A stretch of 64,000 bases of DNA from NCBI RefSeq assembly GCF_900102075.1, contig NZ_FNAV01000010.1, forward strand, positions 124,001-188,000, read 5' to 3'. Origin of the DNA: Salipiger thiooxidans. GTDB lineage: Bacteria; Pseudomonadota; Alphaproteobacteria; Rhodobacterales; Rhodobacteraceae. This document shows positions 1 through 64,000 of the stretch, one piece after another. Each line of letters begins with the position of its first letter. Position 1 is the stretch's first letter. The position numbers and the translations under genes were made by a program. The notes under the pieces were generated by a model that was not told where the DNA came from, ran no database searches, and worked only from the letters and a program-made list of their open reading frames with translations.

Positions 1-747
1 GCCAAGGCTCTCGTAGTAGCGCTCGGCGGCCTCCATGGCGATGCAGACCGGCGTCACCGAGGGATCGGGACGCAGCCGCAGGTCGGTGCGAAAGACGTAG
101 CCCTCGCCGGTCAGGTCGTTGAGCGTGCCCGACATGCGCCGCGTGGCGCGGACAAAGGCGCTGCGGGCGTCGTGGAAATCGTCGCGCTCGAAGCGGGTCT
201 CGTCGAAGAGGCAGATGAGGTCGATGTCCGAGCTGTAGTTGAGCTCGAAGGCGCCCATCTTTCCCATGGCCAGCACCACCATGCCGCCCGCCGTGGCGAT
301 GTCGTCCTCGGTCGCGCCCGGCAGCTTGCCGCGCCGGATCTCGCGGGCGATGGCGGCGCGCAGAGCGAGCTGCACCGACAGGTCGGCGTAGCGGGTCAGC
401 GCCCCGGTCACCTGCTCCAGCTCCCAGACGCCGCCGAGATCGGCAAGACCCGTGAGCAACGCCACCCGCCGCTTGCCCTGCCGCAGCGCGGTCTCGAGCG
501 TATCGTCTGAGGTCTCGCCCAGGTCTTCGCAGAGCGTCGTGAAGGCGTCTTCCGGCGCCTCGACCGCGGCTTCGAGCCAGTCGCCCTCTTTCTGGATCAG
601 CCCCTTGAGATAGGGGCTCGACCCGCCGGCGCCGGCGATCAGCGCGGCGATGTCGCCCTCGGCCCAGGGGGTGACGGCACGGGCCTCGTCTCCGAGGTCG
701 GTTTCAAGGGCACGCGGCAGGCGGGTGATGCGGGATGCAAAGCTCAT
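1..747 (-). CDS. glnE: Glutamine synthetase adenylyltransferase/deadenylase, N-terminal part
   Basis: Reads leftward off the window edge, so only the first 249 residues are present and no stop is seen. The enzyme adds or removes AMP on glutamine synthetase in response to PII, tuning nitrogen assimilation in the cytosol. The first nucleotidyltransferase domain is clear: GKMG at residues 162-165 is followed by SSDIDLI at 172-178, whose aspartates 175 and 177 bind the catalytic metal. The N-terminal helical part (about residues 1-150) fits the family. The start ATG at 747 is the first in frame and lies about 120 bp from the divergent ybaK start. The second transferase domain would lie outside the window. 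Confidence 0.93.
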   Translation of the reverse strand, partial: MSFASRITRLPRALETDLGDEARAVTPWAEGDIAALIAGAGGSSPYLKGLIQKEGDWLEAAVEAPEDAFTTLCEDLGETSDDTLETALRQGKRRVALLTGLADLGGVWELEQVTGALTRYADLSVQLALRAAIAREIRRGKLPGATEDDIATAGGMVVLAMGKMGAFELNYSSDIDLICLFDETRFERDDFHDARSAFVRATRRMSGTLNDLTGEGYVFRTDLRLRPDPSVTPVCIAMEAAERYYESLG

Positions 748-864
748 GCCGCCTGTATGACCGAGCCGCCCCGGTCTGCGCAATGGCGCGGTCTTGCACC
801 CGTCGTCGCATCGCGCTCTAACCGGCCGGACTTCGGACGACCGACAAGGGATGAGGAAAGAACC

Positions 865-1332
865 ATGAGCAAGAGCCTTGCACGGGTGCGCCGCGCACTG
901 GAAGACGCGGGCCTCGACGCCGACATCCGCGAGGTCGGGCAGGCCCGCACCGCGCAGGAGGCCGCCGACAGCGTGGGCTGCGAGATCGACCAGATCGCCA
1001 AGTCGATCATTTTCCGCGCCGAGACCAGCGGCGAGGCGGTGCTGTTCCTGACCGCAGGCGGCAACAAGGTCTGCGCCGAGAAGGCCTCGGCGCTGGCGGG
1101 AGAGCCGCTGGGCAAAGCCGATGCGGCGCTGATCCGGGCGCAGACGGGCTTCGCCATCGGTGGCGTCGCCCCGGTCGGTCACCTCTCGCCGATCCGCGCC
1201 TGGATCGATCCGCGGCTGCTCGAGTTCACCACGATCTGGGCCGCCGCCGGCACCCCGCGCCACGTCTTCGCGCTGGATGCGCACCTGCTGCCGGGGCTGA
1301 CCGGTGCCGTGCCCGCGGCCTTCACGCTCTGA
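865..1332 (+). CDS. ybaK: YbaK/EbsC-type aminoacyl-tRNA deacylase
   Basis: A 155-residue cytosolic editing protein of the YbaK/ProX superfamily, which hydrolyses mischarged tRNAs such as Cys-tRNA(Pro). Seen here: an early QARTAQEAADSVGCE segment, the IAKSIIF core around residues 45-52, GGNKV near residue 70, and the late IGGVAPVGH motif, all in family order. The start at 865 is preferred over an in-frame upstream ATG at 757 because GAGGAAAG lies just upstream at suitable spacing and the protein then has the usual family length. Exact tRNA specificity cannot be told from sequence. Confidence 0.9.
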   Translation: MSKSLARVRRALEDAGLDADIREVGQARTAQEAADSVGCEIDQIAKSIIFRAETSGEAVLFLTAGGNKVCAEKASALAGEPLGKADAALIRAQTGFAIGGVAPVGHLSPIRAWIDPRLLEFTTIWAAAGTPRHVFALDAHLLPGLTGAVPAAFTL

Positions 1333-1439
1333 GGGATGCCCCGAGACGCCGGTGCCCCCCGGATGCGGCATCGGCGGCCCTTGCCGCCCTGCGCCCCCTG
1401 TCCCATGGTGGAGCCCGTAACAGGGTGGGAGTGCATCGC

Positions 1440-2507
1440 ATGAGCTGGTCTTTTTCCATCGGGCGGCTGTTCGGGTCCGAGCTTCGCGTCCACGCGACCT
1501 TCTTCCTGCTGCTCGCCTGGATCGGCGTCGCCGCGTGGTCGAGCGGCGGGCCGCAGGCGGCGCTGCAGAACCTCGCCTTCGTGCTGGCGCTCTTCGCCTG
1601 CGTCGTCGCGCATGAATTCGGCCACGCCCTGACCGCCCGCCGCTACGGCATCCAGACCCCGGACATCACGCTTCTGCCGATCGGCGGGCTGGCGCGGCTC
1701 GAGCGCATGCCCGAGAAGCCCGCGCAGGAGATCGCGGTCGCCCTTGCGGGGCCCGCGGTCAACATCGTGATCTGGTCGGTGCTGATGCTCGCCGGTGCGG
1801 GTACCTCGATCGACGCGCTGGCAGGCCTCGGCACCTCGGTGCCCGGATCCTTCCTTGGCCAGCTGGCGGCGGTGAACCTGTTCCTCGCGCTCTTCAACCT
1901 GCTCCCCGCCTTCCCGATGGACGGTGGACGGGTGCTGCGCGCCCTGCTCGCCACCCGGATGGACCGGGTCCATGCCACCCGCGCCGCCGCGACCGCAGGC
2001 CAGGTCATGGCCTTCCTCTTCGCCTTCTGGGGGCTCGCCTCGGGCAACTTCATGCTGCTGCTGATCGCACTCTTCGTCTATTTCGCCGGCCAGGCCGAGA
2101 GCCAGGACGTGGCCTCGCGCGCCGTCGCCGGCGGGCTTCTGGCGCGGGACGCGATGATCACCAGCTTCGAGAGCCTGCGCCCGGCCGATCCCATGCATGT
2201 CGCCGCCCAGACCCTGATCCGCACCACGCAGCACGAGTTCCCGGTGCTCGACCCGGAGGATCACCTCGCCGGCTTCCTGACCCGCACGGCGCTCTTCCGC
2301 GCCATGGCCTCAGGGCACACCACGCAGGCGGTGGGCGACGTGATGGAGGAGGTGCCGCAGGTCACCCTCGGCACCGCGCTCGAGGCCGCCCTCGACGCCC
2401 TCGCCGATGCCCCCGCCGTCGCCGTCACCGATCCGGACGGCAGGGTGCTGGGCTACATCACGCGCGAGAACGTGGGCGAGCTCATGGTCCTGCGCGCGCC
2501 GCGGTGA
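1440..2507 (+). CDS. M50-family site-2 protease with CBS domains
   Basis: An intramembrane zinc metalloprotease of 355 residues. HEFGH at residues 58-62 is the HExxH zinc site, inside a hydrophobic segment. The third ligand is in the NLLPAFPMDGG motif, with Asp161. Several membrane segments occupy residues 15-220. The C-terminal 120 residues resemble a CBS-domain pair, as in SpoIVFB-like and rhizobial or Rhodobacter S2P homologues, and may sense adenosyl ligands. The start ATG at 1440 follows GGTGGGAG with 8-nt spacing; an in-frame GTG at 1425 is less likely. The substrate is unknown; in this family it is usually a membrane-bound regulator cut after a first protease. Confidence 0.88.
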   Translation: MSWSFSIGRLFGSELRVHATFFLLLAWIGVAAWSSGGPQAALQNLAFVLALFACVVAHEFGHALTARRYGIQTPDITLLPIGGLARLERMPEKPAQEIAVALAGPAVNIVIWSVLMLAGAGTSIDALAGLGTSVPGSFLGQLAAVNLFLALFNLLPAFPMDGGRVLRALLATRMDRVHATRAAATAGQVMAFLFAFWGLASGNFMLLLIALFVYFAGQAESQDVASRAVAGGLLARDAMITSFESLRPADPMHVAAQTLIRTTQHEFPVLDPEDHLAGFLTRTALFRAMASGHTTQAVGDVMEEVPQVTLGTALEAALDALADAPAVAVTDPDGRVLGYITRENVGELMVLRAPR

Positions 2508-2762
2508 CACGCGGGTCGGGCATGGCGCGAGGCTGGGTCCCCGGGCGGCACAAGGTCGGGTCCTGTGCGGTGCGAGGTTAGGTGCTGAGGCACAAGGTTC
2601 GGTCGGGCGCTGCACAAGGTCAGGCTGAGAGCGCGCTCCCACCCGGCCCTCGCCACTTTGCAGGCCGCAGCTCTCCTCCGTCGCTCCTCCCCCTTGCCCG
2701 GCACGCCGGTTGCTCTGAGGTCAGCGCATGCCCGACGCCCCTCCGTCTCCCGCGCGAAGAGC

Positions 2763-2790
2763 TTGACCCCTCCGGTACTGATGCTACTGA
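2763..2790 (+). promoter_or_regulatory. Promoter for the CAU tRNA
   Basis: TTGACC at 2763-2768 and TACTGA at 2785-2790 are separated by 16 nt and end 12 nt before the tRNA 5' end. They fit a housekeeping sigma promoter. Confidence 0.55.
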
Positions 2791-2802
2791 AGCATGCACG
2801 GT

Positions 2803-2879
2803 GGGCCTGTAGCTCAATTGGTTAGAGCAGGGCGCTCATAACGCCTTGGTTGCGGGTTCAAGTCCTGCCGGGCCTACCA
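2803..2879 (+). tRNA. tRNA with CAU anticodon (probably tRNA-Ile2, possibly elongator Met)
   Basis: A 77-nt cloverleaf with encoded CCA. The acceptor begins GGGCCTG and pairs with CGGGCCT through a G-U at the first pair. The D arm contains AGCTCAATTGGTTAGAGC. The anticodon stem GGGCG/CGCCT closes the loop CTCATAA (anticodon CAT), and the T arm is GCGGG-TTCAAGT-CCTGC. CAU tRNAs can be initiator, elongator Met or lysidine-modified Ile2. The lack of initiator features and the CTCATAA loop favour Ile2, but tRNAscan with a TilS-identity check is needed to decide. Confidence 0.93.
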
Positions 2880-3383
2880 AGAACCACCGAAAATCCAGTA
2901 AAATCAATGGCAACGTGGACCACCTTAGCGCGGCATGGGTCCATATTGTATCAATGGGTTACGAGCGAAGTGGACCACCGGAATCACGCGTGCCATGGCT
3001 CCACCGGAACGGAACCTCCTCCGGCTGCCAGGCCGAGCACCGCAGCCGGGCCAATGCCGCGTCGGTGAGCGGCCAGCCGGTCGGACCCGAAGAAGGCAGA
3101 CCCGCGCACTATGGTTAGAAGCGATCGATATTTGTTGGCTCTCGCACCTCGCCACCTCCTAGGCACCATCACTGTGGGCGGCATCCAACACGCGGTCATC
3201 GCCCCTCTCATGGCAACCATGAGGAACAGTCAGGAGCCGTGGCAGGGCGTCAGTGAACCGACACACACCGTCACGGCAGGCGGCGCAGGGCTTACCCTCA
3301 TCGCCCCGTCGCTCATGTCGCTCATGTCGCTCAAGGGCATCTCGCATCGGCAAGCGAGGAGCTGGCGGCATGAGAGGCAACGC
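2880..3383. other. Gene-poor region downstream of the tRNA, possible IS21-family relic
   Basis: No convincing gene. GTGGACCACC occurs twice, near 2916 and 2972, separated by about 46 nt. On the minus strand this reads as repeated TGGTCCAC blocks like those at IS21-family ends, so it may be the stump of such an element. A short tandem of GCTCATGTC lies near 3312-3333. Several overlapping ORFs of 70-110 codons here have no ribosome site or recognisable content and were not annotated. Confidence 0.35.
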
Positions 3384-3712
3384 TGTCCTACAAACCAAAT
3401 TGCCCCGGCATGCTACGGAAGCCATGCCAGGGCAGATTGATAAAGAAAGAAACTCTTCAATTCTTACAGAACGCCTTTGCGGAAAAATCTCCGCTTCGAG
3501 CGTTTACGACATAATCAATTCCACTCACTCAGATGTCCAAACCGGACACCGTGGGTTTTGCCGTGTCACCTCACAGGTGTCGAGTCCGATCATCTCGCAG
3601 ATGCAGAAAAAGATAACAAGTTCAATTTCAACGATTTTTAGATTTCAACTCCTGAAATATACATTTCCAAAAATCGAAACAACTGTCGCCCGCGCGACAT
3701 ACTTCTCAAGCC
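3384..3712 (-). repeat. AT-rich structured element, copy 1 (candidate ncRNA)
   Basis: Homologous to 48049-48362, see that entry. It opens with an inverted repeat at 3410-3434 (TGCCCCGGCATG against CATGCCAGGGCA, one mismatch). It contains a short hairpin GTCC-5 nt-GGAC near 3535 and the shared 12-mer GTGTCGAGTCCG near 3578. It is far more AT-rich than its surroundings. Read on the minus strand, the inverted repeat is followed by AATTTGGTTTG, so it could be the intrinsic terminator of a leftward RNA about 300 nt long. A plus-strand reading frame also runs through both copies, but structure is conserved better than protein. Its function is unknown. Confidence 0.6.
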
Positions 3713-3924
3713 CGTTACTCGCGCGTCAGCGCTATCATAAGTCACTTGATTCGTTCACCTTTTGGAAACAGTGCGGGGCGTCTGGTCGCCCCCCAATCAC
3801 GAGGTATTTGGTAACCCCACCCGGACCCTCTCGAACAGGATCTCGCAGGATCCCCGGCTTCTCCCCCTGCCCTCACCGCGGCGCGGTGGCGCTCCGCCTA
3901 CTGCGCGCGAAACCCATCATCTGC
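3713..3924. other. Non-coding stretch after the AT-rich element
   Basis: Returns to GC-rich composition after about 3770. No gene, tRNA or clear regulatory site was seen. Confidence 0.5.
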
Positions 3925-4141
3925 GACGGATGCGGAAAGGAACGGACGTGATGGCAGCCCACACCCCGACCCGCTGATCCGCGACTGGTGGAACTACGTC
4001 TGCCGCGAGTTCGCCAACGACATACACCTCAATGTCGAGACCGAGGAGGAACTCGACTTCCGTCTCGGCGAGAGCGTGGCCCAATGGCGCGCCAAGAGCA
4101 GCAAGGCGACGCAGGCATGTTCTGGCATGACCATGCGGTAG
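3925..4141 (+). pseudogene. Fragment of an unrecognised gene
   Basis: One frame ending at TAG 4139-4141 reads like real acidic protein, including the segments LIRDWWNYVCREFAND and VETEEELDFRLGES. There is no start codon with a ribosome site; upstream the frame runs into unlike sequence. It is best seen as the surviving C-terminal piece of a gene that decayed or was cut when elements entered this tRNA-adjacent site. The family is not recognised. Confidence 0.35.
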
Positions 4142-4537
4142 AGCACGGCAGTCTGGCGGGTATCCTTGGGCATCTGGGCCTCCTGTTCCCGTGGCCCCAT
4201 CGTCTTCGGTGCGACGTCTTCGGGATCCTTGGGAGGGGTCTTCGGCTGCGCGCGGGCGGCAGGTGCGATGGCGCGAACACCCTCCCTCTCAGGACATCAA
4301 CAACCGTCCCGAGCCGGCGGGGTCCCTTCCGGATATCCAGCGTCCCCGGATCCGGCGCGGTCTGGGAGGTCGGAACCTTGCCCCCCGCGGCGACGGGGCG
4401 AGCGATTGCACGCAAGCAGAGCGCTGGCGTGCGCCGCAGGCGATCAGCGCCTCGCAACCGGGCAGAGGGCTGCCCGCACACGGGCCCTCACGCAGATGGC
4501 ACTGGATATCGGCCGGTTGGCGTGGTCTGAGTGCCGG
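4142..4537. other. GC-rich stretch with no supported gene
   Basis: An open frame runs through from 4166 into the VanZ-like gene, but its N-terminal part is low-complexity Ser/Pro/Arg/Gly. It looks like frame read-through rather than coding sequence. Confidence 0.45.
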
Positions 4538-4894
4538 ATGACCCGCACCTCCCTCTTCACCGCAGCCCTCACGCTCCTGCTCATCCTGACAGTGACCTAC
4601 CTCACCGTGGGGCCCCGGGTGGTGCCCGGAGACGCGCTGTCCGGAGACAAGGTGCAGCACGCGCTCGGGTTCGGCGCGATCGTGTTCCCCGCCGCCGTTT
4701 TCCGGCCCCGCTGGCTCTGGTCCCTAGTGCCTGCCGTCGCGATCTTCGGCGGCGTCATCGAGATCGTCCAGATGAGCGTCGGACGCGACGGAGAGCTCGC
4801 GGACTGGCTCGCCGACCTGGTCGGCCTGGCGCTTGCGACGGGCTTCGGAGCCGCCGTACGGGCGGCGTTCTTCCGGACCGTGTCGCGCGCCTGA
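4538..4894 (+). CDS. VanZ-family membrane protein
   Basis: 118 residues with a hydrophobic N-terminal segment (about 5-25) and further membrane stretches. The VanZ signature is present: GDKVQHALGFGAI near residues 40-52, then GGVIEIVQ and GRDGELADWLADLVG. In related proteins this small module occurs alone or with antibiotic-resistance and cell-envelope genes; its biochemical role is not established. The start is uncertain: the chosen ATG begins MTRTSLF, directly before the first membrane segment, but has no strong ribosome site. An ATG at 4499 is an alternative. Confidence 0.75.
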   Translation: MTRTSLFTAALTLLLILTVTYLTVGPRVVPGDALSGDKVQHALGFGAIVFPAAVFRPRWLWSLVPAVAIFGGVIEIVQMSVGRDGELADWLADLVGLALATGFGAAVRAAFFRTVSRA

Positions 4895-4977
4895 GGGTGC
4901 ACTGGCTGCCGAAAGGCAATCCCACCGGCCCGGCGGACCAGATCCCCGACCAGAGAAATCTGCCGCGACGTCATCAC

Positions 4978-4992
4978 TAGACGACCGGTCTA
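4978..4992. promoter_or_regulatory. Inverted-repeat operator upstream of the TetR gene
   Basis: TAGAC-GACCG-GTCTA is a perfect 5-bp inverted repeat 21 bp before the tetR start. It resembles the NemR-type box of E. coli (TAGACC...GGTCTA). It is the natural site for autoregulation of the tetR-reductase pair. Confidence 0.6.
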
Positions 4993-5013
4993 TTCCGACC
5001 TACCTCCTCCGTC

Positions 5014-5625
5014 ATGACCGGAGAAAGCAAATCTGATCTCACGCGGAAGCGTATCCTCGATGCCGGGCGGGTGCTGTTGCTCCGCCACGGCTTTTCGGGC
5101 GTCGGCCTGTCGCGCATCCTTGCCGAGAGCGGGGTGCCGAAGGGCTCGTTCTACCACTACTTCGCCTCGAAGGAGGCGTTCGGCGCGGCGCTGCTCGAGG
5201 ACTATGTCGCGCAGTACCTCGCGAGGGTCGACGCGCTCGCGGCCGGACCCGGCACCGCCGGCGAGAAGCTCGGGGCGTTCTGGGACGCCTGGCTCGAACA
5301 GGCAGGCAACGCGGGCATCGCCAGCGAGTGCCTCGTGGTCAAGCTGGGCGCGGAGGTGGCCGACCTCTCGGAGCCGATGCGCGAGACCCTCGACCGCGGC
5401 ATCGACGCGCTGATCCTGCGCCTTGCCGCGCTGCTGCGGGACGGCGCGAAGGACGGCTCTATCCGTGCGTTCGACGCCCCCGAGACCACCGCCCGCATGC
5501 TTTATGCCACGTGGCTGGGCGCCGCCGTGCTCGCGAAACTCGCGCGCAGCGACGCACCGCTGCGGGCTGCGCGCGACGAGACTGCCGCCCGGCTTGCCCC
5601 CTCCGGGCCCCCTGAAACCACCTGA
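5014..5625 (+). CDS. TetR/AcrR-family repressor, NemR-like
   Basis: 203 residues. The N-terminal helix-turn-helix spans about residues 10-55 (KRILDAGRVLLLRHGFSGVGLSRIL, GVPKGSFYHYFASKEAFG). The C-terminal ligand domain carries a Cys in the GIASECLVV segment, a position where NemR-like proteins sense electrophiles. It lies 15 bp upstream of a medium-chain reductase gene and just downstream of a TAGAC inverted repeat. It therefore probably represses itself and the reductase until a quinone, aldehyde or similar electrophile binds. The inducer is an inference. Confidence 0.88.
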   Translation: MTGESKSDLTRKRILDAGRVLLLRHGFSGVGLSRILAESGVPKGSFYHYFASKEAFGAALLEDYVAQYLARVDALAAGPGTAGEKLGAFWDAWLEQAGNAGIASECLVVKLGAEVADLSEPMRETLDRGIDALILRLAALLRDGAKDGSIRAFDAPETTARMLYATWLGAAVLAKLARSDAPLRAARDETAARLAPSGPPETT

Positions 5626-5640
5626 CAAGGAGACACCAGC

Positions 5641-6621
5641 ATGTTCGCTGTCATCCACGATACCTTCGGCGAGCCCGCCGACGTCCTCACCGCGCGCGAG
5701 ACCGCGCGCCCTGCCCCCGCCGCCGGCGAGGTGCTGATCCGCATGGTGCTGTCGCCGATCCACAACCACGACCTGTGGACCGTGCGCGGGCAATACGGCT
5801 ACAAGCCGCCGCTTCCCGGCGCCATCGGCGGCTCCGAGGCGGTCGGCATCGTCGAGGCGCTTGGAGAGGGCGCCGACCCCGCACTGCTCGGAAAACGCGT
5901 TGCCGCCGCCGGCGTGCACGGGAGTTGGGCCGAGTACTTCACCGCTCCCGCGGGCGGCGTCGTGCCCCTGCCCGACGCAATCCCCGACACCGCCGCTGCC
6001 CAGCTCATCGCGATGCCGTTCAGCGCCCTGTCGCTTCTGCAGACGCTGAAGGTGCGCAAGGGCGAGTGGCTGGCGCAGACCGCCGCGAACGGCGCCGTCG
6101 GCAAGATCATGGTGGCGCTGGCAAAGGCGCGCGGCATTCGGCTGCTGAGCCTCGTGCGCCGGGACGCGGCAGCGGACGAGCTGCGTGCGGCGGGCATCGA
6201 GAACGTGCTCTCGACCGAGGCGCCCGACTGGAAGGCGCAGGCGAAGACGCTGATCGGCGAGGCCGGGGCGGTCTCGGCCATCGACTCCGTCGGCGGGGAA
6301 TTCGGGATGGATCTGGTGGACCTGCTCGGCGTGGATGGCGAACTCGTGGTCTTCGGCACCGCGACCGGGGCGCCACTGCAGCTTTCGACCGGCGATCTGA
6401 TCACCAAGCATGTGACCGTGAAGGGCTTCTGGGGCGCGAAGGTGAGCCAAGAGATGGCGACCGACACCCGCATGGCGCTGCTCGGCGAGCTGCTGGAGCT
6501 GGCCACGAAGGGCGCGCTGCCGCTCGACAGCGGCGGTGTCTTCGCGCTGGCGGAGTGCCGCGAGGCGATGACCGCGGCGCTCACCCCGGGCCGCTCCGGC
6601 AAGATCCTGCTGCGTCCCTGA
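5641..6621 (+). CDS. Zinc-independent MDR-family NAD(P)H oxidoreductase (quinone or enal reductase type)
   Basis: 326 residues of the medium-chain dehydrogenase/reductase fold. The N-terminal GroES-like part contains GSEAVGIVEALGEG. The Rossmann domain begins at about residue 143 with TAANGAVGKIMVALAKARG, the AxxGxxG-like loop of quinone and enoyl reductases. The GHE zinc signature of alcohol dehydrogenases is absent. A good AAGGAG site precedes the ATG. Co-transcribed with the TetR gene; likely detoxifies quinones, enals or other electrophiles using NADPH. The substrate cannot be read from sequence. Confidence 0.85.
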   Translation: MFAVIHDTFGEPADVLTARETARPAPAAGEVLIRMVLSPIHNHDLWTVRGQYGYKPPLPGAIGGSEAVGIVEALGEGADPALLGKRVAAAGVHGSWAEYFTAPAGGVVPLPDAIPDTAAAQLIAMPFSALSLLQTLKVRKGEWLAQTAANGAVGKIMVALAKARGIRLLSLVRRDAAADELRAAGIENVLSTEAPDWKAQAKTLIGEAGAVSAIDSVGGEFGMDLVDLLGVDGELVVFGTATGAPLQLSTGDLITKHVTVKGFWGAKVSQEMATDTRMALLGELLELATKGALPLDSGGVFALAECREAMTAALTPGRSGKILLRP

Positions 6622-6648
6622 CGGCCTTCGGCAGATCCCGAAATATAC

Positions 6649-6678
6649 AGCGCCGCCCCCGAGCAGGGCGGCGCTTTC
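6649..6678 (+). terminator. Intrinsic terminator after the reductase gene
   Basis: AGCGCCGCCC pairs with GGGCGGCGCT across a 7-nt loop, followed by TTCAC. A short A/T run on the other side means it could also act on the leftward small gene at 6778-6915. Confidence 0.75.
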
Positions 6679-6777
6679 ACATAAGACCCGGCGGCTCCAC
6701 CCGCGCCATCTTGTAGCGCGGAGGACTCTGGCATCGGCACGAGCCTCGCGCCGAAAGACCGCATCGCCGCGACGAGG

Positions 6778-6915
6778 TCAGTCCTGCCAGTTGTTCAGCC
6801 CGGGGAAGTCGACGTTCTGCTGCTTGCGCAGCTGTTCCTTGCGCTGGGCGCGGTGCTCGAAGTACTCGAACGCGCCTCCGACAAGGACGACGAGGGCAAG
6901 GGCACTGAGATACAT
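6778..6915 (-). CDS. 45-residue membrane micro-protein ending in an FPGLN motif
   Basis: Starts MYLSALALVVLVGGAF, a single membrane segment at residues 2-16. A charged, Gln/Arg/Lys-rich helix follows (EYFEHRAQRKEQLRKQQ), then VDFPGLNNWQD at the C-terminus. AAGGAGT lies upstream, about 14 nt from the ATG, which is longer than usual. It is related to the 42-residue protein at 8475-8603: both begin MY, have one N-terminal membrane helix, and end in FPGLN. Function unknown. The repeated design and shared leader make a real gene likely despite the size. Confidence 0.65.
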   Translation of the reverse strand: MYLSALALVVLVGGAFEYFEHRAQRKEQLRKQQNVDFPGLNNWQD

Positions 6916-7379
6916 TTCCAAATTTCGTACTCCTTAATTCAAACACTGAGGATTGCCGGAAATACGGCGGGTGGCGCCCAAATTGCGCTGCTTCAGTTTC
7001 CTGGAGCATCCCCATGGTGATCCAACTCGCGGCGAGAGACAATTTCTACCGCCCGTGATGTCGGCGAAAACACATAGAGATCCATCTATCCGTCGCGTGG
7101 GAGACTCTCGATCAACCATCGCGCGCAAACGTTTGACAGGGATACAAGCCCTCGCTGAGAGATGGGAGCGCGGACCGCGACCCCATCGCAGGCCGATTCG
7201 CCCCGCGTTGCGAGGCTGACTCGAAATTTCAAGGGTCTTACTGTCACCCTAGCAACCGGAGGGGTGAACCGGAGGGAGTTTCGGTATCTTTCGGATGCAG
7301 CAGGCCCACCCATCAGGATAGGCCCAAGCGCGACGTAGTTTTGAAATGTCCAAATGTCGGCAGCGATCGGCGCGCCCGC
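6916..7379. other. Intergenic region, promoter side of the micro-protein
   Basis: 464 bp between two leftward genes, with somewhat lower GC than its surroundings near 6930-7100. No RNA gene or recognisable operator. Short ORFs on both strands lack ribosome sites. Confidence 0.5.
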
Positions 7380-8072
7380 CTACCGCTTCTGGCGCGCCAT
7401 CTCTCGGGCGGCGACGACGCCGATCGGCAGCCCGCAGAGCAGGAACGTCCCCGCCCCGAGCGCCGCGTGCGAGAGCGCGCCGAGGATGCCGCCGACGACA
7501 AAGGCCGCGATGGTGGTGCCATGGAGCGCCAGCTGCGCCCGGTGCCGCTCGGCGCCATTGCGGCCCACCCAGAGCCCGGCAAGCGCGAGCCCCACATCTG
7601 TGGCCATGCCCGAAACGTGGGTGGTGCGGACCCGCGCACTCGAGATCCGCGTGGTCACCGCGTTCTGCAGCCCGAGCGTGAAGCCCAGCACGCCGATCAG
7701 CGCCACGCCGTCGATCAGCCCGGGAGCGTAGAGGCCGATGCCGCCGAGCGCGAGCAGGATCGCCGCCTCGACCTCGATCAGCACCGCGTAGATGCCGCGA
7801 CGATTGCGCCCGCGCGCCCACTCTATCGCAAGGCCGGCGAGCAGGGCACCGCTCACGAAGAGCGCCACCACCAGCGCGAAGAGCAGCGCCACGCCCCAGG
7901 CGCCCGAGGCGATCTTGTCGGCCATCGCCGAGACATTGCCGGTCATGTTGGCCGAGAACAGCCCCGCGACCTCGAATCCGGTCGCGTTCAGCGCCCCGGC
8001 CACCAGCGACAGCAGCGCGGCGAGGCCCAGGTCGATGGACTGGTTGCGGTCGTTCCCTTCTCGAAACAGCAC
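7380..8072 (-). CDS. DUF1275 (YoaK-type) membrane protein
   Basis: 230 residues with about six membrane segments. The family pattern is clear: GLAALLSLVAGALNATGFEVAGLFSANMTGN near the start, then LGLQNAV and TTHVSGMATDVG, and a final AAREMARQ tail. DUF1275 proteins are small polytopic membrane proteins of unknown transport or enzymatic role. The GTG at 8072 is chosen because GAGGGAGA precedes it and the family's usual length results; longer in-frame starts add low-complexity sequence. FPGLN micro-protein genes flank it on both sides on the same strand. Confidence 0.85.
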   Translation of the reverse strand: MLFREGNDRNQSIDLGLAALLSLVAGALNATGFEVAGLFSANMTGNVSAMADKIASGAWGVALLFALVVALFVSGALLAGLAIEWARGRNRRGIYAVLIEVEAAILLALGGIGLYAPGLIDGVALIGVLGFTLGLQNAVTTRISSARVRTTHVSGMATDVGLALAGLWVGRNGAERHRAQLALHGTTIAAFVVGGILGALSHAALGAGTFLLCGLPIGVVAAREMARQKR

Positions 8073-8474
8073 GGGCAGCTCTCCCTCACGGCAGGTTCTG
8101 CCCCAGTGATCGGCTTTCAGCGCGCGGGAGACAAGCGCCCGATGCGGAACGTTTCCGGATGGACACACGGGAAGACAGGGCGCGGACAGTGTCCGCCCCC
8201 TGCCAACCACCCCGGAGACCATTTACCAACACCCCGGCGCAACCCGCCGGAAGACGCAGAACGCAAACCTGACACTCGCAAACACCTGCGCCGTACACAC
8301 CGCCCGGGACCGTGGGTCCGGGCATACCGTCTCGTCACATGCGCCGGCGAAACGGGCGGCCGGCGCGGCGGGACGGGTCGTTCACTTGATGGACCTGGAT
8401 CAGTCCAGAGGCCTTGCCCGCAGCGCCCGGGTACGTCCGGAAGAGGCGCGGGCTCGGCGACCACGTCAGGCGGT
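8073..8474. other. Intergenic region without supported genes
   Basis: About 400 bp between the DUF1275 gene and the second FPGLN gene. Open frames here are Arg/Pro/Gly-rich and overlap on several frames, typical of random GC-rich DNA. Confidence 0.5.
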
Positions 8475-8603
8475 TCAGCCGTTCAGCCCGGGGAATTCCG
8501 CGAGCCGGGCGTCCCGGTCGTTGCTGCGACGGGCGGAGACGCCCTCGCAAAGTTCGATCACGCAACCAACGGCGACGATGACGATCACTGCACCAATATA
8601 CAT
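8475..8603 (-). CDS. 42-residue membrane micro-protein ending in an FPGLN motif
   Basis: Begins MYIGAVIVIVAVGCVI, a membrane helix covering residues 2-16. A short charged region follows (ELCEGVSARRSNDRD) and it ends LAEFPGLNG. GGAGG sits 8 nt before the ATG, a strong ribosome site. It resembles the 45-residue protein at 6778-6915 in architecture and C-terminal motif, and the start contexts share TTGGAAATGTAT. Unrecognised family. A single-pass regulator or accessory subunit of a membrane complex is possible but unproven. Confidence 0.68.
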   Translation of the reverse strand: MYIGAVIVIVAVGCVIELCEGVSARRSNDRDARLAEFPGLNG

Positions 8604-9399
8604 TTCCAAGTCCTCCAAATTCTTCAGAGTGCCCTTCGGGGCGGTCTGCGGCAGATCGACGAAAGCGGGGTCTGCAACGGCAGTTCTGTGCCTATCGCGG
8701 ATCCTCTTGCCGAGATGATGGCCGAATTGCGGCAACCTCGCCTTACTTCGTCGTCCTTGCTGTTGAGACCAATATGCCCCGCCGCCGCGCCCGAGGGTAT
8801 CGGGCCTCGGGATGGCGAAGCGACGCCAAGGGGGCGGCTCCTACCCCTTCGGATAGGGAAGCGCTCCGCGCGGGGCGACGTCGTGGCCCTCGCGCAGGTC
8901 GGGAGCGGCGTCGCCAGTGCACTCGCGGGGGTTTTGTAAGGAAGACTCGTCTTGGTGAAGGGATGGCTCGACCGGAACAGGATTGTCCGGGCGGTAAAAC
9001 GTTTCACGGGCGATTCGTGGGCGGGTGCGACATCTCGCCGGTCTCGCAGAGGCGCATGCGGACACATCTCGCAAGCCGTTGACAGCTCTCAGATCGCGCC
9101 TTGCGCTTCCCCTTCGCGAAACGCCTGGAAATGCGGCGCGGCTGCCGGTTCCATGGTCAGGAGCTGCGCCTCTCGGAGCGGTTCGACGTAAGCACGGGTC
9201 ACAGGTCTGGGTTGCGGTCGCCCCTGTGCCAGGCTGCACATGTGCTGTGCCTGCCGAGAAAAACCTTTCGGAAGCCGCGATCTTTGCGATACAAAGCGTA
9301 ACACTAGAAATGCCAGTTTGAAGTAATCTGATTCCGAGCAGGTCGGCCGCTGTTTTTTCCTGGCCACCACGCCCGGGTCAACTTGTACAGAGACGTGTG
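8604..9399. other. Intergenic region of about 800 bp, no supported genes
   Basis: Only low-complexity open frames on both strands. No tRNA, terminator with a clear T-tract or insertion sequence was identified. Composition is mixed, with AT-richer patches near 8700-8760 and 9280-9360. Confidence 0.5.
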
Positions 9400-9591
9400 A
9401 TGGATGAACTAGTTCACCGGCTTCGGGCCGACAAACTCCCTTCTTACAGCCCGGACGGCGGTATGACTTCCCGAATTGACTTCGGCGAAATTCTCTCCGA
9501 ACGCCATGAAGCTGCAGCCGTGATCGAAGCGCAGGAAGCGCTGATCGAGCGCTTGCAATGGGATGCGACGGGCCTGCGCAAGAAGGCCTGA
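9400..9591 (+). CDS. Small phage-type hypothetical protein
   Basis: 63 residues from ATG 9400; a GTG one codon earlier is possible. The sequence MDELVHRLRADK...ERHEAAAVIEAQEALIERLQWDATGLRKK is an acidic, helical, probably coiled-coil peptide. It resembles the small orphan proteins with a hydrophilic head and an AAxxIEALEA-type tail that are common in phages and islands. No phage neighbours are present, so this may be a lone remnant. Weak ribosome site. Confidence 0.5.
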   Translation: MDELVHRLRADKLPSYSPDGGMTSRIDFGEILSERHEAAAVIEAQEALIERLQWDATGLRKKA

Positions 9592-9990
9592 CTTACACGG
9601 CCTCGCGGCCTGCTCTGACATTCCGCAAAATCTCGCCACACCGCCGGGGATCACCTCGCGGTAAGTGCCGCTGTTGTGCATGATGGCCCTGCCTGCCCGG
9701 CGCACCGGGCGGAAGGGCGCTGGTGCGTGCCCGGACGGCAGGCCAGCTTGCGCTCTGGCGCGATGCTTGCGTGGTGGGCGCGTACGTTAGCCAGAATTAC
9801 AAAGGCAGCGACCCGCATGACCGGGCCGCTGCCTGTATATGTTTCGGTGCCCGTGCATGTTTGTCGGTGGGTCTGTGCCGGACTTACGTTGCCGGTGTTG
9901 TGTCGCCGGGGAGACATCTCCCCGCATCGTCTCGGCACGCGCGCGCGTCAGAGCGCGGTGGTTCAGCGCTGCGAGACCACGGCCCGCCGG
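9592..9990. other. Intergenic region downstream of the PAS chemoreceptor
   Basis: Nothing recognised. TGCCGGTG-rich repeats near 9880-9910 give no stable terminator by eye. Confidence 0.45.
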
Positions 9991-11358
9991 TCAGGCCGCC
10001 GTGCGCCCCGAGTGCTGCGTACCGCCGGTGCTGTCCCATCCGCTCGACGCACTGCCGTCGCCCGTCACCCGGAAGACGCTCACCCCTTCGGCCAGCGAGG
10101 CGCTGTTGGCGGCGAGTGTCCGGGTCGCGCCGGTGGTCTCGTTGACCATGGCGGCGTTCTGCTGGGTCACGGAGTCGAGCTGCGAGATCGCGGTGTTGAT
10201 TTCGCCCAGCGTCATGGTCTGCTCGTTGAGCCCGTGCACCACCGCGCGGATCCGGTCCGAGATGCGTTCGACCCCCTGGAAGATGTTCGAAAGCTCGTTG
10301 CTGGCGCGGCTCACGAGATCGACGCCCGCTTTCACGTGCCCGCCGCTCTCGCTGATCAGTGCCTTGATCTCCTGCGCGGATTCCGCCGAGCGTTGCGCCA
10401 GCGAGCGCACCTCGGAGGCCACGACCGCGAAGCCGCGGCCGGCCTCGCCCGCGCGCGCCGCCTCGACGCCCGCGTTGAGCGCCAGCAGGTTGGTCTGGAA
10501 GGCGATGTCGTCGATCACCGAGATGATCTGAGAAATCGAGTCCGACGAGGTCTCGATCCGCTTCATCGCCTGGGTCACGTCCTCGACCACCTTGCTGCTG
10601 CCTTCGGCGGCGTTCTTGGTGTCCTCGGCCTCGCGCCCGACTTCACCCGCGTATTCCGCCGCAGAGCGGGCATTGGCGTTCAGCTGTTCGACCGCGGCGG
10701 CGGTCTCTTCCAGCGTTGCCGCCTGGGTCTCGGTCCGGCGCGACAGCTCGTCGGAGTTCACGCCGATCTGCGAGGTGATGGCGTCGATGGTGTTCGACGT
10801 CGATTGCACCTGCGTGATCAGCCCGGAGAAATTGTCCACCGCCGCGTTCAGCGCATCGCCGATCTCGCAGAGCCGGTTGTCCCGGCCGATCTCGACCCGG
10901 GTCGAGAGGTCGCCCCGGCTGAGCGCCTCGATCCCGCGCCCGAGTTCGCGGATCGCCTCGCGCTGGCCGGTGATCTCGGTCGCGATCTTGGTGATCCGCA
11001 CCACGTTCCCTGCCTCGTCGAAAACGGGGGCGTAGGTGGCGGCGATCCAGATCACCTTGTCGTCCTTGGTGACCCGAGGAAACTCGTCCGAGAAGAACTT
11101 GCCGGCGCGCAAATCCTCCCAGAAGCGGCGATAATCCTCGGTCTGGCGGTAGCCGCGCTGCACGAAGATGCTGTGGTGCTTGCCCACGAGCTCTTCCGCC
11201 GTGTACCCCAAGGCCTTCAGAAACGCATCATTTGCCCGGATGACGGTGCCATCGGGGTTGAAGTGGATCACCGCCTGCGTGCGCTCCACGATCTGGAGAA
11301 TGGCTTCATCCCCCGTGACTTTCTGCACCGTCTGCTTCGGTTTCCGCGAAAACCACAT
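9991..11358 (-). CDS. PAS-domain methyl-accepting chemotaxis protein, cytosolic
   Basis: 455 residues with no membrane segment. A PAS domain lies at about 20-135 ([23 protein letters not shown], then a PAC-like [18 protein letters not shown]). A HAMP-like linker follows, then the signalling domain with the conserved hairpin tip [33 protein letters not shown] near residues 290-320. Probably senses redox, oxygen or an internal ligand and controls CheA. No C-terminal NWETF-type tether for CheR is visible. AAGGAG precedes the ATG at good spacing. No che genes are adjacent. Confidence 0.92.
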
Positions 11359-11422
11359 GAAAGAATCTCCTTACCGGCGGACGGCTCCACTCATACAGCG
11401 CGGGTTCTTTCCGAATCCTGAA

Positions 11423-12430
11423 TCACTCCGCAGTACAGGGGGCGAAGTGCAGAGATTTCATCGCATCCATGGCGATCTCGTAGCTGCGGCGGCGCGCGGC
11501 CGGGTCGTGCATGGCGCTCGACAGGATCAGCTCGTCCGGCTGGTAGCGGTCGATGAGCCGCGCCAGACCGGTGGCCACCTGCCCCGGATCGCCGGTCGCC
11601 GAGACACTGAGCGCATGGTCCGCCATCGCCACGTAGCGCGGGTCGGCCACGGTGGAGATGTCCGCCACCGGCCGCGGCAGCTTGCCCGGCTGGCCGCTGC
11701 GCAGGTTGATGAAGGCCTGCTGCTGCGAGGTCTTGAGGCGGATAGCCTCGGCCTCGGTGTCGGCGGCCCAGACGTTGGCGGCGAGCATGAAGCGGGGCGT
11801 GTCGGTGATGCCCGGCTGAAAGCGCTCGCGGTAGATGGCGATGGCCTGCTCGAGCGCGTCGGGGGCGAAATGCGAGGCGAAGGCGTAGGGCAGCCCCAGA
11901 TGCGCCGCAAGCTGCGCCCCGAAGAGCGACGAGCCGAGGATCCAGACCGGCACATGCGTGCCCTCGCCCGGCACCGCGCGCACCGGCTGGCCCTCGACGC
12001 TGTTACCGAACAGGCCGATGAGCTCGACCACGTCCTCGGGGAAGCGGTCGGATGAGGCGTGGTTGCGGCGCAGCGCCATGGCGGTGATCTGGTCCGAACC
12101 CGGCGCCCGCCCGAGCCCGAGGTCGATGCGGTCGGGGAACAGCGTCGCCAGCGTACCGAACTGCTCGGCGATGACCAGCGGCGAGTGGTTGGGCAACATG
12201 ATGCCGCCGGCGCCGACGCGGATGGTCTTGGTGGCCGCGGCAACCCGTCCGATCACCACCGAGGTCGCGGCCGAGGCGATGCCCGGCATGTTGTGGTGCT
12301 CGGCCAGCCAGTAGCGGTGATAGCCCAGCTCCTCCGTGTGCTGCGCCAGCTCGATGGTGGCGGCAAGCGCGTCTGCGGTGGTGCTGCCCTCGGGCACCGG
12401 CGAGAGGTCGAGAACGGAAACGGGGATCAT
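11423..12430 (-). CDS. LLM-class flavin-dependent monooxygenase (luciferase-like)
   Basis: 335 residues of the bacterial luciferase TIM-barrel fold. [21 protein letters not shown] at the start, [21 protein letters not shown] near residues 35-56 and [17 protein letters not shown] around 90-106 are typical of the MsnO8/YhbW-like subgroup. Such enzymes use FMNH2 from a separate reductase to oxygenate a substrate, here unknown. The start at 12430 matches the family N-terminus and has AGGA 9 nt upstream; longer in-frame starts add unrelated sequence. It lies downstream of the cox cluster but is separated from it by a terminator. Confidence 0.87.
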
Positions 12431-12497
12431 GGGGGAGTGTCCTGCGAGTGTCATGGTACCGATATAGGCCCCCGTTCCGGCGGATAAAGACGCGAAA

Positions 12498-12522
12498 GCC
12501 CCGATCCCTGCGGGACCGGGGC
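12498..12522 (-). terminator. Terminator of the cox operon
   Basis: GCCCCG-A-TCCC pairs with GGGA-C-CGGGGC around a 3-nt loop, directly after the coxM-like stop. On the minus strand it is followed by TTTCG. It separates the cox operon from the LLM oxidoreductase gene. Confidence 0.65.
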
Positions 12523-12549
12523 AATTCACCGTCAGACCGTGGTCCGTGC

Positions 12550-13338
12550 TCAGCCGGCGGCAGCGACCGCGCGTTTCGTCAGCACCGCGACGAGATGGGC
12601 GCGATACTCGCCCGATCCGTGCAGGTCGCCGATCATGCCATCCGCGGGCACCGAGAGGCCCGACAGGGCGTCGGCGCTGAAGTTGCCCGAGAGCGCCTCC
12701 TCGGCCTCGGTCCAGCGAAACACGCCCTCCTCCGAGGCGCCGGTGACGGCCACGCGCACGCCGTCGGCGAACTTGGCGACGAAGACCCCCACCAGCGCGA
12801 AGCGCGACGCGGGCTGTTCGAACTTCACGTAGGCCGCCTTTTCCGGGACCGGCAGCCTGACCGAGGTGATGATCTCGCCCTCTTCCAGCGCCGTGGTGAA
12901 CATGCCCTGGAAATAGTCATCCGCGGCGATCTCGCGGGTGTTGGTGACGATGGTCGCCCCCGAGGCCAGCGCCGCCGCCGGGTAGCAGGCGGAGGGGTCG
13001 TTGTTGGCGAGCGAGCCGCCGATGGTGCCGCGGTTGCGCACCGCCGGGTCACCGATGTTGCCGGCCAGCGCCGAGAGCGCCGGGTAGCTGTCCGCGACCT
13101 CTTCGGCCACGGTGGCGTGGGTGGTGCCGCCGCCGATGGTGACGGTGCCGCCATCGCTGCTGACGCCCTTGATCTCGTCGATGTTCTTGAGGCTCACCAG
13201 CACCGCCGGCGACGCGAGCCGGGCCTTGAGCGAGGGGATCAGCGTCTGCCCGCCGCCCAGCGCCTGTGCCTCTTCCTGCCCGAGGGCGGCCACCGCATCG
13301 GCGACGCTCGTCGGGCTCTCGATCTCGAAGCTGTACAT
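12550..13338 (-). CDS. coxM: FAD-binding medium subunit of a form II CO-dehydrogenase-like molybdenum hydroxylase
   Basis: 262 residues. It carries the FAD-binding signatures [16 protein letters not shown] (residues 26-41) and [29 protein letters not shown] (about 93-121), where AGGQS/TIGG-type loops contact FAD. The C-terminal CO_deh_flav_C-like part includes [19 protein letters not shown] lies 7 nt before the ATG. Last gene of the coxG-S-L-M run. It transfers electrons from the [2Fe-2S] subunit to an unknown acceptor. Confidence 0.9.
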
Positions 13339-13414
13339 CTTCTATCCTCCTGGCAGAGGGCCCCGGGGCGCCGCACGCCCCTGCCCTCTCATATTTCCCC
13401 GAATACTCAACGAT

Positions 13415-13443
13415 CCGGCGGCGCCGTCAAGCGGCACCGCCGG
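13415..13443 (-). other. Intercistronic hairpin between coxL and coxM
   Basis: CCGGCGG-C-GCCG pairs with CGGC-A-CCGCCGG. It lies in the 113-nt gap and has no T-run, so it is more likely an RNA-stability or attenuation element than a full terminator. Confidence 0.4.
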
Positions 13444-13451
13444 AAAGAGGC

Positions 13452-15812
13452 TCAGCCCTGCATCGCTTTCCACACCCGGTGCGGCGAAACCGGCATGTCG
13501 ATGTGCTCGACGTTGAAGCCGCCCGAGGCCAGCGCGTCGATCACCGCGTTGACCACCGCCGGCGGCGAGCCGATGGCGCCCGCCTCGCCGCAGCCCTTCA
13601 CGCCCAGCGGGTTGTGGGTGCAGGGGGTCACGCAGGAGTGGTCCACCTTGTAGAACGGCACGTCCTCGGCGCGCGGCATGGCGTAGTCCATGTAGGAGGC
13701 CGACAGCAGCTGGCCGTTCTCGTCGTAGATGCAGCTCTCGAGCAGGGCCTGCCCGATGCCTTGGCCGATACCGCCATGCACCTGCCCTTCGACGATCATC
13801 GGGTTCACCACGTTGCCGAAGTCGTCGGCGGCGGCAAAGCTCTCGATGGTGACGCGGCCGGTCTCGGGATCGACCTCGACCTCGCAGGCATAGGCGCCCG
13901 AGGGGTAGGTGAAGTTCGACGGGTCGTAGAAGGCGGTTTCCTCGAGCCCCGGCTCGATGTCCTCGAGCGGGTAGTTGTGGGGCACGTATGCGGCGAGCGT
14001 AACGTCGCCCCAGGCCACCGACTTGTCGGTGCCCGCGACGGTGAACTTGCCGTCCTTGAGCTCGATGTCCGCGTCCGAGGCTTCCAGCAGGTGGCCGGCG
14101 ATCTTCTTGGCCTTGTTTATGATCTTCTCGGTGGCGCGGACCATGGCCGAACCGCAGACCGCGAGGCTGCGCGAACCGTAGGTGCCCATGCCGAAGGGGA
14201 TCTTCGAGGAGTCGCCGTGCACGATGTCGATCATGCTCTCGTCGATGCCCAGCATCTCGGCCACCACCTGCGGGAAGGCGGTCTCGTGCCCCTGCCCGTG
14301 GCTGTGCGCGCCGACCATGACCGAGATCGAGCCGGTGGCATTCACCCGCACGGTCGCGGCGTCATAGAGCCCGGCGCGGGCGCCGAGCTGGCCCACGAGG
14401 TTCGACGGCGCGATGCCGCAGGCCTCGATGTAGCAGTTGATGCCGAGCCCGCGGAGCTTGCCCTTGGCCTCGCTCTCCTTCCGGCGCGCCTCGAAGCCGG
14501 GGCGGTCGATCATCTCTTCGAGCTTGTCCATGGTCGCGACGTAATCGCCGGTGTCGTATTCCACCGCCACGGGCGTCGCGTAGGGGAAGCTCTCGATGAA
14601 GTTCTGGCGGCGCAGCGCGATCGGGTCGACGCCGAGCTCGCGCGCGGCCTTGTCGACCAGGCGCTCGAGCTGGAAGGTCGCCTCGGGGCGGCCTGCCCCG
14701 CGGTAGGCGTCCACCGGCACGGTATTGGTGAAGACGGCCCTGACGTTCACTTGGATCGCAGGCGTCTTGTAGTTGCCCGCCATCAGCGTGCCGTGCAGCC
14801 AGGTGGGCACCGACGACGAGAAGGTCGACAGGTACGCGCCCATGTTGGCCAGCGTGTCGGTGCGCAGCCCGATGAAGTTGTTGTCCGCATCCAGCGCGAG
14901 TTCGATCTTGGTCACGTGGTCGCGGCCATGAGCGTCGGACATGAAGGCCTCGGACCGGGTCGAGGTCCACTTCACGGGCCGGTTGATCTGGCGCGACGCG
15001 AAGGTGACGAAGGCCTCCTCGGCGTAGTGGAAGATCTTGGTGCCGAACCCGCCGCCCACGTCCGGGGCCACCACGCGCAGCTTGTGCTCGGGGATGCCGA
15101 GCACGAAGGCGCCCATCAGCAGCCGGATCACGTGCGGGTTCTGCGAGGTGGTGTAAAGCGTGCTCTCGTCATTGGCGCGGTTGTATTCGCCCAGCGCCAC
15201 GCGAGGCTCCATCGGGTTGGCGACGAGCCGGTTGTTGATCAGCTCCAGCGTCGTGACATGAGCGGCGTTGGCGAAGGCCTCGTCGATGGCAGCCTGGTCC
15301 GAGCCCAAATGCCAGTCGTAGCAGAGGTTGTCGCTCAGATCGTCGTGAACCTTGGTGGCGCCCTCGGCGAGCGCCGCCTTCATGTCGACGACAGCCGGCA
15401 ATTCCTCGATGTCGTAGACAATGGCCTCGGCCGCGTTGCGGGCCTCCTCGAGGCTGTCGGCCACCACCGCAGCGAAGGGATCGCCCACGTGGCGCACCTT
15501 GCCCTGCGCGAGCACCGGGTGCCCGGGCTCCTTCATCGGCTCCCCGTGCTTGTCGGTCACCTGCCAGCCGCAGGGCAGCCCGCCGATGCCTTCGAAATCC
15601 TTGCCGGTGAAGATCCGCACCACGCCCGGCATCGCCTCTGCGTCGCTGGTGTCGATCGAGTTGATGGTCCCGTGCGCCACGTCCGAGCGCAGGAACACGC
15701 AATAGGTCTGGCCATAGGCGCTGATGTCGTCGGTGTACCGACCGGCTCCGGTCAGGAAACGCACGTCCTCGCGGCGTTTCTGCGCGGCTCCGATGCCATG
15801 ATCCTTGGGCAT
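13452..15812 (-). CDS. coxL: Large molybdopterin subunit, form II CO-dehydrogenase-like (xanthine oxidase family)
   Basis: 786 residues binding the Mo-cytosine-dinucleotide cofactor. The active-site loop reads AYRGAGR at residues 369-375. That is the form II motif; the true CO-oxidising form I has AYxCSFR. Other family marks are [13 protein letters not shown] near 260 and, late in the protein, the active-site glutamate context [20 protein letters not shown]. The start ATG at 15812 follows AGGGAGGAG; upstream in-frame sequence is not homologous. Form II enzymes often act on other substrates such as aldehydes, purines or nicotinate-like compounds, so CO oxidation should not be assumed. Confidence 0.92.
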
Positions 15813-15962
15813 GAAAAACTCCTCCCTGAAAACAGCGGGACCCTGCCCGCGTCTCGAACCCCGTGGATTCCGGGCGTGGCGTTCCTCGACGCCCCGCCCT
15901 GTCCTCTGTCTGCGAATCCCCACCGGCGCGCCCACTCTCCTTCGGGCGCGACAGCGGTGGCG

Positions 15963-16448
<486 letters not shown>

Positions 16449-16619
16449 CAAGTCCTCCCTGGGTGTCCTTGTGTTCTTTTGTATCGGTCGTGTTCCCTGT
16501 CGGGTGCCGCGGGCCCCTTGCCTGCCCGATCATGCACCGACCGTCCGTCTGCCTGTCCCCGGCATCCGGTCCCGGTCATTGGGTCAGCGGCCAGAGCCCC
16601 CGGCCCCGGCCAGCCCGCC

Positions 16620-17153
16620 TCAGCCCGAGACCATGCGCTTGAACCAGCCCTTCTTCTTGCCCTCGGCACCGGCGTCGCCCTCGGCTTCCGGCGCTTCGTC
16701 CGGATCCGCGGGGCCTTCGACGGCCTCCTGGAAATTGGTGAAGAACTGGTCCGCCATCTTCTTGGCGAAGCCGTCGATGATCCGGCTGCCGAGCTGGGCC
16801 AGCTTGCCGCCCACCTTGGCCTCGACCTCGTAGTGCAGCACCGTGATGCCGTCGCCCTTGTCGGTCAGCGTCACGTCGGCGCCGCCCTTGGCAAAGCCTG
16901 CGGCCCCGCCCTTGCCGTCCCCCGACAGGGTCAGGCTTTCCGGTTCGTTCAGGTTCGACAGCGTGACCTTGCCCTGGAAGGTCGCCTTCACCGGGCCGAC
17001 CTTCTGCACCACCGTGGCCTCGAACCCCTCCTCGGGGGACCCGGTCATCTCGGTGCAGCCGGGCACGCATTGCTTCAGCACCTCTGGATCGAGGATCGCG
17101 GCCCACACCACCTCGCGCGGGGCGTTGATCTCGCGGGTATCGCTCATATGCAT
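16620..17153 (-). CDS. coxG: CoxG-like SRPBCC protein
   Basis: 177 residues. The START/SRPBCC-type fold is marked by [25 protein letters not shown] near the N-terminus, typical of CO dehydrogenase subunit G. After about residue 135 there is an acidic Ala/Glu/Asp-rich linker, then a basic WFKRMVSG end. In studied bacteria CoxG helps anchor the enzyme at the membrane. GGGAGG lies 8 nt before the ATG. First gene of the leftward cox run, about 170 bp ahead of coxS. Confidence 0.85.
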
Positions 17154-17339
17154 CTGGAGAGCCTCCCTTCCTTCCGTGCCACCACACTACACGGTCGCAG
17201 GCGGTGGCATATTAGACCAATGGCGTAGCCCGGACTCGCCCGGGGCCACCGCCTTCTGGAGGGCAGCATGTCGAAAGCCCCAGCGGCTGCCAAGGTCTTT
17301 CTGATCAAAAAACACCCGGGCAACGCAACGCCGTGCGGA

Positions 17340-17822
17340 TCAGCCGCCGGCATAAACCTCGAGCGTCGGAAGGTCGGTGAGCGGCGCCTCGATGAGCCGC
17401 ATCGCCGCGAGCGAGATCCGGCTGCCCGAGGTGGTCGCCCCGTCGATCGGGAGAAGCTCGACCTGCGCCGACTTGCCCGAGCCAGGGTAGCGCACCCGCC
17501 CCTGCGTGGGCGACGTGACCAGCGGCGTCTCGAGCCAGAACCCGGGCTTCGACGGATCGCCGAGCGATGCCACCGATGTCCCGAGCGAACGCTCTCCCCC
17601 CGCCTTGGGCGCAGCCGCGGCGGCGCGCTCATCGGCGGTGGTGGTGTCGAACTGCTCGGCCGTGCGGGCATTGGCAGCCGGCGCCACCGAGGCGGGACGC
17701 GCCTGGGGCCGGGCCGCGGCCTCCTCGGCCGGTTGCGGCGGGGTGGTTGCGGCAGGGCGGAGCTCGGCACAGGCGGCCAGCGCGGCAAGGGCGATCAGCG
17801 GGAGGGACTGCACGATGTTCAT
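17340..17822 (-). CDS. Predicted lipoprotein of unknown function
   Basis: 160 residues. A signal peptide (MNIVQSLPLIALAALAAC) ends in a lipobox with the modified Cys at residue 18. An Ala/Pro-rich linker follows to about residue 75. The conserved-looking C-terminal part reads SLGTSVASLGDPSKPGFW, GRVRYPGSGKSAQVELLPIDG and GSRISLAAMRLIEAPLTDLP, a small beta-rich domain. Homologues in this bacterial family are sometimes labelled D-galactarate dehydratase without support. The ribosome site is weak. Divergent from moaA. Confidence 0.75.
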   Translation of the reverse strand: MNIVQSLPLIALAALAACAELRPAATTPPQPAEEAAARPQARPASVAPAANARTAEQFDTTTADERAAAAAPKAGGERSLGTSVASLGDPSKPGFWLETPLVTSPTQGRVRYPGSGKSAQVELLPIDGATTSGSRISLAAMRLIEAPLTDLPTLEVYAGG

Positions 17823-17905
17823 GTTCACGAACCTAGGACGGAAGCCCATGTCTGGCAATCGCGGGAATCCTTGCCGCGAGGCGGTTTCATGCTTAGTTTC
17901 GCCTC

Positions 17906-18910
17906 ATGGAAAAGCTCATTGATCCCTTCGCGCGTCCGATCTCGTACCTGCGTGTCTCGGTCACCGACCGCTGCGACTTCCGCTGCGTCTACTGCATGTC
18001 CGAGAACATGACCTTCCTTCCCAAGAAGGAGCTGCTGACGCTCGAGGAACTCGACCGCCTGTGTTCGGCCTTCGTGCGCATGGGTGTCGAGAAACTGCGC
18101 ATCACCGGCGGCGAGCCGCTGGTCCGGCGCGATATCATGACCTTCTTCCGCTCCATGTCCCGCCATCTCGACAGCGGCGCGCTCAAGGAGCTGACCCTCA
18201 CCACCAACGGCTCTCAGCTCGAGAAGTTCGCGCAGCCGCTCTACGACGCGGGCGTGCGCCGGGTGAACGTCTCGGCCGACACGCTGGATCCGGACAAGTT
18301 CCACCAGATCACCCGCTGGGGCCGGCTCGCGCAGGTGCTGCGCGGTATCGACGCGGCGCAGGCGGCGGGGATTCGGGTGAAACTGAACGCCGTGGCGCTA
18401 AAGGGCTTCAACGAGGACGAGCTCTTCGCCATCACGGAATGGTGTGCCTCGCGTGATATGGACCTGACCTGGATCGAGGTCATGCCGATGGGCGACATCG
18501 GCAACGAGGACCGGCTCGACCAGTACTGGAAGCTCTCGGACCTGCGCACACGTCTGGCCGAGCAGTACACGCTCACCGACCTGCCGCTCAGCACCGGCGG
18601 GCCCGCACGCTACGTGCGGCTTGAGGAGACCGGCCAGAAGGTGGGCTTCATCACCCCGCTCACCCATAACTTCTGCGAAAGCTGCAACCGGGTGCGCGTC
18701 ACCTGCACCGGCGAACTCTTCATGTGTCTCGGCCAGGAAGACAACGCCGACCTGCGCAGCGCGCTCCGCAACCACCCCGGCAGCGACGCCCCGCTCGAGA
18801 CGGCGATCCGCAACGCCATCGAGCACAAGCCCAAGGGCCACGACTTCGACTATTCGCGCCAGACCGTCGACGGCCGTGTCTCGCGCCACATGAGCCACAC
18901 CGGTGGCTGA
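17906..18910 (+). CDS. moaA: GTP 3',8-cyclase, molybdenum cofactor biosynthesis
   Basis: 334 residues, normal length. The radical-SAM cluster motif CDFRCVYC lies at residues 28-35. The GGEP motif is in [11 protein letters not shown]. The second [4Fe-4S] site, which binds GTP, is the C-x2-C-x13-C set in [19 protein letters not shown]. It ends in a GG dipeptide needed for activity in MoaA. It catalyses the first step of pterin formation. Its location beside the molybdenum hydroxylase cluster fits a role in supplying that enzyme. Confidence 0.96.
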
Positions 18911-19195
18911 ATGCCGCCCGGGTAGCTCCATGGGCTGTCGCACGGTGTCCACTCTTCCTGTGCGGTGGCTCCCATAGCCTGTCGCCCGGCATGATGTTGC
19001 ATCGATGCACCGGCGTGCTGCCGTGAAATCAACGCGTTAGGCGCATTGGTGCGCGCGGGGCGGCAAATTGCCCCGAAACTGTTTCACATGCTGTGCAGAT
19101 GCCCGGATCCTGCCCTATACTGCCCTGACAAACCGACAGAAAATCCCGGACCCTCGCGGGCAACCGGGAATCAGAGCAGGCAGGCTTGAGAGACA
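18911..19195. other. Intergenic region with imperfect long inverted repeat
   Basis: GCCGCCCGGG near 18912 and CGCCCGGC near 18983 bracket inner complementary pieces such as ATGGGCTGTCGCAC and GTGCGGTGGCTCCCAT. Together they could fold into an extended hairpin after moaA. No T-run follows. No gene here. Confidence 0.4.
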
Positions 19196-19648
19196 GTGTC
19201 CCAGACAGATGTGAACGTGCGGCCCCTCGCGCCGCAGGACGAGGATAGCTGGCGCGCCCTGTGGGCGGCCTATCTCGACTTCTACGAAAGCAGCGTGACC
19301 GAAGAGGTCTATGCCGCCACCTTCGCGCGGCTGACCGACCCCGAGGTCTCCGACATGGCGGGCTTCATCGCCGAGGTGGGCGGCACGCCCGTGGGCATCG
19401 TGAACTACCTTTTCCACGACCATTGCTGGCGGCTCGAGAAGGTCTGCTACCTGCAGGATCTCTACGCCGCCCCCGAGGCCAGGGGCACCGGCGTCGGCCG
19501 CGCCCTGATCGAGGCGGTCTATGCCGCCGCCGATGCGCGCGGCACGCCGGCGGTCTACTGGACCACGCAGCATTTCAACGACACCGCGCGCAAGCTCTAC
19601 GACCGCATCGGCGTGCTTACCCCCTTCATCAAATACCAGAGGCCGTGA
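19196..19648 (+). CDS. GNAT-family N-acetyltransferase
   Basis: 150 residues with a GTG start. The acetyl-CoA loop is APEARGTGVGRALIEAVY (Q/RxxGxG/A motif) near residues 91-108, and the C-terminal beta-bulge region is WTTQHFNDTARKLYDRIG. The last codons overlap the following lipoprotein gene by one base (TGATG), so the two are translationally linked. Substrate unknown. Confidence 0.87.
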   Translation: MSQTDVNVRPLAPQDEDSWRALWAAYLDFYESSVTEEVYAATFARLTDPEVSDMAGFIAEVGGTPVGIVNYLFHDHCWRLEKVCYLQDLYAAPEARGTGVGRALIEAVYAAADARGTPAVYWTTQHFNDTARKLYDRIGVLTPFIKYQRP

Positions 19649-21012
19649 TGCGCGCGCTGGTCCTGCCGCTGGTCCTTGCGCTGGCGAGCTGTGTGCCGGC
19701 GCCCCCCGCAGACACCGCCAGCCGCGCCGTGGCCGGGATCTCCGCACCGACCGGCCTGCCCGCGATGAAGACCTTCCCCGGCAGCGCGCCGCAGCCTGCC
19801 GTGGTCTCGAATCGCGATCTCGAGCGCGACATCCTCGATCTCGCCTTCACGCTGGAATCCGGGCGTACGCTCAGCAGCTTCACCCGGTTCGAGAGGCCGG
19901 TCACCCTGCGCGTCACCGGCAGCCCGCCGCGGACGCTTTCGGGCGATCTCGACCGGCTGCTGGCCCGGCTGCGGGCCGAGGCGCAGATCGATATCCGCCG
20001 CAGCTCGGCCCCGGACGCCAGCATCACTCTCGTGGCCATCCCCCGCGACGACATCCGCAAGCACCTGCCGCAGGCCGCCTGTTTCGTGGTGCCCAATGTC
20101 TCGTCCCTCGGCGAATACCTCGCGGCCCGGAACTCGGGCGCGGTGAGCTGGACGCGGGTGCAGACGCGCGAGCGGGTGGCGATCTTCCTGCCCGCCGACG
20201 CCGCCCCGCAGGAGGTGCGAGACTGCCTGCACGAGGAGATCGCGCAGGCGCTGGGACCCCTCAACGACCTCTACCGCCTCACCGACAGCGTCTTCAACGA
20301 CGACAATGTGCACACGGTGCTCACCGGCTACGACATGACGGTGCTGCGGGCGTGGTACGACCCGGCGCTGCGCTCGGGCCTCACCCGCGGCGAGGTCGCG
20401 GCGCGGCTGCCCGCGGTGCTGGCCCGGGTAAACCCGCGCGGCGAAGGCCTTGCCCCGCGCTACCTGCCACCCACCCCGCGCGACTGGACCGAGGCGGTGC
20501 AGACCGCGCTCGGCCCCGGCGCCCCCTATGCCGAGCGTCGCCGCGCCGCCGAGCGGGCGGTGCGCATCGCCACGGACGAGGGCTGGACCGATCACCGCCG
20601 GGGCTTCTCGCACTACGCCATGGGGCGGCTTATGCAGGGCACGGACGCGACCGCCGCGATGCAGGAATTCCTGCAGGCGCAGCGCTATTTCGAGATCACC
20701 CCAAACACCGCGCTGCACCAGGCCTACGTCGCCTCGCAGCTTGCGGCCTATGCGATCAACGACCACCGGCCCGAGGACGCGCTGGCGCTGATTGCCCCGC
20801 ATCTGGCCACCGCCACGCGGCACGAAAACGCCGCGCTGCTGGCGACGCTGATGATGCTGAAGGCCGAGGCGCTCGCGCTTGCGGGCCGTCCGTCCGAGGC
20901 GAGGATCGTTCGTATGGACTCCCTTGGCTGGGCGCGATACGGCTTCGGTTCGGACTGGGCGGTGCGCGCGAAGATGCGCGAGATCGCCGCGCTCAATTCG
21001 GCTAGGGGCTGA
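19648..21012 (+). CDS. DUF2927-family lipoprotein
   Basis: 454 residues. The signal peptide MRALVLPLVLALASC ends with a lipobox Cys at residue 15, so the mature protein is lipidated. Residues about 55-230 match the DUF2927 pattern: IRKHLPQAACFVVPNV, ECLHEEIAQALGPLNDLYRLTDSVFNDDN. The C-terminal half is helical and TPR-like. DUF2927 resembles zinc-metalloprotease-like folds, with HEEIAQ possibly an HExxx remnant. Role unknown. Confidence 0.8.
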   Translation: MRALVLPLVLALASCVPAPPADTASRAVAGISAPTGLPAMKTFPGSAPQPAVVSNRDLERDILDLAFTLESGRTLSSFTRFERPVTLRVTGSPPRTLSGDLDRLLARLRAEAQIDIRRSSAPDASITLVAIPRDDIRKHLPQAACFVVPNVSSLGEYLAARNSGAVSWTRVQTRERVAIFLPADAAPQEVRDCLHEEIAQALGPLNDLYRLTDSVFNDDNVHTVLTGYDMTVLRAWYDPALRSGLTRGEVAARLPAVLARVNPRGEGLAPRYLPPTPRDWTEAVQTALGPGAPYAERRRAAERAVRIATDEGWTDHRRGFSHYAMGRLMQGTDATAAMQEFLQAQRYFEITPNTALHQAYVASQLAAYAINDHRPEDALALIAPHLATATRHENAALLATLMMLKAEALALAGRPSEARIVRMDSLGWARYGFGSDWAVRAKMREIAALNSARG

Positions 21013-21030
21013 CGGGAGGATGAGGGCCAG

Positions 21031-21198
21031 ATGATCGTGATCGCGGGAGTGCTGATCGGAGCCATCCTCGGCGGGCTGACGGCCCGTCGGCGCAAGGGCA
21101 ATACGGCCGACATCGCGCAGTTCGTCGTGGTCTATGCGATCGCCTTCGGACTGCTCGGGCTGGTCGCGACCATCGTGCTCGAGAAGGTCGCGTCCTGA
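21031..21198 (+). CDS. 55-residue two-helix membrane protein
   Basis: Two membrane segments: MIVIAGVLIGAILGGLTARRRKG and ADIAQFVVVYAIAFGLLGLVATIVL, joined by an Arg/Lys-rich turn. It ends EKVAS. A GAGGG ribosome site lies just upstream. It follows the lipoprotein gene by 18 bp on the same strand and is probably co-transcribed. Small proteins of this look are conserved in Rhodobacteraceae; their role is unknown. Confidence 0.72.
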   Translation: MIVIAGVLIGAILGGLTARRRKGNTADIAQFVVVYAIAFGLLGLVATIVLEKVAS

Positions 21199-21246
21199 GT
21201 TCTGCCCTCTGAGCCGCACCTGTCGCCCATGCTTCTTCTGAAACAA

Positions 21247-21270
21247 GGCGCCCACCGCGTGGCGGGCGCC
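21247..21270 (-). terminator. Terminator of the ABC transporter/P1 peptidase operon
   Basis: GGCGCCC and GGGCGCC arms, extended by partly paired inner bases, lie 20 bp beyond the peptidase stop. On the minus strand they are followed by TTGTTTC. It lies between convergent genes and may work both ways. Confidence 0.65.
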
Positions 21271-21290
21271 CTGTCGCGAGGGACCGCCGC

Positions 21291-22397
21291 TCAGGCGCTC
21301 AGCAGGTCCATCAGCCGTTCCGTGTCCATCGCCCGGCAGATGCCGTTGGCAGGCCGTGCCAGCGGCACGTCCTCGGCGGCGCAGAGCGCGTTCAGCACCG
21401 CTTCGTCCACGGACTCGACCGCCGCCAGATAGACCGGGTCGAGCCGCTCGTCGTTGAGGCTGGTCATCTGCCGCCACGCCCCGGAGAGCTGCGGCAGCGG
21501 CATCTCGTTGGCGGTAGAGAAGGCGAGGAAGATGTCGCCCGAGTTGTTGCCGCCCGGCGTGCCGCCCCGCCCGATGCCGATGGAGGCGCGCCGCGCCAGC
21601 CGCTCGAGCTGGCTGGGAGAAAGCGGCAGATCGGTCGCGAGGATGACGATGATCGAGCCACGCTCGGTCATCATGTTCACGATACGGTCCTCGGGCATCG
21701 CCTCGCCCACGCGCCGGCCCGCCACGGTCAGCCAGGGCCTGAGCCCGTGGTTGGCCTGAACCAGCGCGCCGATGGTGAAGCCCTGCCCCTCGACGTCGAT
21801 CACCCGCGACGCGGTGCCGGTGCCGCCCTTGAACTCGTAGCAGATCATCCCCGCACCGCCGCCGGAATTCCCCTCGGTCACCGGACCGGGCTTGGCCGCG
21901 TCCAGCGCCTGACGGGCCAGCGCCTCGGTCACGTGCAGCCCGTTGATGTCGTTGAGCACGCCGTCATAGGTCTCGGCCACCACCGGCATCGCCCAGAGGT
22001 GGTTGTCCTCCCACGTGTCGCCGTAGGTCTCGACCATCCAGCGCACCGCCGCCGCGTGGCAGGGTCCGATGGCGTGCGAGTTCGAGATCATGATCGGCCC
22101 CGCCAGCCAGCCACCGTCGCGCACCCAGTGGGCGCCGGTCATCTCGCCATTGCCGTTGAGGCTGAACTGCCCGGCCCAGACCGGCTTCGGTTCGGGATCG
22201 CGACCGCGCGGCAGGATCGCAGTGACCCCGGTCTGCACCTGGATGCCACGGGTGGCCAGCGATGGGTCGCGCGACGACAGCAGCTCGGTGGTGCCGACCT
22301 CGAGGCCGGGCACGTCGGTGATGGCGTTCAGCGGGCCCGGCGTGCCGGGCAGCGGGATGCCGAGACGGCGCGCGCGGGGTTTGGTCGTCATGGTCAT
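21291..22397 (-). CDS. P1-family peptidase (DmpA/beta-peptidyl aminopeptidase type)
   Basis: 368 residues. Family marks: ITDVPGLEVGTTE at the start, TGVTAILPRG, NSHAIGPCHAAAVRW, EGNSGGGAGMICYEFKGGTGTASR, and the nucleophile region GGTPGGNNSGDIFLAFSTAN near residue 305. In this family the enzyme cuts itself just before a Ser at that site, and the freed Ser is the catalytic N-terminal nucleophile. It hydrolyses N-terminal residues from small or unusual peptides. The start overlaps the preceding permease stop (ATGA), so it belongs to the ABC operon and may process the imported compound. Confidence 0.9.
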   Translation of the reverse strand: MTMTTKPRARRLGIPLPGTPGPLNAITDVPGLEVGTTELLSSRDPSLATRGIQVQTGVTAILPRGRDPEPKPVWAGQFSLNGNGEMTGAHWVRDGGWLAGPIMISNSHAIGPCHAAAVRWMVETYGDTWEDNHLWAMPVVAETYDGVLNDINGLHVTEALARQALDAAKPGPVTEGNSGGGAGMICYEFKGGTGTASRVIDVEGQGFTIGALVQANHGLRPWLTVAGRRVGEAMPEDRIVNMMTERGSIIVILATDLPLSPSQLERLARRASIGIGRGGTPGGNNSGDIFLAFSTANEMPLPQLSGAWRQMTSLNDERLDPVYLAAVESVDEAVLNALCAAEDVPLARPANGICRAMDTERLMDLLSA

Positions 22398-23212
22398 TTC
22401 TGTCGTCTCGATCTGAAATAGAGGCCGATGGCGGCGATCAGCAGGGTGAAGAGCAGCATCAGCGTGGCGATGGCGTTGATCTCGGGCTTGATGCCGCGCC
22501 GGAGCAGCCCCCAGATGTGGATGGGCAGCGTGGTGTTGCCGGTGCCCGCGATGAAATAGGTGATCACGAGGTCGTCCATCGAGATGATGAACGCCAGCAG
22601 CCAGCCGCCGAGGATCCCCGGCGCGATGCCCGGCAGCGTCACCTTGCGGAAGGTCTGCGCCGGCGTGGCGCCAAGGTCGGCCGAGGCCTCTTCGACGCTG
22701 GTGTCGAACTCGGCGAGCCGCGCCGAGACGGTCACGAAGACGTAGGAGATCAGGAAGGTCGACTGGCCGACGATGATGGTCAGCATCGACAGGTTCATGC
22801 CGATGGTGATGAAGAAGATCAGCAGCGCGATGCCCAGCACGATGTCGGGCATGATCATCGGCAGCATCATCAGCGTCCGGTAGAACCGCGCCAGACGGAA
22901 GCGGTAGCGCGCGACGGCCAGCGCCAGCGCGGTGCCGAAGACCGTCGAGAAAACCGAGGTCGAAAGCGCCACGATCAGGCTCGTGCGCACCGCGCCCCAG
23001 AGCTGGTCGGTGCTGTCGACATAGGTGGCGCTTTCGGCCAGCGAGGTCTCGAGCCCGAAGATCTGCCGGTACCAGTCCAGCGTGAAGCCGTCCCAGATCA
23101 TCATGTTCAGCGTGTTGGCGTTGAACGAGTAGATCACCACCAGCAGGATCGGGGCGTAGACGAAGACGAAGAACAGCAGCCCGTAGAGCGAGAGGAGGCG
23201 GCGCAGGATCAT
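22394..23212 (-). CDS. ABC transporter permease, PotC type
   Basis: 272 residues, about six membrane segments. The EAA loop is EASADLGATPAQTFRKVTLPGIAPG (residues about 175-199), which docks with the ATPase. The N-terminus LLSLYGLLFFVFVYAPILLVVIYSFN is typical of the spermidine/putrescine class. It overlaps its neighbours by 4 bp on each side. Substrate is inferred from family only. Confidence 0.92.
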   Translation of the reverse strand: MILRRLLSLYGLLFFVFVYAPILLVVIYSFNANTLNMMIWDGFTLDWYRQIFGLETSLAESATYVDSTDQLWGAVRTSLIVALSTSVFSTVFGTALALAVARYRFRLARFYRTLMMLPMIMPDIVLGIALLIFFITIGMNLSMLTIIVGQSTFLISYVFVTVSARLAEFDTSVEEASADLGATPAQTFRKVTLPGIAPGILGGWLLAFIISMDDLVITYFIAGTGNTTLPIHIWGLLRRGIKPEINAIATLMLLFTLLIAAIGLYFRSRRQK

Positions 23213-24093
23213 GACCGCTCCTCCCGCCCGGCAAGGCGGAACTGCGCGATCAGCAGCACCAGCACCGCGGTCATCACAAGCATGGCCAGCGCCGAGCCGA
23301 AGGGCCAGTTGCGGGCCGAGAGGAACTGCTGCTCGATCAGGTTGCCGATCATCAGCACCTTGGCCCCGCCCAGCACCGAGGGCACGATGAAATTGCCCAG
23401 CGCCGGGATGAAGGTGATCACCGAGCCGCCGACGATGCCGGGCATGGTCGCGGGCAGGATCACCTTTCGGAAGGTCTGCAGCCGCGTCGCGCCGAGGTCC
23501 GAGGAGGCCTCGATCTGCGCCATGTCGAGCTTCTCGATCGAGCCGTAGAGCGGCAGGAACATGAACGGGATGAAGACGTAGGTCATGCCGAGGATCACGG
23601 CGAAATCGGTGTAGAGGAACTCGATGGGCGCATCGGTGAGCCCCAGCCCCATCAGCCCCTGATTCAGAAAGCCCGTGGGACGCAGGATCAGCACCCAGGC
23701 AAAGAGCCGGACGATCAGGCTCACGAAGAACGGCAGCGTCACGAGGAAGATGGCGAAATCGCGCAGCCCCGGCCGCATCCGGCTGATCCAGAACGCGGCG
23801 GGATAGCAGACCAGCAGGCTCGCCAGCACGGTGAGCGCCGCCAGCCGCAGCGAGCGCAGGAAGATCGCGATGTAGACCGGGTCGAACTTCTCGTACCGCG
23901 TGTCGGCCCAGCCGAGGATCCGCCCGTAGTTGAGATGCGAGAAGATCCAGTCCACGCCACCGTAAAGGCCGGGCGTCAGGAAGCTGTAGACCAGCATGAT
24001 CAGAAGCGGGCCGAAGAAGAACACCAGCAGGAACACCGTCGGTGCGCCCAGCAGGCCCAAGAGCTGCAGGAACTTGCGCCGCGCGAGGCTCAT
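23209..24093 (-). CDS. ABC transporter permease, PotB type
   Basis: 294 residues, with a first membrane segment at residues 12-35 and five more. EAA loop: EASSDLGATRLQTFRKVILPATMPG. The periplasmic stretch after the first helix (VDWIFSHLNYGRILGWADTRYEKFDPVY) is longer than in many permeases, as in PotB-like proteins. Overlaps the ATPase and the second permease by 4 bp. Confidence 0.92.
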   Translation of the reverse strand: MSLARRKFLQLLGLLGAPTVFLLVFFFGPLLIMLVYSFLTPGLYGGVDWIFSHLNYGRILGWADTRYEKFDPVYIAIFLRSLRLAALTVLASLLVCYPAAFWISRMRPGLRDFAIFLVTLPFFVSLIVRLFAWVLILRPTGFLNQGLMGLGLTDAPIEFLYTDFAVILGMTYVFIPFMFLPLYGSIEKLDMAQIEASSDLGATRLQTFRKVILPATMPGIVGGSVITFIPALGNFIVPSVLGGAKVLMIGNLIEQQFLSARNWPFGSALAMLVMTAVLVLLIAQFRLAGREERS

Positions 24094-25151
24094 GGCGCGA
24101 CCTCGTCGATCAGGTGCAGCCCCTCGGCGGGCGCGTGCAGCGTGAGCGTGCTGCCGATCCCCGGCAGCGCGTTTCCGGTGCGCAGCAGCGCGCGGATGGT
24201 GCCGAAGGTGCCGGTCTCGAGCGACACCTGGTGGTCGGTGCCGGTGTAGTAGGTCTCGCGGATGACGCCGGTGAAGCTGAGACCCGGGCGTTCGGGTGCG
24301 GTGGCGGAAAGCACCTCGGGGCGCAGCAGCAGCGTGGCCTTTCCGGCGGGGCGCACGGCGGCAAAGCCCTGCCCGTCCGCCAGCTGCGCGGCGGAACCGT
24401 CAAGCGTCACCGGCAGCAGGTTGCTCTCGCCGAGGAAGTCGGCGGTGAAGAGGTTGGCGGGCGTCTGGTACAGCTCGGCCGGGGCGCCGATCTGCTGGAT
24501 CCGCCCATGCGCGAGCACGGCGATCCGGTCGGACATGGTCAGCGCCTCTTCCTGGTCGTGGGTGACGAAGATGAAGCCGATGCCCAGCTCGCGTTGCAGC
24601 GCCTTCAGTTCCTGCTGCATCTTCTGGCGCAGGTTCTTGTCGAGCGCCGAGAGCGGCTCATCCAGCAGCAGCAGCTTCGGCTTGCCCGCCAGTGCCCGGG
24701 CCAGCGCCACGCGCTGCTGCTGGCCACCGGAAAGCTGCGCGATCGACCGTTTCTCCATGCCCGTCAGCCCCACGAGCTCGAGCATCTCGCCAACCCGCAT
24801 CCGGATCTCGCGCTTGTCGCGCCCGGCGATCTCGAGCGCGTAGCCGACGTTGCGCGCCACGCTCATGTGCCCGAAGAGCGCATAGCGCTGGAACACCGTG
24901 TTCACCGGCCTGCGATGGGCGGGCATCTGGGTGACCGCCGTGCCGTCGATCAGCACGTCGCCCGCGTCCAGCGTCTCGAAGCCGCTGATGGTGCGCAGAA
25001 GCGTGGTCTTGCCGCAGCCCGAGGGGCCAAGGAGGGTGACGAACTCGGCGCTGGCCAGCCGCAGCGAGATCCCGTCGAGCGCGGTCATGGTGCCGCCCTC
25101 GGGGGTGCGGAAGGCCTTGCGGGCGCCGATGATTTCAAGGGGAGATGGCAT
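24090..25151 (-). CDS. ABC transporter ATP-binding protein, PotA type
   Basis: 353 residues. Walker A GPSGCGKTT near 43-51, Q-loop in NTVFQRYALFGHMSV, signature LSGGQQQR, Walker B LLLLDEPLSALD, switch His in FVTHDQEEAL. A C-terminal TOBE-type regulatory domain follows from about residue 250. The start at 25151 matches the family N-terminus. An upstream ATG at 25214 overlaps the binding-protein stop (ATGA) and is an alternative giving 21 more residues. Confidence 0.92.
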   Translation of the reverse strand: MPSPLEIIGARKAFRTPEGGTMTALDGISLRLASAEFVTLLGPSGCGKTTLLRTISGFETLDAGDVLIDGTAVTQMPAHRRPVNTVFQRYALFGHMSVARNVGYALEIAGRDKREIRMRVGEMLELVGLTGMEKRSIAQLSGGQQQRVALARALAGKPKLLLLDEPLSALDKNLRQKMQQELKALQRELGIGFIFVTHDQEEALTMSDRIAVLAHGRIQQIGAPAELYQTPANLFTADFLGESNLLPVTLDGSAAQLADGQGFAAVRPAGKATLLLRPEVLSATAPERPGLSFTGVIRETYYTGTDHQVSLETGTFGTIRALLRTGNALPGIGSTLTLHAPAEGLHLIDEVAP

Positions 25152-25210
25152 GATCTTGCGGTCCTGCAGGCCGGCGGGGAAGACCCCCGCCGGATGGGTG
25201 TCGAAGGGCG

Positions 25211-26233
25211 TCATTGCGCGGTCTTGATGCGCGTCCATTCCGAATTGTAGAGCTGCAGGTCGCGGCCGAGGTCCTCGAAGATCTGCAGCTTGTCCATCAC
25301 ATCCTGCGACGGGTAGATGGTCTCGTTGGCGGCGATCGCCTCGGGGATCAGTGCCTGCGCGGGCTTGTTCGGGGTGCCGTTCATCTGCTGCTCGACGTTC
25401 ATCGCGGCGATCTCGGGCTTGAGGTAGAACTCGAGGAACTTCTGCGCGGCCTCCTTGTTGGGCGCGGACTCGAGCACGCAGATGTCCTCCTGGTACATCG
25501 TCGCCCCTTCCTCGGGAATGATGTAGCCGATGGTGTCCGGGTTCTCGGACACGTAGAGGTTGGCGCCCACGTACCAATGCGCCGCCGCCACGTCTCCCGA
25601 GATCACCTGCGGCACGGAATCGTAGGTGAAGGCGGTGACGCCCGCGATGTGGTCGATGATGTAATCCGCCGCAGCCTCGACCTCGTCGGGATCGGTGGAG
25701 TTGACTGAGTTGCCGTTCACGATGAGGCCGATGCCGATGGTCTCGCGCAGGTCGTCCAGCAGCGTGATCTTCTTGCCCTCGGCGCCCAGCGCGAAGAAGT
25801 CCGCCCAGCTCTTGATGTCGCCGGCCAGCGCCTTGTTGTAGACGATGCCCACGTTGCCCCACGCGTAGGGCAGGCAGTACTCGGCGTCGGGATCGGTCTT
25901 GGCGCGCACGAACTGCGGGTCGATGTTCTCGAAACCAGGCGCCTTGCCGATGTGGGTCTTCGCCAGAAGACCGAGCTGGAACATGATGTCGTGCATGTGC
26001 ACCGACGGGAAGACGATGTCGTAGCCGGTGGCGCCGGCCTGGATCTTGGCCAGCATCTCCTCGTTCGAGCCGTAGCTGTCGAGGGTGACCTCGATGCCGG
26101 TCTCCTCGGTGAAGGCCTCGAGAACGGCCGGGTTGATGTAGTCGCCCCAGTTGTAGAGCGACAGCGTCTCGGCGGAGGCCGCCAGCGGCGCGAGGATCAG
26201 TGCCGTGGTTGCGGCGAGATGCAGCTTTTTCAT
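25211..26233 (-). CDS. Periplasmic binding protein, PotD/PotF type
   Basis: 340 residues with a Sec signal peptide (MKKLHLAATTALILAPLAASA, cleavage near residue 21). The mature protein starts ETLSLYNWGDYINPAVLEAF, the classic opening of polyamine-binding proteins. GYDIVFPSVHMHDIM and LPYAWGNVGIVYNK are ligand-domain motifs. First gene of the leftward operon with the ATPase, two permeases and P1 peptidase. The true ligand might be a polyamine or an amide or peptide conjugate of one, given the peptidase. Confidence 0.92.
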   Translation of the reverse strand: MKKLHLAATTALILAPLAASAETLSLYNWGDYINPAVLEAFTEETGIEVTLDSYGSNEEMLAKIQAGATGYDIVFPSVHMHDIMFQLGLLAKTHIGKAPGFENIDPQFVRAKTDPDAEYCLPYAWGNVGIVYNKALAGDIKSWADFFALGAEGKKITLLDDLRETIGIGLIVNGNSVNSTDPDEVEAAADYIIDHIAGVTAFTYDSVPQVISGDVAAAHWYVGANLYVSENPDTIGYIIPEEGATMYQEDICVLESAPNKEAAQKFLEFYLKPEIAAMNVEQQMNGTPNKPAQALIPEAIAANETIYPSQDVMDKLQIFEDLGRDLQLYNSEWTRIKTAQ

Positions 26234-26345
26234 GGTTTCAGTGGCTCCCTGTCATCCGGTTTTTCGGTTTTGCCTTGAGTCACCAAACTGGTTCGATACT
26301 GTCATTTTCGTCAAATGTTAGTTTTCTGTCATGTGGAGATCCGGC
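26234..26345. promoter_or_regulatory. Divergent control region between the ABC operon and the RpiR regulator
   Basis: AT-rich for this genome. CTGTCATTTTCGTC near 26299 and TTTTCTGTCAT near 26322 form an imperfect repeat, a possible RpiR-type operator. It should contain promoters in both directions. Confidence 0.45.
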
Positions 26346-27212
26346 ATGTCACACGGCTTTGCGTCCTATGCAGAGGCGCCGATTGATGAATTTGTAAGCA
26401 AAGTCGAGCAGGGCCTGCACGCGCTACCCAAGCAGGAGGCGAAGGTTGCGCAGTATTTTCTCCTCAACCTGAACTCAGTGTCCTTCGAGACCGGCAAGTC
26501 CATCGCCCAGAAGGCGGGTGTGGCCGAGATCACCGTGGGCCGGATGCTGCGCCGGTTCGGCTGCGCGGGGATGAAGGAGTTCAAGGCGATGCTGCGGCAC
26601 CGCTACTCTGTCACCGGGGCAAGCATCGCCGACGACGGGTTCGAGCTGCCCGAAGACTGGCAGGAGCAGATGAACGCCGAACTGCGCGCGGTGAGCACCG
26701 TCTACTCGCGCATCGGCACCCCCGCCTTCCGCGCCGCCGAGCGCTACCTGACCGAGGCCGAGGAGGTCTATGTCACCGGCTTCCAGACCGTGCGCGGGCT
26801 GGCCGAGGACGTGGCGCGGCGGCTGGCGCTCGCCCGGGCCCGGGTCCGCTTCCTGTCGGGGCACGACAGCATGCTCTCGGAATGGCTCGACCCGCCGGCG
26901 CCGGGCAGCAGCTGCCTGCTGATCATCGACGTCATCCCCTATGCTGCGGAATGCGAGACCATCGCGCGGCTGGCGCGGGACCAGGGCCGGTCGGTGGTCG
27001 TGGTGACGGATGAATACTGCCACTGGGCACAGGAGGTGACCGACGCGGTGATCAACGCACCCTCGAAGACCGGGCTCTTCCTCGAGTCGATCCTCGGGCT
27101 GAACGCCGCGACGAGCCTTCTGGTGCACATGGCCGCCAACGGCCGCAGCGCCGACATCGACGAGCGCATGCGCGACTGGAAGCGGCTCGCGCAGTCCATC
27201 GGCATCTTCTGA
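26346..27212 (+). CDS. MurR/RpiR-family transcriptional regulator
   Basis: 288 residues. An N-terminal HTH (about residues 10-85: LPKQEAKVAQYFLLNLNSVSFETGKSIAQKAGVAEITVGRMLRRFGC) is followed by a SIS sugar-phosphate-type domain (VYVTGFQTVRGLAEDVARRL). ATG 26346 is chosen over 26331 because GGAG lies 7 nt upstream. It is divergent from the binding-protein operon, which it most likely controls. SIS domains usually bind phosphosugars, so the effector is open here. Confidence 0.9.
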   Translation: MSHGFASYAEAPIDEFVSKVEQGLHALPKQEAKVAQYFLLNLNSVSFETGKSIAQKAGVAEITVGRMLRRFGCAGMKEFKAMLRHRYSVTGASIADDGFELPEDWQEQMNAELRAVSTVYSRIGTPAFRAAERYLTEAEEVYVTGFQTVRGLAEDVARRLALARARVRFLSGHDSMLSEWLDPPAPGSSCLLIIDVIPYAAECETIARLARDQGRSVVVVTDEYCHWAQEVTDAVINAPSKTGLFLESILGLNAATSLLVHMAANGRSADIDERMRDWKRLAQSIGIF

Positions 27213-27303
27213 CCGCGCCGCTCCGCCACCCCCGGGGCTCTCCCGCCCCCGCCGCATCCCTGCCAACCTGCCCTCACCCAAGCCATGACGTGCGACGCGT
27301 CCC

Positions 27304-27612
27304 ATGCCGCAGGAGAACCGGCCCGAGAAATCCGAGCCCCCCGAACCGCAGGGGTCTTCGCCATGCTGCCGCGGGGCGCGATCCGGAACACGCTGGGGCT
27401 CTGGGCTCGCGGTGCTGCTCGGAACGATCACCGGCCCTGCCCTCTGCGTCTGCTTCGATCTGCCGCTGATCCCGTCGCTTCTGGGGGGCGTTCTGGTGCT
27501 TGCGGTCTACGTCGCTTGGGACCGGCTCTGGCTTGCACAGCGGCGCAATTCACGCCACCCCTGCCCCTGCCCGCGAGCACGCCGGGCACATGTTGTTTTT
27601 GCCCGCGGATGA
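27304..27612 (+). CDS. Possible small two-helix membrane protein
   Basis: The middle of this 102-codon frame reads as two membrane segments (SGLAVLLGTITGPALCVCF and LIPSLLGGVLVLAVYVAWDRLWL). The first 30 and last 20 residues are low-complexity Pro/Arg. No clear ribosome site. The remaining 27213-27678 sequence holds nothing else recognised. Confidence 0.3.
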   Translation: MPQENRPEKSEPPEPQGSSPCCRGARSGTRWGSGLAVLLGTITGPALCVCFDLPLIPSLLGGVLVLAVYVAWDRLWLAQRRNSRHPCPCPRARRAHVVFARG

Positions 27613-27678
27613 GGGATGCTGCGGTTGCAGCCATCGCTGCGTCGCGTAAGGTGGGCGCGACCGGCCGGAGGACCGTGC

Positions 27679-28863
27679 ATGTTCGTTCCCTTTTTCGAGA
27701 CCCTGCGACAGGCCCAGGTGCCCGTCAGCCTGCGCGAATACCTGACCTTCCTCGAGGCCATGCGCGCGGGGCTCGCCACCTATGACGTGGAGGGCTTCTA
27801 CTATCTCGCCCGCAGCTCCATGGTGAAGGACGAGCGCCACCTCGACCGTTTCGACCGCGCCTTCGCCACCGCCTTCCGCGGGCTCGAGCAGATCTCCTTC
27901 GAGCAGGTGCTCGAGGCCGTGGAACTGCCGTCGGACTGGCTCACCCGGATGGCAGAGAAGCACCTCACCGACGAGGAGAAGCGCGAGATCGAGGCCATGG
28001 GCGGCTTCGACAAGCTGATGGAGACCCTGCAGGAGCGGCTGCGCGAGCAGCAGGGCCGGCACCAGGGCGGCAACAAGTGGATCGGCACCGCCGGGACCTC
28101 GCCCTTCGGGGCCTATGGCTACAACCCCGAGGGGGTGCGCATCGGCCAGAAGGAAAGTCGCCACCGCCGCGCGGTCAAGGTCTGGGACAAGCGCGAATTC
28201 CGCAACCTCGACGACAACATCGAGCTCGGCACCCGCAACATCAAGGTGGCGCTCAAGCGGCTGCGCAAGTGGGCCCGCGACGGCGCCCACGAAGAGCTCG
28301 ACCTCGACGGCACCATCCGCGCCACCGCCGAGCACGGCTATCTCGACGTCAAGACCCGGCCCGAGCGGCGCAACGCGGTGAAGCTGCTGCTGTTCTTCGA
28401 CGTGGGCGGCTCGATGGACATGCACATCCGCGTGGTCGAGGAACTGTTCTCGGCGGCGCGCTCCGAGTTCAAGCATCTCGAGCATTACTACTTTCACAAC
28501 TGCCTCTACGAGGGAGTGTGGCGTGACAACCGCCGCCGCTGGGACAAGCAGACCTCGACCTGGGACGTGCTCAACACCTACGGCTCGGACTACAAGTGCA
28601 TCTTCGTGGGCGACGCCTCGATGTCGCCCTACGAGATCGCCTACCCCGGCGGCGCCAACGAGCACTGGAACGCCGAAAGCGGACAGGCGTGGCTGGAACG
28701 GGCGCGGGTCCAGTGGCCCGACCACCTTTGGATCAACCCGGTGCCCGAGCGGCACTGGCAATACACCCAGAGCATCGGCATGATTCAGCAGATTTTCGAG
28801 AACAGGATGGTTCCGATGACCCTTGAAGGCATCGACCGCGGCATGCGGGAGCTGTCGCGATGA
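27679..28863 (+). CDS. CoxE-type VWA-domain protein
   Basis: 394 residues. The N-terminal helical region (MFVPFFETLRQAQVPVSLREYLTFLEAM) and C-terminal VWA domain match CoxE-like proteins. The metal-site motif reads FFDVGGSMD near residue 240, so the first Ser of the usual DxSxS is Gly. GGAGG precedes the ATG by 8 nt. CoxE partners with a MoxR-type AAA+ ATPase in cofactor maturation or protein remodelling. No such ATPase is next to it here, and the cox genes are 10 kb away. It overlaps the next gene by 4 bp. Confidence 0.88.
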   Translation: MFVPFFETLRQAQVPVSLREYLTFLEAMRAGLATYDVEGFYYLARSSMVKDERHLDRFDRAFATAFRGLEQISFEQVLEAVELPSDWLTRMAEKHLTDEEKREIEAMGGFDKLMETLQERLREQQGRHQGGNKWIGTAGTSPFGAYGYNPEGVRIGQKESRHRRAVKVWDKREFRNLDDNIELGTRNIKVALKRLRKWARDGAHEELDLDGTIRATAEHGYLDVKTRPERRNAVKLLLFFDVGGSMDMHIRVVEELFSAARSEFKHLEHYYFHNCLYEGVWRDNRRRWDKQTSTWDVLNTYGSDYKCIFVGDASMSPYEIAYPGGANEHWNAESGQAWLERARVQWPDHLWINPVPERHWQYTQSIGMIQQIFENRMVPMTLEGIDRGMRELSR

Positions 28864-29702
28864 TCCTCGGCGTCGATGCGGGCGGCACCTCCTGCCGCGT
28901 CGCGCTCGAGCGCGACGGCCAGAGACACGAAGCGCGGCTTGGCCCCGCCAACGTGACCACGGATTTCGATGGCGCGGTGGCGACGATCCTCGCGGGCCTC
29001 ACCGAGGTCGCGAGCCGCGCGGGCCTTGCGGTGGCCGACCTGCGCCCCTGCCCCGCGTGGCTGGCGCTGGCGGGCGTCACCGGCCCCGAGATGGCGGCGC
29101 GCGTCGCTGCGGCGCTGCCGCTCGAACACGCCCGCATCGACGAGGACCGCCGCGCCGCGGTGGTCGGCGCCCATGGCGAGACCACCGGCTGCGTCGCGGG
29201 CGTCGGCACCGGCAGCTTCCTCGCACGGCAGGCGGGCACCGAGTTCCTGACCATGGGCGGGCACGGGCTGGTGCTGGGCGACGAGGCCTCGGGCGCCTGG
29301 CTCGGGCGCGAGTTCCTCTCCTACGCGCTCAGGGTGCACGACAAGCTCGAGGCGCCGAGCGCGCTCACCCGCGAGGTGACGGACGAGCTTGGCGGTGCGC
29401 CGGGGATCATCGCCTTCGCCGCCAAGGCCTCGCCCTCGGATTTCGCCACGCTGGCGCCGCGGATCTGCGCCGCACGGGGGGACGCTGCCGCCGATATGCA
29501 GATGCGCCGCGGTGCGGCCTACATCGCCACCGGGCTCAACGCGCTTGGCTGGCACCCGCAGGAGCCGCTCTGCCTGATCGGAGGCATCGCCGGGGCCTAT
29601 GCCGACTGGCTGCCCAAGGAGATGGCCCGCGCGCTGCGTCCGCCCCAGGGCACCGGGCTCGATGGCGCGCTCACACTGGCAAGGCGCCTCGTCCCCGCCT
29701 GA
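28860..29702 (+). CDS. BadF/BadG/BcrA/BcrD-type ATPase, probable N-acetylglucosamine-like kinase
   Basis: 280 residues of the actin-like ATPase fold. The phosphate-1 loop is LGVDAGGTSCRVAL at residues 3-16; the phosphate-2 region is GCVAGVGTGSFLARQ; GGHGLVLGDEASGAWLGREF and GGIAGAYADWL follow. It has the length of small eukaryote-like GlcNAc kinases. ATGA overlap with the VWA gene. The substrate (amino sugar or other) is inferred from fold only. Confidence 0.8.
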   Translation: MILGVDAGGTSCRVALERDGQRHEARLGPANVTTDFDGAVATILAGLTEVASRAGLAVADLRPCPAWLALAGVTGPEMAARVAAALPLEHARIDEDRRAAVVGAHGETTGCVAGVGTGSFLARQAGTEFLTMGGHGLVLGDEASGAWLGREFLSYALRVHDKLEAPSALTREVTDELGGAPGIIAFAAKASPSDFATLAPRICAARGDAAADMQMRRGAAYIATGLNALGWHPQEPLCLIGGIAGAYADWLPKEMARALRPPQGTGLDGALTLARRLVPA

Positions 29703-29780
29703 GGATGCGGCGCGGACCCTGGACCGTGTCCTTCGTGTCTTCGGAAAGAGCCGAAACCTGCCTGGGCACGTGGCTCAGGC

Positions 29781-30434
29781 TCAGAACTCGACCTCCAGCT
29801 CCTCGATCTCTTCGGGCTCGGCCAATGCGCCCGCGATCCATTCCTTCATCGGCGCCCAGTCGAGGATGCGGTCGATATAGGCCTCGAGCTCGGGCTCAAG
29901 CGTGACCGCATAGGTGCGCAAGCGGGTGCAGACGGGCGCGAACATGGCGTCGGCCATGGTGGCGGGGCCGAACAGGAAGGGCCCGCCATAGGTTTCGAGG
30001 CACTCGCTCCAGATCTCACGCACCCGCTCGACGTCGGGCCGGGCGCCAGAGAAGATCTTGAAGCGCTCGTGCCGCGCCTTGATGTTCATCGGAAGCGCCG
30101 AGCGGAGGTTGTAGAACCCAGCGTGCATCTCGCCCGACACCGCGCGGCAATGGGCCCGCGCCACGATGTCTTCGGGATAGAGCTTGGCCTCGGGAAAACA
30201 CTCGTTGAGATAGCCCGCGATGGCCAGCGTGTCCCAGACCTGCACCTTGCCGTGGGTGAGCCGCGGCACCCGCACCGTGGGCGACAGAAGCAGCAGTTCC
30301 TGGCGCACGTCGGCATCGGTGGGATCGACCGGCTCCTCGCGGAAATCGAGCCCAGACATCTTGCACAGGAGCCACCCGCGCAGCGACCAGGACGAGTAGT
30401 TCTTCGATGAAATCGTGAGCGTTGCCTGAGTCAT
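29781..30434 (-). CDS. Glutathione S-transferase family protein
   Basis: 217 residues. The N-terminal thioredoxin-like domain starts TLTISSKNYSSWSLRGWLLCKMSGL, with the Ser-rich active-site region, then VPRLTHGKVQVWDTLAIAGYLNE (the cis-Pro and glutathione-binding part). The C-terminal helical domain ends in an acidic tail EPEEIEELEVEF. ATG 30434 fits the family start. Divergent from phaZ, about 100 bp apart. Role unknown. Confidence 0.87.
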   Translation of the reverse strand: MTQATLTISSKNYSSWSLRGWLLCKMSGLDFREEPVDPTDADVRQELLLLSPTVRVPRLTHGKVQVWDTLAIAGYLNECFPEAKLYPEDIVARAHCRAVSGEMHAGFYNLRSALPMNIKARHERFKIFSGARPDVERVREIWSECLETYGGPFLFGPATMADAMFAPVCTRLRTYAVTLEPELEAYIDRILDWAPMKEWIAGALAEPEEIEELEVEF

Positions 30435-30537
30435 GGTGTCTTCACTTTGCCTTCGATGCTGCGCTGCGACACGATTTTTGTCGCATGGCGGCGCGGTTCT
30501 GGCTACCAATTTGATGAGCAAAGAGGGGCCGAACGCA

Positions 30538-31749
30538 GTGCTTTATGCCACGTATCAAGGACTTGATGATATTATCGCCCCTTTCCGGACCGCCGCGCTG
30601 ACCGCGCTGTCCTTCGGTCCGAAGAACCCGGGCCCCTTCGGAGAGCTCTTTCGCCGCAATGCAGCGCTGATGGAAATGCTGTCGCGGTTCCAGCTGACAC
30701 ACGCCCGGCCCTCGTTCGGGATCCACAGCGTGAGGGTCGAAAACCGCGACGTGCCGGTGACCGAGGAGGTGGCGCTCGACCTGCCCTTCGGCAACCTTCT
30801 GCATTTCCGCAAGGACCTCGACACGCAGCAGCCCAAGGTGCTGGTGACCGCGCCCCTCTCCGGCCATTTCTCCACGCTTCTGGCAGGCACGGTGAAGACG
30901 CTCCTGCGCGATCATGACGTCTACATCACCGACTGGAAGAACGCCCGTGACGTGCCGCGCTCGGCCGGGCAGTTCGGCGTCGAGGATTACATCGCCTACG
31001 TCATTCGCTTCCTCGAAGAGATCGGGCCTGGCGGCCACGTGCTCGCGGTCTGCCAGCCCTGCGTGCAGACCCTGGCCGCAGTGGCGGTGATGTCCGAGGA
31101 CCGCAATCCCGCGACGCCACGCACCATGACGCTGATGGCCGGCCCCGTGGACGTGCGCGAGAGCCCGACCACGGTGAACGATCTCGCCAACGAGAAGCCG
31201 CTGTCGTGGTTCAAGCGCAACGTGATCTCGACGGTGCCGTTCCGCTACGACGGTGCCGGACGCAAGGTCTACCCGGGCTTCGTGCAGCTCGCCGCCTTCA
31301 TGTCGATGAACATGGAGCGCCACCAGGCACAGCATCGCAAGCTCTACGACCATCTCGCCGCGGGAGAGCAAGATGACGCGAAGCGCATCAAGGAATTCTA
31401 CGACGAGTATTTCGCGGTGCTCGACCTGACCGAGGAATTCTACATCGAGACCATCGAGCGGGTGTTCCAGAAGGCCGAGCTCGCCACCGGCGACTTCACC
31501 TATCGTGGCCGCAAGGTCGACCCCTCGAAGATCCGCAACACCGCGCTGCTGACCGTCGAGGGCGGGCGCGACGACATCTGCGGGATGGGCCAGACCACGG
31601 CGGCGCATGACCTCTGCTCGACCCTGCGCCCGCATCTCAAGCGCCACCACCTGCAGGCCAACGTCGGCCATTATGGCGTCTTCAACGGCCGCCGCTGGGA
31701 GAACGAGATCTACCCGGTGGTGCGCAACATGATCCTCGCCATGGAGTGA
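30538..31749 (+). CDS. phaZ: Intracellular polyhydroxyalkanoate (PHB) depolymerase
   Basis: 403 residues from a GTG start with AAAGAGGGG upstream; an ATG at 30514 is possible. The nucleophile is a Cys in the lipase-box-like VLAVCQPCVQ motif, as known for intracellular PHB depolymerases. The catalytic His lies in NVGHYGVFNGRRWENEI near the end, and the Asp probably in VEGGRDDICG. It breaks down stored PHB for carbon and energy. The phaC/phaP genes usually near it are not seen here. Confidence 0.92.
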   Translation: MLYATYQGLDDIIAPFRTAALTALSFGPKNPGPFGELFRRNAALMEMLSRFQLTHARPSFGIHSVRVENRDVPVTEEVALDLPFGNLLHFRKDLDTQQPKVLVTAPLSGHFSTLLAGTVKTLLRDHDVYITDWKNARDVPRSAGQFGVEDYIAYVIRFLEEIGPGGHVLAVCQPCVQTLAAVAVMSEDRNPATPRTMTLMAGPVDVRESPTTVNDLANEKPLSWFKRNVISTVPFRYDGAGRKVYPGFVQLAAFMSMNMERHQAQHRKLYDHLAAGEQDDAKRIKEFYDEYFAVLDLTEEFYIETIERVFQKAELATGDFTYRGRKVDPSKIRNTALLTVEGGRDDICGMGQTTAAHDLCSTLRPHLKRHHLQANVGHYGVFNGRRWENEIYPVVRNMILAME

Positions 31750-31911
31750 CGCCGCGCGCGCCCACAGAGGCTATCCGTGCCGGCGCTTCGCCGCGCGGCA
31801 CCGCGCGTACGTGAGCATCAGCTTGCCAATCCCCGCCGACCTGCGCAGTCTGGGAACACGTCCCCCAGGCCCGCTCCTTTCCGCCCCTAAAGAATTGTAA
31901 CCGGGAATTTT

Positions 31912-32805
31912 ATGTCCAACGCGCATTTGCCGGATCTTCGTGCCGAGGTCTCTGCCCAGTACGAGCTCGACTACATTCCGCGCGGATCCGACACGCTGCT
32001 CGTCGTCCTGGCGCCGACACCCCGACTGGTGCTGATGAAATATCCCTTCGCCCAGAGCAGCCTGCATCTGGCCGACCGGTTCCTGTCGTTCTACACCAAC
32101 GCCCCCTACCGGAACGTGAACGCCATCGTCACCTTTGCGCGGGCCCGCGGCTACCTGCGCCTGCTCTTCATCGGCTCGTCCAAGGGCGGCTCGGGCGCTC
32201 TGCTGTGGTCCTCGATCGCGCAGGAGGTGCAGCGCGACATGGCGGTGCAGTGCATCGCCTTCAGCCCGCAGACCATGCTCTTCCCGCACAACCCGGTGCT
32301 CGACGAGCTGCCGAGCTACCGGATCTCGCTCGACCGGCTCGAGGGCAAGGGCCGCGCCCATCTCGCCAAGGACTTCCGGCGCTTCGGCAATATCCAGGAT
32401 TTCATCCGGGGGCGCACCGCGCTCACCACGGTCTACTATTCTTCGGGCTACGGCATGGACGTGGCCGAGGCCCAGCGGTTGCGCCGCGTGCCCGGGCTGC
32501 GGCTGATCCCGGTGGATCTGCCTTTCCACGGCAGCATCATGCCCTTCACCCTGAAATCGGGCGACGAGGCAGCGATCGAGCGGCTGGCGGACAAGCTCTA
32601 CACCGATGCGACCAGGGACCAGGATCTCGCCCGGTCGTTGCCGGAACGGCGCGAGGATTTCGTCTCTTCGCTGCGCAAGCTCTCCGCTGCGAGCCTCAAC
32701 GACGTGATCGCCGAAACCCTCGCGCGCGGTACCGGAGGCCGCAGGAAGCGGCTGCGCCTGATGAACGGTCTCTTCCGGCTCTACCGGCGCCAGGGGTGGG
32801 TCTGA
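31912..32805 (+). CDS. Alpha/beta-hydrolase-like protein of unknown function
   Basis: 297 residues. GSSKGGSGALLWSSIA near residues 88-103 is a nucleophile elbow (G-x-S-x-G). A long C-terminal helical region follows, with a basic tail RKRLRLMNGLFRLYRRQG. The N-terminal SDTLLVVLAPTPRLVLMKYPF fits the first strands of the fold. Proteins of this look occur near surface-polysaccharide or capsule genes, but no such genes are here. Upstream ribosome site is poor. Exact function not recognised. Confidence 0.65.
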   Translation: MSNAHLPDLRAEVSAQYELDYIPRGSDTLLVVLAPTPRLVLMKYPFAQSSLHLADRFLSFYTNAPYRNVNAIVTFARARGYLRLLFIGSSKGGSGALLWSSIAQEVQRDMAVQCIAFSPQTMLFPHNPVLDELPSYRISLDRLEGKGRAHLAKDFRRFGNIQDFIRGRTALTTVYYSSGYGMDVAEAQRLRRVPGLRLIPVDLPFHGSIMPFTLKSGDEAAIERLADKLYTDATRDQDLARSLPERREDFVSSLRKLSAASLNDVIAETLARGTGGRRKRLRLMNGLFRLYRRQGWV

Positions 32806-32838
32806 CGGCGCCGCCGCCAGCCCCACCCGCACGGGTCT

Positions 32839-33027
32839 TCAGAACACGTGCAGCCCCAGAAGTATGAAGGATATGCCCAACAACAGCACCAGCAGCGCCA
32901 CGACCCAGGTCGAGACGCGGTTGCTCACCTGCGTCGGCTGATAGCAGGAGCCGCAGACCGGCGCCCCGAAGCGGAGTGCATGTCCGCAATACCTGCATAT
33001 GAAGACCCTGTGATCACTCAAAGCCAT
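32839..33027 (-). CDS. 62-residue zinc-ribbon membrane protein
   Basis: Two CxxC pairs (ICRYCGHALRFGAPVCGSC) form a zinc ribbon at residues 9-27. A single membrane helix follows (STWVVALLVLLLGISFILLGLHVF) to the C-terminus. GGAGAG lies 8 nt before ATG 33027. The longer frame upstream is not supported. Likely membrane-anchored with a cytosolic zinc finger; function unknown. Confidence 0.7.
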   Translation of the reverse strand: MALSDHRVFICRYCGHALRFGAPVCGSCYQPTQVSNRVSTWVVALLVLLLGISFILLGLHVF

Positions 33028-33561
33028 ACCAATACTCTCCAGTCCCAGAGCACGAGTCGCCCCCTGTCCGGGCGGCTCACAAAACTGATGATACGGAGGA
33101 AATGAGTCCGAAAGAAAACACAACCCGCAGGCTAGCTGTAAAACGCTTGAAATCTCGCGAACGTGACCCAAGCGTCACCCTTGCAACGGTCACATGTTAC
33201 TTATTCGATCACATTTAGGACCGATAGTATCTGTATATTCAGCTATATCGGAACGATGATGAAACCTGAGGCGCCACTTCAGCCTCTGGCGTCGACGCCC
33301 GGCGCTTCCCGCAAGGGTTGTGACACTTTCCCGACGCCTGCCGCTGAAACCGGCTGCAGGAGCGTCGCGTGCGCCCCCCTCCAGACCGCATCTGCCCCAA
33401 TTTTCAGCAGGCCGCGCCCTCTCCGGCCCCGCCTTTGACGCGAACATGGGCAGACCGCGGTTCCATCGGCACGGTTCTGCCGGTCGGCGCCTGTCGGATT
33501 TGCCCTTTTCCGCTGCGTCTCCAAATTCAGGCGCAACCGGATGAAAGACAGAAGGACTGAC
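33028..33561. other. Intergenic region, promoter side of the periplasmic glucan gene
   Basis: An AT-rich patch at 33190-33260 contains an imperfect inverted repeat, CCGATAG against CTATATCGG near 33223-33252, a possible operator or promoter. No gene supported. Confidence 0.45.
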
Positions 33562-35175
33562 ATGACCGACCCTCGCCTGACCCGACGAGACATGCTCGCC
33601 TCCGCCCTCGGAGCCGGAGCTTTCTTCCTCCTGCCCGAGGTGGCGCGCGCCCAGAAAGCGGCCGCGCAAGACGCCGCGGGTTTCGGGCCCGCCGAGCCGT
33701 TCTCCTTCGACCAGCTACGGGACGTCGCACGCTCCCTCGCCAACGAGAGTTACGTGCCGATGCAGGTCGCCGATGGCGACATCCTCGAAAAGATCGACTA
33801 CGACCGACACAACCAGATCTCGTTCCGCAAGGAGCGGGCGCTTTGGAACCAGTCGGGCACCTCGCCGGTGCAGTTCTTCTTCCCCGGCAAGTATTTCCCC
33901 GAGCCCGTGCACATCTACACCGTCGAGAACGGCATGGCGCGCGAGGTTCCGTTCTCGACCGACTACTTCGACATCCCCGATAACAACCCCGCCCGCGCCC
34001 TGACCCGCACCGAGGGCTTCGCGGGCTTCCGGGTGCAGGACCAGCCGGGCGGCGACGACTGGATGGCCTTCCTCGGCGCCTCCTACTGGCGCACCGCGGG
34101 CTATTCCGGTCAGTTCGGCCTGTCGGTGCGCGGCCTCGCGCTCGACACCGCCATTCCGGAAGGCCCCGAGGAATTCCCGCGCTTCACCCGGTTCTGGCTC
34201 GAGCAGGCTGGCGGCGGCGACCTGACCGCCTACGCGCTCCTCGAGAGCCCGCGCGCCACCGGCGCCTACAAGATCGCCTCGACCCGCGGCGACGAGGGCG
34301 TGGCGCAGGATGTCGAGGCGCAGATCTTCCTGCGCGGCGACGTCGAGCGGCTGGGCATCGCGCCGCTCACCTCGATGTACTGGTTCGGCAAGCCCGACGC
34401 CCACGTGGCCCCGGACTGGCGCCCCGAGGTACACGACAGCGACGGGCTCGAGATCCACACCGCCAGCGGCGAGCGCATCTGGCGTCCGCTCAACAACCCG
34501 CCGCGCACAATGGCCAACAGCTTCTACACCCCCGGCGTCAAGGGCTTCGGCCTGATGCAGCGCGAGCGCAGCTTCGACGAATACCAGGACGACGGCGTGT
34601 TCTACGAAAAGCGCGCCTCGGCCTGGATCCAGCCCAAGGGCGACTGGGGCGACGGCTCGGTCACCCTTGTCGAGCTGTCGACCGATGACGAGATCCACGA
34701 CAACATCGTGGCGATGTGGACCCCGACCGGCCCGGCCGGCAAGGGGCGTGAGTACAACGTCGGTTACCGCCTGACCTGGTTCGAGGACAACCCGGTGCCG
34801 CCCAATGCCGCGCGCTTCCTCGCGACCCGCATCGGCGCCGGCGGCATCCCCGGCCAGCCCCGCCCCGAGGGTGTGGTCAAGATCGTCTGCGATTTCGAGA
34901 ACCACGGCTTCGAGGAACTGACCCGCGATCCCGGCATCCGCCCCGTGGTCACCGCCTCGCGCGGCACGGTCAGCGGGTTCGCCGCCTACCCGGTGGTGGA
35001 CGAGGATTACTGGCGCGCCATCTTCGACCTCGATTTCTCGAGCATCCCCGAGGATGACGACACGCCCATCGACCTGCGCATGTTCGTCGAGGTCGACGGC
35101 GAGTCCCGCACCGAGACCTGGCTGATGCAGATCTTCCCGTCGCAGATGCGCACGCTGTTGGCCTCCCGGCCCTGA
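33562..35175 (+). CDS. Periplasmic glucan biosynthesis protein, OpgG/OpgD family
   Basis: 537 residues. A twin-arginine signal (TRRDMLASALGAGAFFLLPEVARAQ) is more typical of OpgD, which is Tat-exported, than OpgG. The mature protein contains YDRHNQISFRKERALWNQ and ALLESPRATGAYKIASTRGD, hallmarks of the family, with Glu and Asp residues that form a glucan-cleaving active site. ATG 33562 follows AAGGA with good spacing. It shapes osmoregulated periplasmic glucans. No opgH glucosyltransferase is adjacent. Confidence 0.9.
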   Translation: MTDPRLTRRDMLASALGAGAFFLLPEVARAQKAAAQDAAGFGPAEPFSFDQLRDVARSLANESYVPMQVADGDILEKIDYDRHNQISFRKERALWNQSGTSPVQFFFPGKYFPEPVHIYTVENGMAREVPFSTDYFDIPDNNPARALTRTEGFAGFRVQDQPGGDDWMAFLGASYWRTAGYSGQFGLSVRGLALDTAIPEGPEEFPRFTRFWLEQAGGGDLTAYALLESPRATGAYKIASTRGDEGVAQDVEAQIFLRGDVERLGIAPLTSMYWFGKPDAHVAPDWRPEVHDSDGLEIHTASGERIWRPLNNPPRTMANSFYTPGVKGFGLMQRERSFDEYQDDGVFYEKRASAWIQPKGDWGDGSVTLVELSTDDEIHDNIVAMWTPTGPAGKGREYNVGYRLTWFEDNPVPPNAARFLATRIGAGGIPGQPRPEGVVKIVCDFENHGFEELTRDPGIRPVVTASRGTVSGFAAYPVVDEDYWRAIFDLDFSSIPEDDDTPIDLRMFVEVDGESRTETWLMQIFPSQMRTLLASRP

Positions 35176-35187
35176 ACCCTCCCCGAG

Positions 35188-35216
35188 GGCGCCCGTCGCG
35201 TATGGCGACGGGCGCC
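35188..35216. terminator. Hairpin between convergent genes
   Basis: GGCGCCCGTCGC pairs perfectly with GCGACGGGCGCC around a 5-nt loop. There is no T-run, but the position between convergent gene ends suits bidirectional termination. Confidence 0.7.
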
Positions 35217-35232
35217 GCTCATGGCGCAAGGG

Positions 35233-36297
35233 TCAGGCGGGCGCGCCCACGCGCTGGCTGCAGCCGCCCTCGCCCGTGTCGAGCACCTCGCCCGTGGCGG
35301 AGTCGTGAAACCACCAGCGATAGCTGTCCGCCCCGAGCTCGAGCCGCAGGAGCCCGAGATGCCCGAATACCGCCGAAGCGGTGGTGGGCGCCACCGGGCG
35401 CACCTTCGATGTCTCGCCCCCGGTACCCACGACGAACTCGAGCAGCCCGTCGCTCCGATCCGGCGCGCCATCCCCGGCCAGCGGCAGGGAACGTTCGTAG
35501 AAGTGGTTGTGCCCGTTCAGCACTAGCGTCGCCCCGGCAGCCTGCAGCGTCCGGAAGAGCGCCGTGGCGCTGTCGAGCCCGCCGCGTTGCTGCAGCGAGT
35601 AGGCCGGCCGGTGGTAGAAGGCCAGCACGCAGGCCTCGGGCGCCGCAGCCAGCGTGTCCGACAGCCATTGCGCCTGCGGTGAGCCCGCCCCGGCCTCGAC
35701 CTCGCTGTTGAGCGACAGCACCAGCCAATTGCCGGCATGGGCGGCATAGTAGCCCTCCGAGCCCAGCCCGGCCCGCCCGGCCCAGCTTTCGTAATAGCCG
35801 AAGGCGCCGGGCGTTTCGTACTCGTGGTTGCCCGGCGTCGGCAGAATCCGCGGCCTCTCCTGTCCCCAGACCTGGTCGAAGCAATCCGAGAACTCGCGCG
35901 CGGTGCCCGAGTTGTAGACCAGATCCCCCAGCGCGAGGATCGGCGCGTCGGGCCAGCGGTCCGCAAGCTCGGCGGTGGCCGATGCGGGCACGTGGCTGGT
36001 GTCGAAAGGCGAAGCCAGCCCCAGCAGGCCGGCGGTCGCAGGCAGCACATGGGCGAGGTTCAGACGCTCCGGGCAATCGGCGATGTCGCCCACCGCGAGC
36101 AGCGTGATGCTCTCGTTCTGGCCGTCGTAGGCCGCGTCCAGAATGCGCTGAGGCTCGCTCTCGGTGCCGCTCCAGGCCGACCGGTCCTGCCCGTGCATCA
36201 GGAAGGAGGCGTAGCCGAACCACTGCCCCTCGATCGCCGTCACCAGCAGTGCCGCCGCCACAAGGGCCGCAAGCCCCGCTCCGATCCGTTTCATCAT
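35233..36297 (-). CDS. Secreted metallophosphoesterase, purple-acid-phosphatase-like
   Basis: 354 residues. A signal peptide or anchor is at residues 5-25. Metal-binding motifs run in order: AVGDIADC (about 69-75), ALGDLVYNSG, TPGNHEYET, FYHRP, and NGHNHFYERS near residue 250. These are the calcineurin-like D-x-H, GD, GNHE and GHxH set. Likely acts in the periplasm on a phosphate ester. Last gene of a leftward operon, overlapping the LuxR-type gene by 4 bp. Confidence 0.88.
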   Translation of the reverse strand: MMKRIGAGLAALVAAALLVTAIEGQWFGYASFLMHGQDRSAWSGTESEPQRILDAAYDGQNESITLLAVGDIADCPERLNLAHVLPATAGLLGLASPFDTSHVPASATAELADRWPDAPILALGDLVYNSGTAREFSDCFDQVWGQERPRILPTPGNHEYETPGAFGYYESWAGRAGLGSEGYYAAHAGNWLVLSLNSEVEAGAGSPQAQWLSDTLAAAPEACVLAFYHRPAYSLQQRGGLDSATALFRTLQAAGATLVLNGHNHFYERSLPLAGDGAPDRSDGLLEFVVGTGGETSKVRPVAPTTASAVFGHLGLLRLELGADSYRWWFHDSATGEVLDTGEGGCSQRVGAPA

Positions 36298-36845
36298 GAT
36301 CTCTCCGCCGTCCTTGCGGCTGTCTTTTCGTTTGGCGCCAGGGTCAGGTCGTCCTCGAGCAGGTCCTCGACGAACCAGGCCCCGAACTGCGCACGCCCCG
36401 AGACCCCGGCCTTGGCGTAGATCCGCGTGAGCTGCGCCCGCACCGTGCCCTGCGCGGCGCCCCGCAGAGCGGCGATGTCGGATACGTCGAGCCCCTTGAG
36501 CGCCAGCAACCCCACGTCGCGCTCGGCGGGCGTCAGGCCCCAGGCCTGGAACTGCGTGGCGATGACGTCCGAGAGCTTGCCGCGGGCGGTGTCGAGCGTC
36601 CGCTCCTGCGTCGCGAGGCGCTCCAGCGCCGCGCGCAGCTGCAAGCCGCTCAGGACCACGCCGGCCACGAGGGCCAGCGCCACGAGCGACTCCAGCATCC
36701 CCTCGGGCGAAGTCGGATCGAGCAGCATGTCGCCGACCGCGTCGCCGACGAAGAACACCGCGGCGATCCCCTGCAGCAGCAGAACGGCGGCAAGCGCGAG
36801 CGGCTGCCGCCGGTCGCCACTGGCACGGGATGACTTGCCGGTCAC
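36294..36845 (-). CDS. Membrane-anchored LuxR-type HTH protein
   Basis: 183 residues. Two membrane segments are visible (LALAAVLLLQGIAAVFFVGDAV and LVALALVAGVVLSGLQL). A coiled-coil-like linker follows, then a C-terminal LuxR HTH: WGLTPAERDVGLLALKGLDVSDIAALRGAAQGTVRAQLTRIYAKAGVSGRAQF. Putting a LuxR domain directly on the membrane is unusual but known in alphaproteobacteria. It overlaps both neighbours by 4 bp, so it may regulate this operon or respond to its redox state. Confidence 0.82.
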   Translation of the reverse strand: MTGKSSRASGDRRQPLALAAVLLLQGIAAVFFVGDAVGDMLLDPTSPEGMLESLVALALVAGVVLSGLQLRAALERLATQERTLDTARGKLSDVIATQFQAWGLTPAERDVGLLALKGLDVSDIAALRGAAQGTVRAQLTRIYAKAGVSGRAQFGAWFVEDLLEDDLTLAPNEKTAARTAERS

Positions 36846-37486
36846 TTCATCTTGCCTCTTCCAGTCAGCATCGGGCGCACGAGGTTGCGCCTGAGGGCCC
36901 GGCTCTCGATCACCACGCCGCCCACATGCACCATCGCGAGCAGCAGCATCAGGTTCGCCGCCAGCTCGTGCAGCTCCTTCGCGATCCCGTCGCCCTCGTG
37001 GTCACTTTCTGCCGTTTCGCTGTCGTCCACAAGAACCGACCAGTCCCCGGCGGCGACCGCGGCGCGGTCCTCGGCGATGGTGACCGGGCTCTTCATGTCG
37101 GTCATCACGAGCCCGGTGGCCACGACGATGGCAAGGCAGCCCCAGAGCGCGTAGACCATGATCGCCCCCGCCGGGTTGTGCGAGGGGTATTCCGAGGGCC
37201 GCCCGCGCAGCAGGTCACGCAGGTGCCGCAGCGCCCCCACCGGGTCCGGCAGGAAGGCCGAGAACCGCGCCTCGGACGGCCCTACGAACCCCCAGAGCAG
37301 CCGCACGGCCAAGGTGCCGAGCGCGACCCAGCCAAGCCAGACGTGCAGGTTGCCGCCCGGCTTGCTGAGCAGCCCGTTCACCAGCACCACCCCGGCGATC
37401 AGCCAGTGGCTGATGCGCACCAGCGGGTCCCAGGGATCGGGAGGAAGGGGCGCCGCCTCGGCGCCCCGATCGAGATCACGCGACAT
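36842..37486 (-). CDS. Di-heme cytochrome b561-type membrane protein
   Basis: 214 residues, four membrane segments. Heme His candidates are in VRISHWLIAG (about residue 27), GGNLHVWLGW (about 48), KELHELAANL and MVHVGGVVIE. An acidic periplasmic loop (DDSETAESDHEGDG) lies before the last pair. Probably passes electrons between quinone and a periplasmic partner, here perhaps the adjacent PepSY protein. 2 bp separate it from that gene. Confidence 0.88.
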   Translation of the reverse strand: MSRDLDRGAEAAPLPPDPWDPLVRISHWLIAGVVLVNGLLSKPGGNLHVWLGWVALGTLAVRLLWGFVGPSEARFSAFLPDPVGALRHLRDLLRGRPSEYPSHNPAGAIMVYALWGCLAIVVATGLVMTDMKSPVTIAEDRAAVAAGDWSVLVDDSETAESDHEGDGIAKELHELAANLMLLLAMVHVGGVVIESRALRRNLVRPMLTGRGKMK

Positions 37487-37488
37487 GA

Positions 37489-37749
37489 TCAGTCGTCATC
37501 CTTGATGTTGGTGACGGCGCCGGTCTTGGGGTCGATGTAGACCTCCCAGAGCTTCTGTGCCTCGTCGGTGCACTTGGCTTCGATCATGCCGCCTTCGGCC
37601 TCGAATTCGCGCACCGCGCAGCCCGCCGCTGCCAGCGCCGCGGTGGCGTCCGTCGGGTTGGTGCCGACCACGTCGCCCACCGAGGGCATGGCACTGGCGG
37701 CGAAGGGAACTGCGATCAGCGCGAGGCTGGCAAGGAAGGGTCTGGTCAT
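37489..37749 (-). CDS. PepSY-domain periplasmic protein
   Basis: 86 residues with a signal peptide (MTRPFLASLALIAVPFAASA). The rest is a PepSY fold: VGTNPTDATAALAAAGCAVREFEAEGG and LWEVYIDPKTGAVTNIKDDD. PepSY domains occur beside cytochrome b561 proteins and may bind a ligand or inhibit enzymes. ATG 37749 has AGGA 6 nt upstream. First gene of the pepSY, b561, luxR, phosphatase operon. Confidence 0.85.
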   Translation of the reverse strand: MTRPFLASLALIAVPFAASAMPSVGDVVGTNPTDATAALAAAGCAVREFEAEGGMIEAKCTDEAQKLWEVYIDPKTGAVTNIKDDD

Positions 37750-38378
37750 CGGGTGTCCTGTCTGTGGCAATGAATGGAACGGAGCGGGATGTCTCCGCCG
37801 ACTGGACCTGAGCCTTCGGACCGGGGCCGGTCCATCGCAGAAACGCTGCCCCGGACGCGCGTAAGCGCGCGCTTACGGCGGTTTTCGGGAGATTTCGCCG
37901 GTCCGGGTGCTGTTTCTGGGCGTTGTTTTCGGGCGGGCGGCGGGAGGCGCCGCAATCCCCGGGCGGCGTGTCGCGATGCACCCTGCCCGCCGAATGGAGC
38001 GGCGTTCCGGGGTCGGGCCGGGCCCTGGCGCCCCGAACCACCGGCCACTTCGGTATAGACGAAGCGACAGCCCGCCACGCCATTGATGTCCCGTTCAATA
38101 CCCGCTTCGTAAAAGAGCTTTTCGCCAGACTTTTCCAAGGATACCGGTTCACGCAGCTTCGGTGAACCCGGAAGCGCTTCGCAGAATCGCGTCCACCCCG
38201 CGTTTTCTGCCCTGCGCCGCCTCACCCCCTGCTGAATCGTTGAGCCCTGGCGACCAAACACCGGTCACCTCTCCGCGATGTCGCAAAGCGCACCGCTGAC
38301 GACGCACTGGCGTTCACAGCGCAGGGGTTCCCGTGCGACGATGAGAGCGCAATTACCTCGGAAGACGGAAGGCGCCTC
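37750..38378. other. Intergenic region of about 630 bp with two palindromes
   Basis: No gene supported. It contains an 18-bp perfect palindrome at 37860-37877 and a GGTTCAC/GTGAACC hairpin at 38146-38168. Both could be operators for the flanking divergent transcription units. Confidence 0.5.
37860..37877. promoter_or_regulatory. 18-bp perfect palindrome
   Basis: CGTAAGCGC joined to GCGCTTACG, about 110 bp upstream of the PepSY operon start. A plausible binding site for a dimeric regulator, unidentified. Confidence 0.4.
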
Positions 38379-39662
38379 ATGATCTCGGTCCTCGGCAGCG
38401 TCTGGGCGCTGCTTCTCGGAACATTCCTCATCATGCTGGGGAACGGCATGCAGTTCACCCTGATCGGTCTGCGCGGGGACATCGAGGGATTCTCCACCGG
38501 CGCGCTCGCGATCATCACCTCGGGCTACTACATCGGCTTCCTCTCCGGCGCCCGCGTCACCCCGGTGCTGATTCGCCGCGTGGGGCACGTGCGTGTCTTC
38601 GCGGCCCTTGGCAGCTTCATGTCCGCCGGCCTGATCGCCCTGCCCCTCGCGACCGAGGTCTGGGCCTGGACACCCCTGCGCCTGCTCATCGGCTTCTGCA
38701 TGTCCGGGGTCTACGTGGCGGCCGAGAGCTGGCTGAACCACGCCGCCACCAACGACACCCGCGGCAAGATCCTGTCGGCCTACATGATCGCCCAGACGCT
38801 CGGTGTCATCGGCGCGCAGGCACTCCTGACGCTCGGCGACGCGGCGACCTCGGCGCTCTTCATCGCCGCCTCCATCCTGGTCTCGCTGTCCTTCGGCCCG
38901 ATCCTGCTGTCGGTCTCACCCACCCCGGCCGTGACCGTCACCCGCGCGATGTCGCTGAAGGAGCTCTTCGGCCACGCGCCGCTCGGCACCGTCGGCACCT
39001 TCCTCCTGGGCGGGATCTACGCCACGCAGTCGGGCATGGGCGCGGTCTTCGGCACCCAGATCGGCCTCTCGACCCCGCAGATCGCGCTCTTCGTCGCCAT
39101 GCTCTTCGCCGGCGCGCTGTTCCTGCAATACCCGATCGGCTGGCTCTCGGACATCATGGACCGCCGCAAGCTCATCTTCGGAGCCGCCGCCCTCGGCGCG
39201 GCCGCCTGCGCCTTCGGCCTGATGACGGAGGGACGCTCGGACATGCTGCTCCTCGCCGCCTTCTTCGCCGGAGGCGTGACGACCCCGCTCTACTCGCTGT
39301 TCCTCGCCTATACCAACGACGACCTGCCGCCCGACGACATGCCCGCGGCGTCGGGAGGCCTCGTCTTCGTCTTCGGCATCGGCGCGATCGCGGGGCCCCT
39401 GCTCTGCGGCTGGGCCATGCAGATGTTCGGGCCGCAAGGGTTCTGGGTCATCCTGACAGGAACCTTCGCCGGGATCTCCGCCTACGCCCTCTACCGCATG
39501 ACCCAGCGCCCGCGCGTCAAGGACCAGGACACCGACAGCTACCTGACCGTGCTGCCCACGACGTCACTCGTCGCCGTGGAGGCCGCCACGAGCTGGGCGG
39601 TGGAGCAGGCGGAGAGTGAGCAGGAAGGTGATCACCGCGAGAGAGCGCAGACTGGTCTGTAG
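38379..39662 (+). CDS. MFS transporter, YcaD-like
   Basis: 427 residues with 12 membrane segments. It starts SVLGSVWALLLGTFLIMLGNGMQFTLIGLRGDIEGFS, typical of the YcaD/UMF1-type branch, and contains ESWLNHAATNDTRGKILSAYM, an MFS loop motif. After SYLTVLPTTSLVAVEAATSWA the last about 20 residues are charged and may not be native, because an insertion sequence begins 19 bp beyond the stop. Substrate unknown. Confidence 0.88.
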   Translation: MISVLGSVWALLLGTFLIMLGNGMQFTLIGLRGDIEGFSTGALAIITSGYYIGFLSGARVTPVLIRRVGHVRVFAALGSFMSAGLIALPLATEVWAWTPLRLLIGFCMSGVYVAAESWLNHAATNDTRGKILSAYMIAQTLGVIGAQALLTLGDAATSALFIAASILVSLSFGPILLSVSPTPAVTVTRAMSLKELFGHAPLGTVGTFLLGGIYATQSGMGAVFGTQIGLSTPQIALFVAMLFAGALFLQYPIGWLSDIMDRRKLIFGAAALGAAACAFGLMTEGRSDMLLLAAFFAGGVTTPLYSLFLAYTNDDLPPDDMPAASGGLVFVFGIGAIAGPLLCGWAMQMFGPQGFWVILTGTFAGISAYALYRMTQRPRVKDQDTDSYLTVLPTTSLVAVEAATSWAVEQAESEQEGDHRERAQTGL

Positions 39663-39971
39663 CCACTTTGAGCCTAAGAGGCGGCCTTGTTGCACAAATC
39701 GGCTGAGGGCCGGTCTTCCCCTTTCCCCGGCCGCAGTTATCCTACGGGGGGCAGTGACGGGTAGTCCGAGCGCGGCGTAGCCGTTCAGCACTGCAATGCG
39801 GACCTGCAGCTGCGCGAGCTGGCGATCGAAGTTTCTAGGCTCAGGACTCATAGCCAGTAGATGACGATAGGGGCGAGAGCGATGGCCGAGAGGAAGACCT
39901 TGGGGCACCTGTCGTATCGCGTGGCCACCCGCCGCCAGTCCTTGAGCCTGCCGAAAATGATCTCGTATCGC

Positions 39972-40010
39972 TGCCCGGCAGTGCATCGCGAAGCGATGTC
40001 ACGAGAGGGG
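39972..40010. repeat. 39-nt palindromic insert, type A copy 1
   Basis: TGCCCGGCAG opens it and CGAGAGGGG closes it, with central arms GCATCGC/GCGATGT. It sits in frame between transposase residues NR and YEIIFG, adding 13 codons. It matches the copy at 40031-40069 except at 5 positions, of which C-to-T and G-to-A in the arms are compensatory. Confidence 0.75.
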
Positions 40011-40030
40011 CGGTTGCGCCGCTTGTCCCT

Positions 40031-40069
40031 TGCCCGGCAGGGCATTGCGCAGCAATGTCCCGAGAGGGG
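40031..40069. repeat. 39-nt palindromic insert, type A copy 2
   Basis: Same element as 39972-40010, with central arms GCATTGC/GCAATGT. It interrupts the transposase after QVKY and breaks the frame. Confidence 0.75.
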
Positions 40070-40304
40070 TATTTCACCTGCGTCTTCCGTTGTTTCCGGC
40101 CGGGGATGCAGGCGCGTATCCCCTTGTCTTGCAACGCTTCCCGAAACCAGTCGGCGTCGTAGCCGCGATCACCGAGCAGCCAATCAACATTCGGCAGACT
40201 GTCGCAAAGAGCCCGCGCACCGATGTAGTCGCTCACCTGCCCGGCAGTGACGAACAGGTTGAGTGGACGTCCCTGGCTGTCGCAGATGGCGTGCAATTTC
40301 GTGT

Positions 40305-40353
40305 TCCGTTTTCGGGCGAAACGGTCCCCCGGACCGTTTCTTAATCCCTCAAA
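40305..40353. repeat. Palindromic insert, type B
   Basis: GAAACGGTCC-CCC-GGACCGTTTC at 40318-40340 is a perfect 10-bp inverted repeat. Flanking sequence to about 40305 and 40353 is also foreign to the transposase, between the TK and NTKLHAIC parts. Confidence 0.7.
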
Positions 40354-40433
40354 CCCCTTGGTTCGTCCGATCAGGCGGCCGCCCCCCCTTTTTGACGCCC
40401 AGACTGGACGCCGTGCGGTGAGCCTTCAGGTAC

Positions 40434-40475
40434 TAGCGCAGGCTCACTCGAACGCATGGCGTTCGCCTGCTCACT
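40434..40475. repeat. Palindromic insert, type C
   Basis: CGAACGC-ATG-GCGTTCG core with outer GCAGGC and GCCTGC pieces. It splits the transposase between KTVMI and the following LKAH-type region. Confidence 0.65.
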
Positions 40476-40546
40476 TCGATCATTACGGTCTTGTTCTCGC
40501 CGTGCTCGGCAACCAGTCCCGCCATCATCTTCGCGAAGATGCCCTG

Positions 40547-40586
40547 TTCGTGGCTTCTCTCGGACCGATGGCGTTCATCCACTCAC
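40547..40586. repeat. Short insert, type D
   Basis: About 40 nt foreign to the transposase, between RWKRW and the following FA-MMAGL region. GATGGCGTTCATCCACTCA on the plus strand resembles parts of the type C insert (GGCGTTCGCC...CACT). Confidence 0.5.
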
Positions 40587-40614
40587 CTCCACCGCTTCCA
40601 ACGATTGTAGAGCG

Positions 40615-40660
40615 TTTCCGGCGCTTTCGCGGCCCCACTGGGGCCACGGTCGCCTTCAAC
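40615..40660. repeat. Palindromic insert, type E
   Basis: GGCCCC-ACT-GGGGCC at 40631-40645 is the core. The insert lies just upstream of the TLYNRWKRW codons in the transposase. Confidence 0.6.
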
Positions 40661-40683
40661 TGTGGGGGCCGTATGCGGCGTTC

Positions 40684-40720
40684 GGGTCGGCCTCGAACCA
40701 GTGGCGGCTCGACCCTCACC
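40684..40720. repeat. Short insert, type F
   Basis: GGGTCG and CGACCC arms bracket a 20-nt centre. It lies after LRWRD in the transposase. Confidence 0.5.
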
Positions 40721-40896
40721 GTCGCGCCACCGCAAGCCGTTACGATTTATGAAGATAATCCCACTCAACACGCGCCGATCATCAACGCGCGGCTTGCCAT
40801 GGGACTTCGGGAAGTACGGCTCTAGACGCGCCATCTGCGCATCGCTCAGCCAGAAGAGATCAGACATAGTACCGCTCTGTTTTCGTGCGGTGAATC

Positions 40897-40939
40897 ATGC
40901 CCTTCGGCTCAAATCAACGGGTCCTGAGCCGAAGGGCAT
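40897..40939. repeat. 15-bp perfect hairpin at the IS right side
   Basis: ATGCCCTTCGGCTCA pairs with TGAGCCGAAGGGCAT over a 13-nt loop, 30 bp upstream of the transposase start. It may be another inserted palindromic unit, replacing the expected IS end, or a terminator with a poor T-tract. Confidence 0.6.
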
Positions 40940-41039
40940 AACGACCCATCACACATTCTCCATGCAAGCTTCTGTTTTCATACAGAGCTTTCACTTCTTT
41001 TGTGAATCCAATTCACATTCAAAACTTGGCGTTTAACAT

Positions 41040-42599
41040 CTATGCGACATGGCGGAGAAGCCGCTCGGAATCATCTTGCTCCGCCACATTTTGAAATTTT
41101 GCCACGACTTCGCTGAGCAAATTGGTCGCAGCAGTCAAAGCCGTCGTTGCAGCGGAGGTCTCTTCAAACATGGCAGCATTCTGCTGAGTAAGCTGGTCAA
41201 GCTCGCCCATGGTATGTTTTAAATCTGCGATGCCTTGTGCGTGCGTTCCGACCGTAGATGCGATGTTTTGCATGGAGTCCAGAGCATTGCGAACTGCGTC
41301 GAGAACGCCGCGAAGTGCGGAACCAGCGTTCTCGACCAGTTTGACACCGTTCGTAACCTGGCGGGCACTATCGTTTATAAGATCACTGATTTCTTTCGCA
41401 GCTTCCGACGACCTGCCTGCAAGCGCGCGAACTTCCGATGCCACAACAGCAAACCCTTGACCAGCGGCCCCCGCCCGCGCGGCCTCCACTCCGGCATTGA
41501 GCGCCAGTAGGTTGGTCTGCAACGCCACGTCTTCGATCAAAACGACAACCGAAAGGATCCGGTCAGAGCTACTTTTTATTTGTCCCATTGCTTCCAATGC
41601 ACCGTCGACCACTTTCATGCCGTTCTCCGCGTCGTCTCTCGTCTGGCCTGTCGCCACCGCCACACGCTGGGCGTGCTCCGACGCTGCGGTCATGACTTCA
41701 CTGATTTCATCAATTTGCGACGTCACATTGCCCAGGGCGTTCGCCTGATCCTCTGTCCTCTTGGCGAGTCTTTCGGATGCCGAAGCAATGCTGTTTGTAT
41801 CTATTTTGATTGAATCTGCGTTTTCCTGGACGCTGGTCATCGCAACCGACAGCGCGTTGACCGCACTATTGAACTCGTTGCGCAGTGGCTCGAACTGATC
41901 CGGAAACTCTGTGTCGATCCGAGTCGTAAGGTTCCCGTCTGCCAGTTTTGTCAAAGCCGCACTGAACTGCTCCATGACATTGAGCTGTTCCGCTTCCTTC
42001 CTGGTCAAACTCAATTGCAGCTCCTGCGAGCTTCCCAACGCGTCGGACAGGCTTTTTGCCTCTTGCTCAATCTGCTCGCGCTGACCAAGTTGCACACGCA
42101 GAAGGTAGAACAGACCTCCGGTTTCGGCCACCCAGACCGTGCCGTGAAGGGCCAGGCGCGATACGTCAAGCAGCAAGCCACTACTTGGATAAATCAAAGT
42201 CGGCAGAAAGAGCGTCAACACCGCGTGATGAACAATGACGATCGCCGATGCAAAGAGAAGCGCGCGCTGGTCCTGCAATATGACCAATGTCGCCAGAACG
42301 GCAAAATAGATCAGGTGGGTGTCGAGCTGCCATGAATGTCCGGACAACGCTGCAGTCAGCAATGGCAGCTGGCCCATCACACCGAGCGACACAGCCAGAC
42401 GCGCGATCCCCCCACCACGTAGCTGTAGGCTGATGGTGACGGCAGCAATTGCGAGAGACATCACCAAAAACGGCCAAGGTGACACACCTGCCATCCACGC
42501 TCCGAACGCCGGGACGGGCGTCAGCAAAATGTTGAGATAGCCGATCAAGCGTAGACCTTTTCCCTGTGCGACTTCCAGGGATGAGCTGGTGGTTTTCAT
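41040..42599 (-). CDS. Methyl-accepting chemotaxis protein with N-terminal membrane bundle
   Basis: 519 residues. Residues about 15-175 contain several close membrane segments with little periplasmic sequence, so it probably senses membrane or internal signals. A HAMP-like region ([41 protein letters not shown]) leads to the signalling domain with hairpin tip [31 protein letters not shown]. It differs from the PAS receptor at 9991-11358. Its base composition is a little lower in GC than the core genes. It directly follows a small exported protein gene. Confidence 0.9.
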
Positions 42600-42600
42600 T

Positions 42601-42906
42601 TCAAACTCCGCAAAGTTGGGCTGCTATCGCGCCGTCGAGTACCAACCAAGCGCCTTCCATTCTCAAACGCGCTGGAAAGCTCTCAGGCTGACTGCCTGCA
42701 ACAGCCAGCAATGCAATCGGTGCGCCTGTAGGGCCGATCGGTCGTCCGCCGGCGCGACGCAAGATTTCAGGCAATCCGTCCATTGGTCCGACAACAAGAA
42801 ATGTGGTCGCTGACTGAAGGGGGCGGCCAGCTAAGGCCAACACCGGTGCCGCGATCAAGGGACCAAGAACCAGACATATCATTGCCACCAAGCGCATTAC
42901 GGCCAA
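42601..42906 (-). CDS. 101-residue exported protein, partner of the chemoreceptor
   Basis: A signal peptide ([26 protein letters not shown]) precedes a short mature region with [37 protein letters not shown] and ends [12 protein letters not shown]. The stop is 1 nt before the chemoreceptor start, so the two are co-transcribed. Not a recognised family. It could be a periplasmic binding or coupling factor for the receptor. Confidence 0.6.
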
Positions 42907-43138
42907 CCCAAATATTCCATCCGCGCTGTAGAGATAATGCCCAGGCCTTACTGTTCGATTAAGCAGTGCACGCCAAAATCACCTCGGCCATCCCATCGCC
43001 GGGTTGCTCGTGGGCGTTGTTGCAGAACTCAGCCGGTGAAGGAGTCACATCGGGACTCCATGCGGTTACCTGTGCCGCACCGTCGCATGACGGCACCGAG
43101 CCCATCCACGACATCCCACAAAGCGCTCGACGCTGTCT
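42907..43138. other. Intergenic stretch with a possible IS end
   Basis: GGGCGTTGTTGCAGAACTC at about 43011-43029 resembles the ends of IS5-like elements (compare GGCCTTGTTGCACAAATC at 39682). It has the same orientation as that end rather than the opposite, so it is a separate stump. Confidence 0.35.
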
Positions 43139-44281
43139 TCAAAGGCACGCAGCCGCGCGCTTGGTCGCGCTGCGTGCTCGGAAAAAGCCAGCGAGAAGCG
43201 CAAGGACGGCAAAGCAGATTACGGCGGGCCCTGCGCCCGGACCTGCCATCAGGAACCCGAAGAAAGGTGCGCCGGCGGTTTGGCCTATGGCGATCGTCAG
43301 GAACCCAATCATCAGCCCGGTTGCGGGGCGGCCCGGCAGGGCGTGCGTCCCCCAGACGAGGTAGACCCCCGTCAACATCACATAGGCCGCGCCGAAGAAA
43401 GCGCCTCCGATCAAAGCGAGTGCAGGAGTGGCGATGCCCGATCCAACGGCGAGAATGCTCGCCGCCATCAGCCCCAGGAAAGTCCGGTGAACCGGATCGA
43501 GACCGAACCGGCCGATGAGCGTGCCAGCCCACGCGCCGGCAATGCCGCCAGCGCCGATGCAGGTCCACAGGATACCGGTTCCAGTGGGGCCCCAATCCAG
43601 TTGCTGCGACACGAGCTCGCCTCCGAAAGACCAAAGGGCGGTGCTTGCCGCCCCCATCAGGAGCGACGCGGAGATGAGGCGCAGCACCGGGCCCTTCATC
43701 GGAGGCAGTCCGCCAGCGCCCTCGCCGCCCCCGGAGGCCGGAAGAGAGGCCGCGGCCGCGACCGCGAGCACCACCGCCACGGCGGCGAACGCGCCGAAGG
43801 CAAGCCGCCACTGCCCGGCAATGGCGAGGGCGATCGGTCCCGAAAGGGCCACCCCGGCGCTCGTTCCCGCATTGATGACGGTATTCGTCATATCCTGACG
43901 GCTCTTTTGTACCGCAGCGGCCACGGCAGCGGCCATAGGCGGCGAGGCAAGGCCCGTGCTCGATCCCGCCACCACCACGGCAATGGCAAGGATCAGTGGC
44001 GAGGGCGCGAGCGCGATCCCGGCCATACCGGCTGCGGCGACGATGGCCGCGCCAACGGCGACCGCACGCGCGCCGATCCGTTCGGTCAGCACAGCGGACG
44101 CGATAATGGCAATGCAGTAGCCGGCAAACGCGCCGCCGGAGATGATCCCACTGAGCGAGGGGCCGAGGATCAGGTCGCCGTCGATCTGCGGCAGGAAGAG
44201 TCCGAAGGCGAAGCGGGCGAAGCCGTAGCAGACCGCGATCAGGCCGAAGCCTGTCGCGCCGATGCGAAGGGCGGGACTCAT
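43139..44281 (-). CDS. MFS transporter, YbfB/YjiJ-like efflux type
   Basis: 380 residues, 12 membrane segments. It begins ALRIGATGFGLIAVCYGFARFAFGLFLPQI, the typical opening of the YbfB/YjiJ group. GSSTGLASPPMAAAV and VINAGTSAGVALSGPIAL are further family segments. It overlaps the upstream TetR gene by 4 bp, so export of a toxic compound sensed by TetR is the likely role. Confidence 0.88.
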   Translation of the reverse strand: MSPALRIGATGFGLIAVCYGFARFAFGLFLPQIDGDLILGPSLSGIISGGAFAGYCIAIIASAVLTERIGARAVAVGAAIVAAAGMAGIALAPSPLILAIAVVVAGSSTGLASPPMAAAVAAAVQKSRQDMTNTVINAGTSAGVALSGPIALAIAGQWRLAFGAFAAVAVVLAVAAAASLPASGGGEGAGGLPPMKGPVLRLISASLLMGAASTALWSFGGELVSQQLDWGPTGTGILWTCIGAGGIAGAWAGTLIGRFGLDPVHRTFLGLMAASILAVGSGIATPALALIGGAFFGAAYVMLTGVYLVWGTHALPGRPATGLMIGFLTIAIGQTAGAPFFGFLMAGPGAGPAVICFAVLALLAGFFRARSATKRAAACL

Positions 44282-44802
44282 GATTGTGCCCTTTCGATCA
44301 GAATGGCCGCCGCCGCCCGTGCTGCGGACACGGCGTCTGCGCCCCGGTAGATCGCCGCGTGGGTTGCCCCCTCAAGGAGAACCAGCACCTGCTCGGCCAG
44401 GACCGGGTCCTGGCGCCCGAGCTCTGCTGCGACCACCTCCACGATACGTTGGTGAAACGCCGCCTTGTGCGCCGCGACCGCCTCGGCGATCTCGGGCGTG
44501 TCGCCGCCGGTTTCCGCACGCGACCGCAGAAACAGGCAGCCCCGTGTTCCCTCGACCCGCACCCAGTCCTCCAGAGCCGCAAACAGCGCATCGACGGTCT
44601 GCACCTCGAGCCGAGCCATGAACCGCCGGTCCCGCTCGCTCAGCACCCGCGCCATAAGCTGCGCCTTGCTGCCGGCATGCTTGTAGAGCGTCCGGCTCGA
44701 CATCCCTGCAGCCTCCGTCAGCCGATCCATGCCAGTGGCCATGTAGCCGTGCCGGTCAAAGAGCCGCTCGGCGGCGGCCGTGAGCTTGGTCGTCAGATCC
44801 AT
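44278..44802 (-). CDS. TetR/AcrR-family repressor of the MFS gene
   Basis: 174 residues. HTH at residues 5-50: LTAAAERLFDRHGYMATGMDRLTEAAGMSSRTLYKHAGSKAQLM. The C-terminal domain has the GCLFLRSRAE and HKAAFHQRIVEVV helices. A perfect inverted repeat lies 31 bp upstream of the start, the natural operator. It shares a 4-bp overlap with the transporter. Confidence 0.9.
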   Translation of the reverse strand: MDLTTKLTAAAERLFDRHGYMATGMDRLTEAAGMSSRTLYKHAGSKAQLMARVLSERDRRFMARLEVQTVDALFAALEDWVRVEGTRGCLFLRSRAETGGDTPEIAEAVAAHKAAFHQRIVEVVAAELGRQDPVLAEQVLVLLEGATHAAIYRGADAVSAARAAAAILIERAQS

Positions 44803-44832
44803 GGGAAGCCTCCTTGGGTGTCCATGGGCACC

Positions 44833-44856
44833 AATGTAAAACGTTCGTTTTACATT
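44833..44856. promoter_or_regulatory. Perfect TetR operator
   Basis: AATGTAAAACG, two central T, then CGTTTTACATT: 11-bp arms with no mismatch. It lies upstream of the TetR/MFS pair and is AT-rich, consistent with overlapping the -10 region. Confidence 0.85.
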
Positions 44857-45326
44857 GCAAGTCGGCAGGCACCAAGGCTGGCTTCGTCCGCATCCCGTTC
44901 GCTCGGCGCTTCAGGGATGCCGCAACAGCCCATCACAGCGGCCGCTTTCGGTTTCCGCGTCGCGGTATATGAGCCTTCCGCGGTGGCCTGCCGGCCACGA
45001 TCTAAATGTCCGCTCCCTGCGCGTCGCCGCGGAACAGCTGCAAGCGGTGCACGGTACCGGTGAAGGTGTCGCCGAAGCCGCCGGGCCCGCCGATCACCGA
45101 CACCGGCGCGCCGGTCACGGGCGCATTGACGGCGTAGATGGCCGTCCTCCCTGCGAGCTGACGCGGCGTGAGCGGGATCTGGCGCAACCGGCGCGAGATC
45201 GTCCTCGCGCCCCTTGCCCGCTCTCCAAAGAGTGACCAAATACCTGTCGCGCATGCATTTTGCCTATTGCCGCCAGCCTGACATTGCAGTCAATCCGCCA
45301 GCGAAACAGACCCACTGGAGGCTCAC
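44857..45326. other. Intergenic region with a decayed reading frame
   Basis: Mostly non-coding, except for the coding-like stretch at 45002-45187. The RNA polymerase start for the 64-residue gene at 45327 should be near 45240-45300, but no clear promoter was found. Confidence 0.4.
45002..45187 (-). pseudogene. Fragment of unrecognised protein
   Basis: A TTG-started frame reads RQIPLTPRQLAGRTAIYAVN, then APVTGAPVSVIGGPGGFG, then DTFTGTVHRLQLFRGDAQGADI. The sequence and third-position GC look coding. There is no ribosome site, and upstream sequence in another frame (GREDDLAPVAPDPAHA) also looks protein-like. A frameshifted or truncated relic seems likely. Confidence 0.35.
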
Positions 45327-45521
45327 ATGTCCGACGAATGGACCAACACTCAGATCCTCGAATGCAGTTCTGACAACGGTGAGATGCTCACCGTCTTCAG
45401 GCAGACCAACGGAACCAATCAACGCTACGTGCTCGGGAACGGACAAGCCGTCGAGTACAACACCGACGGCACCTTTACGGTCCCGGGCAGCGAAACCAAC
45501 CTCAGCATCCTGAACTTCTGA
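45327..45521 (+). CDS. 64-residue protein, twin A
   Basis: Begins MSDEWTNTQILECSSDNGEM and continues with RYVLGNGQAVEYNTDGTFTV to NLSILNF. A strong ribosome site, CCACTGGAGG, lies 7 nt before the ATG. By eye 37 of 64 residues equal those of twin B at 46637-46831, with no gap. No signal peptide or membrane helix; many Asn, Thr, Gly and aromatic residues suggest a small beta-sheet protein. An intrinsic hairpin follows the stop. Family not recognised. Confidence 0.8.
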   Translation: MSDEWTNTQILECSSDNGEMLTVFRQTNGTNQRYVLGNGQAVEYNTDGTFTVPGSETNLSILNF

Positions 45522-45530
45522 AACGAGACG

Positions 45531-45559
45531 CGCCCGGCAGGATCACTCTTCCGGGCGCT
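45531..45559 (+). terminator. Terminator of twin A
   Basis: GCGCCCGG pairs with CCGGGCGC over a 13-nt loop, 9 nt after the stop. It shares the lead-in CTGAAACGAGAC with the hairpin at 47594-47622. Confidence 0.75.
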
Positions 45560-45637
45560 GTCATGTCCGCCAGCACAGCCAGCACAGCCGCTCCGCCGTG
45601 ACGCCGACGCCTTACCCGCGGTCACCCTCGGCCCCGC

Positions 45638-46360
45638 TCAAAGCATATCGCCAAGCCCCTGCTTGAGTGCCGCGCCCACGCCCTGCCCCTCCATGTGCAG
45701 CCGCAGCCGCTGATTGTAGCCGCCCGGCGTATTCAGAGCCTCGATCAACGGCTCACAGGCCGTGTCCCCCAGGCTCGACACGACGAGCTGCCTGAGGAAG
45801 GCCTCTCCCTGCGCCTTGTCCGGTGCGTGTTCTCCGAGCCAGTCGGCGGCATCGGCGACCATGCGCGCAATCGGCGATAGAACAGCCTGTGCGCAGAGGT
45901 AGGCGGCCATCTCTTCCGCGCCGCGCAAAGGGAAGATGCTGTTGCGCTCCCCGAACAAGTCGGTGACGAGTTGCGCGTTACCGTACATGATGATCGGCGA
46001 CCCACCCTTCGTGATCCCCGGGAACGGCATCATCACGGCGTCGGCTCGAGCCGGGCGCACCATGGCGTCCGCCTGTTCGAGGGAAGCGCCCGCCATGAAG
46101 CTGATCACCCTCTGTCCCTCGCGGAAATTCAAGACGCCCAGAACGTCCGGAGCCACCTCGGCCATCAGGCCCAGGAACAAGACGTCGCTGGCGTCGACCA
46201 CACCTTGATTGTCTGCAATCCGGACACTCTCGTACTCCTCGGCGAGAGCCGTGGCATGCCGCGCACTGCGTTCCGAGACGGCTATCTGATGCCCGTCGCA
46301 AGCGATCCCTCTCACGACCGCGGCAGCAATCGTTCCACAACCAATGACTCCGATCCGCAT
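45638..46360 (-). CDS. Pyrroline-5-carboxylate-reductase-like NAD(P)-binding protein
   Basis: 240 residues. The Rossmann loop MRIGVIGCGTIAAAVVRG (G-x-G-x-x-A) is at the N-terminus. A central ISFMAGASLEQADAMV and VMMPFPGITKGGSPIIMYG, then a helical C-terminal region with GGYNQRLRLHMEGQGV, match the ProC superfamily. The usual ProC active-site and dimerisation segments are only partly kept, so it may act on another imine or be a non-proline reductase. GGAGA lies 6 nt before the ATG. It sits between the two twin genes. Confidence 0.8.
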   Translation of the reverse strand: MRIGVIGCGTIAAAVVRGIACDGHQIAVSERSARHATALAEEYESVRIADNQGVVDASDVLFLGLMAEVAPDVLGVLNFREGQRVISFMAGASLEQADAMVRPARADAVMMPFPGITKGGSPIIMYGNAQLVTDLFGERNSIFPLRGAEEMAAYLCAQAVLSPIARMVADAADWLGEHAPDKAQGEAFLRQLVVSSLGDTACEPLIEALNTPGGYNQRLRLHMEGQGVGAALKQGLGDML

Positions 46361-46636
46361 GACGTCTCTCCGCTCTCGTGCTCCTCCGACGAGCGATAGG
46401 TTAGCCGGGCTGACACACCAACGGCAAACCATCATCGGTTCACGGTCGGTTCTCCCGGAAGGGTGTGACTGGGCGCACCGCCGCCAAGCGAAACGTGGCC
46501 GATTTCCGGCCTCGAACTCGCTGACCTTGCATCGAGCCCCGCAAATCGACGATACTGTGAACGGTCGCAGGCACAGCCCCGACCCAAGCCTCTGACGAGG
46601 GACCCGGCCAACGAGGCAGGACCACTGGAGGATATC

Positions 46637-46831
46637 ATGATCCACGATTGGACCAATATTCAGATCATGGAGTGCAACACCGACAACGGTGTGTTGGTCA
46701 CGGTATTCTGGCAATCCGACGGTGCATCGGAACGCTATGTTCTTGGCAACGGCCAAGCGGTCGACCAGAACCACGATGGCACGTTCACGATCCACGAAAC
46801 GCAGACCAATCTCAGTCTGGCGCACTTCTGA
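46637..46831 (+). CDS. 64-residue protein, twin B
   Basis: Begins MIHDWTNIQIMECNTDNGVL, then RYVLGNGQAVDQNHDGTFTI, ending NLSLAHF. Same length as twin A; conserved residues include W5, C13, the YVLGNGQAV block and the DGTFT block. Ribosome site CCACTGGAGG as in twin A. A matching hairpin follows. The two genes look like a duplication of a gene-plus-terminator cassette, with the ProC-like gene between them on the other strand. Confidence 0.8.
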   Translation: MIHDWTNIQIMECNTDNGVLVTVFWQSDGASERYVLGNGQAVDQNHDGTFTIHETQTNLSLAHF

Positions 46832-46840
46832 AACACGACA

Positions 46841-46866
46841 CGCCCGGCAGGACTAACCTCCGGGCG
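46841..46866 (+). terminator. Terminator of twin B
   Basis: CGCCCGG pairs with CCGGGCG, with lead-in CTGAAACACGACA closely like that after twin A. Confidence 0.75.
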
Positions 46867-47050
46867 CGGTCTGCTTTCAGATCACCAGCCGAGCCTTGTC
46901 CGGTCGCGGCAGGACGTTCCCAATCCCATCTCCCTCTGAAAGTGCGAAATCCGCCGTCCGGTTGACTCGGGCCGGGCGTCTGTGTCAGGCGCCGGGGTTT
47001 CATGATGCATCCCGGCGCGCCTGCGCGGGGCCCAGCCGAAGGAAGGACCC

Positions 47051-47518
47051 ATGGCTCTTACCCTCCGTCGCAACCGCGACCACGATCTCTCGACCTTTGC
47101 AGCGATGCTGCCTTCCGAGGAGATCCCCCTGATCAACCCCAATGCGAAAGTTCCCTTCGACGAGATGGAGTGGCATCGCAAGTGGCTCGGAGATCAGGAC
47201 GATGTCTCCTTCTATCTTCAGGATCCCGCAGGCCGAGAGGTCGGCTTTTTCGCCCTCCGCGTTGGGGTCGGACCTGAAGTGCGGCACCTGACCTACGTCT
47301 ATCTCGTCGAGGAGGCTCGCGGCGGTGCTGCCGCAGAGGTGACGGAGCACGTGGAGCAAGCGGCCCGGGATCTTGGCGCGTCGAGCCTGACCCTCAAGGT
47401 CGAGGTCGACAACGCGCCGGCCCTGAACGCCTACCTTTCCGCGGGCTACGAGGAGCTATCCCGCCGCCAGGGCATGGCAACCATGCGGCTCGATCTGGAT
47501 GAGCGCCTCGCTGCCTAG
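47051..47518 (+). CDS. GNAT-family N-acetyltransferase
   Basis: 155 residues. The acetyl-CoA loop is LVEEARGGAAAEVTEHVEQAA near residues 85-105, and the last strands read LTLKVEVDNAPALNAYLSAGYEELSRR. The first 40 residues include NPNAKVPFDEMEWHRKWLGDQDD, a lead common in small-molecule acetyltransferases. GGAAGGA precedes the ATG. Substrate unknown. Confidence 0.85.
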   Translation: MALTLRRNRDHDLSTFAAMLPSEEIPLINPNAKVPFDEMEWHRKWLGDQDDVSFYLQDPAGREVGFFALRVGVGPEVRHLTYVYLVEEARGGAAAEVTEHVEQAARDLGASSLTLKVEVDNAPALNAYLSAGYEELSRRQGMATMRLDLDERLAA

Positions 47519-48048
47519 ACGCCGGGTTGCAGGCTGTCAGGGCCCCATCGGACCCGTCGGCATACCCGACAATCCAAGGCCCTGAAACGAGACGCGCCCG
47601 GCCGGATTTCTCCTCCGGGCGCGGTCTCTCTCGATGATGCCAATCATGCGCTTTACGCGGCCTCCGGCAAGCCCTTCCGCGCCGGACCATCCTGCGGCCC
47701 TTCAGACCGTCCGAGAGATACAGCAGCGCCGACAGCAGGCCGCCGCAGCGCGCTTTGCTCGACACCGAACGCCCGGCCGAAGTGGATCCGGCTCAGGGAG
47801 CCGGAAAAGGCGACGGCGCCACATGCCGTCGCGCTGCTAACATTCGGCTTACCGCTCATTGCGGCGATCACCGGAGGCATTGGCCGGCGCGTTGCCGGAA
47901 CGATCAAGGCCGCAGGATGGGACGGACGATGCGTGGACGACGCAGCCTCGCTCGAGGCTGGATCGACCCATGTAAGATGAACTACCAATACAGCGCTAAG
48001 TTGCAGCAAATCGAAAGAACGGAAGTCGGCACAGGCCGCTGCCGATCC
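47519..48048. other. Intergenic region with an orphan twin-type terminator
   Basis: Apart from the hairpin at 47594-47622, no gene, tRNA or mobile element is supported. Several open frames overlap, all low-complexity. Confidence 0.45.
47594..47622 (+). terminator. Third copy of the twin-type hairpin
   Basis: GCGCCCGG and CCGGGCGC arms as after twin A, with the identical lead-in CTGAAACGAGAC. That includes the TGA stop context of twin A, although no twin gene precedes it here. It lies about 75 nt after the GNAT stop. Confidence 0.65.
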
Positions 48049-48362
48049 CCCAAAAACAAATTGCCCCGGCACGTTGCTGAATCCGTGCCGGGGCAGATTG
48101 AGAAAGAAAAGAACTCTTCAATTGGTATGGGGCACCGACACGGAAAAACATCCGCAACAGGTGCTTACAGGCAAATCATTTTCACTCAAACACACGTCCA
48201 CAATGGACACTTTGGGTTGTGCATGACCTTGCTTTTCGTGTCGAGTCCGCTCACCCTTCAGGTGCGCGGATTCCAAAACCAAACAATCTCGAGTAAAATT
48301 AGATTTCATTTTTTGGAAAATAGTTTTCCAAATTTCGAAACAGATGGAACGCGCGCGACACT
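48049..48362 (-). repeat. AT-rich structured element, copy 2 (candidate ncRNA)
   Basis: Diverged relative of 3384-3712. The opening inverted repeat is perfect here (TGCCCCGGCACG with CGTGCCGGGGCA, at 48062-48096). A T:A pair in copy 1 is C:G here, a compensatory change. GTCC-5 nt-GGAC near 48197 and GTGTCGAGTCCG near 48238 are shared. Minus-strand reading ends with the hairpin and AATTTGTTTTTGGG, a good intrinsic terminator. Strikingly AT-rich against its surroundings. It lies in the accessory zone near the integrase relic. Confidence 0.62.
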
Positions 48363-48554
48363 TCACCCGGACAGCATGACCCAAGGCAGATTGTTTCGGG
48401 AGAGGAGCTGATTCGGCATCATTGCTCACGTTCCACGATCGAGTTCCGCAATTCGAGGAAATCGCCCCCGAGGCGACGCCACGCATCGTCGACCTGAACC
48501 GGTGACCTGATGACGTGGAGCGTTCCGGGTCACCGTCAACCCCACAGACAGGAG
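48363..48554. other. Spacer between the AT-rich element and the excisionase-like gene
   Basis: Nothing recognised. Confidence 0.4.
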
Positions 48555-48738
48555 ATGTCTGATGCCCCTGCACGACCCTGCACGCCGCAGGAACCGGCCA
48601 CGCGCTGGCAGCGCTCTGCCGAGACGATCCTCCAGATGGTGAAACACGGAGAGTTGCCCGGCTTCCGGGCCGGTCGCATCATCCGAAGTCCATCAAAGGC
48701 AATTAAGGCCTACGAATGCCAGACATCAGCATTGGAAG

Positions 48739-49796
<1,058 letters not shown>

Positions 49797-49806
49797 GGTC
49801 CGCGCG

Positions 49807-49834
49807 GTTTAGCCAAGCGCCTCGCCTGTTTCAA
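49807..49834 (-). promoter_or_regulatory. Promoter for tRNA-Val(UAC)
   Basis: On the minus strand TTGAAA (49834-49829) and CTAAAC (49812-49807) with 16-nt spacing, ending 10 nt before the tRNA start. It overlaps the end of soxR by 4 nt. Confidence 0.5.
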
Positions 49835-50322
49835 GACGCTTCGTGGTCGATCTGACTTTCGCGGTCGATCCAGGTGCGGGGCCCGGCGCCGGAACGCCCC
49901 TTCACGTCCGCCGGATTGTAGAGCGGACAGGTCTCCATCGACAGGCAACCACAGCCGATACAGCCGTCGAGATCGTCGCGCAGCGCCTCGAGCCGGGCGA
50001 TGCGGGCGTTGAGCTCGGTGCGCCATGCCACCGACACGGCCTGCCATTCCGCCTTGTTGGGCGCCCGGCCCTTGGGCAGCCCGCCGAGGATGTCGCGAAT
50101 CTCGGCCAGTGGAATCCCCAGCGATTGCGCGACCCGGATCACCGCCACCCGGCGCAGCTCGCGCCGGTCGTAGCGACGGTGATTGGCGGGCGTGCGCCAG
50201 CTTTCGATCAGCCCCTCGGCCTCGTAGAAATGCAGGGTCGAGACCGCGACGCCGGCGCGCGCGGCCATCTCTCCGACCGAGAGATCGTTGGGGCGGATGG
50301 GTTTGCCGGGACGGGGGGGCAT
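49831..50322 (-). CDS. soxR: SoxR, redox-sensing MerR-family activator
   Basis: 163 residues. HTH LSVGEMAARAGVAVSTLHFYEAEGLIESWRTPANHRRYDR at residues 14-53. A dimerisation helix follows, then the [2Fe-2S] ligands Cys121, 124, 126 and 132 in CIGCGCLSMETC, the exact SoxR spacing. Oxidation by redox-cycling drugs or nitric oxide activates it. ATG 50322 is the first in-frame start after the SoxR box. A perfect SoxR box lies 12 bp from the start and faces a divergent small gene. Confidence 0.95.
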   Translation of the reverse strand: MPPRPGKPIRPNDLSVGEMAARAGVAVSTLHFYEAEGLIESWRTPANHRRYDRRELRRVAVIRVAQSLGIPLAEIRDILGGLPKGRAPNKAEWQAVSVAWRTELNARIARLEALRDDLDGCIGCGCLSMETCPLYNPADVKGRSGAGPRTWIDRESQIDHEAS

Positions 50323-50333
50323 CGGACGCTTGA

Positions 50334-50351
50334 CCTCAAGTGAACTTGAGG
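50334..50351. promoter_or_regulatory. SoxR box
   Basis: CCTCAAGT-GA-ACTTGAGG: 8-bp perfect arms. The E. coli soxS operator is CCTCAAGTTAACTTGAGG, one base different in the centre. It lies between soxR and the small gene at 50396, so it should control at least that gene. Confidence 0.92.
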
Positions 50352-50395
50352 ACGCAAGGTGCCTGGGTTTTCGCGAATCTGCAAGGAGATCCCAG

Positions 50396-50599
50396 ATGAC
50401 CACCCCCACCCGCATCGTCGGACTGCGCCCGCTGCGCCCCGGCCTTCTCGCCCGGTTGCTCGGCTGGACGCATGCCCGTCTGCGCGCACGGCGCACCACA
50501 CGCCGCATCGATGCGCTGCGCCGCGACCGGGCCATCGCCCGCGATATCGGCCAGCCGCTGCCGCCACTGCCGGAGCGTCCGCTGCACGACAGATGGTAA
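50396..50599 (+). CDS. 67-residue Arg-rich protein, predicted SoxR target
   Basis: An excellent ribosome site (AAGGAGATCCCAG) precedes the ATG. The product (MTTPTRIVGLRPLRPGLLAR..., ending RPLHDRW) has about 18 Arg and some Leu/Pro-rich turns. It is soluble and very basic, and may bind nucleic acid or membranes. It sits 45 bp downstream of the SoxR box. No known family was recognised; it is distantly like DUF1127-type small Arg-rich proteins. Confidence 0.75.
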   Translation: MTTPTRIVGLRPLRPGLLARLLGWTHARLRARRTTRRIDALRRDRAIARDIGQPLPPLPERPLHDRW

Positions 50600-50672
50600 G
50601 CGCCGGGGCCACGACAATGCACAGTCAACGACGCTCGTCACAGCGTCCGGATCCGTCGTAAATAAGGGGAAA

Positions 50673-50747
50673 TGGTGGGTGATGAGGGATTTGAACCCCC
50701 GACATCTTCGATGTGAACGAAGCGCTCTACCACTGAGCTAATCACCC
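50673..50747 (-). tRNA. tRNA-Val (CAC anticodon)
   Basis: 75 nt with CCA. Same acceptor as the UAC gene (GGGTGAT/ATCACCC), anticodon stem CTTCG/CGAAG and loop TTCACAT (anticodon CAC), T arm GGGGG-TTCAAAT-CCCTC. It differs from tRNA-Val(UAC) in few positions, so the two are probably a duplication. Confidence 0.95.
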
Positions 50748-50757
50748 GGTAGCGGGT

Positions 50758-50786
50758 CTATTAGTGGAAGCCTCCGGGAGGCGCAA
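50758..50786 (-). promoter_or_regulatory. Promoter for tRNA-Val(CAC)
   Basis: Minus-strand TTGCGC (50786-50781) and TAATAG (50763-50758) with 17-nt spacing, ending 10 nt before the tRNA. Confidence 0.5.
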
Positions 50787-50912
50787 GAGGCCAATCGCAG
50801 CCTTTTTCGAGAAATCCGCCTTCCCTCGCGGGAGGCGGTTTTCGCGCGGCGCGGCGGGGCTGGTTCCGGCTCGGCACTTCGTCTAGAGGACGAAGTGGGG
50901 GGGCTCCACATC

Positions 50913-51611
50913 ATGACCGACATCCGGCTTGTCATCTTCGATTTCGACGGCGTGCTCGTCGACAGCGAGGTCATAAGCGCGCGCATGCTCGTGGCCGAGC
51001 TTGCGCTGCACGGGGTCGAGATCGACCTGCCCTACGTGGCGCGCCATTTCCTCGGCCGCAGCTACCCGGTGGTGCTGCACCAGATCCGCCAGGAGTTCGG
51101 CATCGTGCTGCCCGAGGGCTTCGAGGCCGATTACCGCGCCCGGCTGATCGAGGCCTTCCGCCACGAGCTGCGCGTCATGCCCGGCGCCCGCGAGACCGTC
51201 GAGGCGCTGCGCCTGCCCTACGCGCTGGCCACCAGCTCGAGCCCCGCGCGGCTGATGCGCTCGCTCGAGATCACCGGGCTCTCGGCGCTTTTCGAGGGCC
51301 GCATCACCACCGCCACCGAGGTTGCCAACGGCAAGCCCGCCCCGGATCTGCCGCTGCTGGCGGCGGCCAAGGCCGGGATCCGGCCCGAGCATTGCCTGCT
51401 GATCGAGGACTCGCTCGCGGGCATCCGCGCGGGCCTCGCGGCGGGGATGCAGGTCTGGCATTTCACCGGCGGCAGCCACTTCGCCGAGATCGAGCCGCCC
51501 TCTGCCCCCGATGCGCAGCCGCACCGCAGGTTTGCAGATTTCGGCGAACTCGCGCATCTTGCCCCGCACCTTCTGACATCCGCTGCGACGAGGACCCTGC
51601 CCTATGAGTGA
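50913..51611 (+). CDS. HAD-family sugar-phosphatase, GPP/beta-PGM type
   Basis: 232 residues. Motif I is IFDFDGVLVDSE (nucleophile Asp9 and acid/base Asp11), motif II is LATSSS, Lys in ANGKPAPDL, motif IV GIRPEHCLLIEDSLAGIRAG. The class-I cap follows motif I. ATG 50913 gives the usual N-terminus. The end overlaps the SorC gene by 8 bp, so it belongs to the polyol locus and may dephosphorylate a sugar or polyol phosphate. Confidence 0.88.
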   Translation: MTDIRLVIFDFDGVLVDSEVISARMLVAELALHGVEIDLPYVARHFLGRSYPVVLHQIRQEFGIVLPEGFEADYRARLIEAFRHELRVMPGARETVEALRLPYALATSSSPARLMRSLEITGLSALFEGRITTATEVANGKPAPDLPLLAAAKAGIRPEHCLLIEDSLAGIRAGLAAGMQVWHFTGGSHFAEIEPPSAPDAQPHRRFADFGELAHLAPHLLTSAATRTLPYE

Positions 51612-52551
51612 CGACGGCGACGTACCGGCACAGGACATCGCGGCCCGGGCGGGCTGGCTCTACTACGTGGGCGGCCTGCGTCAGGACCAGATCGCCGAGG
51701 AGCTGGGGATCTCGCGCCAGCGCGCCCAGCGCATGGTGGCGCGCGCCGTGGCCGAGGGACTGGTGCGGGTGCGCATCGACCACCCCATCGCCGAATGCCT
51801 CGAGCTCGAACGGGCGCTGCGCCAGAAATTCGGCCTGAGCCGCGCCCGCGTGGCGCCGCGTCTCGGACCCGGTCAGGAGGCGCTGCGGGCCATCGCCTCC
51901 TTCGCCGCGCCCGAGCTCGAACGGGTGTTCCGCGACCAGACGCCGAAGCTCATAGCGCTCGGCACCGGGCGGACGCTGCGGGCGGTGATCGAGCAGATGC
52001 CGACGATCGCCGCCAGCCAGCACAAGATGGTCTCGCTGATCGGCAACGTCTCTCCCGACGGCTCGGCCTCGTTCTACGAGGTCATCATGCGCATCGCCGA
52101 CAAGACCGGCGCACCGCACTACCCGATGTCCGTTCCGGTGATGGCACGCGACGCCGAGGAGTTCGCCACCTACCGCGCGCTGCCGCACGTGCAGAGCTCG
52201 CGCGCGCTGGCGGCGCAGGCGGATATCACCATCGTCGGCATCGGCCAGATGGCGGACGACGCGCCGCTTTTCATGGACGGGTTCATCACCGAGGCCGAGC
52301 TGCGCGCCGTGCAGAAGGCCGGGGCCGCGGGCGAAATCTGCGGCCATATCTTCGATGCGGACGGACAGTATATCGACCATCCCGTCAATGCTTTCATGGT
52401 CGGATCCCGGGTGCCAGTGAACGACAACCCGGTGCTCTGCATCGGCGGAGGCGTGAGCAAGATCAAGCCCTTGCGGGCCGCTCTTCGCGGGCGGCTGATC
52501 GACGGGCTGATCACCGACGAGATCACCGCCGCTGAATTGATCAGCAGATAA
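51604..52551 (+). CDS. SorC/DeoR-type sugar-binding transcriptional regulator
   Basis: 315 residues. HTH at about 15-50 (LYYVGGLRQDQIAEELGISRQRAQRMVARAVAEGLVRV) and a sugar-binding domain with LIALGTGRTLRAVIEQM, VSLIGNVSPDGSASFYEV, GIGQMADDAPLF and LCIGGGVSKIKPLRAALRGRLIDGLITDE. In Rhodobacter a SorC-type regulator governs the smo genes. It is just upstream of smoE, and the operator-like repeat at 52595-52619 lies in the gap. Confidence 0.9.
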   Translation: MSDDGDVPAQDIAARAGWLYYVGGLRQDQIAEELGISRQRAQRMVARAVAEGLVRVRIDHPIAECLELERALRQKFGLSRARVAPRLGPGQEALRAIASFAAPELERVFRDQTPKLIALGTGRTLRAVIEQMPTIAASQHKMVSLIGNVSPDGSASFYEVIMRIADKTGAPHYPMSVPVMARDAEEFATYRALPHVQSSRALAAQADITIVGIGQMADDAPLFMDGFITEAELRAVQKAGAAGEICGHIFDADGQYIDHPVNAFMVGSRVPVNDNPVLCIGGGVSKIKPLRAALRGRLIDGLITDEITAAELISR

Positions 52552-52576
52552 TCCACGCGATGCCCCCAAAACGGGC

Positions 52577-52619
52577 TTGACTCGACTCGTATCCATATGT
52601 GAGCTTTTTTTCACAATAT
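52577..52619 (+). promoter_or_regulatory. Promoter/operator region of the smo operon
   Basis: TTGACT at 52577-52582 is a possible -35. ATATGTGA at 52595-52602 and TCACAATAT at 52611-52619 form an inverted repeat around a T-run, a probable SorC-type site. The gene start follows at 52660 after GGGAGGAT. Confidence 0.55.
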
Positions 52620-52659
52620 GGGCATATGCTCATGCTGGGGAGATTTGGGAGGATAATCC

Positions 52660-53976
52660 ATGCCTTATTCGTATCGCGCCCTTCTGGGCGCGTGTGCTGT
52701 TGGTGCACTCGCAACTTCGGCAATGGCCGAGACAATCACCGTCGCGACCGTGAACAACGGCGACATGATCCGCATGCAGGGCATGATGGAAGACTTCACC
52801 GCGCAGCACCCCGACATCGAAGTCGAGTGGGTCACGCTTGAGGAGAACGTCCTGCGCCAGCGCGTCACGCAGGACGTGGCCACCGGCGGTGGCCAGTTCG
52901 ACGTGATGACCATCGGCAACTACGAGGTGCCGATCTGGGGCGAGCGCGGCTGGTTGCTGGCCCTCGACGATCTGCCCGAGGGCTATGACGCCGACGACCT
53001 GATCCCCTCGATCCGCGAGGCGCTGTCGGTGGACGGCACGCTCTACGCGCTGCCCTTCTACGGTGAATCCGCCTTCGTGATGTACCGCAAGGACCTCGCC
53101 GAGGCCGCGGGCGTGAGCATCCCCGAAGAGCCCACGTGGGCGCAGATCAAGGAAGCCGCCGCCGCGATGACCGACAAGGACGCGGGCGTCTACGGCATCT
53201 GCCTGCGCGGCAAGCCCGGCTGGGGCGAAAACATGGCCTTCATCTCGGCCATGGCCAACAGCTACGGCGCGCGCTGGTTCGACATGGACTGGAAACCGCA
53301 GTTCGACAGCGAGGAGTGGCAGGCGGCGTTCAAGGACTACCTCGAGATGATGACCAACTACGGTCCTCCGGGCGCGTCGTCGAACGGCTTCAACGAGAAC
53401 CTCTCGCTGTTCCAGCAGGGCAAGTGCGGCATGTGGATCGACGCCACCGTCGCCGCGGGCTTCGTGACCGACCCCGAGGAATCCACCGTGGCGGACAAGG
53501 TCGGCTACGCGGTTTTCCCGAACAAGGAAGGCGTCGACAACCACGGCAACTGGCTGTGGTCGTGGAACCTCGGCATCCCGCAGTCCTCGGACTCGCCGGA
53601 CGCGGCCAAGGCCTTCGTCGCCTGGGCGACCTCCAAGGAGTACACCCAGCTCGTGGCCGAGAAGCAGGGCTGGCGCGCGGCCCCTCCGGGCACCCGCACC
53701 TCTCTCTATAAGAACAGCACCTACATCGAGGAAGCCCCTTTCGCGACGCTGACCAAGCAGACCATGGACGCGGCCACCCCCGAGAAGCCCTCGGTCCAGG
53801 ACGTGCCCTACGTCGGCGCCCAGTTCGTCTCGATCCCCGAATTCCAGGGCATCGGCACGGCGGTCGGCCAGCAGTTCTCGGCAGCCCTTGCCGGGCAGGT
53901 CGATGCGGACACCGCGCTCAACAACGCGCAGCAGCTGACGCAGCGCGAGATGATGAAGGCCGGCTACATCAAGTAA
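52660..53976 (+). CDS. smoE: Sorbitol/mannitol periplasmic binding protein
   Basis: 438 residues with a Sec signal peptide (MPYSYRALLGACAVGALATSAMA, cut near residue 23). The mature start ETITVATVNNGDMIRMQGMMEDFTAQHPDIEVEWVTLEENVLRQRV is the SmoE/MtlE-type opening. It contains YGESAFVMYRKDLAEAAGV and a C-terminal RAAPPGTRTSLYKN region. It captures polyols for the SmoFGK transporter. A hairpin after the stop should make its mRNA more abundant than the permeases. Confidence 0.92.
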   Translation: MPYSYRALLGACAVGALATSAMAETITVATVNNGDMIRMQGMMEDFTAQHPDIEVEWVTLEENVLRQRVTQDVATGGGQFDVMTIGNYEVPIWGERGWLLALDDLPEGYDADDLIPSIREALSVDGTLYALPFYGESAFVMYRKDLAEAAGVSIPEEPTWAQIKEAAAAMTDKDAGVYGICLRGKPGWGENMAFISAMANSYGARWFDMDWKPQFDSEEWQAAFKDYLEMMTNYGPPGASSNGFNENLSLFQQGKCGMWIDATVAAGFVTDPEESTVADKVGYAVFPNKEGVDNHGNWLWSWNLGIPQSSDSPDAAKAFVAWATSKEYTQLVAEKQGWRAAPPGTRTSLYKNSTYIEEAPFATLTKQTMDAATPEKPSVQDVPYVGAQFVSIPEFQGIGTAVGQQFSAALAGQVDADTALNNAQQLTQREMMKAGYIK

Positions 53977-53990
53977 CCGACTTCCGCCTC

Positions 53991-54021
53991 GGGTGCGGGC
54001 CTGCCCTCCTGGCCTGCACCC
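53991..54021 (+). terminator. Intercistronic hairpin after smoE
   Basis: GGGTGCGGGCC pairs with GGCCTGCACCC (one G-T pair) over a 9-nt loop, then CCTTTCC. It lies inside the operon, so it is probably partial termination or 3'-end protection that raises binding protein levels. Confidence 0.55.
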
Positions 54022-54121
54022 CTTTCCGCCCGGCGCGCCGCCCGTTCCGTCCGTGCGTCGCATCCGCCGCTGGTGACGCACGTCCCGCGTCCCGGCGCCC
54101 CCTCCTGCCGAGAGACCTGCC

Positions 54122-54994
54122 ATGGCCACCCAGCATTCCCGCGCCGCAGCAAGGTTGATGATCTCCCCCGCCGTGCTCTTGCTGCTCGGATGGATGATCG
54201 TCCCGCTGGTGATGACGCTCTACTTCTCCTTCCTGCGCTACAACCTGCTGATGCCGGGGATGGAGGAGTTCACCGGCTGGACCAACTACCGCTTCTTCCT
54301 CACCGACCCGGCCTTCTTCGACGCGCTCGGCAACACGCTGTTGCTGGTGGGCGGGGTGCTGCTGATCACCGTGATCGGCGGCACGCTGCTGGCGCTGCTG
54401 CTCGACCAGCCGTTCTGGGGACAGGGGGTGGTGCGGATCATGGTGATCGCGCCCTTCTTCGTGATGCCCACGGTGTCGGCGCTGGTCTGGAAGAACATGT
54501 TCATGAACCCGGTGAACGGGCTCTTCGGACATTTTGCGCATTTCCTCGGACTAGAGCCCTATGACTTCCTGAGCCAGGCGCCGCTGGCCTCGATCATCTT
54601 CATCGTGAGCTGGCAGTGGCTGCCCTTCGCCACGCTGATCCTGCTGACCGCGCTGCAGTCGCTCGACCAAGAGCAGCTCGAGGCGGCCGAGATGGACGGC
54701 GCGAGCGCCCTGTCGCGGTTCTACTACATCATGGTGCCGCACCTTTCGCGTGCCATCACCGTGGTGATCCTGATCCAGACCATCTTCCTGCTGTCGATCT
54801 TCGCCGAGATCCTCGTGACCACCGCCGGCGGTCCGGGCACCGCCTCGACCAACCTCACCTACCTGATCTACGTGCAGTCGCTGCTGCAGTTCGACGTGGG
54901 CGGAGGCTCGGCCGGTGGCGTCGTCGCCATCATCCTCGCCAACATCGTCGCGATCTTCCTGATGCGGATGATCGGCAAGAACCTGGACGCATGA
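54122..54994 (+). CDS. smoF: Polyol ABC transporter permease
   Basis: 290 residues with six membrane segments. EAA loop EAAEMDGASALSRFYYIMVPHLSR near residue 190. Opening RLMISPAVLLLLGWMIVPLVMTLYFSFLRYNL is typical of the SmoF/MalF-like class. Its stop overlaps the next small ORF by 4 bp (ATGA). Confidence 0.92.
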   Translation: MATQHSRAAARLMISPAVLLLLGWMIVPLVMTLYFSFLRYNLLMPGMEEFTGWTNYRFFLTDPAFFDALGNTLLLVGGVLLITVIGGTLLALLLDQPFWGQGVVRIMVIAPFFVMPTVSALVWKNMFMNPVNGLFGHFAHFLGLEPYDFLSQAPLASIIFIVSWQWLPFATLILLTALQSLDQEQLEAAEMDGASALSRFYYIMVPHLSRAITVVILIQTIFLLSIFAEILVTTAGGPGTASTNLTYLIYVQSLLQFDVGGGSAGGVVAIILANIVAIFLMRMIGKNLDA

Positions 54995-55152
54995 CTATGG
55001 AACGCACCGATCACCCCAGCGGCTTCGCCCCGGCCACGGCCGGAACGACCGGCGGCGCCCCCGAAGGCGCGCGGCCCGACACCGATGGCGCAACGCCGGA
55101 CGCGATCTCCGGCGGGCGCAATCCCGGACAGATGACAGAGGGGGAGCACTGA
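54991..55152 (+). CDS. 53-codon ORF between the two permease genes
   Basis: Overlaps the smoF stop (ATGA) and ends 1 nt before the smoG ATG, so it fills the whole intercistronic gap. The predicted peptide starts MTMERTDHPSGFAPATAGTT and is hydrophilic, Gly/Thr/Asp-rich and presumably unstructured, ending GGRNPGQMTEGEH. The smoG ribosome site (AGGGGGAG) lies inside its end. It may be a coupling leader that carries ribosomes from smoF to smoG, or a spacer that happens to be open. Not a known family. Confidence 0.4.
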   Translation: MTMERTDHPSGFAPATAGTTGGAPEGARPDTDGATPDAISGGRNPGQMTEGEH

Positions 55153-55153
55153 G

Positions 55154-55984
55154 ATGGCCCGCGCCGTGACCAACCGCCGGAAGGCGATCGTGACCGTGGC
55201 CGCATGGCTCGTCGGCATCGCGATCTTCTTCCCGATCCTGTGGATCCTCATCCTCTCGTTCAAGAGCGAGGGTGACGCCATCAAGACCCCGATCGAGGTG
55301 CTGACCTCGAACTGGACCCTCGAGAGCTATCACACCGTGCAGGAACGGTCGGACTACTTCCGCCACTTCCTGAACTCGGTGATCCTGTCGGTGGGCTCGA
55401 CCGTCATCGGCCTCATCATCGCTGTCCCTGCCGCCTGGGCCATGGCATTCGTGCCCGGCAAGCGCACCAAGGACGTGCTGATGTGGATGCTGTCGACCAA
55501 GATGCTGCCGCCCGTGGGCGTGCTGGTGCCGATCTACCTGATCTTCCGCGACCTCGGTCTTCTGGACAGCCGCGTCGGCCTCGTGATCGTGCTCACGCTC
55601 ATCAACCTGCCGATCATCATCTGGATGCTCTACACCTACTTCCGCGAGATCCCGGGCGAGATCCTCGAGGCCGCGCGGATGGACGGTGCATCGCTGAAGA
55701 ACGAGATCCTCTACGTGCTGACGCCAATGGCGGTGCCCGGCATCGCCTCGACCATGCTGCTCAACATCATCCTCGCCTGGAACGAGGCATTCTGGACGCT
55801 GAACCTCACTGCCGCCAAGGCGGCACCGCTCACGGCCTTCATCGCGTCCTACTCCAGCCCCGAGGGCCTGTTCTACGCCAAGCTCTCGGCGGCCTCCACA
55901 ATGGCCATCGCGCCGATCCTCATCATGGGCTGGTTCAGCCAGAAACAACTCGTCCGCGGCCTGACCTTCGGCGCGGTTAAGTAA
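55154..55984 (+). CDS. smoG: Polyol ABC transporter permease
   Basis: 276 residues with six membrane segments. EAA loop [25 protein letters not shown] near residue 174. [29 protein letters not shown] is typical of SmoG/MalG-like permeases. Forms the channel with SmoF. Confidence 0.93.
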
Positions 55985-56001
55985 GGGAAAGGACCAGAGA
56001 C

Positions 56002-56999
<998 letters not shown>

Positions 57000-57003
<4 letters not shown>

Positions 57004-57773
57004 CGCGACTGGCGGGCAAATGCGCGCTGATCACCGGGGCGGCGCGGGGCATCGGGGCGGAATTCGCCCGTGCGTACGTGGACGAAGGTGCCCGGGTGGC
57101 CATCGCCGACATCAACATCGAGCGCGCACGCGAGACCGCCGAGGCGCTCGGCCCCTCCGCCATCGCGGTGCAGATGGACGTCACCCGGCAGGACAGCATC
57201 GACAGCGCCGTGGCCGAGACCGTGGCCATGCTCGGCCGCATCGACGTGCTGATCAACAACGCGGCGCTCTTCACCGCCGCGCCGCTGGTCGAGATCACCC
57301 GCGAGGACTATGCCCGGGTCTTCGACATCAACGTGGGCGGCGTGCTCTTCACCATGCAGGCCGTCGCCCGGCACATGATCGAGCAGGGCATCAAGGGCCG
57401 CATCATCAACATGGCCTCGCAGGCGGGACGGCGCGGCGAGCCGCTGGTGGCGGTCTATTGTGCCACCAAGGCGGCGGTGATCTCGCTCACCCAGTCGGCG
57501 GGGCTCAACCTCATCCGGCACGGCATCAACGTGAACGCCATCGCCCCCGGCGTGGTGGATGGCGAGCACTGGGACGGGGTCGACGCCTTCTTCGCGAAAT
57601 ACGAGGGCAAGGCGCCGGGTCAGAAGAAGAAGGAGGTCGGCGAGGCCGTCCCCTATGGCCGCATGGGAACGGCCAGGGATCTGACCGGCATGGCAATTTT
57701 CCTGGCCTCTGACGAGGCCGACTACGTCGTCGCCCAGTGCTACAACGTGGACGGCGGTCAGTGGATGAGCTGA
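57000..57773 (+). CDS. smoS: Sorbitol dehydrogenase (SDR)
   Basis: 257 residues of the short-chain dehydrogenase fold. NAD loop TGAARGIG at 13-20, NNAA in INNAALF, catalytic Ser in NMASQAG, then Tyr-x-x-x-Lys in YCATKAAV. The Rhodobacter enzyme of this type oxidises sorbitol to fructose with NAD+. In the operon it acts right after import. Confidence 0.93.
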
Positions 57774-57786
57774 CGGAGGCGACAAT

Positions 57787-59253
57787 ATGAAACTGGCCAA
57801 CGAAACCCTGGGCGAGCTCGACAAGCGCGTCGCCCTGCCCGCCTACGACCGCAAGGCACTGAGCCACGGCATCGTGCACGTGGGGCTCGGCAACTTCCAC
57901 CGGGCCCATCAGGCGGTCTATCTCGACGATCTCTTCGGGCGCGGGCTCGACCACGACTGGGCGCTGACCGGCGCCGGAGTGCGGGCGCCCGATGCGCGGA
58001 TGCGCGACGCGCTGCGCTCGCAGGACTGCCTGTCCACGGTGATCGAGCTCTCCGCCAGCAGCACCAGCCCGCGCATCGTGGGCTCGATGATCGACTACGT
58101 CGAAGTGGCCGAGACCAACGGCCCGCTGATCGCCAAGATGACCGACCCGGCCACCCGCATCGTTTCGCTCACCGTGACCGAAGGCGGCTACTACGTCGAC
58201 CCGACCACCGAGACCTTCGACCCGACGCACCCCGACATCGTGGCCGACGGCGCGAAGCCCGAGGCGCCGAGGACCGTGTTCGGCGCCATCGTCGCGGCGC
58301 TGAGGGCCCGCAAGGACGCGGGCACCCCGCCCTTCACCGTGATGAGCTGCGACAACATCCCCGGCAACGGCGACGTGACCCGCGACGCGGTGACCGGCAC
58401 GGCCCGGCTCTCGGACCCGGCGCTGGCCGACTGGATCGGAAGCAACATCGCCTTCCCCAACTCGATGGTCGACCGCATCACCCCCGCCACCGGTGATCGC
58501 GAGCGCGCGCTCGCCGCCGAGTACGGGCTCGACGATCCGGTCCCCGTCACCTGCGAGCCCTTCCGGCAATGGGTGCTCGAGGACAACTTCCCGCAGGGCC
58601 GCCCCCGGCTGGAAGAGGTTGGGGTCACCTTCACCGACAAGGTCCACGAATACGAGCGGATGAAGATCCGCATCCTCAACGGCGGCCACGCCATCATCGC
58701 CTATTCCGGCGCCCTGCTCGGCTGCGAGCTGGCGGACGAGGCCATGGCGCATCCTCTGGTCCACGCCTTCTTCCGCAAGGTCGAGGAAACCGAGGTCCTG
58801 CCCCACGTCCACGCGGTGCCCGAGTTCACCCCCGCCGCCTATCTCGAGCTCATCGACGAGCGCTTCTCGAACCCGGCGGTCAAGGACACCATCCGGCGGC
58901 TCTGCCTCGACGGCTCGAACCGGCAGCCCAAGTTCATCGTGCCCTCGATCCTCGACGGGCTGAAGGCGGGCACCTCGGTCGAAGGACTCGCGCTCGAATC
59001 CGCGCTCTGGTGCCGCTACTGCGCCGGACAGTTCGAGGACGGCAGCACCATCGAGCCCAACGACCCGAACTGGAGCCGCCTGACCGAGCTCTCCGACGCC
59101 GCCAAAAGCCGCCCCGGCGCCTGGCTCGAACAGCGCACCGTCTACGGTGACCTGGCGAGGAACGAGACCTTCGCCGCGGTCTTCGCGGACTGGCTGGACC
59201 GGCTCTGGACCAGCGGCACGCAGGCGACGCTCGAAACCTACCTGAAGGCCTGA
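57787..59253 (+). CDS. mtlK: Mannitol 2-dehydrogenase, long-chain polyol dehydrogenase family
   Basis: 488 residues. The NAD loop GIVHVGLGNFHRAHQAVYLDDL lies near 28-49. The catalytic region includes KIRILNGGHAIIAYSGALLG around 290-309, with the Lys/Asn/His set of the long-chain family. It oxidises D-mannitol to D-fructose. Fits between sorbitol dehydrogenase and xylulokinase as in the Rhodobacter smo cluster. Confidence 0.95.
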   Translation: MKLANETLGELDKRVALPAYDRKALSHGIVHVGLGNFHRAHQAVYLDDLFGRGLDHDWALTGAGVRAPDARMRDALRSQDCLSTVIELSASSTSPRIVGSMIDYVEVAETNGPLIAKMTDPATRIVSLTVTEGGYYVDPTTETFDPTHPDIVADGAKPEAPRTVFGAIVAALRARKDAGTPPFTVMSCDNIPGNGDVTRDAVTGTARLSDPALADWIGSNIAFPNSMVDRITPATGDRERALAAEYGLDDPVPVTCEPFRQWVLEDNFPQGRPRLEEVGVTFTDKVHEYERMKIRILNGGHAIIAYSGALLGCELADEAMAHPLVHAFFRKVEETEVLPHVHAVPEFTPAAYLELIDERFSNPAVKDTIRRLCLDGSNRQPKFIVPSILDGLKAGTSVEGLALESALWCRYCAGQFEDGSTIEPNDPNWSRLTELSDAAKSRPGAWLEQRTVYGDLARNETFAAVFADWLDRLWTSGTQATLETYLKA

Positions 59254-59260
59254 CCCCGTC

Positions 59261-60709
59261 ATGAGCTATCTCGGCATCGACCTCGGCACCTCGGGCCTGC
59301 GCGCCCTGCTCACCGACGGCGAGGGCACCCCCGTCGCCTCGGCCGAGCGCCACTACGAGGTGCAGCACCCGCACAGCGGCTGGTCCGAACAGGACCCCGC
59401 CGACTGGATCGCCGCGCTGGAAGGCGCCGTCGAAGAGCTGCGGCGCCAGCCCGCATGGGCCGACCTGCGCGGGATCGGCGTCGCGGGACACATGCACGGG
59501 GCGGTGACGCTCGACGACGGGAACCGGGTGATCCGGCCCTGCATCCTGTGGAACGACACCCGCAGCCACGCCGAGGCGGCGCTGCTCGACGCCACCCCGG
59601 GGGTGCGCGAGTTGTCGGGGAACATCGTCTTTCCCGGCTTCACCGCGCCCAAGCTGATGTGGATGCGCAGCCACGAGCCCGAGGCCTTTGCCCGAGTGGC
59701 CAAGGTGCTGCTGCCCGCGGCCTATCTCAACTTCTACCTGACCGGCGATCACGTGGCGGACATGTCCGACAGCGCCGGCACCAGCTGGCTCGACACCGGC
59801 GCGCGGGACTGGTCCGACGCGCTGCTCGACGCCGGCGGCATGCAGCGCGACCAGATGCCCCGCCTCGTCGAAGGCAGCGACAAGGCGGGCGCGCTGCGAG
59901 AGGATCTGGCCCGGCGCTGGGGTGTGGGGCCAGGTGCGGCGGTGGCTGGCGGGGCTGGGGACAACGCCGCCGCCGCCTGCGGCACCGGCGTGCTGTCCGA
60001 GGGACAGGGCTTCGTCTCTCTCGGCACCTCGGGCGTGCTGCTGGCCGCCCGCGACGGCTATCGCCCGGCGCCCGAAAGCGCCCTGCACAGCTTCTGCCAC
60101 GCGGTCCCTGCGACCTGGTATCAGATGGGCGTCATGCTGAGCTGCACCGACAGCCTCAACTGGCTCGCGCGGATCACCGGCACCAGACCGGCCGAGCTGA
60201 CCTCGGCGCTCGGCGACTGCATCGAAGCGCCCGGGCGGCTGCGCTTCCTGCCCTATCTCTCGGGCGAGCGCACGCCGCACAACGACGCCGCCATCCGCGG
60301 CGCCTTCACCGGCATCGGCGCCGAGACCAGCCGGGACGACCTCACCCGGGCGGTGCTCGAAGGCGTCAGCTTCGGGCTCCGCGATTCCGCCGAAGCGCTG
60401 GCCTCGGTCGGCGCCCGCCCCGAGGCGCTGCTGGCCATCGGCGGCGGCAGCGGCTCGCGCTACTGGCTGCGGCTGCTGGCGACGGTGCTGAACGTGCCGC
60501 TGCGCCTGCCGAGGGCGGGCGAGTTCGGCGCGGCGCTTGGCGCGGCCCGCCTGGGGCGCGTCGCCGCCACCGGCGAGGACCCGCGCGAGGTCATGCTGCC
60601 CCCCGCCACCGGCGAGGTGATCGAGCCGCTGGCCGACCTGACGGCGGCCTTCGACGACGCCTACCAGCGCTTCGGTCCGGCTTATCGCGGCATCAAAAAA
60701 GTCCAGTAA
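59261..60709 (+). CDS. xylB: Xylulokinase (FGGY family)
   Basis: 482 residues, normal length. Opens YLGIDLGTSGLRALLTD (phosphate-1 loop). MHGAVTLDD and WNDTRSHAEA are xylulokinase motifs. GGAGDNAAAACGTG and the C-terminal LLAIGGGSGSRYW are phosphate-2/adenosine loops. It phosphorylates D-xylulose, which comes from D-arabitol or xylitol via the polyol dehydrogenases. Last gene of the operon. Confidence 0.95.
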   Translation: MSYLGIDLGTSGLRALLTDGEGTPVASAERHYEVQHPHSGWSEQDPADWIAALEGAVEELRRQPAWADLRGIGVAGHMHGAVTLDDGNRVIRPCILWNDTRSHAEAALLDATPGVRELSGNIVFPGFTAPKLMWMRSHEPEAFARVAKVLLPAAYLNFYLTGDHVADMSDSAGTSWLDTGARDWSDALLDAGGMQRDQMPRLVEGSDKAGALREDLARRWGVGPGAAVAGGAGDNAAAACGTGVLSEGQGFVSLGTSGVLLAARDGYRPAPESALHSFCHAVPATWYQMGVMLSCTDSLNWLARITGTRPAELTSALGDCIEAPGRLRFLPYLSGERTPHNDAAIRGAFTGIGAETSRDDLTRAVLEGVSFGLRDSAEALASVGARPEALLAIGGGSGSRYWLRLLATVLNVPLRLPRAGEFGAALGAARLGRVAATGEDPREVMLPPATGEVIEPLADLTAAFDDAYQRFGPAYRGIKKVQ

Positions 60710-60744
60710 GGCACTGATCAATCTATATTAAAGCGACAGGCTCT

Positions 60745-60777
60745 GGGCGCGGCGCGTGGGAAAACCACGCCGCGCCC
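60745..60777 (+). terminator. Terminator of the smo/mtl/xyl operon
   Basis: GGGCGCGGC-GC-GTGG and CCAC-GCCGCGCCC form a strong stem with a GAAAA loop. T-rich sequence after it is limited (CGCTTCCC), but the position at the end of the operon is convincing. Confidence 0.75.
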
Positions 60778-60858
60778 GCTTCCCGCTTGCATCGCGCCGC
60801 GACTCCCGCCACATTCTGAACAGTTGTTCAATTTCCATCGCGGCAAGGGAGGGCCCAC

Positions 60859-61998
60859 ATGGATTTTGCGCTGAGCGAAGAACAAACCGCCATCTTCGAC
60901 ATGGCCCATGCCTTCGGGCAGGAGCAGATCGCGCCGCATGCTGCAGCGTGGGAGGCCGAGGGCACCATCCCGCGCGAACTCTGGCATGAGGTCGGGTTGC
61001 TCGGGCTCGGGGGCATCTACGTCAGCGAAGAGAACGGCGGCTCGGGGCTTTCGCGCCTCGACGCGACGCTGGTCTTCGAGGCGCTGAGCATGGCCTGCCC
61101 CTCGGTCGCGGCGTTCCTGTCCATCCACAACATGTGCGCGCGGATGATCGACGCCTACGGCTCGCCCGAGCTGAAGGAGCGGTTCCTGGCCCGCGCCTGT
61201 GCAATGGAGACGGTGCTGTCCTACTGCCTGACCGAGCCCGGCTCGGGTTCGGACGCCGCTGCGCTCAGGACCCGGGCCGAACCCGCCGGCAACGGCTGGG
61301 CGCTCACCGGCACCAAGGCCTTCATCTCGGGTGGCGGCTATTCCGATGCCTATGTCGTCATGGCCCGCAGCGGCGCCGACGGCCCGCGCGGCATCTCGGC
61401 CTTCGTGATCGAGGACGGCACCGAGGGGCTCTCCTTCGGCGGGCTCGAGCAGAAGATGGGCTGGAAGGCGCAGCCCACCCGGCAGGTGCAGATGGACGGC
61501 TGCGTCATCCCCGCCGCCAACCTGCTGGGCGAGGAGGGCAAGGGCTTCCGCTACGCCATGGCCGGGCTCGACGGCGGCCGGCTCAACATCTCGGCCTGCT
61601 CGCTCGGGGCGGCGCAGGCGGCGCTGGACGCCACGCTGCGCTACATGGCCGAGCGCCGCGCCTTCGGCCAGAGCATCGACCAGTTCCAGGCGCTGCAGTT
61701 CCGCCTTGCCGACATGGAGATCGAGCTTCAGGCCGCCCGCACCTTCCTGCGCCAGGCGGCGTGGAAGCTCGACCAGGGCGCGCCGGATGCCACCAAGTTC
61801 TGCGCCATGGCCAAGAAATTCGTCACCGAGGCGGGTTCGAAGGTGGCCGACCAGTGCCTGCAGCTGCACGGCGGCTACGGCTATCTCGCGGATTACGGCA
61901 TCGAGAAGATTGTCCGTGACCTGCGCGTGCACCAGATCCTCGAGGGCACCAACGAGATCATGCGGCTGATCGTGGCGCGCGGGCTGGTGTCTGCGTGA
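60859..61998 (+). CDS. Acyl-CoA dehydrogenase, isobutyryl-CoA type
   Basis: 379 residues. It starts MDFALSEEQTAIFDMAHAFGQEQIAPHAAAWEAEGTIP. It has the flavin signature YCLTEPGSGSDAAAL, the substrate-loop GTKAFISGGGYSDAYVVMARS, and the end QLHGGYGYLADYGIEKIVRDLRVHQILEGTNEIMRLIVAR. The DYGIEKIVRD form with the short-branched-chain start fits isobutyryl-CoA dehydrogenase of valine breakdown. The neighbour, a 3-hydroxyisobutyryl-CoA hydrolase, supports this. Confidence 0.88.
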   Translation: MDFALSEEQTAIFDMAHAFGQEQIAPHAAAWEAEGTIPRELWHEVGLLGLGGIYVSEENGGSGLSRLDATLVFEALSMACPSVAAFLSIHNMCARMIDAYGSPELKERFLARACAMETVLSYCLTEPGSGSDAAALRTRAEPAGNGWALTGTKAFISGGGYSDAYVVMARSGADGPRGISAFVIEDGTEGLSFGGLEQKMGWKAQPTRQVQMDGCVIPAANLLGEEGKGFRYAMAGLDGGRLNISACSLGAAQAALDATLRYMAERRAFGQSIDQFQALQFRLADMEIELQAARTFLRQAAWKLDQGAPDATKFCAMAKKFVTEAGSKVADQCLQLHGGYGYLADYGIEKIVRDLRVHQILEGTNEIMRLIVARGLVSA

Positions 61999-62036
61999 CA
62001 GATGCGACCGCCGCGAGCATTGCAAGGATTCCGACC

Positions 62037-63068
62037 ATGACCGACACCGTCATCCGCCGCACCGGCCGCGCCGGCCATGTCAGCCTGTCCCGCCCCAAGG
62101 CGCTGAACGCGCTGAACCATGCCATGTGCCTCGAGATCGAAGCCGCGCTCGACGCCTGGCGCGACGATCCCGAGGTGGCGCTCGTGATGATCGACGGCGC
62201 CGGCGACAAGGCCTTCTGCGCCGGCGGCGACATTGCCGAGATCTACCACCAGGGCCGCGCGGGCGATTATGCCACCGGGCGGGCGTTCTGGCGCGACGAG
62301 TACCGGCTGAACGCCAAGCTCGCCGAGTATCCCAAGCCGGTGATCAGCTTCCTGCACGGCTTCGTGATGGGCGGCGGCGTCGGGCTTGGCGGGCACGTGG
62401 GCGAGCGGGTGGTCTGCGAGAGCTCACAGATCGCCATGCCGGAATGCGGCATCGGCTTCGTGCCGGACGTGGGCGGCTCGCTGCTGCTGGCGCGCGCCCC
62501 GGGGCGGCTGGGGGAATACCTCGGGCTCACCGCCGCGCGCATGGGTCCGGGCGACGCTATCCACGCGGGCTTCGCCGACCATTTCGTGCCCGAGGCCGAC
62601 TGGCCCGCGCTGAAGGAACGGCTGGCGGCGACCGGCGATGTCGCGGCGCTGTCCGAGGCGGCATCCGCGCCCCCGGCAAGCCCCATGGCCGCGGCGCAGG
62701 ACGAGATCGACGTACTCTTCGGCGCAGACAGCGTCGCGGGCATCCGCGCAGCGCTCGAGGGTGCCAAGGGCCCCATCGGCGAGGCCGCGCGCAAGGCGGT
62801 GGGGCGCAATTCGCCGCTGTCGATGGCGGTGACGCTCGAGATGCTGCGCCGGCTGCGCGCCGGCGATGGCGACATCCGCGCGGCGCTGCGGCAGGAATAC
62901 CGGGTCTCGCACCGCATCGTCGAAGAGGGCGATTTCGTCGAGGGCGTTCGCGCGCAGATCATCGACAAGGACCGCACCCCGCACTGGCGCCTCGCCGCTG
63001 ACGAGGTCACTCCGGCGCATGTCGAGGCGATGCTGGCACCGCTGGGCGAGGACGAACTGGCGCTCTGA
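62037..63068 (+). CDS. 3-Hydroxyisobutyryl-CoA hydrolase (crotonase family)
   Basis: 343 residues. HVSLSRPKALNALNHAMCLEIEAAL near the start. The oxyanion loops are KAFCAGGDIAEIY and the HGFVMGGGVGLGGH stretch. MPECGIGFVPDVGGS carries the acidic residue typical of HIBCH, which hydrolyses the thioester rather than hydrating a double bond. ATG 62037 has AAGGA upstream; a GTG at 61995 that overlaps the dehydrogenase stop is an alternative. Confidence 0.9.
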   Translation: MTDTVIRRTGRAGHVSLSRPKALNALNHAMCLEIEAALDAWRDDPEVALVMIDGAGDKAFCAGGDIAEIYHQGRAGDYATGRAFWRDEYRLNAKLAEYPKPVISFLHGFVMGGGVGLGGHVGERVVCESSQIAMPECGIGFVPDVGGSLLLARAPGRLGEYLGLTAARMGPGDAIHAGFADHFVPEADWPALKERLAATGDVAALSEAASAPPASPMAAAQDEIDVLFGADSVAGIRAALEGAKGPIGEAARKAVGRNSPLSMAVTLEMLRRLRAGDGDIRAALRQEYRVSHRIVEEGDFVEGVRAQIIDKDRTPHWRLAADEVTPAHVEAMLAPLGEDELAL

Positions 63069-63146
63069 ACGGGGCGCCCGGGGCGCATGCGACAAAGGTT
63101 TATGGTTCAGGTCCGTCCCGAAACGCGCTAGAAGCGCTGGAAAAGG

Positions 63147-63806
63147 ATGGAACTCATGGTCACGCTCGACATCTTCTCCGACCCGATCTGCCCCTGGTGC
63201 TATATCGGCAAGAGCTACCTCGACCGCGCGTTGCAGGACGCGCCGGACCATCCGTTCACGATCCGCTGGCGGCCCTTCATGCTGAACCCGGACATGCCGG
63301 CGGAAGGCATGGACCGGCGCGCCTATCTCGAGACCAAGTTCGGCGGCAAGGACGGAGCGGTGAAGGCCTATATGCCCGTCTTCGAACACGCCCGCGACGC
63401 CGGGCTGACCATCAACCTCGACGCCATCGAGCGGACGCCCTCGACCCTCGACGCCCACCGGCTGATCCACTGGGCCGGGATCGAAGGGGTGCAGACCGCC
63501 GTGGTCTCGGCGCTCTTCACCGCCTATTTCGTCGAGATCCGCGACATCGGCAACCGCGAGGTTCTGGGCGACATCGCCGATGCCTGCGGGCTCGACGCGA
63601 GCCTGATCCTGCGGCTTCTGGCCTCCGAGGCCGACCGGCGCGAGATTGTCGAGATGGACGCCACGGCGCGCGGCATGGGGGTAACCTCGGTGCCGACCTT
63701 CGTGGTCGCGGGACAGCACGCGGTGCCCGGCGCCCAGCCGGCCGAGCTCTGGTCGCGGGTGATCGCCGAGCTCAAGGACGGCGGCGCCCGCGCGGCTCTG
63801 GCCTGA
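63147..63806 (+). CDS. DsbA-family oxidoreductase, FrnE/HCCA-isomerase-like
   Basis: 219 residues. The thioredoxin-fold motif FSDPICPWCYIGKSYLDRAL carries C-P-W-C near residues 14-17, then the cis-Pro in VTSVPTFVVAGQ. The long helical insertion and RWRPFMLNPDMPAEGMDRR match FrnE-like cytosolic DsbA proteins. No signal peptide. Start may be ATG 63156 instead (MVTLDIF). Likely a cytosolic disulfide oxidoreductase or isomerase. Confidence 0.85.
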   Translation: MELMVTLDIFSDPICPWCYIGKSYLDRALQDAPDHPFTIRWRPFMLNPDMPAEGMDRRAYLETKFGGKDGAVKAYMPVFEHARDAGLTINLDAIERTPSTLDAHRLIHWAGIEGVQTAVVSALFTAYFVEIRDIGNREVLGDIADACGLDASLILRLLASEADRREIVEMDATARGMGVTSVPTFVVAGQHAVPGAQPAELWSRVIAELKDGGARAALA

Positions 63807-64000
63807 TCGCGACACCCCTCCCCGCGCCCCCGGCGGGGCCTGATCTGCGCGCATAGCGGAATTGCATGCTGCGAGCACCGAATGGCTGTTGTCAGGCCGG
63901 GCGCCGATCCGATAGCCCGATGGCAACGCCATTTCGCCCCGCGCGCAGCCTTCGTCCTGCCGGCGGACCGATCACCAAGGATCCGACTTTCCATGCGCCC
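63807..64000. other. Window end, no supported gene
   Basis: CCCCGCGCC-CCC-GGCGGGG near 63820-63838 could terminate the FrnE-like gene. No other feature seen before the window edge. Confidence 0.4.

Follow-up and report, generated by a model that had tools for sequence, protein, structure and literature searches.

Many known phage regulatory RNAs come from a few model hosts. OOP (77 nt) and aQ (220 nt) of lambda and sar of P22 (68/69 nt) are described as phage antisense RNAs (PMC12197685). STnc6030 of the Salmonella prophage BTP1 is presented as a ncRNA that is read against phage genes and excludes superinfecting phage; its predicted length is 786 nt and it is antisense to tailspike and injection genes (PMC7067206). 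GOLLD and ROOL are presented as large ornate, structured bacterial RNAs (PMC12286853).

The element described here occurs twice in a window of 64,000 nt (the whole stretch of DNA analysed) and once in each of two phage contigs. We regard it, with moderate confidence, as a probable free-standing phage sRNA gene read against the int operon. Its homology, exact length, constraint, non-coding character, phage context and hairpin potential above chance were established by comparing sequences.

The element, its relatives and its conservation

Two stretches of the window, 3384-3712 and 48049-48362, had been aligned over about 320 nt in the earlier note. Their homology was borne out and their extent reduced to 308 nt: positions 3392-3699 and 48053-48360 form a gapless alignment with 203 identical positions, corresponding to a divergence of 34% without any indel. 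Similarity drops to near-random beyond both ends, and the edges are sharp.

3392..3699, minus strand: copy 1 of the element (minus-strand offset o = 3700 - position); 203/308 identical to copy 2
48053..48360, minus strand: copy 2 of the element (minus-strand offset o = 48361 - position); 296/308 identical to phage contig L020 and 295/308 to phage contig L021
3577-3588: invariant 12-mer, GTGTCGAGTCCG on the plus strand and CGGACTCGACAC on the minus strand; copy 2 equivalent at 48238-48249

BLAST searches of the host genome (68 contigs, 5.87 Mb) returned copies 1 and 2 as the only full-length matches (E 4.8e-23 for the pair); the remaining five, at E up to 10, did not exceed 28 nt and were discounted as chance or unrelated. 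The surroundings are GC-rich, as the earlier note had stated: the element has 45-46% GC, compared with 63-66% in the flanks and 66.6% in the whole window, and both copies are among the few window stretches below 50% GC. Another such stretch (40801-41200) lies at the end of a minus-strand chemotaxis receptor gene. The landmarks pointed out previously were all recovered, namely the opening inverted repeat with a compensatory T:A to C:G change (12 bp, loop of 10), the GTCC-5 nt-GGAC hairpin in both copies and the shared 12-mer. Since the inverted repeat, the GTCC-5 nt-GGAC motif, the 12-mer and the double change are present together with the full-length BLAST pair, the element is a real homologous one and not a chance likeness.

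Around the 12-mer, 28 nt of copy 1 (3578-3606) match G000:C42:37473-37500 at 93%. The matched gene, which we take to be Tad pilus-like, is conserved in this genus and was also found in two other genus genomes; the plus strand of copy 1 would be antisense to it, as the frame was read. This match (E ~9e-4 for one genome; copy 2 has none there at E 0.01) is probably due to chance.

A degenerate pattern made from one conserved block retrieved three viral contigs from IMG/VR, two of which, L020 (11,557 bp) and L021 (a 33,000-bp contig, of which 6,206 bases were analysed), carry full-length gapless 308-nt homologues. Over the 308 nt, copy 2 is identical to L020 at 296 positions and to L021 at 295, and the two viral sequences agree with each other at 307; copy 1 agrees with L020 at 209 and with L021 at 208. 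At 168 consecutive positions, copy 2, L020 and L021 do not differ at all. These three are near-identical and copy 1 has 203-209 of 308 positions in common with each of them, so the four sequences amount to two effective lineages.

Searches for more members returned no further copy in the following sets. DNA searches with either copy covered 148 relatives (own genome included where listed; draws overlap), and others covered 394 family, 385 class and 390 order genomes (overlapping draws, own genome included); 20 genus genomes were searched with longer stretches around each copy. The covariance model R1, run against the 394 family genomes, gave two matches of at most 50 nt (E 3.6e-4 and 0.07). 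Matches of 50 nt or less were set aside as chance or unrelated, a full-length relative scoring 1e-22 or better; they fell in 6 other genomes for one copy and 3 for the other in the search of 148 relatives, and in 2 in the DNA search of 394 family genomes, and the sequences inspected were L003, L009, L010, L079 and L080 only. Plasmids gave no match with either copy, and annotated phage records gave none with the L020 element and one of 50 nt with copy 1 (E 0.09). Among the matches listed in pattern scans of IMG/VR viral contigs, re-scored with a profile, only L020 and L021 were full-length; a 33-nt match in viral contig L052 (E 0.009) was set aside. One pattern scan of genome contigs gave no match and another 16, none full-length. 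No element was seen in the stretches examined beside related xis or int genes of other phages (L041-L048, L060-L078). The earlier note had looked to a covariance-model search of family genomes for a third copy: two further copies exist, in viral contigs, and none was found among the 394 family genomes. Our literature search found no description of the element, which is not proof of its absence from print.

Comparison of copy 2 with L020 revealed 296/308 identical positions in the element (96.1%), 93/127 (73%) in the left gap, 153/200 (76.5%) in the right gap between element and xis, 128/160 (80%) at the end of ORF101 and 245/271 (90%) in the xis segment, making the element the most conserved of the five stretches compared. 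Its 12 differences in 308 nt contrast with 81/327 in both gaps (Fisher p 1e-14) and with 26/271 in the xis segment (Fisher p 0.007). The limits of this constraint coincide with the limits of similarity between copies 1 and 2. Constraint of this kind, more than folding, indicates that the element functions as a unit in phages.

Phage and prophage surroundings

On the int strand, L020 and L021 have the same order, ORF101, element, xis and int, with the element 200 nt upstream of xis in both. L020 contains matches to integrase, excisionase, endolysin and tail-fibre, and the 3' part of a tRNA-Val follows its int. L021 contains a match to a repressor, and its xis and int are 100% and 99% like those of L020. 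The corresponding features of the window are as follows.

47766..48832, plus strand: prophage remnant with copy 2 (end of ORF101, element, xis, start of int), 86% identical to L020
48562..48832, plus strand: broken xis of the remnant, with single-base gaps (frameshifted) and an early stop
49717..49768: tRNA-Val 3' part common to L020, likely attachment core; 52 nt, 98%
49721-49796: tRNA-Val
2803..2879, plus strand: tRNA-Met beside copy 1, which lies 512 nt after it
3162..3329, plus strand: C-5 cytosine methylase-like gene fragment of 56 codons (tblastn 73%; the full protein in genome G008 has PF00145)
3962..4119, plus strand: gene fragment of 158 nt, 92% identical to a gene that precedes an integrase on contig C30, which belongs to the host genome too

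Based on the 86% identity to L020 and the 52-nt tRNA-Val match at 98%, copy 2 lies in a prophage remnant at tRNA-Val, where it is intact beside a broken xis. Copy 1 lies between the methylase-like fragment and the 158-nt fragment, that is, between phage early-gene fragments. The integrase on C30 (locus L247) has PF00589, and contig C18 of the same genome holds a stretch 87% like the C30 region with the gene preceding the integrase. In blastn comparisons of the copy 1 region with L020, no similarity outside the element and no xis beside copy 1 were found. As the surroundings of copy 1 are unlike L020 and yet contain other phage remains, the element occurs in two different phage backgrounds; in both, its minus strand reads against early genes.

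The earlier note had placed both copies in accessory DNA near tRNA genes, which proved right: both lie in prophage remnants, copy 1 by tRNA-Met and copy 2 by tRNA-Val. Its suggestion that they mark the end of an integrative element held for this location but not for the attachment site, the likely core of which lies beyond int. An integrase attachment site (attP/attL) was rejected as the identity of the element, since the tRNA-Val match (49717-49768) is in L020 beyond int, about 1.4 kb away. We also rejected the idea that the copies are the two ends of one giant element: 5 of 9 sampled ORFs between them match Pfam and are ordinary bacterial, and the copies are 34% diverged.

Several observations concern the wider region. 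A 72-aa ORF at 2515-2733 of L247, the integrase region of C30, ends in AIKAAGWDG, which matches the end of ORF101 of L020 and therefore indicates a related phage region without a detected element in the same host. The stretch between tRNA-Met and tRNA-Val (2880-49720) varies in length among relatives, with about 16 kb separating the matching places in G019, about 57 kb in G017 and 47 kb here, and looks like an insertion hot spot. In the region of 49877-50290 and 50673-50747, a SoxR-like regulator gene (annotation from plasmid matches) lies between two tRNA-Val genes, and the second tRNA-Val region has 62 nt at 87% in common with the L020 attachment region. The integrase regions of L083 and L084, phage records named for Synechococcus and Nostoc, have 68-70% DNA identity to L020, which is odd given their stated cyanobacterial hosts.

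Folding, promoter-like and terminator-like sites

The following features were located on the minus strand of the element. Starts and ends of the predicted sRNAs are inferred from the promoter-like site and the terminator-like hairpin.

3642..3670, minus strand: promoter-like site of copy 1, TTGGAA (3670-3665), 17 nt, TGAAAT (3647-3642); 8/12 to consensus, from the alignment
48303..48331, minus strand: promoter-like site of copy 2, TTGGAA (48331-48326), 17 nt, TGAAAT (48308-48303); 8/12, from the alignment
48312..48332: AT-rich palindrome TTTGGAAAATAGTTTTCCAAA that covers the promoter-like site and may be an operator; departs from the idealised pattern at 2 positions
3591..3603, minus strand: small hairpin CATCT/AGATG (helix 1), one double change; copy 2 CACCT/GGGTG at 48252-48264
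3523..3556, minus strand: hairpin around GTCC-5 nt-GGAC (helices 2 and 3), one double change; copy 2 at 48184-48217
3471..3503, minus strand: two-part hairpin (helices 4 and 5), two double changes; copy 2 at 48132-48164
3401..3434, minus strand: terminator-like hairpin of copy 1, 12 bp (helix 7), -25.0 kcal/mol, with a weaker T-rich tail to ~3390, TTTGGTTTG
48062..48095, minus strand: terminator-like hairpin of copy 2, 12 bp (helix 7), -29.4 kcal/mol, with a good T-rich tail, TTTGTTTTT
3394..3635, minus strand: predicted sRNA of copy 1, ~242 nt
48055..48296, minus strand: predicted sRNA of copy 2, ~242 nt

Stems shared by copies 1 and 2 exceeded a column-shuffled null (300 shuffles) on both strands, scoring 258 against 96 (sd 28, max 203) on the minus strand and 117 against 30 (sd 14, max 86) on the plus strand. 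Counting stems of at least 5 pairs, the minus strand had 19 (null mean 10.7; its maximum of 23 was not exceeded) and the plus strand 15 (null maximum of 12 exceeded). A minus-strand structure of seven helices has 44 pairs, 5 of them with double changes and none broken, all formed in 4/4 sequences, although this pairing percentage is true by construction since the helices were picked because they are common to both copies. None of 500 shuffles reached 5 double changes, and slid versions fell to 23-51% paired; the covariation evidence rests on two effective lineages. RNAalifold found double changes in 11 of 97 minus-strand pairs and in 7 of 82 plus-strand pairs, with broken pairs on both strands. 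Folding z-scores were -4.6 and -3.0 (minus) and -3.7 and -4.1 (plus) and did not separate the strands. Inverted repeats were listed once in copy 1 and three times in copy 2; direct repeats were absent from copy 1, and at copy 2 comprised one two-copy 15-nt pair (80%) with one member outside the element. The earlier argument from conserved pairing to an RNA is thus sustained by stems above chance and by 5 of 44 pairs with double changes, and tempered by a structure signal on both strands and by the two effective lineages.

The promoter-like site matches consensus at 9/12 in L020 and L021; in the regions scanned there (9400-10120 and 1100-1850, respectively), a promoter-like place is listed solely at the element's right end, in minus-strand orientation. 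The aligned site of copy 1 falls below the scan cut-off, and the scan lists another one inside the element (minus strand, 3539-3511); for copy 2 it lists no promoter-like site. On the plus strand, none was listed in or beside the element in any of the four sequences. The equivalent of the palindrome in copy 1 (3651-3671) is imperfect; similar sequences are found in L020 and L021.

The hairpin with a T-rich tail is present in 4/4 copies, with a hairpin z of -3.2 to -4.6 throughout; its full form is absent from the terminator scan lists, the scan having a loop limit of 8 and the hairpin a loop of 10. Of this hairpin the scan lists just an inner 5-bp form in copy 1 and nothing there in copy 2. 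It also lists a terminator-like hairpin at 3699-3684 in copy 1 and a weak plus-strand one, GTCC/GGAC, in copy 2, L020 and L021. Terminator-like sites were not clearly more numerous than in shuffled sequences (3 vs 1.2, 2 vs 1.8, 2 vs 1.0 and 1 vs 1.2 for copies 1 and 2, L020 and L021). A minus-strand hairpin with a T-run had been proposed for each copy; the hairpins are there, and the tail is good in copy 2 and weaker in copy 1.

Because folding z-scores do not separate the strands, direction was inferred from anatomy. The promoter-like place on the minus strand, a T-run that follows the strongest hairpin on the minus strand alone, and ends that fit one transcription unit together point to minus-strand transcription. 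The conserved stretch has its left edge at the T-run and its right edge about 30 nt before the -35 box, limits which fit a single transcription unit. Of the 12 positions at which copy 2 departs from L020, 7 are in the promoter-palindrome part; the other 5 fall within the 244 nt that begin at the predicted start, and none of these disrupts a listed pair.

Transcription in the opposite direction would make the element part of the xis-int transcript, as a structured 5' leader or an antitermination-type RNA that controls read-through from the early operon into xis and int. This is rather unlikely. The plus strand is structured above chance too, the element lies just ahead of xis in L020 and L021, and the weak plus-strand hairpin is found in three sequences; moreover, in each of the four copies the outer GTCC/GGAC stem is interrupted on the minus strand by a C-A mismatch, which would be G-U on the plus strand, the only strand on which this stem is unbroken. 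Against a leader, the main hairpin contains one G-U pair that leaves it intact as minus-strand RNA but would interrupt it as plus-strand RNA in copy 1, L020 and L021. The strongest hairpin has its T-run on the minus strand only, conservation is poor (76.5%) in the 200 nt that separate the element from xis, and blastn found no xis beside copy 1. Nor was a plus-strand promoter-like site listed in or beside the element, although a leader could start further upstream.

A candidate phage sRNA gene and its comparison with known RNAs

Read as an sRNA gene, the element sits immediately ahead of xis-int in temperate phages of this bacterial group and would oppose the early operon; its transcription, direction, start and stop, regulation and mode of action can be inferred as follows. 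A sigma-70-type promoter, TTGGAA-17-TGAAAT, TAAAAT or TAGAAT, would start an RNA of ~240 nt, with the palindrome over the promoter as a possible operator. The RNA would fold into five hairpin units and end at a GC-rich hairpin with a U-run. It would act in trans by base pairing or protein binding, probably in the lysogen. The strict conservation of sequence, spacing and loops argues for such a trans role rather than mere antisense overlap. Elsewhere in L020 and in the analysed part of L021, the predicted RNA has no perfect complement of at least 12 nt; L020 has two 11-nt matches. Several points speak against an sRNA gene, among them these: plus-strand stems and z-scores are also above chance, the promoter matches reach only 8-9/12 with a weak T-run in copy 1, and a fixed length without indels at 34% divergence is unusual for an sRNA. 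The proposal of a new ncRNA family in the earlier note stands in part, since the element is non-coding, structured and phage-borne, has the anatomy of a leftward RNA gene and reaches no Rfam gathering score, but it is represented by two effective lineages. We rate it as a candidate new family of a kind already known, the regulatory RNAs that phages encode.

Within a type, the element is near-invariant (168 nt identical in copy 2, L020 and L021); between types, one third of the sequence is replaced while length is unchanged and the main hairpins are kept. It is conceivable, though doubtful, that this pattern reflects a phage RNA family with specificity types, an RNA-based determinant of immunity or exclusion with its own operator-controlled promoter, kept after prophage decay.

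The exact length without an indel at 34% divergence could instead indicate a DNA site, such as a replication origin, a recombination or a partition site, with fixed palindrome spacing and an AT-rich composition for melting. Its 45% GC in a 66% GC genome region, its inverted repeats and its phage location beside xis-int would suit such a site, which we nevertheless consider unlikely: there is no repeat array, the attachment core probably lies outside the element, beyond int, pairing in the stem of the 10-nt loop and in inner hairpins is preserved by double changes, and an origin would not be expected to include a hairpin followed by a T-run.

Quite unlikely is a cis-antisense RNA that solely opposes the early-operon transcript entering xis-int, as OOP and aQ oppose cII and Q. 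It would read against xis-int and early-gene fragments in both phage backgrounds, but such an RNA needs no conserved sequence or folds, yet the element is the most conserved of the five stretches, and the RNA body lies between genes and not over one.

That the element is a small protein gene or relic is barely credible: a plus frame is open over 102 codons in copies 1 and 2, belongs to a 214-aa ORF that in L020 and L021 runs up to the start of xis, and has a protein-level score above randomised substitutions (z 2.35), but two stop-ridden minus frames score equally (z 2.33 and 2.48), mismatches between copies 1 and 2 are spread over codon positions as 37/35/33, the 214-aa ORF has 2 synonymous and 11 non-synonymous codon differences between L020 and L021 (22 and 4 in int), and no match was found in PHROG for the L020 ORF or in Pfam for the window ORFs. 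No frame behaves as coding, and on these sequence tests the element is non-coding. The earlier note was right that one plus frame stays open in both copies, which turned out to be no coding signal; its alternative of a coding relic was not upheld. Constraint at the DNA level exceeds that of neighbouring genes.

The candidate sRNA gene is kept more strictly than the adjoining excisionase and was retained in two decaying prophages. Sequence comparison alone suggests that temperate phages of a further bacterial group possess a free-standing RNA gene. If it is transcribed, its small size and exact boundaries suit it to deletion, relocation and mutation, and so to studying whether RNA serves these phages in immunity, exclusion or excision control.

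Among known RNAs, GOLLD and ROOL have a phage link and are much larger than the RNA predicted here. They are structured, as the predicted RNA would be; in the 64-kb window, Rfam matches at gathering score are limited to three tRNAs, and the best sub-threshold matches (21.0 and 17.0 bits against cut-offs of 50 and 48.5) are chance-like. OOP, aQ and sar, as described, resemble the predicted RNA in being short and phage-borne; they are antisense and each acts on a named phage gene, whereas the element is intergenic and conserved in sequence. STnc6030, from its published description, shares with it the character of a prophage ncRNA read against phage genes, but has 786 nt and is antisense, whereas the predicted RNA has ~240 nt and is intergenic, near xis-int. 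By analogy, and with no relatedness implied, the element may work like OOP, aQ, sar or STnc6030.
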